A DNA stretch of 27,944 nucleotides from a virus. A program made the position numbers and the translations under genes. How positions within the stretch are numbered: the first letter of the stretch is position 1; every line of letters starts with the position of its first letter. The stretch lies in the IMG/VR virus record IMGVR_UViG_3300046656_000276, positions 1 to 27,944 of that record, one strand, 5' to 3'. This document shows positions 1-27,944 of this stretch, one piece after another. The notes under the pieces were generated by a model that saw only the letters and a list, made by a program, of their open reading frames with translations, ran no database searches and was not told where the DNA came from.

Positions 1-334
1 CCACGGCAAGCCCAATTATTCGGCGCGGCATTTCGCTGCGCTCGCCGGCGCACCAGAAGACCCCCTTCGTGTCGCCGAACGTATTGCGGCCGACGAGGTG
101 CTCTCGCAAGTGGCACAACTCGCTCTGCAGCGGCTCGACGCCGGCGACGAACTCGGCGTCGTGCTGTCGTGGCAAGCGAGTCATATTTCGCGCCGGCGCG
201 AGGCACGCTGGAACGAACTGTGCACGTCGTTCGACGACATGATCTCTGTGCTCGAAAGTCACAAGGACGCCAAACTGCCCGGTTTCAAACGACTGCTGCG
301 CGAAGCTCGGCGAGCGCAGCGTCGCAGTCGTTAG
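1..334 (+). CDS. Partial uncharacterised protein, 5' end outside window
   Basis: This is the only plausible rightward gene. The frame is open from base 2 (reading HGKPNYSARHF...) to a TAG at 332-334, so the start lies outside the window and at least 110 residues are present. The visible part is mostly helical, with a helix rich in Ala and Leu, then an acidic stretch containing SFDDMISVLESH, and a very basic C-terminus (KRLLREARRAQRRSR). No family is recognised. The stop overlaps the stop of the last leftward gene in the tetranucleotide TTAG (331-334), so the two transcription units converge with no spacer and no visible terminator. An ATG-like internal start near 98 exists, but the coding character continues upstream of it, so I treat the gene as truncated by the window. 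Confidence 0.6.
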   Translation, partial: HGKPNYSARHFAALAGAPEDPLRVAERIAADEVLSQVAQLALQRLDAGDELGVVLSWQASHISRRREARWNELCTSFDDMISVLESHKDAKLPGFKRLLREARRAQRRSR

Positions 335-615
335 CCGTTCTTGGGCGGAACCGACCGGCCGCGTCGGCGCACGGTCGGCCGGTTGCGTTCTGGTTGTTTG
401 GGCACCGGTGGAGTATCGCGCTGGCCCTTGTATTGCTCGCCTTCGCGGAAGATCGCCCAGACGGAGATCACGAGCGCGTGCTCGAACGCGGCCGATGGCG
501 ACGGCTCGCCGGACAGCATTTCGCGCTTGATTGCACGCAGTAGCTTCGCGCGGTGTCGCGCGACGCGCTCGACGACGCCGTCCGGAAGTCTCAGTTCGTC
601 GTTGTCTTCGGTCAC
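331..615 (-). CDS. Small basic protein at the end of the lysis cassette
   Basis: A 94-residue protein starting at GTG (615), which overlaps the stop of the upstream membrane-protein gene in a GTGA tetranucleotide. The N-terminal half is helical (RVARHRAKLLRAIKREM), followed by a short hydrophobic run (FEHALVISVWAIF) and a strongly basic, proline-rich tail (PPVPKQPERNRPTVRRRG). I do not recognise a family. It is the last gene of the leftward array, right after the endolysin and two membrane proteins, so a lysis or late accessory role is possible, but nothing in the sequence proves it. A longer frame reaches upstream but would overlap the neighbouring gene heavily. Confidence 0.6.
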   Translation of the reverse strand: MTEDNDELRLPDGVVERVARHRAKLLRAIKREMLSGEPSPSAAFEHALVISVWAIFREGEQYKGQRDTPPVPKQPERNRPTVRRRGRSVPPKNG

Positions 616-935
616 AGCAACCGCGACAAGACGAGCACGAGAGCGGCCATGCCGACAAGTGTCGTGGTCGGCAGCGGTTGAACCGGCTTGCCGCGGATGG
701 CACTGCCGAGCTGTTGCGAAATGCGACCGGTCAGACAACCCAGGAACAAATACGAGTATGTGCCTTCGGTCAGCTTGCCGACGCACAGCGCGTATGTGAT
801 CATGAGCAGCCCGACGAGCTCGGCAAATTGCGCGATGACCATCTGGAACGCCGCGCCGCGCGCCGCGATGAGTTTGACGGCCGGTGGGTCGCTCGGAAGC
901 GGCGGAATTCTGATCGGTTTGTCTTCGTCGCCCAT
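612..935 (-). CDS. Small membrane protein, holin candidate
   Basis: A 107-residue protein starting at ATG 935, 10 bases after the upstream gene. After a polar, proline-rich N-terminus (residues 1-20) comes a clear membrane segment at about 30-52 (MVIAQFAELVGLLMITYALC), a shorter hydrophobic stretch at about 60-68 (YSYLFLGCL), and a second strong segment at the C-terminus (about 91-106, LVGMAALVLVLS). Size, two or three membrane segments and position just after an M15 endolysin fit a holin, which would form membrane lesions that let the endolysin out. No specific holin family is recognised, so this is inference from topology and context. The 131-residue neighbour with one membrane helix is the other candidate. 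Confidence 0.68.
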   Translation of the reverse strand: MGDEDKPIRIPPLPSDPPAVKLIAARGAAFQMVIAQFAELVGLLMITYALCVGKLTEGTYSYLFLGCLTGRISQQLGSAIRGKPVQPLPTTTLVGMAALVLVLSRLL

Positions 936-945
936 TGTTGCACTT

Positions 946-1341
946 TCAGCGATGGAACGTCGCCCAGAACTCGCAAGCGACCAAAACGAACACCAAGAAC
1001 GACACGAAACGCACATAGCGCAGCGGCCAACCGGTGGTCCGCATCTGCTGCGCTGCAGTCTTCAATTCTTGGACGGCATCGTCGATGCGAATGTTGGTCG
1101 TGCGTAGACCATCGAGCACGGCATTTTGGAACGCATCCCATTTCTCGTGCAAGTCGTCGACAGCGTCGCCGGCGTCGAGCACCGAACGCTCGAGCGAGAC
1201 CATGCGGCGTTGGTCGAGCGATTCGCGCGTCGGCTGCGTCGGCTGGTCCTCGAGCTCGGCACGGCGTTGCGCACGAGCTGAAATGCGCTGGCCGCGCGCG
1301 TCGAGAATGGGTGTGACGTTTTGGCGATCGCGCGGCGACAT
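946..1341 (-). CDS. C-terminally anchored coiled-coil membrane protein
   Basis: A 131-residue protein, start ATG 1341, nine bases after the endolysin stop and preceded by a GAGG-type ribosome-binding site. Residues 1-45 are basic and polar, residues about 46-100 form an amphipathic coiled coil (SVLDAGDAVDDLHEKW onward), and residues about 108-128 are one hydrophobic helix (YVRFVSFLVFVLVACEFW) with almost nothing after it. This is a tail-anchor arrangement, with the long N-terminal part presumably cytoplasmic. In the lysis cassette it could be a regulator or partner of the holin, or the holin itself. It lacks the N-terminal signal anchor expected of an i-spanin. No family is recognised. Confidence 0.68.
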   Translation of the reverse strand: MSPRDRQNVTPILDARGQRISARAQRRAELEDQPTQPTRESLDQRRMVSLERSVLDAGDAVDDLHEKWDAFQNAVLDGLRTTNIRIDDAVQELKTAAQQMRTTGWPLRYVRFVSFLVFVLVACEFWATFHR

Positions 1342-1350
1342 TCCCGGACC

Positions 1351-1929
1351 TCACTTCAAAATCTTATATGCCTCGAAATGCATGCCGTCTTTGCGACTGT
1401 GGAAGTTGCCTCCCCAGGCGAAACCATGTTCTTGCGCGAGCGGCACCAGCCGCAGCACCGAACCGACCATTTCGACCGGCGCCGGCTCGCCGTACAGCGG
1501 GTTCCATGGGGCATTGATGTCGAAGGCCGTTCCCCAGGTGTGATTCGAGAGCGCCGCCGGTCCGAGCTGCTTGCACTTCTCGACGCGTTCCTCATATGTG
1601 CCGGTCTGGCGCTTGAAGCGGCTCACCCACGAGCCGTCGAATGTACGCACGAGCTCGATTAGGCCGGCTGCTTCCCAGGCGTCCCAAAGCGCGAGAAACT
1701 GCGCCCGGATGAGCCGGTGCACGCGGCATGTGCGATCGAGCTGCCGAATGTTGGCAGTCATCAGGTTCTGGTTGATCCAGGGTTCGGTCAGGATCACCTT
1801 TTCGGGGTTGCCCGGCTGCGGCGCGCGCGTGAATCCGAATTTGCCGAACAGTTGTATGCGGTCGTAATGCGACAGCGGCAACGGCGGTTCAAGACTTGGG
1901 TTTGGTGGTGGCAGTATTCCGTTGGTCAC
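1351..1929 (-). CDS. Endolysin, M15 family peptidoglycan peptidase
   Basis: A 192-residue protein with the M15 (VanY / L-Ala-D-Glu endopeptidase-like) zinc peptidase signature. The motif SNHTWGTAFDINA at 128-140 supplies His130 and Asp137 as zinc ligands, and GMHFE at 182-186 supplies His184. It should cut peptide cross-links or stems of peptidoglycan at the end of infection. There is no signal peptide, so export depends on a holin; two membrane-protein genes follow immediately. Start is GTG 1929, overlapping the lipoprotein stop by four bases (GTGA). The first ~25 residues are proline-rich and may be a flexible lead. Residues 60-110 (VHRLIRAQFLALWDAWEAAGL) are typical of the helical part preceding the zinc site in phage M15 enzymes. 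Confidence 0.9.
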   Translation of the reverse strand: MTNGILPPPNPSLEPPLPLSHYDRIQLFGKFGFTRAPQPGNPEKVILTEPWINQNLMTANIRQLDRTCRVHRLIRAQFLALWDAWEAAGLIELVRTFDGSWVSRFKRQTGTYEERVEKCKQLGPAALSNHTWGTAFDINAPWNPLYGEPAPVEMVGSVLRLVPLAQEHGFAWGGNFHSRKDGMHFEAYKILK

Positions 1930-2459
1930 GGAGTGCCATCACTTTCCGGCGAGCTCGTTCCTGTTCGAGCGTTCCCAGGCGTTCCGGCTGGACTCGGGGC
2001 GACTCCGGTTCGGTTGGTTGCGGGGTCTTGCGGCCAAATAGAATCCGGACGGTCCGAAGAGCCTCCGCTATTGTTCGTGTCCAATCCATTGATGATTTCC
2101 TCCATTCGGCGCTGCGCGGCGAGCACCACTGATGCCGCATTCGATGCGCGTTGTATCGCATCGCGAGCAGGATCCGGCAACGCGCCGGTGTCGTAATAGA
2201 ACTGCACGGCGTCCTGTGCGGCGTTGATAGCCTCGCGTGCCGTCGCCCAAGCGGCGCGCGCCATCTGGCAATCCGTGCTGTTGTCGCCACGACGTGCGCA
2301 CACGCGGTCGATGAGCGCGGCGACTGGGCGCACGGCTTCGGCGAGTTCATTGAGACGAACAGTCCAGCCGTCGGCTCGAGCATGAACAGTCTGCATGTCG
2401 GACTCCTGATTTGCGCCGCATGCGGCGAGCAACAGCACAACGAGCAACGGTTTTATCAT
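1926..2459 (-). CDS. Predicted lipoprotein of the lysis cassette
   Basis: A 177-residue protein with a textbook lipoprotein signal: MIKPLLVVLLLAACG places a hydrophobic core at 4-13 and lipobox LAAC with Cys14 as the lipidated residue. Residue 15 is Gly rather than Asp, which favours the outer membrane. Residues about 25-125 are predicted helical and coiled, with Cys54 and Cys64 possibly forming a disulfide. The tail from about 130 is rich in Pro, Ser, Thr and Gly, like a flexible spacer. A good AGGAAGA ribosome-binding site overlaps the stop of the upstream gene. It lies directly before the endolysin, so an o-spanin-like role is conceivable, though it is much longer than typical o-spanins. 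A superinfection-exclusion lipoprotein is an alternative. Confidence 0.75.
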   Translation of the reverse strand: MIKPLLVVLLLAACGANQESDMQTVHARADGWTVRLNELAEAVRPVAALIDRVCARRGDNSTDCQMARAAWATAREAINAAQDAVQFYYDTGALPDPARDAIQRASNAASVVLAAQRRMEEIINGLDTNNSGGSSDRPDSIWPQDPATNRTGVAPSPAGTPGNARTGTSSPESDGTP

Positions 2460-2468
2460 TCGTTCTTC

Positions 2469-3362
2469 CTATGCGACGCGACGGCGTTCGAAGTCTTGCT
2501 CGATGGCGTACTGATCCTGATCGGCGTTGGAGAGCAACGCGATAAACGCCACTAAATATCCGCTGAAGTAAAAGGTGGTGTTAGTACTTGTGCCGTTGCG
2601 GCCGAACACGATGCCACCGGAATTGCTGACACTGATCGTGCTGCTGCCGTTCGAATTGGCCGACTCGGTACAATCGGTGCCATTCTGTCGAAACACAGTC
2701 CCGGTCACGGTCGCGCCGGAAGCTCGTCGAATCAGGTCGTATCCGAGCGCGCGTTCTGTGCGGTGCGAGTTCCTATCGGATTCGTACGCGCCGCCATGGT
2801 TCACGCGCGGGTTATCGTCGGATGAACTGTAATACATCGCGATGCGAGCGGCACTGGAATCCGGGCCGATGTCGATGCCAAATTCGAGAGTGTTCGCAGT
2901 GCCGAAGTGGCACAATTGCGCGATCATCACGTCCGGGTTGCCGGTGATGCCGAGCGTGTCCGTTGCGTATTGCAACCAGTGATTTGAGCCGTCGAACTTC
3001 GCACCCATCTGGTTGCTCGACAACTGCAAGCCGGTCGAGCTGTCGAATAATTTGGGTTGGTTGCTGGTGCTCGCAGCCGTCCAATCGCGCGCGTTGCCGC
3101 TCTGATCGTAGAAAGTGTCGAGGAAGCCGTTGACGCCAGCGCAGTATTCGGCGATTTGCCAACGGACGTCTTCGTAGGGCGAACGCGCGTAAATATCCGT
3201 CGTGCCAGCCGACCCACCGTCGCGCCGAACCTTTACGATCGGACCGCTATAATCGCGGTATATGAGCCAAGGCGCGAGCGCACACTGCGAGCGTTTGCTG
3301 AGCAAATCGCCGAGCAGCGGCTGCCGGTGCCGTCGTTTGCCTTGTTGCGACCCGAGCAGCAT
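2469..3362 (-). CDS. Lectin-like tail fibre/tailspike protein (arabinofuranosidase-B-like fold)
   Basis: A 297-residue protein starting at ATG 3362, immediately after the upstream stop (TGA-ATG). Residues about 30-110 resemble the start of the alpha-L-arabinofuranosidase B catalytic/jelly-roll fold: YSGPIVKVRRDGG (38-50), a central WQIAEYCAG, then FYDQSGNARDWT (84-95), the hallmark YDQSG segment. The rest is a beta-rich, Ser/Asn/Gly-rich domain ending in FYFSGYLVAFIALLSNADQD, typical of LamG/concanavalin A-like folds. In phages such domains sit at tail fibre tips and bind or trim surface glycans. I cannot confirm catalytic residues. It closes the fibre block before the lysis genes, as host-recognition genes often do. 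Confidence 0.72.
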   Translation of the reverse strand: MLLGSQQGKRRHRQPLLGDLLSKRSQCALAPWLIYRDYSGPIVKVRRDGGSAGTTDIYARSPYEDVRWQIAEYCAGVNGFLDTFYDQSGNARDWTAASTSNQPKLFDSSTGLQLSSNQMGAKFDGSNHWLQYATDTLGITGNPDVMIAQLCHFGTANTLEFGIDIGPDSSAARIAMYYSSSDDNPRVNHGGAYESDRNSHRTERALGYDLIRRASGATVTGTVFRQNGTDCTESANSNGSSTISVSNSGGIVFGRNGTSTNTTFYFSGYLVAFIALLSNADQDQYAIEQDFERRRVA

Positions 3363-4091
3363 TCACCAACCCCACATGTTGGCGATGCCGCTCGACGCCG
3401 ACGCGCGCATGATCGGCACGTTCGCGTTGTTTACGTCTGCCCAGACTTTCTCACCTGGGTACAACCATATGCCGTTGGTGTTGGACGGCGTGCCTGTGAT
3501 CGCCACATAAATGATCTGCCCGGCTGCCGAGACATTTTGAATCCACATGCCGCGCGTCAGTGCTTGGGTGGTAAACGACACGTTGCTGCCTGTGCCGATA
3601 GCGGTCTTTTGCTCTTGATACGTCGTGGACACCGCGCCATTGCCACCGGCCACGACGTCTGCGATCAGTGTGTCGAGCTTGGTGTTGGTCGAGGTAATCA
3701 ACGTTTCGATATTATCGACGAAGCCCTCGAGACCATCGACGTACCCGACCAACGTTGTGGCGATATCGGTGTGCAACGTCGCGAGCGCGCTTGCGACTGC
3801 ACTATCTGCGACGGCGAGCTTGCTTGCTGAAACCAGAGCCTCGAGTGTGGCATCGGAGACAGCGAGCTTGCCGCCAGAAATGATAGCCGCGATACCTGCG
3901 TCGGCGACAGCGAGCTTGCCAGCCGAAATGATCGCGGCAACGGCTTCCGTTGCGGTCTTTATCGCAGACAGAACAGTCGTGATCGAGCTCGCGAGACCAT
4001 GCACCGGGCGGGTTTTGCCGCTTCCGGCGTCTTCGGTCTCGAACTCGAACTCGTTCGAGTCTGCATCGACATATTTGACTGGATCGGTCAT
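3363..4091 (-). CDS. Tail fibre-like protein with 16-residue tandem repeats
   Basis: A 242-residue protein, ATG 4091, preceded by GAGGAG. The N-terminus (TDPVKYVDADSNEFEFE) is acidic. Residues about 50-98 hold three tandem 16-residue repeats: AAIISAGKLAVADAG, AAIISGGKLAVSDAT and EALVSASKLAVADSA. These are encoded by a 48-base DNA repeat at about 3800-3945 in which GCGAGCTTG recurs. They look like a trimeric, helical fibre stalk. Residues 100-145 continue as a helical region, and 150-242 form a beta domain (TRGMWIQNVSAAGQIIYVAITG...) resembling small head- or tail-fibre knob domains. It stands between the sibling fibre genes and the lectin-like gene. Confidence 0.72.
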   Translation of the reverse strand: MTDPVKYVDADSNEFEFETEDAGSGKTRPVHGLASSITTVLSAIKTATEAVAAIISAGKLAVADAGIAAIISGGKLAVSDATLEALVSASKLAVADSAVASALATLHTDIATTLVGYVDGLEGFVDNIETLITSTNTKLDTLIADVVAGGNGAVSTTYQEQKTAIGTGSNVSFTTQALTRGMWIQNVSAAGQIIYVAITGTPSNTNGIWLYPGEKVWADVNNANVPIMRASASSGIANMWGW

Positions 4092-4103
4092 GGGGCGAGC
4101 TCC

Positions 4104-4298
4104 TCAGAACAAAATAGGGAACGGATCGGATTCAGTCGTGTTGCGCGGTACGATGTCCAAACCGCTCGTGAAACGGTCGTCGTCTTTTGCTGGCCGCGCA
4201 GTATGCAACAATGCGTCGAGTAGAGAGAAACCGGCCTTTGTTGCGCCTCCGTGCGCCGGCTGCAACAGCTCGGCGAGCGCGAGCAGTTCTTGCGTCAT
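4104..4298 (-). CDS. Small uncharacterised protein in the fibre block
   Basis: A 64-residue protein starting at ATG 4298, which overlaps the stop of the upstream fibre gene by four bases (ATGA). It has an amphipathic helical N-terminus (TQELLALAELLQPAHGG) and a polar second half ending in TTESDPFPILF. No signal peptide or membrane segment is visible. The coupled start and absence of other coding potential on this stretch support a real gene. Function unknown; small proteins here often assist fibre folding or attachment, but that is only context. Confidence 0.6.
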   Translation of the reverse strand: MTQELLALAELLQPAHGGATKAGFSLLDALLHTARPAKDDDRFTSGLDIVPRNTTESDPFPILF

Positions 4299-4891
4299 GA
4301 GGCTGGCCCCAATCGCCGAACGGTCATGACGCCAAATGTGATGTCTGCAGTGCGGTCGGTGTTGGCGACCGTGCCCCATTTCACATAAATGTCGCCGTTA
4401 CATAGTGCACTCATATGGTGCACGAACATTACGCCCGGTGCGAAGTCACAACGCGCGCCGTACGACGTCGTCAGTGTGATGTCGCCGCTCGTGGTCGAGT
4501 GAATTTTTAGATAGCTGGTGTCGTCGGCCAACGACGAGTCCAGCGTGATCAACGCCATAATCGTGACGAAGTAAATATCGGCCGCGGCAGGGACAATCAG
4601 TTTCTTGTCGGAGTCGCCGAGTGAGAACCCGGAACTGCCAACTGCCGACGCCATAGTGAGGTAATCGCCACGCTCGAGGTCGCTCCCCGAGAGCGTTATT
4701 TGTTGGAACTGCTCGAGAATGTCGAGTCGGTCGGCCAGCGCACTGTCGCCGCTTTCGAGTGCCGCCTTGAGGTACTTCGCGCGATTGGCGAGCGATTGAA
4801 ACGCCACGAGCGACGCCGCATTGCGCGGGTCGCCATCTTCTGGCACTTGCACGTCACTCGTGAACTCGTCGACTTCGATTAGCGTTCTCAT
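4295..4891 (-). CDS. Tail fibre protein, paralogue of the 4888-5436 gene
   Basis: A 198-residue protein, ATG 4891 overlapping the previous stop (ATGA). Its first ~45 residues match the upstream gene closely in pattern: VDEFTSDVQVPEDGD here against TDDFDADITVPEGSD there, then FQSLANRAKYLK against FQKLANRSKYLR. The shared part is likely the attachment or trimerisation segment that docks to the baseplate. Residues about 50-75 form a coiled coil and 75-198 a beta-rich globular domain with no recognised sequence family, resembling C1q/TNF-like fibre tips only in general character. The two genes are a tandem duplication with diverged tips. Confidence 0.75.
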   Translation of the reverse strand: MRTLIEVDEFTSDVQVPEDGDPRNAASLVAFQSLANRAKYLKAALESGDSALADRLDILEQFQQITLSGSDLERGDYLTMASAVGSSGFSLGDSDKKLIVPAAADIYFVTIMALITLDSSLADDTSYLKIHSTTSGDITLTTSYGARCDFAPGVMFVHHMSALCNGDIYVKWGTVANTDRTADITFGVMTVRRLGPAS

Positions 4892-5436
4892 GGGTACACC
4901 TTCCGCACGACCAATACGTTTTGGATCGTTGCGTCGAGCGAGAACGACCCACCGCCGTTCGTGTTGCCGCGTATGTCGAACAGATCGACCTCGAGATCGA
5001 TCACTCGGAACAGACCCGAGCCGTTGAACGCGCGATCGCCACCGACCGGCGTGTCGATTCCGTGTATCTTGTGATTGCTGGTGTTGACGCCGGCGAGATA
5101 GAAATCGAGCGAGTCGAGCACCGTACCCTGCGAATAACCCATGACGTCGGCTTGGTACCAACCATCAACCGGGAAGGTGATCCGACGCAGTGAGTCCGAC
5201 AGGGTGAAGCCGTCATTGCTGCTGATCGTGGTCAATGTAACCTTGCTGCCATCGGCGAGCGACGACGCATCCATTTGCCAAAAGCCAACGTAACCGGCTC
5301 GGCTGCGCAGGTATTTGCTGCGGTTGGCGAGTTTTTGAAACGCCGCGGCGAGCACTTCAGCACTAGCGGTGTCGCTGCCTTCCGGAACGGTAATATCTGC
5401 GTCGAAGTCGTCTGTTTCTGTCAGAATATAGGCCAT
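4888..5436 (-). CDS. Tail fibre protein, paralogue of the 4295-4891 gene
   Basis: A 182-residue protein, ATG 5436, three bases after the tail protein I-like stop with AGGTGAG as ribosome-binding site. The N-terminal 45 residues (TDDFDADITVPEGSD, FQKLANRSKYLR) are shared in pattern with the next gene. The remainder is a beta-rich tip (FTLSDSLRRITFPVDGW..., ending in NVLVVRKVYP). The C-terminal phrase parallels the sibling's TFGVMTVRRL. Sitting directly after the baseplate wedge/tail protein I gene is the usual place for a fibre gene. Two related but distinct fibres could form a heteromeric adhesin or alternative receptor binders. Confidence 0.75.
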   Translation of the reverse strand: MAYILTETDDFDADITVPEGSDTASAEVLAAAFQKLANRSKYLRSRAGYVGFWQMDASSLADGSKVTLTTISSNDGFTLSDSLRRITFPVDGWYQADVMGYSQGTVLDSLDFYLAGVNTSNHKIHGIDTPVGGDRAFNGSGLFRVIDLEVDLFDIRGNTNGGGSFSLDATIQNVLVVRKVYP

Positions 5437-5439
5437 TGC

Positions 5440-6174
5440 TCACCTGACGTTGATGCGAGCCGGTCCGACGCCGTCTGCAGCGTAGGTCCAACCACTGTCC
5501 CAAGTCCGCACCGGATAGTCCCACAAAAACACATCCGGATCGTGCAGCAGGAAGATCGTGCCGAACGGATGCGCGGCGTTCCAAACCGTCGGCACCAGCC
5601 GCACATCGCGCACTTCGGCCGGCGTCAAGCCCGAACCCCAGACGCCACCGTCGCCATAGTCGCCGGCGTCTCCCCACAAACCGTCATCCGGCACGACGTT
5701 CGGCCAATGATAGAACAACCACCATTGTGCCCAGTGGGCCGGATTGCTCTCGCCGTTCCAAGAGATGTCGTCGCGCGTGACGACGCCGTCGGTGTCGAGC
5801 GAGAAACGACGGCCAGAGATGTACACCAATTCGATAGCGAACGGGTTGGGTTGCCAATACGCGAAGAGCTGCGCGAGCATGGCGTACGGACCACCGCGCG
5901 TCTGGTGATCAGTTAGCCAACGCGTAATGCGATCGGCATATGTCACGTTCGACTCGTTGGGACCTCGCGGAATGCGACGTTCGCGACCGAGATACGGCAG
6001 CGAATCCATTGAGTAAACACCGGGGAATCGGCTCTTGACGCCGTCGACGAGACCGTCGGCGAGCGCGTCGATGTGCACGCCGATAGCGAACAGCAGGTCG
6101 CCGGCCGTACCGCGGCGCAACCATGGCGGAACGACTTGCCGCAATTTGTCGCGGAATGTGAGCGCTTCGGCCAT
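5440..6174 (-). CDS. Tail protein I-like baseplate protein
   Basis: A 244-residue protein. The chosen start is ATG 6174, overlapping the upstream stop in TGATG; a longer frame upstream would run through the J-like gene. The order gp25-like, J-like, then this gene and the fibres is the P2/Mu-type baseplate order, where this slot is gpI or Mu gp48. The N-terminal part (RDKLRQVVPPWLRRGTAGDL, then AIGVHIDALADGLVDGVKSRFPG) and the segment LPYLGRERRIPRGPNES resemble tail protein I-type proteins from myophages. The C-terminal half is unusually rich in Trp, Gly and Asp, and probably forms the fibre docking surface. The assignment rests on gene order plus moderate sequence resemblance. Confidence 0.72.
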   Translation of the reverse strand: MAEALTFRDKLRQVVPPWLRRGTAGDLLFAIGVHIDALADGLVDGVKSRFPGVYSMDSLPYLGRERRIPRGPNESNVTYADRITRWLTDHQTRGGPYAMLAQLFAYWQPNPFAIELVYISGRRFSLDTDGVVTRDDISWNGESNPAHWAQWWLFYHWPNVVPDDGLWGDAGDYGDGGVWGSGLTPAEVRDVRLVPTVWNAAHPFGTIFLLHDPDVFLWDYPVRTWDSGWTYAADGVGPARINVR

Positions 6175-7358
6175 CAGGCGGAGCCCTCCGACGGCGACGT
6201 CTGGTGAATGGCTGTGCACAAGATTGTGCCGAGCACCGCCACTTCAGACAATGCGAGCTCGAGGTCGTCGGCCGGAAGCGTGATTTCGACGTGGAAGATG
6301 AAACCGGGGAACGTCGCGCCGATGGCCGTGCGGATGGCGTCGAGGAAAATTTTGCCCGGATCGGGCGCGATGACGTTGCCACCTATCGGTTGGCCCTGTG
6401 CGAACGTCACAAGACGCGCTTCGATGGCCGTCTGGATCTGCGCGTCGGTTTGCGCGACCGTGTCGTAAATCCAGACCTCGTAGGTGATGTCGAGTGCGAC
6501 GTCGACAGCGCTCAGGACATTGGCTGTGACGGCAAGCGGTGCGGCTTTCTTCTGTACGGCGTCGTTGACCGCGCCGAGATCGGTGGTATCGTCGTCGGCG
6601 TCTCCCGTGACCGCGCCGGTGGCCGTCGCGACGTACACGAATACGTTGCCGAAGCCGTCTTTATTGATACGAACGCGCGAGATGCCGACCTTTGTGCCGT
6701 CGAGCCGTCGCGCATTGCGAGCCGCGAACGCGTACGCGTCCCAAGGACCGTTGGGCGAGAGCGAGCCGAGTTTCTCGCTACAACGCGCACGCAGCGCCGG
6801 ATCGAGCTCGGCGTCGTCGCCAATGACGGCTTCGTCGTTGCTGCACGACACGCCGTCAAGCGTCGTCACCATTTCGGTGATCGTTCCGGCCACTGACGTA
6901 CTTGCCGCGCCGGCTTCTGTAGCTTCGATGTCGATAACGAGCGTCGAGAGCGCAGCGAGCGTGCCCCCCTCGGTGTTGCGATACGTCTTGTGCGTTGTGG
7001 GGTTACCGAATGTGAGGTCGCCCGGATCGAACGAGTATACGCCACCGGCTGCGTTGGTGAGCGTAGTTTCGCCGGTCGCAAATGTGGCTTCGTCGCGATC
7101 GACGCCATACACGTAATGCGCGACGAGGGTCAACCAGTCGCCGTCGGAGAGCTCGAGGAACCCGGAACGCGCGATCTTGACGATGAGATTCGAGAACGCG
7201 GCGAGAACGATCGACACGCCGACGATAATCGTGCGAACGACTGCGCCCGGCTTCCACGACGTCGTGTTGACGCCGACTTTCGCCAGCACGGCATATATCG
7301 ACTCTTGCATCTGCTCGCGCGTGACCGGCGTGACGAGCGCTTCGAATGCGACAGTCAT
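6174..7358 (-). CDS. Baseplate J-like protein (Mu gp47 / P2 gpJ family)
   Basis: A 394-residue protein, ATG 7358 overlapping the previous stop (ATGA). The N-terminus has the expected helical wedge region (MQESIYAVLAKVG..., then GDWLTLVAHYVYGVDRDEAT at about 74-93) followed by the TGETTLTNAAGGVYSFDPGDL stretch that introduces the beta domain common to baseplate J proteins. The middle SPNGPWDAYAFAARNA and the C-terminal APDPGKIFLDAIRTAIG also fit the family. It forms the wedge arms around the baseplate hub together with the gp25-like protein. Length is within the usual range (roughly 300-400 residues). Confidence 0.88.
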   Translation of the reverse strand: MTVAFEALVTPVTREQMQESIYAVLAKVGVNTTSWKPGAVVRTIIVGVSIVLAAFSNLIVKIARSGFLELSDGDWLTLVAHYVYGVDRDEATFATGETTLTNAAGGVYSFDPGDLTFGNPTTHKTYRNTEGGTLAALSTLVIDIEATEAGAASTSVAGTITEMVTTLDGVSCSNDEAVIGDDAELDPALRARCSEKLGSLSPNGPWDAYAFAARNARRLDGTKVGISRVRINKDGFGNVFVYVATATGAVTGDADDDTTDLGAVNDAVQKKAAPLAVTANVLSAVDVALDITYEVWIYDTVAQTDAQIQTAIEARLVTFAQGQPIGGNVIAPDPGKIFLDAIRTAIGATFPGFIFHVEITLPADDLELALSEVAVLGTILCTAIHQTSPSEGSA

Positions 7359-7819
7359 TGGATAGTCTCCAAAAGCACTTCAGTGCTGGTCACAGAGAGC
7401 GTGAACGTGAACTGACGCACGGCCGGGTCCACCGGCGTCAGTTGCACAAATATCGACATACTCGTGCGTTCCTGCGTGATGCTCGCGTCCGCTGTGTCGA
7501 CGCGGTCGTCCTTGACGAGCTCGTTCCTGATCTGCCCGGCCAGATCGCGCAGTTCCGAAGCCGTCATTCCGCGGTTGCTGTAAGCGCGAATGTCGAGTCC
7601 ATAATCCGCGTCGTCGGGCAAGACGCCGCGCGGCGTGATCAGACGCCGCACGGAAGATTGCGCCATGCCGAGCGGCGATGCCGGATCGACTTCTGTGAAG
7701 TCCGGCGATAGGTCGGAGACGCATGAGAGGTCGCGACCATATTTCAGGTCGCCTGTCGGTGCGTCTTCGATGCGCTCGAGCTCGGCTGTCATGCTCGCGA
7801 TGTCGTCGAGGATACTCAT
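7355..7819 (-). CDS. gp25/gpW-like baseplate wedge protein (Mu gp46-like)
   Basis: A 154-residue protein. ATG 7819 overlaps the preceding stop (ATGA) and gives a sensible start, whereas an earlier ATG would only add sequence from the neighbour's frame. After an acidic N-terminus, residues 58-105 carry the family-like segment: RRLITPRGVLPDDADYGLD, then SNRGMTASELRDLAGQIRNEL and DDRVDTADA. The C-terminus is beta-stranded (SIFVQLTPVDPAVRQFTFTLSV). It sits just upstream of the J-like gene as in Mu (gp46-gp47). It would connect the sheath-end disc with the wedge. Confidence 0.82.
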   Translation of the reverse strand: MSILDDIASMTAELERIEDAPTGDLKYGRDLSCVSDLSPDFTEVDPASPLGMAQSSVRRLITPRGVLPDDADYGLDIRAYSNRGMTASELRDLAGQIRNELVKDDRVDTADASITQERTSMSIFVQLTPVDPAVRQFTFTLSVTSTEVLLETIQ

Positions 7820-8322
7820 GACGTTTTGAACACCAGTTGTGCAGCGGTCCACGCGCTCGAGGACGTTGTAGCCAACAGCAGTGCGTACGTTCGAGCCGGT
7901 ACACCGGGCAAATCGGCATTGATTGCGCTCTGCAACTCGGCTCCGAGGTTCGCAGACTCGCCGTCGAACACATACGCCGATAGATTCGCACTCGGAATGG
8001 ACAACGCCGCGCCGGCTGCGAGTATGCCGAGTGACACGTTGAGCTCGGCGATGAGTCCGATGATGGCCGCGGCTTCGAGCGTGACCACCGGACCCCCGAT
8101 CGAGGCTTGCAAATTCGCTACTGTGGCGATGGCGGCTTCGATTGTGCCGGTGAGATCGGGCGGAGCCACCGTGATAGCTGCGAGAATGCCTGTCAGACCT
8201 GCGAGCTTCGCGTCGAGCTCCGGCGTCGCGATGCCGAGCGACGCCGACAGCGCAAGCTGGAATTCGGCGAGCAATGGAACTGCTGCCGATAATGAAATTT
8301 CGCCCAAGCGTGCGACCGTCAC
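7816..8322 (-). CDS. Ala/Leu-rich helical protein in the baseplate operon
   Basis: A 168-residue protein. The start chosen is GTG 8322, which overlaps the hub gene's stop by four bases (GTGA); a longer frame exists but overlaps the hub gene by 160 bases. The composition is extreme: mainly Ala, Leu, Ile and Gly with few charges (for example ISLSAAVPLLAEFQLALSAS). Regularly spaced 25-40-residue hydrophobic helical units may be weak internal repeats (LAGLTGILAAIT, IGLIAELNVSLGILAAG). It could be membrane-active or a buried baseplate component. No family recognised. The position between hub/spike and gp25-like genes suggests a baseplate or spike accessory part. Confidence 0.68.
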   Translation of the reverse strand: MTVARLGEISLSAAVPLLAEFQLALSASLGIATPELDAKLAGLTGILAAITVAPPDLTGTIEAAIATVANLQASIGGPVVTLEAAAIIGLIAELNVSLGILAAGAALSIPSANLSAYVFDGESANLGAELQSAINADLPGVPARTYALLLATTSSSAWTAAQLVFKTS

Positions 8323-9548
8323 GATTTCACCTTGGGCGAGCCGGTCGAGATGGCGCCATAGAGCGGCGCAGCAGTCGGCCCAACGGATAGCGGATTGCTC
8401 GAAAACGACACCAGGTACGGCACAGACGGCAGCACGGACGGCGCAAGGTTGCCCGGAAGCGGCGTCAGGATGATCGAGCACCCCGGACCACCGCTTTGCA
8501 CGAGATCGCCTTGTCGCGCCGCGCGTTGCGCGCTCTCGCAGAACGTGAGCGAGTCCGGCACGAACCCCGCACCGTTCTTGCCAGCATAGCCGACCACAGC
8601 CGGCAATGACGGGTCGCCTTCAATGAACTCCACGAGCACTTCGGCGCCGGCTGCGAGCTCGGCATGCGCGCCGGCGACACCCGGCCACTGCTCGACGGGC
8701 AATATATTCGGCAGTCCGGTCTGCTTGCGTACAATTTGCAACTCGACGCGACCGTCCGAAGCCATACGCAAGACGCGATAGCGGTACTTACCGAACAGTT
8801 TCGAGTCGACCGCGCGCGCCGCGATGCCTCGCAGCAGCTGCGCGAGCCGGCTCATGCCGCTCTCGGCTCCTCCCGTCCACACCACAACTCGCACGCCACC
8901 TTCAGCTGTGACCGTCACCTCGTATTCGCGCACGACGACCGGCTCGTCGAACCGCTCGGTGAGTACCGCGCCAATTTGTATCGTGTTCAGATCGTCGATG
9001 GCGAGCGTTGCAATGCGCGTCAGTGGATTGTATGCGAGCAGTTCGTAGCTGTTCTTGTCGATTTCGACCGTCGGCCGCGGTCCGGCGTTCGTGATGCCGG
9101 CATAATCGACCCACCAGGCGACGCTCGGACCTGCGACAAGCTCAAGGGTGCGCCGAGCTGGCCCTCGTTGCCGCACGAAGTCTGCGCCGACGCGCTCGAC
9201 GGCCGGTATGAAGTCTCCGAGTGTCTCGCCGGCTTCGCGTGCGGCGTCTTGAGCCACGTTCTTGGCTTTGACACCGGCGTCGTTGTGATATGCCTTCTCG
9301 GGCAGTTCCGAGCCCCATGCACCGGCGCCGGCGACGATGCGCGCCTTGCGCTGCAGACCGAACGTGCCGTCGTTGCTGACCTGCAGCGTTCCGGACAGCT
9401 TCGTCGAACCGAGCTGCAGCTCGACACGACCAGATATGGCCGGGTCTTGTTCGAATTCGAGCTCCGCATACCACGGACCGAGGTTCGCGACGTGCAGCCG
9501 TGCTGCCGTCAGGCGTTGTCCGTTGCACGTGGCGAAAGCTTCAGTCAT
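8319..9548 (-). CDS. Baseplate hub/spike protein with gpV-type OB domain
   Basis: A 409-residue protein, ATG 9548 overlapping the preceding stop (ATGA). Residues 1-65 are beta-rich (NGQRLTAARLHVANLG...), 90-125 are helical, 140-250 form another mixed domain, and about 255-323 is an oligonucleotide/oligosaccharide-binding fold like that of P2 gpV/T4 gp5. It contains QWPGVAGAHAEL (287-298), then GAEVLVEFIEGDPSLP (301-316) and VVGYAG (318-323). This is the standard signature of tail spike/hub proteins. The last ~80 residues are Pro/Ser/Gly-rich and less structured. It combines hub-like and spike-base parts, so no separate gpV and gpD genes are seen. Confidence 0.8.
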   Translation of the reverse strand: MTEAFATCNGQRLTAARLHVANLGPWYAELEFEQDPAISGRVELQLGSTKLSGTLQVSNDGTFGLQRKARIVAGAGAWGSELPEKAYHNDAGVKAKNVAQDAAREAGETLGDFIPAVERVGADFVRQRGPARRTLELVAGPSVAWWVDYAGITNAGPRPTVEIDKNSYELLAYNPLTRIATLAIDDLNTIQIGAVLTERFDEPVVVREYEVTVTAEGGVRVVVWTGGAESGMSRLAQLLRGIAARAVDSKLFGKYRYRVLRMASDGRVELQIVRKQTGLPNILPVEQWPGVAGAHAELAAGAEVLVEFIEGDPSLPAVVGYAGKNGAGFVPDSLTFCESAQRAARQGDLVQSGGPGCSIILTPLPGNLAPSVLPSVPYLVSFSSNPLSVGPTAAPLYGAISTGSPKVKS

Positions 9549-10057
9549 TGTTTGGCGAGGTTCTGATATTGATCGGTGAGTTGCCCGATGAGAACTTCAT
9601 CAGGATCTGTCGGCGTCGCGGCCGCGCCGTCCGGCTTGGCAAGTTTGAACACCGGCGAACGGAACTGAATGAATTTGATTTCGAACGTGAACTCGCCATC
9701 GTCGGTCTGGTCGGGACCGAGCACGTCCTCGACGACGACCTTGTCGATGTCGTTGTCTTCACAGAGGGGGTGCCAAATTGAGAGCGCGCGCGGTCGGGTG
9801 CCAACCGGTGGCTTCTGGATCAATGGCTTCCACAAATCCCACAGTTGCCAATCGTTGAAATCGTACAGGCGAATTTTCGCCGAGAATTTCGATAGACCGA
9901 CGCCGCGGAAGATGACCGTCGCGCCGGACAGGCCATATCCGTTGCGTTCGTCATAGCGGCGCGGCGCACCCAAACCGGACAGCTCGCACAGACCGGGCGA
10001 ACGGCGGCCAGAGAGCAGGATATAATCGATCGGCTGAGTGATCGGGTCCCAGGTCAC
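9545..10057 (-). CDS. Tail/baseplate protein downstream of tape measure
   Basis: A 170-residue protein, GTG 10057 overlapping the tape-measure stop (GTGA). It is a soluble mixed alpha/beta protein, with beta-type segments (YGLSGATVIFRGVGLSKFSAKIRLYDF) and a conserved-looking DNDIDKVVVEDVLGP. It has no signal or membrane segment. In Mu-like and P2-like clusters the gene after the tape measure encodes a hub-associated or DNA-circularisation-like/LysM-type tail protein that joins tape measure and hub. Position suggests the same job, but the sequence was not recognised as one of those families. Confidence 0.7.
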   Translation of the reverse strand: MTWDPITQPIDYILLSGRRSPGLCELSGLGAPRRYDERNGYGLSGATVIFRGVGLSKFSAKIRLYDFNDWQLWDLWKPLIQKPPVGTRPRALSIWHPLCEDNDIDKVVVEDVLGPDQTDDGEFTFEIKFIQFRSPVFKLAKPDGAAATPTDPDEVLIGQLTDQYQNLAKQ

Positions 10058-12042
10058 GTCGAGACCCCCAATTGGATGGCGACCCCTTCGACGATGCGCT
10101 CGAGCTCGAGGCGAAAGTCACGCGCGAGGTCGACCGGCTTGTCGGACGAACTGTGGATGTGAATGTCGCCGATCGTCACGCTCTGCACGGTCGGCGTGCC
10201 GCCTTTCCGGTTGTCCCCGGCGTTTTGCGGTTCGGATTGCGGCGTAACCCGCGGATAGGTCGGTCCAGCGGAAAGCGTGGGCGACGGTGCGGCCGCGTTG
10301 GCCACTCGGAAGCGCGCCGGCGCCAGCGGTTCTGGTCGGATCATGTCGGCAACAGCTCGGCGTGCCTTCGGAGCGCCCATATGGACGCCAGCGGCTGCGC
10401 CGGCCGGAATTTGGGCGCCGAGCTGTAGGAACACCCGCGACGGCGAATGGATGCCGAGCTTGTCCTTGAACGTGTCCCAAGCTAGCTTGCCCAAATTCGA
10501 GACCGATTCGAGCACCTTCGGAATACCTTCCGCGATGCCTTCGACGATGCCTTGCCACAGATACTGACCAAGCATTTTGAAGTCGAGCTCGTGCCACAAC
10601 TCGAAGATCGGGTCGATCAGGTTGCCGCGCAAGTCCGCATACAACTGCTTGCCGAGTAACGCGAAATCGACCTCTTGCCACGCTTGCCACAGCAGCATGA
10701 ATCCCGATGCGGCTTGCGTGACGACCGAAAAGATCGACGCCAGCGCAGCGACGCCGGCCGCTGTCGCGATCACGAGCGGAGCGAATGCAGCAGCGAGCGC
10801 GAAAGCTGCAACTTCGCCGGCGTACAACGCAACACGCGTCATATCGATTCCGTGCAGTAAATCTTGGCTGCCGAAAGTACGCTTGAACCATAACCGCACA
10901 AGCTGGAACGCGATGCCGACGCGCAGTGCTGCAATAATCATCCCCTGGAAGAATTTTTTCATCAACGGCTCGAGCTTGGCGCGCGCGTCGATGAGCGGCT
11001 GAAGCAGCGACGTCATGACCGCCTTCAACGCCTTGCCCGAATTCGTCGTCTGCGACAGCAGCGCGTTGGTTTCGGCTGAAGCTTTTTCGAGCTTATTCAC
11101 GTTCAGGCCCGAGAACAGCGCATCGAAGGCTTCTTTTTGTTTCTCAGTCTGGACGGTCAGACTCTGCATCTGCGCCGCGGCAACACCACCGAGCCGCGCC
11201 TTGACGTCATCCGAGAGTTTCTTGACCGAATGACCGGTCATGGCCGCGCCTGCAGCCCAACCGGCGAATGCACTGGCCGCAGCGTCGCCTTGTACGCTCG
11301 CCTTGATTGCGACGCCTTCGAGCGCACTCGATAGATTCGCGCCGCGCAACCCCATACGATACAGCTGCTCGGCATACTGCGCGGTCTTCTGTCGCGAAAT
11401 CGCCGACGACGCCGACACCTGATCTATTGCGCCTTGCAGTTCTTGTGCATTGCCGGCCGCGGCGCGGTACCAGAACCGAAGTTTGGTGAGCCCTTCGAGT
11501 CGCAACAATTCCGAGCGTCTCGCATCTGCCTGTGCGACGCCATATTTGTACAGTTCGGCCGCGGCGGTGACGGTCTTGACGGCGACGTACGTGATGGCCG
11601 CGCCGAGTGCGACCAAACCGATAGCGCGCGCTGTCACGATTTCGCCAAGCGATCCGAGCTTGCCCAGAATCTGGCCGAGAGGACCCGGCAACTTCTGCGC
11701 CGACTTCGCGAGCTCGGCGAATTTATCCTTGAATGAATTCGTTTTTTGGCCGGCGCGCGTCAGTTCGCCACCGAGTGCCAAAAACTTCGATTGTGCGAGT
11801 CCGACGGTTTCTTTCTTGGCTGCGATTTGCTTCTTGAGCTCGGCCACCTGTCGAATATTGGGCTGCGTGGCGAGCTGCAAATTCTTGAGCCCCTTCTGCA
11901 TGTCGCGCAACGCGCGCAAATCGCCGTCGATGCTGTCGCGCAGTCGCTCGAGTCCACCGGCTGCAGATTGCGCAGCTCCGGACGCGTCGTCCTCTAATGA
12001 GAGTACGAAACTCGCTCGCGCGTCTGTTTGTCCCGTAGTCAC
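10054..12042 (-). CDS. Tail tape measure protein
   Basis: A 662-residue protein and the longest gene in the window, starting at GTG 12042 directly after the stop of the frameshift product. It has an N-terminal coiled coil (about 30-115), hydrophobic helices at about 138-160 and 405-455 that could insert in the host membrane, and an amphipathic C-terminal part. The phrase DKLGIHSPSRVFLQLGAQI (528-546) followed by a small-residue stretch is the usual C-terminal hallmark of tape measure proteins. The final ~100 residues (about 560-662) are Pro-rich and then form a beta tail (VQSVTIGDIHIHS). It sets tail length: at about 1.5 angstrom per residue the tail would be near 100 nm. The site directly after the frameshifted chaperone is canonical. 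Confidence 0.93.
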   Translation of the reverse strand: MTTGQTDARASFVLSLEDDASGAAQSAAGGLERLRDSIDGDLRALRDMQKGLKNLQLATQPNIRQVAELKKQIAAKKETVGLAQSKFLALGGELTRAGQKTNSFKDKFAELAKSAQKLPGPLGQILGKLGSLGEIVTARAIGLVALGAAITYVAVKTVTAAAELYKYGVAQADARRSELLRLEGLTKLRFWYRAAAGNAQELQGAIDQVSASSAISRQKTAQYAEQLYRMGLRGANLSSALEGVAIKASVQGDAAASAFAGWAAGAAMTGHSVKKLSDDVKARLGGVAAAQMQSLTVQTEKQKEAFDALFSGLNVNKLEKASAETNALLSQTTNSGKALKAVMTSLLQPLIDARAKLEPLMKKFFQGMIIAALRVGIAFQLVRLWFKRTFGSQDLLHGIDMTRVALYAGEVAAFALAAAFAPLVIATAAGVAALASIFSVVTQAASGFMLLWQAWQEVDFALLGKQLYADLRGNLIDPIFELWHELDFKMLGQYLWQGIVEGIAEGIPKVLESVSNLGKLAWDTFKDKLGIHSPSRVFLQLGAQIPAGAAAGVHMGAPKARRAVADMIRPEPLAPARFRVANAAAPSPTLSAGPTYPRVTPQSEPQNAGDNRKGGTPTVQSVTIGDIHIHSSSDKPVDLARDFRLELERIVEGVAIQLGVST

Positions 12043-12671
12043 TCATTTTTCTTTCTGCGGTACTGTCAGCGCGCGCCGGATGATGCGTAAATCGGTCACT
12101 ACTTCCGCCAAAAGCAACGCGCCGACGAATTTGCGCGCGTCGTGCTTGTCGTTCTCGATGTCTTCCGTGCCGAATGCTGCGAGAATGCAACGCGCCGCGA
12201 CTCCGAGGTCCTGGCGCGTCTGCATGCGCAGTTCAGTTATTTTTTTGCGAGATCCTCCTTGCGCGCGCCGGCGAGCCACGATACGGCATTGGCACAGCGC
12301 ATCAGCGTCATCGGATACTCGTCGAGCAGCGCGTCGAACTGCGCCGGCGCCGGATATACGACGCTCGGTCGCACGAGCTTGTCGAGATCCTCGGTCTCTG
12401 TGCTTTCGCTGTCTTGGAAACGGCGGAAGATGTTCGGATTCGCCTTCTTGAGGATGACGACGCCACCGTCGGTTTGGACCACTCGAATTTTCTGATCGAG
12501 CGGTCCGTACTTCTCGATTGCGTCGATGATGGCCTGTTTGTCGACGATGTCTTGCTCGGCTTGCTTGATCTGGAAGGCGAGCGCGTCGTCGTCCTTGCGC
12601 GCTTCGAGCGTCGCCGAGAGCTCGGCCGCTCGAGCGCGCAAGTCCTTCAGCTTCTGTGCGGCGTCGCTCAC
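12043..12671 (-). CDS. Tail assembly chaperone, -1 frameshift fusion product
   Basis: The 144-residue frame (12237-12671) ends in codons GCA AAA AAA TAA. A -1 slip on A AAA AAA avoids the stop and continues into the frame ending at 12043, giving a 209-residue protein whose added 65 residues begin ITELRMQTRQDLG and end LTVPQKEK. This is the arrangement of lambda G/GT, P2 E/E' and Mu gp41-42-type chaperones, where the short and long forms together load the tape measure protein. Position between tube and tape measure genes is canonical. The extension could also start independently at ATG 12225, but no ribosome-binding site is visible there. The frame relation and the slippery site are read directly from the sequence; the frameshift itself is inferred. 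Confidence 0.82.
12237..12671 (-). CDS. Tail assembly chaperone, short form
   Basis: A 144-residue protein starting at GTG 12671, overlapping the tube gene's stop (GTGA). The N-terminal half is a coiled coil (SDAAQKLKDLRARAAELSAT and KQAEQDIVDKQAIIDAIE). The second half contains NIFRRFQDSESTETEDLDKLV and VVYPAPAQFDALLDEYP, as in gp41-like tail assembly chaperones whose C-terminus precedes a frameshift. It stops at the slippery run at 12240-12246. The short form is normally the more abundant product and coats the tape measure before tube polymerisation. Confidence 0.85.
   Translation of the reverse strand: MSDAAQKLKDLRARAAELSATLEARKDDDALAFQIKQAEQDIVDKQAIIDAIEKYGPLDQKIRVVQTDGGVVILKKANPNIFRRFQDSESTETEDLDKLVRPSVVYPAPAQFDALLDEYPMTLMRCANAVSWLAGARKEDLAKK
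12240..12246 (-). promoter_or_regulatory. Programmed -1 ribosomal frameshift site A AAA AAA
   Basis: The heptamer A AAA AAA is in the right phase (the last base of GCA, then AAA AAA) directly before the in-frame TAA. Downstream on the minus strand, CTGC-GCAT-GCAG (12220-12231) could form a small 4-bp hairpin about 8 bases after the run. A 7-bp stem ACGCGCC / GGCGCGT (12213-12219 with 12190-12196) lies further on and could act as the stimulator. The -1 frame remains open for 65 codons. Confidence 0.8.
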
Positions 12672-13147
12672 GGAACCCCCTGCGACGAGTCGAACAGACT
12701 CAGACCGTTGCGCAGGATCTTCATGGTGTCGATCTCGATCTCTTCCTTCAGAGGATCGGCCGACTCTTCGTCGGACGTGCTATTGCCCGTCCACACGCAG
12801 CGCATGAGCTGCACCGTCATGGGAGCCTCGCCGGTCTCGACGTATTGCACGACGATTTCGAATTCGACGTCGCCGTACGACACGCCGTCCTGCGAGCGCT
12901 GCGCAAGCGCTTTGCGGAACTCGTTTATCGAGCCCTTCCAACCGGTGAGCTTCACCGGATCGGTGCTGTACTTGCCGCGCGAACGGCCGCGAGGTGCCTG
13001 ATGGCGCCCCATTCCGTACGCCTTGACGCGTTCGCGCTTGTCGGCGAACGTGATGCCGGTGAAGCCGTAAAACCTGTCGCCGTCGAGCTTCAGGATGATG
13101 GATCCCCAGCTGTGCTGGTTGCCATTGACTCGGATTTCGTCAGACAT
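12668..13147 (-). CDS. Tail tube protein
   Basis: A 159-residue protein, ATG 13147, between sheath and chaperone genes, the standard place for the tube protein of a contractile tail. It is a beta-rich protein of the right size: WGSIILKLDGDRFYGFTGITFADKRERVKAYGMGRHQAP near the N-terminus, then VSYGDVEFEIVVQYVETGEAP and TMKILRNGLSLFDSSQGV at the end. Sequence resemblance to tube proteins of Mu-like and related phages is moderate, but order and fold pattern agree. It would stack as hexameric rings around the tape measure. Confidence 0.85.
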   Translation of the reverse strand: MSDEIRVNGNQHSWGSIILKLDGDRFYGFTGITFADKRERVKAYGMGRHQAPRGRSRGKYSTDPVKLTGWKGSINEFRKALAQRSQDGVSYGDVEFEIVVQYVETGEAPMTVQLMRCVWTGNSTSDEESADPLKEEIEIDTMKILRNGLSLFDSSQGVP

Positions 13148-13172
13148 GGGCGTTTACCGTCCTTTTGCCGGT

Positions 13173-14957
13173 TCAGGCAGCGACTGTGAGCAGAGCCGGG
13201 TTCAGATACCCGACGGTCAGGTTGATGGTCTCGGGGTAGGCGAGCGGCACAACACGCGCCTCGCCGGTGAGCGTCTTGGTCGACAGCAGATTGTCGGTGC
13301 GCGACAACACGAGTGACGCCGCACTCGCCTTGGGTTTGGCGAGCAATGCCGCGGCCAAGATGGCGTTGGCGCCGGCTTCGATTTCGAGCGCTTCCTCTTC
13401 GAGAATAAAGCCCGAGTCCTTGCTCACGACGATAGGCTTGTTGAGCCGGCGCATCATATATGCTTGTAGTGCGTCCTCTGCGATGTCGAGCACGAGCCGA
13501 TGCGGCATGATCTGAAAGTCGCTCGTCTCATTGCTGAAGAGACGCGGGCGGTTGCAGAACACGCCCGGATAACCCTCGACCGTGCGCAGCACGCAGAAGC
13601 GCGCATCGTCGAGTCCGGGGTCGTTGCTCTCGTCGTGTTCGTCCGGGTTGCCGTTACTGTCGCGAATCGACACGCCGGTGAGCGCACCGAGGTTCACATC
13701 GGCAATGTCGATCTCTTCCGACACCGTGCCAGAGCGCGCGGCGAGCACGAACGACGCCGGCCGGCGATACTTGCGACCGGTCACGCTCGAGGTGAGTTTG
13801 TCCGCACCGGCACACAGCATGCCTTGCGTCGTGCTCTTGTCGACGAACGCGGCCGAGAGCGACGCCAAATATGTGGCTTCGTCCTCGTCGCCGACCGACA
13901 TGCGCGTATTCGCGATCCAGGCGTGGCGCTTGCCCCTCGCGCGGAATCCGGCGAACGCCAAATCGATCACGTCGAACGCGTCGACGTCGACGGGTCCAAC
14001 GACGTGGCCGATGCCCCAATTGATCTGCGTCGAACCGAGTGCAGCCAGCGCAGCATCGAGGTCGTCATCATTCCACTGCGGCGCGACGGTCGGGAATGCG
14101 AGCGTATCGCCGGTTTCTAGTGTGCCTGCACCGAAATTCACCTTCACACCACCGGAACCGGGGAAGACGAAAAACGCGTCGGTGCCGAGCGCCGTCTTGG
14201 ACGACTTCGTGCGGCCACCGTCCAAGCTCCAACGAACGGTGATGCCGGTCACACCGATCGTTCCGGCGTCGACGACCTCCAAATATGCTTCGTAGTCGTC
14301 ATTGGGGAACGTGCCGCTGTCGATCGTCGGATCGCTCGAACCACCAATATCGGTCACCAGCTCGCCGGCCGATGCCGAGATGGGCGCGGTGAGCGTGAAC
14401 GAAATGAAATCGCCGGCAACGACGGTGCCGAGTGCCGAAACCGAGACGCTCGCACCGGTTGCACCGACGTCGATGTGGTTGGCCGTGCCGAGCGCGTGTG
14501 GCACGCTCCAAGTCTGGCCACCGTCGAGCGAAATCTGGTACACGATGCCGGCTGTGCCTTGTGTGCCTCCGACGTTGAACAGAATAATCACGTCGGCTGC
14601 CACCGTCGGATCGCTCGAATTGTCGGTGAACGTCGCCGAACCCGTACCGGTCTTCGTGATTGCCGAAATGGCGCCATCTTCGGCGTCGACGGCGTCGAGG
14701 TAAGAACCGTCGACCGTGTCTTCGGTACGTACAAATACGACCGGCTTGCCATAACGCTCGATGGCATGCGCCGCAGCTTCGACCGTCGGTCCGCCACCGA
14801 AGGCATTGACCAACGCCGTGACCTTTGCGAACGTCGCCGGCGTGTTCTTGGGTCCGGAGTCCGCAACGCCGACGAATGCGAGCAGACGGCCGGAGCTCGC
14901 CGGCAAGACGCCGAGTGCGCCATCGATCTCTTGAATATTTACCGTGGGTTGGGTCAC
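13173..14957 (-). CDS. Tail sheath protein with duplicated beta insertion
   Basis: A 594-residue protein starting at GTG 14957 with ribosome-binding site GAGGAGAG. The N-terminal TQPTVNIQEIDGALGVLPAS and the C-terminal part (HAWIANTRMSVGDEDEATYLA, VEGYPGVFCNRPRLFSNETSDF, IAEDALQAYMMRRLNKPIVV) have the character of contractile sheath proteins of Mu-type or related phages. Residues about 108-293 are an insertion made of two copies of a ~90-residue beta domain. Each begins SSDPT, contains SLDGGQTW (copy 1, about 143-150) or SLDGGRTK (copy 2, about 244-251), and ends in FTLTAP or AFPTVAP. The insert probably decorates the outside of the sheath. No gene for another sheath protein is present. Confidence 0.85.
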   Translation of the reverse strand: MTQPTVNIQEIDGALGVLPASSGRLLAFVGVADSGPKNTPATFAKVTALVNAFGGGPTVEAAAHAIERYGKPVVFVRTEDTVDGSYLDAVDAEDGAISAITKTGTGSATFTDNSSDPTVAADVIILFNVGGTQGTAGIVYQISLDGGQTWSVPHALGTANHIDVGATGASVSVSALGTVVAGDFISFTLTAPISASAGELVTDIGGSSDPTIDSGTFPNDDYEAYLEVVDAGTIGVTGITVRWSLDGGRTKSSKTALGTDAFFVFPGSGGVKVNFGAGTLETGDTLAFPTVAPQWNDDDLDAALAALGSTQINWGIGHVVGPVDVDAFDVIDLAFAGFRARGKRHAWIANTRMSVGDEDEATYLASLSAAFVDKSTTQGMLCAGADKLTSSVTGRKYRRPASFVLAARSGTVSEEIDIADVNLGALTGVSIRDSNGNPDEHDESNDPGLDDARFCVLRTVEGYPGVFCNRPRLFSNETSDFQIMPHRLVLDIAEDALQAYMMRRLNKPIVVSKDSGFILEEEALEIEAGANAILAAALLAKPKASAASLVLSRTDNLLSTKTLTGEARVVPLAYPETINLTVGYLNPALLTVAA

Positions 14958-14968
14958 TGGATCTCTCC

Positions 14969-15805
14969 TCAGGGTTTCTCGAACGTCAACGGCGTCTCGT
15001 CGACGACAATCGGATCAGGCGTTGTGAGTTGGAAGCTCGAACCACCATGCTGCGTGCCGACCGCAACACGTACGAAGAATCCGAAGATTAAAGCGTCGTC
15101 GGTGCGCTCCCATGCGCCCGTCTTCACGACGTACAAACCGTTCTCGACAGGATCCGTCTGTTGCCATGCCAGCACGACGTCGTCCTGTACGACTGCAATG
15201 TCGTCAATCGTCTGTTCGCCGGTCAACGCGACGTCGCCGGTCGTAGCAGTATCAATTTCTGGTGGCGCGGGTTCGGTTTCGATGCTCTCGGTCTGATCAA
15301 GATCGTCGAGTTGGAATTCGCCACGAACCTTGAACGGAGCGAAACGTACCGGCGCGTCCGGCAGTTCGGCTTGGAGCTGCACGACGACGCGAAGAGCCGC
15401 GCCGAAGCGCCGAATATTTTTGGCGTCTATCCAATTCGTCGACAAAATTTCGAACGTGCCGCGCGCCGCGAGATACACCGCGCGATACCACGCGTCGAAC
15501 AGAAGGCGCGTGATCTTGTACTGCGCGCGTTCGTCTTCCGGCGCGTCCGGGTCCTGTGCGGAGAGATGTACCGTAAACAGCTCTCCGAGCGTTCCGATTG
15601 GCCGCGGCGCGCGGCCGGGGTTTCGAGCCGGCAGCCAGCGTCCAAGCGAACCGGACGGGTCACCAGGTACCCAAGCAAGCCGCGGTCCGGTGTGCTGCTG
15701 CGCCGGCGTGCGCCAGCCGAACACGAACTCGCCGGCTGTGCCTTCCGCCGCGAACCGCGCCGCGACGGCGTCGTACAGCTGCTCGAGTGCAAGGACGACC
15801 GTCAT
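14969..15805 (-). CDS. Tail terminator-like protein fused to a tail-fibre type module
   Basis: A 278-residue protein, ATG 15805 overlapping the upstream stop (ATGA). Residues 1-150 (VLALEQLYDAVAARFAAEG..., RFGAALRVVVQLQAELPD) look like a neck/tail-terminator domain of the kind found just before the sheath gene. After an acidic linker (about 165-187), residues 188-278 carry a module well known from phage tail fibre and head-fibre proteins: DVALTGEQTIDDIAVVQDD, WQQTDPVENGLYVV, TGAWERTDDA. The combination in a connector gene is unusual. The module could add a decoration at the neck. The assignment of the first domain is by position and general resemblance. Confidence 0.72.
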   Translation of the reverse strand: MTVVLALEQLYDAVAARFAAEGTAGEFVFGWRTPAQQHTGPRLAWVPGDPSGSLGRWLPARNPGRAPRPIGTLGELFTVHLSAQDPDAPEDERAQYKITRLLFDAWYRAVYLAARGTFEILSTNWIDAKNIRRFGAALRVVVQLQAELPDAPVRFAPFKVRGEFQLDDLDQTESIETEPAPPEIDTATTGDVALTGEQTIDDIAVVQDDVVLAWQQTDPVENGLYVVKTGAWERTDDALIFGFFVRVAVGTQHGGSSFQLTTPDPIVVDETPLTFEKP

Positions 15806-16194
15806 GCGTTCACCGTTTCGGCGAACTGTTTGGCGCACGCCGCGGCCACGAGCCGCGCAAGATTGGACGGCAATCGGCCGATCGGAATGAGCCGGCGTTC
15901 GATACCACCGCGCGCGCGCTGCAGGTGGTGCAACGCCTCAGGACCGCGAATCAATACAATGACTTGGCTGCCGACCGCGGTCACTCGCATGGCGGCTGCT
16001 GCGCCGGTGAGCGGAGCTGCGCCGTCGGATTGACGCGGAATGTGCGGCGTGCCGTCCGGAGCTTGGCCGGCGCCCATGGTGCGCGACAGCTCCTGCTCGA
16101 CCACGTCAGCCACCGGCTGCGCGCACAGACGCGGCAACTTCGCAATTCGGCGAATGTTGTCGATCCAGCGCTGCATTTCGTCGAAATCGTTCAC
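15802..16194 (-). CDS. Head-tail joining / virion morphogenesis protein (HK97 gp10-like)
   Basis: A 130-residue protein. The start used is GTG 16194, overlapping the upstream stop in GTGA; the longer ATG frame would add an unlikely basic extension. The segment GQAPDGTPHIPRQSDGAAPLTGAA (about 43-66) and the later LIRGPEALHHLQRARGGIERRLIPIGRLPSN match the typical arrangement of gp10-like / Mu gpG-type virion morphogenesis proteins (a G-x-P-D-G motif, then a GP-hh-RARGG-R-IP segment). It helps join the completed head to the tail tube. Position between a connector and the terminator-like gene agrees. Confidence 0.78.
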   Translation of the reverse strand: MNDFDEMQRWIDNIRRIAKLPRLCAQPVADVVEQELSRTMGAGQAPDGTPHIPRQSDGAAPLTGAAAAMRVTAVGSQVIVLIRGPEALHHLQRARGGIERRLIPIGRLPSNLARLVAAACAKQFAETVNA

Positions 16195-16679
16195 GAGCCT
16201 TGGCCGTTCTCGTCTTCCTCGCGTGCGGTTTCTGATTGAACGTCGGTCCACACGTACGGACTCTGCTCGGAATAGCCCTTCGGAAAGCTCTTGGTCACGC
16301 CATTGGCGCTGGTGTTCGCGCGCAACGGGAGCTCGAATAGACCCTTGTCCGAGTCTGCAGCTTCCAAGACTTCCGCTTCGGTCTTCTTGGCCGATTCGGC
16401 GACGTCGCGAAATTGCAAATCGTCCGGGTCAACGCCGCGCTTATGGTACGCGTCGAATGTGACGAGAGCATCGAGCCAAAGCCTGACGACGTCTGGATAT
16501 GGCGATTGGAACGGCGCATCGTAACGCTTCGCAAGCCGCACGTCGAGCCAAGCTGAACGATGCAGGAGCCTGTTCGCGGTCCAACCCGGTGTGACGATCT
16601 CGATGGCATCAACCAACGCCGACGGTGCTATCGTCAGCAACTTGAACTCGTCGACGGTCAGGTATGCGACAGACGTCAT
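16191..16679 (-). CDS. Head-tail connector protein (DUF1320 / Mu gp36-like)
   Basis: A 162-residue protein, ATG 16679. It has the mostly helical pattern of gp36-like connectors: YLTVDEFKLLTIAPSALVD at the N-terminus, LDVRLAKRYDAPFQSPYPDVVRLWLDALVTFDAY in the middle (the A-K-R-Y-x-x-P core), and a polar, probably flexible acidic C-terminus ending EEDENGQGS. It follows the major capsid gene after a hairpin, as in Mu (capsid gpT then gp35/gp36). It forms the ring between portal and tail terminator. Confidence 0.75.
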   Translation of the reverse strand: MTSVAYLTVDEFKLLTIAPSALVDAIEIVTPGWTANRLLHRSAWLDVRLAKRYDAPFQSPYPDVVRLWLDALVTFDAYHKRGVDPDDLQFRDVAESAKKTEAEVLEAADSDKGLFELPLRANTSANGVTKSFPKGYSEQSPYVWTDVQSETAREEDENGQGS

Positions 16680-16696
16680 TGCTCAATTTTGCTGGT

Positions 16697-16735
16697 GCCG
16701 ACGCGGCGTCCTGATTGAGGGGACGCCGCGTCGGC
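16697..16735 (-). terminator. Perfect 15-bp hairpin after the major capsid gene
   Basis: Bases 16697-16711 and 16721-16735 are perfect reverse complements (GCCGACGCGGCGTCC against GGACGCCGCGTCGGC) with a 9-base loop. The stem is very GC-rich and sits in the 98-base gap between the capsid stop and the connector start. On the minus strand the following bases ACCAGCAAAATTG are not a U tract, so a classical intrinsic terminator is not shown. A partial terminator or an mRNA-stabilising 3' end that boosts capsid protein is likely. Confidence 0.75.
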
Positions 16736-16777
16736 TTCTGTCGGGAACAAAGGAGAACCGTGGCAATCAACGAGGAA

Positions 16778-17809
16778 TCAGATGGCCGAGCATTTGAACA
16801 GCAAGTACGGATGGCCGGGCATGATCACGTTACGTCCTTCGGTCGTCCACTGGAACTTGCGGATGCGAGCGAGCTGCGCGTCCGTCTGCGGTCCGTGGTA
16901 CAAGATCGAGAACGCTTCGCGGTTGACGTACATGAAAGCGCCGAGCTCGGAGCTCGTGATCTCTTCCATGATCAGATAATAATCGGTGTCGGAGCCACCG
17001 AACGCGCTGCCGAGCTCTGGCGCTTCCACCGGCACGCCCAGCCCCATATTGCGAATGATCGCTTCGACGTCGGCCGAGCCGGCGCCGGTCGCAGCCACCT
17101 GTGCGAGGAATTTCGCGCCGGTGAGCTGCTGCACGCGTGCGGTCAGGAGTGGCGCGTGCATGATGCCGGCCAATTTCAAAAAGCGCGGGTCTTCGCCGTT
17201 CGGCATCTTGATCGACGCCGCATATGCGATCACCTTCGCGATGTTGTTCAACGCGACTTCAGCCGACACCGAGGTGTCGATCGGAACCGCGCCCGGATAG
17301 ATGCCGTCGGCTGCACCCGTGAACAAATTCGCATACGTTCCGGCGTTCAGATCGAACGGATTGACCGGATGATCGTCTGCGAAGAAATCCTTAGTGTCGT
17401 AACCGACCGGGTTATCGAGCAACGACTGCGAGAGCATCTTCTGCGGCCAGTACGCCGCATACGCGCCCATCTGGCGCGACCAGTGCGCAGCGAGGTCGAC
17501 GCCGTTGCCGTCGAGGTCTTCGAGCTGTTCCTTCTTGAGCTCGAGACCCGCAGCCGCGTTGAGGTTCGTCGCCTCGGTCGAGAGCGCAACGATGTCTTCG
17601 AACTCGATGTTGCCACCGGTCTTGGTGGTGCGCTGAATGCGCGCCGAGTCGAGCAACCAGGAAAGGCGTTCCTTCTTGCTTCCGCTCGGCTTTTCCTTGC
17701 AAATCTTGCGCCACCACAGGTTCGAGAGCAAGCGCTCGAACTCGCGGCACGTAATGGTCTGCATGTTGGATTCGAGATCGAACAAGAATTCCGGGGTAAT
17801 GGCTGGCAT
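16778..17809 (-). CDS. Major capsid protein (Mu gpT-like)
   Basis: A 343-residue protein, ATG 17809. The opening PAITPEFLFDLESNMQT is close in pattern to Mu-like major head subunits, and the following RLSWLLDSARIQRTT, then MLSQSLLDNPVGYDTKDFFADDHPVNP (the D-G/F-F segment) and PLLTARVQQLTGAKFLAQ match that family. The C-terminus RNVIMPGHPYLLFKCSAI is typical. Mu gpT is 305 residues, so this is slightly longer. It assembles the procapsid with the scaffold and is flanked upstream by the decoration protein and downstream by a strong hairpin. The gap before the start has only a weak ribosome-binding site (GGGAC). Confidence 0.9.
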   Translation of the reverse strand: MPAITPEFLFDLESNMQTITCREFERLLSNLWWRKICKEKPSGSKKERLSWLLDSARIQRTTKTGGNIEFEDIVALSTEATNLNAAAGLELKKEQLEDLDGNGVDLAAHWSRQMGAYAAYWPQKMLSQSLLDNPVGYDTKDFFADDHPVNPFDLNAGTYANLFTGAADGIYPGAVPIDTSVSAEVALNNIAKVIAYAASIKMPNGEDPRFLKLAGIMHAPLLTARVQQLTGAKFLAQVAATGAGSADVEAIIRNMGLGVPVEAPELGSAFGGSDTDYYLIMEEITSSELGAFMYVNREAFSILYHGPQTDAQLARIRKFQWTTEGRNVIMPGHPYLLFKCSAI

Positions 17810-17859
17810 TGTCTTTTGTCCCTGTTAGCGTCTTGGTGTGACGGTGTTGGAGTTGCGCG

Positions 17860-18897
17860 TCACGCCGACGCGGGAGCCTTGCAGACGATGAGCGGCACCA
17901 TCAGGAAACCGGACCCGGTGGTGAAGTCGTCGACGATGCGATCGTGACGGATTTCATCCGTCGCCTCGAGAAACAGCGCTTGGAATTCGGCGAAGCTGTC
18001 GAGCTTGTCGCCGAGAGTCCCTTTCTTGATGCCGGTGCCGAGCGCAGCCGACAGCGTCGCGCCGATGATGTCACCCTTGGTCGAATACCCGGTCTTGCTC
18101 AGACTGGCACCGATAGACGACGACGAACCGCCCGAGAACGCCACAGCGACGTCATAGAACGGGTGCGCCGCGAGCTTGAGTACGAAACCCGTCGGCACGG
18201 TGAGCAACGCCTCAGCATCGGCCGTGTCTTGCGCGACCGGCAATTTGGCGGTAAATTGCTTATCGGCGCGAATCCAGCGCCCGGTCGTGTCGTCCGGCTC
18301 GATCACGAGCTGCTCGTTGGGATCGTCACTCACGTCGATCGTGCTCGACGCTGCATAACGCCACATCGAACCGTCGTCCTTGAGCTCGACGAGCTTGCCG
18401 TTGACGTTGGTCGCAGCCAGCAACGCCTTGAGCGCTGTGCGGTCGGCCACGACGCCACCAAGAATCGCGGCGTTGCTCGGACCGGTCGGACCTGTCACCG
18501 CCAAACCGGCGAGAACGAGTACGCCCTTGCGTTCGTGCACCGCCATAACGCGGCCGGCTTTCGACTTGCCGGACGAATCCATGGTGACGGTGTGCGAGTC
18601 CTTGATATAGCACTCGCTGCCTTGATCGGACTCGGCGACGGCGGAACCCGTGTCGTTGTCCCACCATTGCATGCGAATCTCTTGGAACAGCCTGACGGCC
18701 ACCTTCTTGACGCCGTCGCCGGTCAAGTTCTCGTGGAATTGGCCGATGGGTAGCAGCGTCGTCGACGCCGCGCCCGGAACGACTTCACCGGACGAAGTGT
18801 CCCAGCACGCCAGATGGCCCTTCTCGGCCACCTTCGCACTGGTCAGGACAAAATCCATGTATTCCCAGACGGCAGTTCGGGTAATGCGCTCGGTCAT
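17860..18897 (-). CDS. Head decoration/capsid-associated protein with two domains
   Basis: A 345-residue protein, ATG 18897 with AAGGAA as ribosome-binding site. Residues 1-130 resemble a head decoration (capsid cement) fold: HLACWDTSSGEVVPGAASTTLLPIG, then AGRVMAVHERKGVLV. Residues about 148-212 form a small module common in phage head and tail proteins (GGVVADRTALKALLAA, NGKLVELKDDGSMWRYAAS, TTGRWIRADKQ). The remainder (215-345) is a Gly/Ser-rich beta domain. Position between protease/scaffold and major capsid gene is that of decoration proteins in Mu-like heads. Alternatively it could be a head fibre protein. Confidence 0.75.
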   Translation of the reverse strand: MTERITRTAVWEYMDFVLTSAKVAEKGHLACWDTSSGEVVPGAASTTLLPIGQFHENLTGDGVKKVAVRLFQEIRMQWWDNDTGSAVAESDQGSECYIKDSHTVTMDSSGKSKAGRVMAVHERKGVLVLAGLAVTGPTGPSNAAILGGVVADRTALKALLAATNVNGKLVELKDDGSMWRYAASSTIDVSDDPNEQLVIEPDDTTGRWIRADKQFTAKLPVAQDTADAEALLTVPTGFVLKLAAHPFYDVAVAFSGGSSSSIGASLSKTGYSTKGDIIGATLSAALGTGIKKGTLGDKLDSFAEFQALFLEATDEIRHDRIVDDFTTGSGFLMVPLIVCKAPASA

Positions 18898-18965
18898 GTT
18901 GCGATTTCCTTCTTTGGCCGTCTGCGACGGCAGTCAAAAATTCGGTCGAGAGAGGGACCTCGCGA

Positions 18966-19694
18966 TCAGTCGCGCTGGCCGTCGTTTTCGAGAGCTTCGG
19001 CGAGAGACTGCACCGGAGCAACGTAACCGAGCGACAGTTTGTGCTCGGTGCGCAGGACATTCGGCTTGTCCGAAAGCATGCCCATGCGCGCGTCGAGCGA
19101 GCGCTTGGCATTCGCCGAGAGCTTGTGCTCGGTCTGCGCGTTATCGGTCTGCGACGCGCCGCGCGTTGCCGACGCGGTCGTGACGACCGGCTTGGGCGTG
19201 CGGCCGCGCGGAAGCGATTGCACCATCGCGCGCACCGTCGCGAGCGGAGCCTTCTTGAGAGCGTTGCGTGTGTCGTCGTTCAGATCGGGACGCGACGCGA
19301 GTAGACGCGCACGCTCCGCATTGTCGGCCGTCTTCTGCGCCGTGCGCTCGCGTTTCTCGATGGAAGCCGAGAGTTGGCGCACTTCAGCGAGTGCCTGCGC
19401 GCCGGCGTCTGCGCCGGCCGGTGGCTTCTTGTCCTTGTCGTCGACGGCGTCGTCGGTCGCGTCTTCCGCGCCCGGTTCGGCCGCATCGTCTTCCGCGCCC
19501 GGTTCGCAGTCGTCATCCGCCGCGTCGGCTTCTCCGCCGCCACCTTCTGCGCCATCGGCCGGCTTATCTTCTTTCTTATCGTCGCCTTCCGGCTTGGCGT
19601 CCATCGCGGCGAGCGCGCGCTTGGCTGCACGCCCCTCGTCGCTGTCTTCCTTGGCGATCGTTTCGAGTGCTGCGCGAGCGTCTTTATATTTCAT
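18966..19694 (-). CDS. Nested scaffolding protein, in-frame internal start
   Basis: Codon 265 of the protease gene is ATG at 19694, with AAGGA seven bases upstream, giving a possible 242-residue scaffold that is the C-terminal part of the protease. Nested protease/scaffold pairs are known from lambda (C and Nu3) and Mu (I and Z). The segment begins KYKDARAALETIAKEDSDEG, where the helical scaffold starts and the protease fold ends. The acidic region contains two copies of a 9-residue unit (EPGAEDDAA and EPGAEDATD), from a 27-base DNA repeat (19460-19479 and 19487-19506). The internal initiation is inferred from the site, not demonstrated. Confidence 0.6.
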   Translation of the reverse strand: MKYKDARAALETIAKEDSDEGRAAKRALAAMDAKPEGDDKKEDKPADGAEGGGGEADAADDDCEPGAEDDAAEPGAEDATDDAVDDKDKKPPAGADAGAQALAEVRQLSASIEKRERTAQKTADNAERARLLASRPDLNDDTRNALKKAPLATVRAMVQSLPRGRTPKPVVTTASATRGASQTDNAQTEHKLSANAKRSLDARMGMLSDKPNVLRTEHKLSLGYVAPVQSLAEALENDGQRD

Positions 19695-20486
19695 GGCCTG
19701 TTCCTTGTTCGGGTTTGCCAGTTCGGCAAGAAATGCATCGTAATCTTGCACGCGGTCGGCGAACCCGGCCGCTACAGCTTGTTTGCCATACAGCACGCGC
19801 GCGTCGACCGCGGCGATCTGCGCTGGCGACATGCGTCGGTGCTCGCCGACGACTTCGAAGAGTGTTGCGGCCGCGGCGTCGACGAGTTGTTGCGTCTCTT
19901 CGAGCTCGGCTTTTGAGATCGGCATGTCCGGATAGCCGTCTGCCTTGTGTGCGCCGCTCGTGACAAACGCGATGCGCAACCCCATACGCTCGTTCTGTTG
20001 CGACCAATCGGGGCGAACTTGAATGACGCCGACCGAGCCGACCAACGCAGATTCGGTCACGACGATCTCGTCCGCTGCGCTCGCGAGCACGTAGCCAGCG
20101 CTGGCCGCCTTGCCGTCGACGAACGCATACAAACGCTTGCCGGCGAGTTTGGATGCGGCGCGCAGATGACGCGCGAGCTCGCAACAGCCGGACATGTCGC
20201 CACCGGGCGAGTCCATGCGCATCACGACGTTCGGCGGACCTGCAGCGAACGCCGCAGCGAAACGCGCTTGAATCGACTCGTACGAGTCGTCCCAAGACGA
20301 CGCGAGCCGACACAACGGACCGCGCACCGAAACGATGGTTGCAGTTTCGGTCTCGATGTTTTCCGGCGCTTGGCGCAAGTCGAACTTCATGAAGAACGCT
20401 TGCGGATCGACGGCGAGCAGCCCGGTGCCGTCGTATCGTTTCTTGCCGTCGAGAGGCAAAGCAGCTTGCAACAGTCGCCATGTCAT
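18966..20486 (-). CDS. Prohead protease (S49 family) with C-terminal scaffold
   Basis: A 506-residue protein; ATG 20486 overlaps the portal stop (ATGA). Residues 30-250 form an S49/SppA-type serine protease. MDSPGGDMSG (91-100) is the oxyanion-hole loop, ASAGYVLASAAD (128-139) carries the nucleophile Ser129, and SGAHKADGYP carries Lys181, the general base. The 52-residue gap between the two equals that of lambda gpC (Ser166-Lys218). From about 265 the chain is helical and then strongly acidic, low-complexity (about 300-370, rich in Glu/Asp/Ala/Gly), followed by a coiled segment and a basic/polar C-terminus: a scaffold. The protease matures the head and removes the scaffold. Confidence 0.88.
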   Translation of the reverse strand: MTWRLLQAALPLDGKKRYDGTGLLAVDPQAFFMKFDLRQAPENIETETATIVSVRGPLCRLASSWDDSYESIQARFAAAFAAGPPNVVMRMDSPGGDMSGCCELARHLRAASKLAGKRLYAFVDGKAASAGYVLASAADEIVVTESALVGSVGVIQVRPDWSQQNERMGLRIAFVTSGAHKADGYPDMPISKAELEETQQLVDAAAATLFEVVGEHRRMSPAQIAAVDARVLYGKQAVAAGFADRVQDYDAFLAELANPNKEQAMKYKDARAALETIAKEDSDEGRAAKRALAAMDAKPEGDDKKEDKPADGAEGGGGEADAADDDCEPGAEDDAAEPGAEDATDDAVDDKDKKPPAGADAGAQALAEVRQLSASIEKRERTAQKTADNAERARLLASRPDLNDDTRNALKKAPLATVRAMVQSLPRGRTPKPVVTTASATRGASQTDNAQTEHKLSANAKRSLDARMGMLSDKPNVLRTEHKLSLGYVAPVQSLAEALENDGQRD

Positions 20487-21880
20487 GCGGCCGCTTCCTC
20501 CTCGTCGTCGTCGACATCGATCTGTGGCTCGTCGTCGGCTTGCGACTGCGGGACGAGCGAAATACGAGCGGCGCCGGCACCTGTCGGAGCTTCGTTGCCG
20601 GTCGCGTTGCTGCCACCGACGAGCGGAATGCTGAAGCGCTCGCACATCGTCCGAACGTCGAGCTGCACGCCTTGGCCGGCCAATGCCTCGTTCAAGAGCT
20701 TGATAGCATTCGCGGCCGTCACGAGCGACTGCGCTTCCGAATTGCGGTCTTTGGGTGGCGTGACGTCCCATTCGACAACGACGAAGCGCGAAATGGCTTC
20801 CTCGCCGTAGCGATAAACAACATATGCCGGCAGCCCCTGCGTGTTGAGTGTGTAGGCGAGCCCTTCAGCCGTGCTCTTGATCAGATCGGCGCGGATCGTC
20901 TTGTGCACGTCGGAATTCTGGAAGCCGGCGCCACCGTCGACCGTGACCGTCTGGCCGGCGATCGTAATAATGATTTCTTGGTTCTGATCAGCAATCGTCT
21001 TGTTGAACGAATCGAAGCCGCGGCCGTTGCTTTCGAGCAGCTTCACCTCGTAGCCAACCGGCAGTTGGAACACGGTATTGACGCCCCATGCCATGACGCG
21101 CTGCAGCAGTCCCGCGCGCTGCTCTTCGGTGGCACCGGGCGGAGCCTGCGCGACGCGAGCGGGGTTGGCGAGCTTGGCTTCCCAATTATCCTTGTACAGC
21201 GACGCGTGGTCCTTACGAATGTACGCGCGACCAATGGGACGCCACAGACCGTTTTGCCATGGCGCCATGCGGCCACCAGGCGTATGCAGGATCCAACGGC
21301 CGTCGCCCGGCGTTATCGGCAGCAGGCCAGCAATGCTGCGGTAGTACCATTGATTCTCGGACCACCGGTACGATAGGAATTCTGGATCGAGCCGGACGAA
21401 GATTGGGAAGTCGCGTCCTTCGACTGGAAGCAACTCGCCGACGCCAACGCCGAGCAATTCGCCATCTGCAGCAAGCAACGCGAGTTCGGTCGGTGGGAAC
21501 ATCTCATCGAATTCGCTGCGCACGTCGTCGTGGCCGAGCTCGAGCGAACGGATGACTTCTGTGTCGCCTCGGAATTTCTTCGGCAGCCGCACCAGACCAC
21601 CGGTGCGCGTGCTCAGAACACCAGACACGATACCGTCTTTGCGCGCGCTGCGCATGAGCCGCGCGGCCATCGCCAAATTGCCGTTGTCGGCCAGATGTTC
21701 GGCGTCCTCGAGATCGCTCAAATACCAGCGCGTCTTGGTATAGACGATCGGCGAGATCTGTCCACCTTGCGCGCGGCGGATCTCTTCGACTTCCGGCGAA
21801 TCTAGAGACAGACCACCCCTCGGCGCGTTTTGATATGCCGAACGACCGAGAAGAGCGCTAACGACCGTACGCCAGCTCAC
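20483..21880 (-). CDS. Portal protein (DUF935, Mu gp29-like)
   Basis: A 465-residue protein starting at GTG 21880 with no strong ribosome-binding site. Features of the DUF935 portal family are visible: DGIVSGVLSTRTGGLVRLP near residues 80-100, ELALLAADGELLGVGVGELLP, RWILHTPGGRMAPWQNGLWRPI, and near the end NGRGFDSFNKTIADQNQEIIITIAGQT (stem). The C-terminus is acidic (DDEPQIDVDDDEEEAAA). Portal dodecamers form the DNA entry vertex and dock the terminase. The following gene is protease/scaffold; a Mu gpF-like minor head protein usually found between or after these is not present in the window. Confidence 0.88.
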   Translation of the reverse strand: MSWRTVVSALLGRSAYQNAPRGGLSLDSPEVEEIRRAQGGQISPIVYTKTRWYLSDLEDAEHLADNGNLAMAARLMRSARKDGIVSGVLSTRTGGLVRLPKKFRGDTEVIRSLELGHDDVRSEFDEMFPPTELALLAADGELLGVGVGELLPVEGRDFPIFVRLDPEFLSYRWSENQWYYRSIAGLLPITPGDGRWILHTPGGRMAPWQNGLWRPIGRAYIRKDHASLYKDNWEAKLANPARVAQAPPGATEEQRAGLLQRVMAWGVNTVFQLPVGYEVKLLESNGRGFDSFNKTIADQNQEIIITIAGQTVTVDGGAGFQNSDVHKTIRADLIKSTAEGLAYTLNTQGLPAYVVYRYGEEAISRFVVVEWDVTPPKDRNSEAQSLVTAANAIKLLNEALAGQGVQLDVRTMCERFSIPLVGGSNATGNEAPTGAGAARISLVPQSQADDEPQIDVDDDEEEAAA

Positions 21881-22091
21881 ACGGTTTGTGACCCCACTGG
21901 AACGTGTTCCGGGTCACATTACGCGGTATGACGCTACATGTCGTCTATGGTCACATGTGCAAACTCGACAGTAGGTCGACCGGTGGACTAGCAGACGCCG
22001 AGCAGTGCCTAAGAGCTCTCACCGGAAGGCTTCGCGGCCACTTCCTGGGGTTTCTCGGGTTCACTCGTTTGCACCGCGGTACTACAGAACC
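21881..22091 (-). promoter_or_regulatory. Gap before the head genes with repeated TGTGACC boxes
   Basis: This 211-base region lacks a convincing gene. It contains three TGTGACC boxes: 21887-21893, and reversed copies at 21912-21918 and 21949-21955. The first two form an 8-bp inverted repeat (TGTGACCC / GGGTCACA, 21887-21894 and 21911-21918), which looks like an operator. On the minus strand TTGCAC and ATGTAG, 17 bases apart (about 21938-21966), are a weak promoter-like pair, consistent with a late-gene promoter. A 21-codon frame starting at GTG 22074 exists but has no ribosome-binding site. No tRNA was found. Function is inferred from position before the portal gene. Confidence 0.45.
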
Positions 22092-22355
22092 TTATTCCCG
22101 GTTCGGCGTCTCTCGAAACTTCCGGATGAGCTCGACGACCTTGTGCCGGTCGGCTACGACCGCGCCAAGCGCCAACGCCAGCCGGCGTTTCTCCAGGCTC
22201 ACGTCGTAATGGGGCGTGCTCTTCGATTGGAACCACTCACGGCGCAGTCCGAGCCGAGCGGCCATACTGTGCAGCTCGTCGAGCGTGTCGGCCAACATAT
22301 GGCACATCTTCATGCGACCATAACCACGCAGGGACGTATCGACATAGACGGTCAT
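22092..22355 (-). CDS. DUF4031 domain protein
   Basis: An 87-residue protein; ATG 22355 overlaps the preceding stop (ATGA). It matches the small DUF4031 family: a short beta N-terminus (TVYVDT), MCHMLADTLDELHSMAARLGL (17-37), then WFQSKSTPHYDVS (41-53) and an ALALGA stretch. His and Asp residues at HMLADT and PHYD are the conserved ones. The biochemical function of the family is not known; it is common in phages and bacteria near DNA-handling genes. It is the last gene before the gap that precedes the head operon. Confidence 0.85.
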   Translation of the reverse strand: MTVYVDTSLRGYGRMKMCHMLADTLDELHSMAARLGLRREWFQSKSTPHYDVSLEKRRLALALGAVVADRHKVVELIRKFRETPNRE

Positions 22356-22534
22356 GACCGCGGCGGAGCGTCGTCCGACTCGACGTGCAATTCGAATACT
22401 GAACCGTCAGAGGACAATTCGGCGATCTTGACGACGCGCGGCGGATTCTTGAACTGCGCATCGAGCCAGAGTTGCATCGCCTCGCGCATCGTGGCCTGAT
22501 TGAGTACGATCTTGTTATTGCCTTGCATCGTCAC
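22352..22534 (-). CDS. Small uncharacterised protein
   Basis: A 60-residue protein beginning at GTG 22534 (GTGA overlap with the previous stop); an ATG two codons in (22528) is an alternative. It has an N-terminal NNKIVLNQATMREAMQLWLDAQF and a short beta C-terminus (VFELHVESDD). This layout, with a conserved LNQATMREAMQ-type helix, is of the sort seen in short phage proteins next to DUF4031 genes, but I do not recognise a named family. Function unknown. Confidence 0.62.
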   Translation of the reverse strand: MTMQGNNKIVLNQATMREAMQLWLDAQFKNPPRVVKIAELSSDGSVFELHVESDDAPPRS

Positions 22535-22758
22535 GCCTTGATCAGAGCGACACTGACATAATAATAATCGCCGAGCTTGAATTTGGCCGACGTCGACGGG
22601 TTATCGACGAGCACGTCGAAGGACGACACAGTCGAGAGCTGTTGGATGCGTTGATCTTCGGCGATTGTGTCGTCGGCTTCGGTCGTGAACCGCACGCGTT
22701 TGGCACCGTTCATCGACTCGGTGACGCGCACGACGCGCGCTTTGACTCGGAGTGCCAT
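22531..22758 (-). CDS. Small beta-type protein
   Basis: A 75-residue protein, ATG 22758, with a GAGGA ribosome-binding site in the 15-base gap. It is beta-rich (ALRVKARVVRVTESMNGAKRVRFTTEADD, then FKLGDYYYVSVALIKA) and acidic in its middle, and could be a small OB- or SH3-like barrel. No family recognised. The neighbours are short uncharacterised genes between terminase and portal, which often encode packaging or DNA-binding accessories. Confidence 0.62.
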   Translation of the reverse strand: MALRVKARVVRVTESMNGAKRVRFTTEADDTIAEDQRIQQLSTVSSFDVLVDNPSTSAKFKLGDYYYVSVALIKA

Positions 22759-22773
22759 TTTATTTGTCCTCGA

Positions 22774-22992
22774 CTAAAATGTCTGCTCGCTCGCTTGGAG
22801 CTCTTCGAGCGTCGCGACGCGCGGTGGTTTGGCGAATTGTACGCCTTCAGCAGCGGCCCATCCGAGCGCGCGCTCGACGTCCTCTTGCGACGCGCAGACG
22901 AGTTCTTCGACTACAGTGTCGACGCCGTGTCGGCCGCGCGCCGAAATGAACTCGACGCCGGCCGCGAACAAGCGCTGCGCGAGCAGCTGCAT
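22774..22992 (-). CDS. Small uncharacterised protein
   Basis: A 72-residue protein; start ATG 22992 overlaps the previous stop (TGATG); a GTG one codon earlier (22995) is an equally good start. It is mixed alpha/beta: MQLLAQRLFAAGVEFISARGRHG, then VEELVCASQEDVERALGWAAAEGVQFAKPP and an acidic tail. There are no cysteine pairs or membrane segments. No family recognised. Confidence 0.62.
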   Translation of the reverse strand: MQLLAQRLFAAGVEFISARGRHGVDTVVEELVCASQEDVERALGWAAAEGVQFAKPPRVATLEELQASEQTF

Positions 22993-23198
22993 CACCAGCT
23001 ACCGGCGATACCGTACGTGTCCTTGAGTAGACCCTGCGACAGTTCGTTCGGTCTCGAAACACCCGACGCCCAACGCGACACGGCTGCAGTCGACACCTTC
23101 ATGCGTTTCGCCATCGAGCGACGCGATGTCTTCTGCAGTGCAGCGAGCAACGTACGACGGCCCTGCGAAATCTTTTCCTTGCTCTTCTTCTTAGTCAT
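22992..23198 (-). CDS. Cro/XRE-type helix-turn-helix protein
   Basis: A 68-residue basic protein, ATG 23198 overlapping the terminase stop by 8 bases. Residues 28-50 are a clear helix-turn-helix: SMAKRMKVSTAAVSRWASG, with VSRWASG as recognition helix, flanked by a very basic N-terminus (TKKKSKEKISQGRRT). It is the size of Cro-type regulators. Translation is coupled to the terminase gene. It could regulate the following small genes or the late genes by binding the TGTGACC boxes upstream of the portal gene; the sequence does not tell. A DNA-recognition role in packaging is the alternative. Confidence 0.78.
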   Translation of the reverse strand: MTKKKSKEKISQGRRTLLAALQKTSRRSMAKRMKVSTAAVSRWASGVSRPNELSQGLLKDTYGIAGSW

Positions 23199-24852
23199 CT
23201 TGTTTCCAGGTCTTTTCGGCTGCGTATGGGTCGAACACCTGCTCGACGTCGTGCGGTGAATCATACTGTTTTGCAACATTTGGTGGCAAGTCCCCTCCTT
23301 GCAGCGAAAGCGGCTCCCACGTAGAAAGCGCAAGCGCGTCAAATGTGTCCGGCGACCGTCCGAGCACTTTCCGAATTTCGTCTTTCGGCGTGACCTTGAT
23401 GCGACCGTTCGTGGCCTGGTAATACTCGAATTGATGCAACTCTTTGGCGAGCTCGCCGTCTTCGACGATCGCGCCACCATCTCGAAACCAGCTGTCGAGG
23501 TTCGCGACGAGCTCGTCACGCATGCGATCATAGACTTGCGGCTTGCGCACAGCACGATCGCTCGCGCGCACCGCGACAAGTTCGAACATGCCCACGTTAG
23601 CCGGCAGTTCGAGGAAATTGCGCATCCGACCGAACAAGCTCGAACCAATAGAACCCTCGCGATCCATGACGACGACCGGCGTTTCGCGCGGCAATTTGAG
23701 CTCATTCAGCAACGCGACGAGTCGCACGAGGTGCTGTTCGTCGTTGAGTCCGGTGAATTTTTGTGCACTAAGCATCTTCAGACCGCGCCGCGGGACGAAC
23801 ACAGTCTTGTCGCCGGTGCCGGTCTCGCCGGCTGGATCGAGTCCGACGAACAAGCGCCCGGCCGGCTCGGTCTCTTGCCACCGACGTTCGGACATCATTA
23901 TCGTGTGGACGCTGAAGATTTTGCCTTCCTCGTGCAGCGCATGCTCGCCTTTGACGCGAATTTTGTATTGCGCGCTGTCTTCGCCCCATTCGAGCTTCTT
24001 CTCGTCGATCCACTCTTGTGTGGCGAGTCCAGGAATCGAGCCGTCGCGGTTCACCGCGGCCGCTTCTTCACTCGACACGGTCAACGTCTTATAAAGCTTC
24101 TTTTTGCTGTCGAACGCGTCGTAGAATTCACCCGAATTACGCGTCGGGTTACTAAATAGACACACGCGCGCGCCACCGGCGCGGTTGCCTTCGATAGCTT
24201 CGAAGATCTCGTCTGAGATGCCGGACGCCTCGTCGGGCAAATAGAGCAAATTTTTGCCCGAAATGCCGGCCACGGCTTCAGCTTCGCGCGCGGTGAAACC
24301 CACAACTTCGCGGAAGTCGGCCGATTTGAGACCAGTGCGCGCGAGCTCGCCTTGCTCGCCGTCGATGAGCGACGAATGTTCACACGGCCGCGTAATGCGC
24401 AGTCCGCTCGGGTCTTCCGCCTTGCATTCGAGACAACGACCACCGCGCGCACGCAACATGCGCAGTTCGCGCCACAAAATCTGGTCGACCTGTCGCGACG
24501 TCGTCGAAGTAAAGATTGCGCGCGCGTCGTCGAAACTGCAATACCACCACAGTGCAAGAATCGCGGCCGTTGTGCTCTTACCTATCTTGTGGCCGGAACG
24601 CACAGCGACGCGCGGATGGTCGCGCACAGCTTCCAAAATTTCACATTGCCGCTCCCACGGTCGGATTCCGAGGATCTGGCGCGCGAACAAGACCGGGTCT
24701 TTTTGATATAACGGCGACGGAAACCGAACTCGAGTCGAGAATGTGAGCTCAACGCGCAGCTTTTCGAGCAAATCTTCAGCAAACGTGTACGCCTGCTGCT
24801 TCTGCTTGTTGCGCTTGCGTTGGTCGACTTCGTGCTCGATCGTCGTCGTCAC
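23191..24852 (-). CDS. Terminase large subunit
   Basis: A 553-residue protein starting at GTG 24852 (GTGA overlap). The ATPase has Walker A SGHKIGKST (86-94), Walker B LLYLPDE (202-208) and a SNPT coupling segment (234-237). The RNase H-type nuclease domain shows VGLDPAGETGTGDKT (Asp339), VVVMDREGS (Asp397) and SPDTFDAL (Asp502/Asp505). It translocates and cuts DNA during head filling and interacts with the portal. Residues 137-160 contain Cys140, Cys143, Cys157 and His159 (RCLECK then PCEH), a possible zinc-binding insertion. N-terminal DPVLFARQILGIRPWERQ resembles other phage large terminases. Confidence 0.93.
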   Translation of the reverse strand: MTTTIEHEVDQRKRNKQKQQAYTFAEDLLEKLRVELTFSTRVRFPSPLYQKDPVLFARQILGIRPWERQCEILEAVRDHPRVAVRSGHKIGKSTTAAILALWWYCSFDDARAIFTSTTSRQVDQILWRELRMLRARGGRCLECKAEDPSGLRITRPCEHSSLIDGEQGELARTGLKSADFREVVGFTAREAEAVAGISGKNLLYLPDEASGISDEIFEAIEGNRAGGARVCLFSNPTRNSGEFYDAFDSKKKLYKTLTVSSEEAAAVNRDGSIPGLATQEWIDEKKLEWGEDSAQYKIRVKGEHALHEEGKIFSVHTIMMSERRWQETEPAGRLFVGLDPAGETGTGDKTVFVPRRGLKMLSAQKFTGLNDEQHLVRLVALLNELKLPRETPVVVMDREGSIGSSLFGRMRNFLELPANVGMFELVAVRASDRAVRKPQVYDRMRDELVANLDSWFRDGGAIVEDGELAKELHQFEYYQATNGRIKVTPKDEIRKVLGRSPDTFDALALSTWEPLSLQGGDLPPNVAKQYDSPHDVEQVFDPYAAEKTWKQDD

Positions 24853-25253
24853 GTCGACATCAACGCGGCCGCGCCGTCGAGCGCTTGCCGCGCCGAGCCA
24901 ACAACGCCGGCGAGATCGGCATGTGCAAGCGACACGACCTCCGACGTGAGCACTGTGAGATCTTTAGCGCCGCGTTCGACTGCGCGCGTCAACGTGATTA
25001 CCGAATACGACAGATCTTTGCGCGTCGATTCGGAATGCTCGGCGAATTCGCGCCACGAGCGATTGATTTCGGCTTCGCACGCTTCGCGCATGGCCGCACA
25101 ACGCGACTGCAGCTCCGCTGACCCCTTCGCATGATCGGCATCGAATTCGCCGAGCAAGGTGATTTTTTCGAGCAGAGTCGCACGATCGGCCAGCAGTTGC
25201 TCGCGTCGCGCGTCGCGGCGTTTCACAGTCTCATCGAATTTACTCACCGGCAT
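24849..25253 (-). CDS. Coiled-coil protein preceding terminase
   Basis: A 134-residue protein starting at ATG 25253; the start overlaps the previous gene by ten bases and follows AAGGAGAA. It is almost entirely helical and charged: VKRRDARREQLLADRATLLEKI, MREACEAEINRSWREF, then STRKDLSYSVITLTRAVERG. A small terminase subunit can be of this size and usually sits directly before the large subunit, so this is one candidate, but no helix-turn-helix is seen. Other candidates are the HTH proteins at 27258 and 22992. Function is unproved. Confidence 0.68.
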   Translation of the reverse strand: MPVSKFDETVKRRDARREQLLADRATLLEKITLLGEFDADHAKGSAELQSRCAAMREACEAEINRSWREFAEHSESTRKDLSYSVITLTRAVERGAKDLTVLTSEVVSLAHADLAGVVGSARQALDGAAALMST

Positions 25254-25426
25254 TTCTCCTTCGTTGCTCGCACGAGCTCCTGTGTGGCGCGCGCGTTCGC
25301 TTCGATGGCCAGCGTGATGCGCTGCAACGCCGCGGCGTCGTCGGCGCGCGCCGGCGCCGGCCGCTCGCACACCGCGAACGTGATGCCAGTCCAAAATGCA
25401 AACGCTATCACCATAAACATTTTCAT
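25244..25426 (-). CDS. Small signal-anchored helical protein
   Basis: A 60-residue protein, ATG 25426 overlapping the previous stop (ATGA). The N-terminus KMFMVIAFAFWTGITFAVC is a hydrophobic signal/anchor. The remaining ~40 residues are a charged amphipathic helix (AAALQRITLAIEANARATQEL). Cys20 follows AV but the lipobox is imperfect (FAVC), so lipidation is uncertain. It looks like a tiny envelope protein of the kind used for superinfection exclusion or lysis modulation. The evidence is only architecture. Confidence 0.62.
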   Translation of the reverse strand: MKMFMVIAFAFWTGITFAVCERPAPARADDAAALQRITLAIEANARATQELVRATKEKCR

Positions 25427-25677
25427 ATTGCCTCCGGTTGATCTTCGTTCCGCCGCTTCGCGCGGCTTTTGCGCGCCATGACGCGCATACGTCTCTCGCA
25501 GCTCTTGCAGCGCGTCTTGCTCGGCTGCGCCTTCGAGGGGCAGTCCCAACACTTGCCGGCCGCGCGCTGGCTGGTGCGGAACGCAGCGCGCGCGGCCGCG
25601 CGGCGCGCGCGGCATGGGGCGCACCGGTTCACCTGCTCGCGACACGCTTCGCACCGATATCCGTGATTGTGCGGCAT
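25423..25677 (-). CDS. Double zinc-knuckle basic protein
   Basis: An 84-residue protein starting at ATG 25677 (TGATG overlap). It has two four-cysteine clusters: C9-x2-C12-x6-C19-x2-C22 and C43-x2-C46-x10-C57-x2-C60, each able to hold one zinc. The linker and tail are extremely basic (RARRAAARAAFRTSQRAA; RMRVMARKSRAKRR). Such proteins usually bind nucleic acid or act as small scaffolds. A longer frame upstream consists only of unlikely Arg-rich sequence from the neighbouring frame. Function unknown. Confidence 0.72.
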   Translation of the reverse strand: MPHNHGYRCEACREQVNRCAPCRARRAAARAAFRTSQRAAGKCWDCPSKAQPSKTRCKSCERRMRVMARKSRAKRRNEDQPEAI

Positions 25678-25874
25678 CACGAACGCCGACCGATGAAGCC
25701 GGCGCGGCACAGCTCTTCGAGCTGCGCGAGTGCGTGTTTGTCGCCGGCCGCGACGCGTTGGCACAATGCGACGATGCGCGGATCGCACGCGTCGAGTGCG
25801 TCGGCACGAGCGAACTGCGCCGCGCCGGCGAGCCAATGGCGGGCAAGATCCTCAGGTTGTTGGTTTCGGTGCAT
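25677..25874 (-). CDS. Small helical protein
   Basis: A 65-residue protein, ATG 25874, overlapping the preceding gene by 23 bases, which is longer than the usual overlap and makes the start less certain. It is helical and Ala/Leu rich (PEDLARHWLAGAAQFARADAL, LAQLEELCRAGF) with three cysteines. Its stop overlaps the next start (TGATG). No family recognised. Confidence 0.55.
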   Translation of the reverse strand: MHRNQQPEDLARHWLAGAAQFARADALDACDPRIVALCQRVAAGDKHALAQLEELCRAGFIGRRS

Positions 25875-26073
25875 GGCGGTGTCCTTGAATAACGAGCGTT
25901 GCGCCTGACCAGAAATCGAAACTCCAGATACGCGCGTCGCTCTCGTCTTCTGGTCGCATCTCCTGCCAAAGTCCGTACGTGGTCACGGTCGTTGTACCAA
26001 CCGGTTTCACCGGCACGCCGGCGATCCTCGTCGGCAGCGGCCGCAGCCGCGGAGTGTGCAAACGCCGCGTCAT
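25852..26073 (-). CDS. First gene of the second early unit, uncharacterised, leaderless start
   Basis: A 73-residue protein, ATG 26073. The start codon lies only six bases downstream of a -10-like TATCTT, so its mRNA probably begins at or very near the ATG. The start codon itself is inside one arm of a 13-bp inverted repeat (26064-26076), so a bound repressor would cover it. The protein has a basic Pro-rich N-terminus and a beta-type middle (KPVGTTTVTTYGLWQEM, ARIWSFDFWSGATLVIQGH). Function unknown. No ribosome-binding site is visible, which agrees with a leaderless start. Confidence 0.6.
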   Translation of the reverse strand: MTRRLHTPRLRPLPTRIAGVPVKPVGTTTVTTYGLWQEMRPEDESDARIWSFDFWSGATLVIQGHRHAPKPTT

Positions 26074-26106
26074 GGGACGAAGATAACACGCACCCCATGA
26101 CGCGGC
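26064..26106. repeat. Perfect 13-bp inverted repeat spanning a start codon
   Basis: GCCGCGTCATGGG at 26064-26076 is the exact reverse complement of CCCATGACGCGGC at 26094-26106. The arms are 17 bases apart (30 bases centre to centre, about three helical turns). The left arm holds the start codon of the 73-residue gene and the right arm lies in the promoter spacer and -35. It is the strongest operator candidate in the window. Confidence 0.72.
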
Positions 26107-26116
26107 AAGGGGGCGG
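26080..26116 (-). promoter_or_regulatory. Promoter A with CCGCCCCCTTG and CGTCATGGGG
   Basis: On the minus strand TTGCCG (-35, 26103-26108) and TATCTT (-10, 26080-26085) are 17 bases apart, and the -10 ends six bases before ATG 26073. CCGCCCCCTTG (26106-26116) and CGTCATGGGG (26093-26102) are shared exactly with promoter B at 27179-27231. It lies in the only gap of the 26350-22092 array and so should drive the run of genes from 26073 through terminase. Confidence 0.6.
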
Positions 26117-26350
26117 TTATCTGGTCTCGTGCGCTCGGCACGCGCGTTCGTGCGATTTGGCGAGCGCTTCGAGTTCGACACGAGCAGTCGCGAGCTCGCG
26201 TTGAATGCGCGGCAAATCGCCGACCGCGGCCGCGCGATAGGCGTTCGAAATGGTGTCGTTGAGCTGCGCGATGCGTTCGGCCAATTGTTCGAGCGCAGCT
26301 TCGAGCTGCGCACGTGACAATTGCACGGTAGCGGTTGCAGATCGGATCAT
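26117..26350 (-). CDS. Small coiled-coil protein
   Basis: A 77-residue protein starting at ATG 26350, ATGA overlap with the preceding gene. It is a nearly continuous coiled coil (RAQLEAALEQLAERIAQLND, IQRELATARVELEALAKSH) interrupted by SNAYRAAAVGD. No DNA-binding motif is obvious. A long frame upstream is rejected because it reads through the previous gene in another frame. It closes the first small-gene cluster and is followed by promoter A. Confidence 0.65.
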   Translation of the reverse strand: MIRSATATVQLSRAQLEAALEQLAERIAQLNDTISNAYRAAAVGDLPRIQRELATARVELEALAKSHERACRAHETR

Positions 26351-26532
26351 TTCGTCGACATCCAAATGCGTTTGGCGTGGTCGAGCAATTCGCGATGCTC
26401 GGGACACAACGCGAGAGCAAGCGCGGCCGGGTTGAGCTCGCGAACGAGCAGGATAGCCAGCACGGCGACACCTGCAGCGTCCGGCGAGAGTCGTTGGCTG
26501 CGTGCGAGACACGCGGTACAGTTGTATGACAT
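26347..26532 (-). CDS. Small zinc-binding type protein
   Basis: A 61-residue protein, ATG 26532 sharing a base with the previous stop (TGATG). It carries C5-x2-C8 (CTAC) near the N-terminus and CPEH (Cys43, His46) near residue 45, a plausible zinc site, with a hydrophobic helix in between (AAGVAVLAILLVREL). This helix is long enough to be membrane-inserting or a buried core. Function unknown. Confidence 0.62.
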   Translation of the reverse strand: MSYNCTACLARSQRLSPDAAGVAVLAILLVRELNPAALALALCPEHRELLDHAKRIWMSTK

Positions 26533-27074
26533 CAGATGTCGAGCCCCCTGTACTGCGTGACGAAGATGAACCGGCCGGCGTTGCGCGTATACGGCTCGGC
26601 CGCGAACGCGCGACCAGCTCCTCGGTACTCGTACTGCCAGCCGGTCAATTCTTGAGCCAGCTCGGCCGAAGTGTCATCGAAACCGAGCTCCCGGACGCGT
26701 TCGCGATCATAGACAGCCCAACACAAGCTCGAGCCCTCGTCGTCACTCGCGCGGCAACCGGCCGCGATAAGCGCACCACCATTGGACAACGCGTCCCAGG
26801 CTTCCTGCGTGCACGCCAGCGCGTATCGCGCGCACGCAGCTTCGTCGCGAGCGAGCCGCGCGGCTTCGGTGGCCTGCAGCTGCAGCAATGCGACGTGCTC
26901 GAGCGTTGGGAAGACATAACGTGCACCATACCGGCGCGGTAACTTGTCGAGCTCGATCGCGACCTCGTACGCCTTGCGTGCCACTTCGGACGCGCCGGCC
27001 GACAATTTTTGGAAATGCGCCGCGCGCTCGACGAGCTCGTCGGCTTCAGCCATGAATTCGGGGTTTGGTCTCAT
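26532..27074 (-). CDS. Uncharacterised helical protein
   Basis: A 180-residue protein starting at ATG 27074, overlapping the tiny upstream gene by four bases (ATGA). Residues 1-110 are helical (EADELVERAAHFQKLSAG..., VALLQLQATEAARLARDEAAC). The second half has a Gly-rich turn and aromatic beta segments (SLCWAVYDRERVREL, then TGWQYEYRGAGRAFAAEPY, RFIFVTQYRGLDI). No family recognised. It is the largest unit of the first small-gene cluster, so an early takeover or anti-host role is conceivable, with no direct evidence. Confidence 0.68.
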   Translation of the reverse strand: MRPNPEFMAEADELVERAAHFQKLSAGASEVARKAYEVAIELDKLPRRYGARYVFPTLEHVALLQLQATEAARLARDEAACARYALACTQEAWDALSNGGALIAAGCRASDDEGSSLCWAVYDRERVRELGFDDTSAELAQELTGWQYEYRGAGRAFAAEPYTRNAGRFIFVTQYRGLDI

Positions 27075-27178
27075 TTGGTTCCTTCGCAACGATGTGGGAA
27101 CGGGCGCCCAGCAGCACCCAGGATGACAACGCGGCCGCAGCATGCGCAACGCGGTCTATGATCTGTGGTCGTCTTCAT
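27071..27178 (-). CDS. Tiny CxxC zinc protein, leaderless start
   Basis: A 35-residue protein, ATG 27178. It contains Cys11, Cys13, Cys14 (CACC) and a C-terminal HRC (His29, Cys31), so a single zinc site is likely, in a basic Gly-rich frame. The stop overlaps the next start (ATGA), which supports it as a true gene. ATG follows a perfect 14-bp palindrome and a -10 seven bases upstream, with no ribosome-binding site. It is therefore the first gene of a leaderless transcript. Confidence 0.6.
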   Translation of the reverse strand: MKTTTDHRPRCACCGRVVILGAAGRPFPHRCEGTK

Positions 27179-27231
27179 ATTTACTAGTAAATCACAGCCC
27201 CATGACGTGCACAAGGGGGCGGGGTTAATGG
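27179..27231 (-). promoter_or_regulatory. Promoter B with a 14-bp palindrome before the start codon
   Basis: Minus strand: CCGCCCCCTTG (27212-27222), TTGTGC as -35 (27209-27214), CGTCATGGGG (27198-27207) in the 17-base spacer, TTTACT as -10 (27186-27191), then ATG 27178 seven bases after the -10. The -10 lies inside ATTTACTAGTAAAT (27179-27192), a perfect palindrome touching the start codon. Upstream, TTAATG / CATTAA (27225-27240) forms a short hairpin. Confidence 0.6.
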
Positions 27232-27257
27232 GCGCATTAATTCGAAGCGCAACCCCC

Positions 27258-27866
27258 TCATTTGTAGGTCTCGAGGACGGCCAGAACGTCCTTGGCTGCG
27301 GCCGGGTGCTTGCCGAGCACTCGAACGATGGCGCGCGCGAGCCGCTGCCATTCCGGGTGTTCTCGCACAAGTTTGTCTTCGAGCATCATTTTAGAGAGCT
27401 CGAGCTTGTGCCGCAAACCGAGCAGGCTACCCTCTGCGGCCGTGAGCTTGATGGTCTCGGATGGCAACAGACCTTCCGCCGCGGCCGTCGTTCGGAGCCG
27501 AGTGAGCAGCCGATCGCAGGCTTCGAGCGTTGTTGGTTGACCCGTCGGCGACAATTGATCAGGTGGCTGCCTGACGTCTGCTGCCGTCTGGCCGGGCATA
27601 GTCACCCATGCCTGTGGCGGTATGCCGTACAGTGTATGCAATTTGGCACGCGTATCGGGTGCTGGTACCTTCCGACCGTATTTCCAATCGACCACGGTTT
27701 GGCGCGAGCGGACGCCGGTCGCAGCCCGCACCTGCTCGAGCGACTTCTGCACCAGCAGTAGCAATCGCTGGCCTTCATTGCGGACAGCAAGCTTGTCTGG
27801 CGGACCGTCTGCAATTGCTGTCTGTTCGTCGTCCTGTTTCACGTGACGTACTTTCTGTGTTGTCAC
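27258..27866 (-). CDS. Helix-turn-helix protein, regulator or small terminase candidate
   Basis: A 202-residue protein, GTG 27866, with no ribosome-binding site. Residues about 34-86 are an XRE-type helix-turn-helix (LLLLVQKSLEQVRAATG, RSRQTVVDWKYGRKVPAP, RAKLHTLYGIPPQAW). Residues 110-202 are helical and resemble the oligomerising C-terminal half of small terminase proteins (LLTRLRTTAAAEGLLPSETIK, then EHPEWQRLARAIVRVLGKHP). It may be a small terminase or an autoregulator; both use HTH DNA binding. It is the first gene of the leftward array in this window, preceded by a gap containing CGTCATGGGG, so control of its own gene and of promoters A and B is a reasonable guess. Confidence 0.75.
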   Translation of the reverse strand: MTTQKVRHVKQDDEQTAIADGPPDKLAVRNEGQRLLLLVQKSLEQVRAATGVRSRQTVVDWKYGRKVPAPDTRAKLHTLYGIPPQAWVTMPGQTAADVRQPPDQLSPTGQPTTLEACDRLLTRLRTTAAAEGLLPSETIKLTAAEGSLLGLRHKLELSKMMLEDKLVREHPEWQRLARAIVRVLGKHPAAAKDVLAVLETYK

Positions 27867-27944
27867 TTATGAGACGTTACGTGCTCACGTCATGGGGTGT
27901 CCGCTAACCCGGACTACGAAAGATCTCCGGAGCGTTCTTTCGAC
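27867..27944. promoter_or_regulatory. Gap at right edge with operator copy C and a 7-bp hairpin
   Basis: CGTCATGGGG at 27888-27897 lies on the plus strand, i.e. opposite in orientation to copies A and B. On the minus strand CGGACA and TAACGT, 18 bases apart, lie just before GTG 27866, a weak promoter-like pair that would also be leaderless. CGAAAGA (27917-27923) and TCTTTCG (27936-27942) form a 7-bp inverted repeat with a 12-base loop holding CTCCGGAG. A divergent rightward promoter may begin here, but its gene is outside the window. Confidence 0.4.

What the first reader, a model, noticed from the sequence alone, without database searches (positions are those of the whole stretch)
26064..26106. 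Perfect 13-bp inverted repeat covering a start codon and its promoter
GCCGCGTCATGGG and its exact reverse complement sit 30 bases apart centre to centre, on one face of the helix. The left arm contains the ATG of the 73-residue gene and the right arm covers the promoter spacer and -35. Such a site would let one regulator block both transcription and ribosome binding of the run of genes that includes terminase.
Basis: seen in the sequence. Interest (0 to 1): 0.72.

Follow-up and report, generated by a model that had tools for sequence, protein, structure and literature searches.

The report
Phage accessory-gene promoter with repeated operator
The inverted repeat is two copies of a short, probably protein-binding, box placed around a promoter for accessory genes of a bacterial virus; the same box stands at two other control points of this virus, so it looks like part of a shared on/off switch rather than an isolated oddity.

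Summary
The 13-bp perfect inverted repeat (26064-26106) is real and rarer than chance (0.03 expected per window for loops up to 30). Its core, CGTCATGGG, occurs six times in the window against 0.27 expected. Four copies are intergenic: the two arms, 27199 and 27888. On the minus strand, 27222-27176 repeats the promoter side of the dyad: CCGCCCCCTTG-N3/4-CGTCATGGGG-N6-(-10)-N7-ATG (21 matched bases; best of 4000 shuffled pairs 16). The arms are not conserved: in relatives the slot between the TerS-like and TerL genes holds unrelated cargo. In three of four 46-kb relatives tested, the cargo promoter carries a dyad that recurs between divergent CI-like and Cro-like genes. By analogy the window's boxes are probably operators of its own repressor, whose gene lies outside this 28-kb fragment. 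Not shown: which protein binds, whether it represses, and whether the gene starts at ATG 26073 (leaderless) or GTG 26016.

The parts
26064..26106 (-). 13-bp perfect inverted repeat, 17-nt spacer, centred on the -10 region of promoter B
26106..26116 (-). CCGCCCCCTTG block, includes the -35-like TTG; identical to 27212-27222
26093..26102 (-). box B, CGTCATGGGG (most of the right arm)
26068..26076 (+). box B', CGTCATGGG in the opposite orientation (left arm)
26081..26086 (-). -10 region of promoter B (TTATCT; TATCTT one base on), 6-7 nt before the ATG
25852..26073 (-). 73-codon frame; ATG 26073 (leaderless start) or GTG 26016 with GAGGA; no relative found
27212..27222 (-). CCGCCCCCTTG block of promoter A
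27198..27207 (-). box A, CGTCATGGGG
27179..27192 (-). perfect palindrome ATTTACTAGTAAAT over the -10 (TTTACT) of promoter A
27071..27178 (-). 35-codon frame MKTTTDHRPRCACCGRVVILGAAGRPFPHRCEGTK placed after promoter A; its stop overlaps the ATG of 26532-27074; codon score poor (-0.29)
27888..27897 (+). box C, CGTCATGGGG, between the probable genome end and the TerS-like gene; no CCGCCCCCTTG block
27258..27866 (-). Cro/CI-type HTH protein, probably small terminase subunit
23191..24852 (-). large terminase subunit, downstream in the same overlapping gene run

Best explanation
The repeat is the operator of a regulated promoter (B) for accessory ('moron'-type) genes lying between the TerS-like and TerL genes of a phage that probably infects Myxococcota. 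A sequence-specific regulator recognises the asymmetric box CGTCATGGG(G). The box stands once at promoter A (start of the cargo block), once near the genome end before the TerS-like gene (C), and twice, face to face, at promoter B, where the two copies flank the -10 and cover the first codon. Bound protein on both sides of the -10 would keep RNA polymerase out. The most likely binder is the phage's CI- or Cro-like protein, so that cargo expression follows the lysis-lysogeny switch. Transcription from B probably starts at or next to ATG 26073 (leaderless), as promoter spacing suggests in five relatives. Shown: the repeat, the recurrence of the box, the identity of A and B, the arrangement in relatives. 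Inferred: protein binding, repression, identity of the regulator, leaderless start.
For: CCCATGACG/CGTCATGGG occurs 6 times in the window, expected 0.27, 0 of 100 shuffles reach 6; 4 of the 6 are intergenic, although called gene lengths sum to 26,562 of 27,944 bases. A and B share an 11-mer and a 10-mer in register, and the box-to-ATG distance is 19 nt in both; the best of 4000 shuffled pairs has 16 matched bases, observed 21. C shares exact 12-mers with A and with B. In relatives G001, G007 and G014 the cargo promoter has TATAAT 6-7 nt before ATG/GTG, the only such match in each 46-kb record, overlapped by a dyad TATMRCG-N4-CGYKATA. Further sites of 13-14/14 lie between divergent CI-like and Cro-like genes (G001:20061; G007:45598 and 45695; G014:42687, with 42600 at 12/14); 14/14 sites had null mean 0.0 in 40 shuffles per genome. 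The CI-like protein matches HTH_3 (2.7e-6) and phage repressor families.
Against: The window holds no CI-like gene, so the regulator is unseen. The relatives' dyad pattern was written after seeing its sites, so the null is optimistic; G014 has two more 13/14 sites elsewhere (7009, 28593). A pattern-free test (longest shared word between cargo promoter and CI/Cro region) supports G007 (15 nt, 0.4% of random stretches), is borderline in G001 (9 nt, 5%) and fails in G014 (7 nt, 79%) and G016 (8 nt, 63%). G016 has no such dyad at either place. -35 and -10 of B are weak (8/12). Two further CGTCATGGG copies lie inside genes (5138, 12815). The box-to-ATG spacing at B is not fully independent evidence, because that ATG is part of box B'. 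A leaderless start would make the first 19 codons of the 73-codon frame real, yet they score badly, and so does the 35-codon frame at A.
Confidence: 0.62

Rival explanations
1. RNA hairpin: in mRNA read through from promoter A the two arms pair (13 bp, 17 with G-U) 10 nt after the stop of the 26117-26350 gene, acting as attenuator, processing or stability element, like the hairpins found after the major capsid gene in this family.
For: Stem predicted on the minus strand, best 50-nt fold -29.7 kcal/mol; helix of 17 with G-U pairs on the mRNA strand; the second strong hairpin of the window sits after the major capsid gene, where many relatives have one of different sequence.
Against: The fold is only moderately better than shuffles (9 of 200 as good; 12 of 200). 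No run of T after it. It does not explain boxes A and C, which have no second arm, nor the shared CCGCCCCCTTG block.
Confidence: 0.15
2. The box is a DNA site of the TerS-like HTH protein (packaging site C next to the genome end), with A and B as extra copies that let it control transcription too, as the first reader suggested for the 27258-27866 protein.
For: Box C lies 47-56 nt from the probable cos end, just before the TerS-like gene; the protein has a Cro/CI-type HTH part.
Against: In 7 of 7 relatives tested the stretch before the TerS-like gene shares no more words with the cargo promoter than shuffles do. Small terminase subunits are not usually promoter regulators (recalled).
Confidence: 0.13
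3. Chance repeat: a GC-rich genome gives an occasional 13-bp dyad.
Against: Recurrence of the box and of the A/B element.
Confidence: 0.06
4. Start-codon sequestration: the stem hides ATG 26073 in mRNA to stop translation.
For: The ATG is inside the 3' arm.
Against: GTG 26016 with a GAGGA lies outside the stem, and the codons after it score better.
Confidence: 0.04

Closest known systems
Cluster A mycobacteriophage operators and stoperators (L5, TipsytheTRex; PMC9283540, abstract and passages read)
   Same: Asymmetric box of about 13 bp repeated at promoters and short intergenic gaps of one phage genome.
   Different: Only four intergenic copies seen here (28-kb fragment), in both orientations; no repressor identified. 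L5 has more than twenty, oriented with transcription.
Lambda-type CI/Cro operators (recalled)
   Same: In three relatives the cargo dyad is shared with a divergent CI-like/Cro-like intergenic region.
   Different: Operator copy placed at an accessory-gene promoter between terS and terL; in the window the box is asymmetric and the CI region is not in the record.
Moron (accessory) loci with their own promoter (PMC7067206, passages read)
   Same: Extra genes with a promoter of their own inserted among structural genes.
   Different: Here apparently tied to the phage switch; expression untested.

Membership tests
sigma-70 promoter | -35/-10 hexamers at 16-18 nt | tested here: inconclusive
   B: 8/12 (4+4), A: 7/12; about 0.10 expected by chance at B
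sigma-70 promoter | transcription start at the predicted place | not testable with these tools
   needs RNA data
phage operator (repeated regulator box) | same sequence at several control regions of one genome | tested here: met
   CGTCATGGG 6 seen, 0.27 expected; 4 intergenic; A/B element
phage operator (repeated regulator box) | bound by a regulator of that phage | not testable with these tools
   no CI-like gene in the record
CI/Cro immunity operator | copies beside the repressor gene | tested here: inconclusive
   seen in relatives G001, G007, G014; not in G016; region absent from the window
L5-type stoperator | asymmetric 13-mer, many copies, oriented with transcription | tested here: not met
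   four intergenic copies, both orientations, fragment only
intrinsic terminator | GC-rich stem directly followed by a T run | tested here: not met
   tail GTTTGCAC on the mRNA strand, AAGGGGGC on the other
moron / accessory locus | genes absent from relatives at a syntenic slot | tested here: met
   26532-27074 and the 61-, 77-, 73- and 65-codon frames have no homologue in that slot of the relatives
leaderless gene | start codon at the transcript 5' end | tested here: inconclusive
   -10 to start codon 6-7 nt in window A and B and in five relatives; no transcript data
Rfam RNA element | match at gathering score | tested here: not met
   0 matches in the window

The most novel reading that the evidence does not exclude
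A dual-use dyad. As DNA it is a face-to-face operator over the -10. As RNA it can form only in read-through mRNA from promoter A, where it hides the AUG; mRNA starting at promoter B begins at that AUG, lacks the 5' arm and stays open. One sequence would then make the gene obey its own promoter alone, at both transcription and translation.
Probability: 0.1. Interest if true: 0.7.

Novelty: new variant of a known kind. Interest (0 to 1): 0.45.

Why it matters
Phages of Myxococcota are little characterised (recalled). The finding points to a possible general arrangement: a variable cargo slot between the small and large terminase genes, with its own promoter, often spaced as for a leaderless start, carrying a copy of what looks like the phage's switch operator. 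If true, cargo genes of such phages could be found from DNA alone by looking for the operator, and the cargo would be tied to the lysis-lysogeny decision.

Tried and rejected
Conservation of the arms: the exact repeat is absent from viral contigs. The composite box pattern was found once in viral contigs (L114) and once in 377 Myxococcota genomes (L115), about what 18 fixed bases give by chance (my estimate); L115 lies inside a gene and L114 in an unrelated record. Relatives of the 73-codon protein: none in viral contigs or phages; a weak hit in L046 lies upstream of its TerS-like gene, outside the slot, and I set it aside as chance after viewing the DNA; a weak hit of the 77-codon protein in L046 is also outside the slot. 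Relatives of 26532-27074: none. Intrinsic terminator: no T run. Rfam: nothing at gathering score; one 9.9-bit match far below its threshold. Shared 8-mer GCCGCGTC with the hairpin at 16697-16735: chance level. My first working view, an RNA hairpin of the same class as the one after the major capsid gene, was demoted when the box was found at 27199 and 27888. My first count of leaderless-looking starts included L035 and L036; I dropped them because the frame that looks like a real protein starts at a later ATG with an upstream GGAG (read by eye). The second half (relatives' gaps) read some loci on the wrong strand and is not used; replace it. TerS-like protein as regulator: tested, not supported in 7 relatives. 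Its structure: mean pLDDT 68, HTH part confident, no PDB match at E 0.001 or better, so the TerS reading rests on position. G006 and G017 were fetched too but not scanned for the dyad; one search found no relative of the G001 CI-like protein in them.

Full report
Observation. The window is a 27,944-base virus record. Arms 26064-26076 and 26094-26106 are exact reverse complements with 17 nt between them. In 60 second-order Markov simulations the mean number of perfect repeats with arms of at least 13 and loops up to 30 was 0.033 per window. The window has two such: this one and 16697-16735. Both lie in gaps between genes; my own gene caller gives 43 genes whose lengths sum to 26,562 of 27,944 bases. 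Over the window and the long pieces of eight relatives, arms of 12 or more with loops up to 25 number 7 in 36 kb outside called genes and 4 in 303 kb inside (tiles overlap by 100 bases).

Surroundings. Everything near is on the minus strand: TerS-like HTH protein (27258-27866), a 183-nt gap, gene 26532-27074, 61- and 77-codon genes, the gap with the repeat, the 73-codon frame, 65- and 84-codon frames, two small genes, TerL (23191-24852), a short HTH protein, then further genes down to a Mu-type portal (20483-21880; Pfam Portal_Mu 3.1e-38). From 26073 to TerL the genes overlap. Relatives with TerL at 51-66% identity show the order TerS-like - cargo - TerL - short HTH - portal. The cargo differs: the 26532-27074, 61-, 77-, 73- and 65-codon genes have no homologue in that slot. 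The stretch between TerS-like gene and TerL runs from 35 nt to 3.8 kb. Five of the six genome-contig matches are titled uncultured delta proteobacterium, Polyangiaceae or Myxococcales; the sixth and weakest is titled Actinomycetales. 10 of 377 genomes of the phylum of one of these carry a TerL relative. Myxococcota is therefore the likely host phylum.

The box. CCCATGACG (reverse CGTCATGGG) occurs 6 times, 0.27 expected, none of 100 shuffles reaching 6. Two copies are the arms, one is at 27199-27207 in the gap after the TerS-like gene, one at 27888-27896 before that gene, and two lie inside genes. Reading the minus strand, 27222-27176 is CCGCCCCCTTG-TGCA-CGTCATGGGG-CTGTGA-TTTACT-AGTAAAT-ATG and 26116-26071 is CCGCCCCCTTG-CCG-CGTCATGGGG-TGCGTG-TTATCT-TCGTCCC-ATG (splits mine). 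The two exact words sum to 21 bases; the best of 4000 shuffled pairs reached 16. A looser local alignment of the two whole gaps was beaten or matched by 1 of 200 shuffles. The box at 27888 shares 12-mers with both. The repeat therefore arises because promoter B has a second box in the opposite orientation on the far side of its -10. The -10 of promoter A lies inside a perfect 14-bp palindrome.

Relatives. Directly after the TerS-like gene, L011, L013, L041 and L045 have TATAAT 6-7 nt before ATG or GTG, and L043 has GATACT at 6 nt (read by eye). That is 5 of the 12 cargo-bearing relatives whose gaps were printed. L035 and L036 have a promoter-like stretch but a later likely start; the other five show no such promoter. 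In the 46-kb records G001, G007 and G014 (which hold L013, L045 and L041) the pattern TATAAT-N5-8-RTG occurs once, at this promoter. A dyad TATMRCG-N4-CGYKATA overlaps it. Further sites of 13-14/14 lie between a CI-like gene (HTH_3, phage repressor families) and a divergent small HTH gene that I call Cro-like from its position and weak matches. Sites of 14/14 number 2 (G001), 1 (G014) and 2 (G007) against a null mean of 0.0 in 40 shuffles each. Caveats: I wrote the pattern after seeing the sites; the pattern-free word test is clear for G007 only, borderline for G001 and negative for G014. G016, which has a CI-like gene (37% identity), shows no shared site.

Mechanism. I commit to a repressor-operator reading: a phage regulator binds CGTCATGGG, and at B two bound copies flank the -10 and the first codon. 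Its gene would lie beyond the record; in G014 the CI/Cro-like pair lies about 10 kb beyond the TerS-like gene. A leaderless start at 26073 is likely but not certain (my estimate 60:40 against GTG 26016).

Genome end. The window ends 78 nt before the TerS-like gene. Of 18 loci carrying that gene, 11 come from records that also end within about 420 nt before it. CCGG or GCGG begins at offset 14 in the window and in L039, L040, L043, L047, L048 and L049, and at 9-13 in L034, L036 and L050; L033 and L042 lack it. I read this as the cos end, and the HTH protein as TerS.

Hairpins after the capsid gene. In 14 of 19 informative relatives (L075 ends too soon) the best 50-nt fold in the 110 nt after the major capsid gene is -24 kcal/mol or lower, against 26% of 600 control stretches; at -29 or lower it is 8 of 19 against 4.8%. 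Helices of 13 or more pairs (G-U allowed) occur in 9 of 19 against 21 of 2000 control stretches. L057 and L058 are near-identical. L059, L060, L061 and L073 lack a hairpin, and L076 has a tRNA-Met gene there. Most hairpins lack a T run, though L065 to L069 have 4-5 T in the next 8 bases. This is a separate matter from the finding but was the first rival explanation for it.

Literature seen: PMC9283540 (abstract and passages), PMC7067206 (abstract and passages); other papers as search listings only. Leaderless lambda cI mRNA and the moron concept are otherwise recalled. The searches listed no paper on this phage group; that is not proof of absence.

Noticed in passing
window 16697-16735 and L057-L076: Strong hairpin in the gap after the major capsid gene, recurring in position but not in sequence in most relatives, mostly without a T run; L076 has a tRNA-Met gene at that place.
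   Followed up: partly
window 27944 end; starts of L033, L034, L036, L039, L040, L043, L047-L050: Contig ends coincide just before the TerS-like gene, with CCGG/GCGG at offset 14 in seven of them including the window: probable cos end.
   Followed up: partly
L012 1014-1048, L039 1004-1038: Terminator-like hairpin with T run between TerS-like gene and TerL; the two records differ by paired (compensatory) changes in the stem.
   Followed up: partly
window 25036-25156: 15-bp perfect inverted repeat with 91 nt between the arms inside gene 24849-25247.
   Followed up: no
G014:42187-43302, G007:45286-46310, G001:19486-20404: Divergent CI-like / Cro-like HTH gene pairs with repeated dyads between them: probable immunity regions of phages likely to infect Myxococcota.
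   Followed up: partly
L035 5488-7836: TerL of this record is split by about 1 kb of extra sequence between residues 92 and 93 of the query (intron or inserted element).
   Followed up: no
G006:99-347: Two inverted repeats (arms 13 and 15) close to the record end, with related sequences.
   Followed up: no
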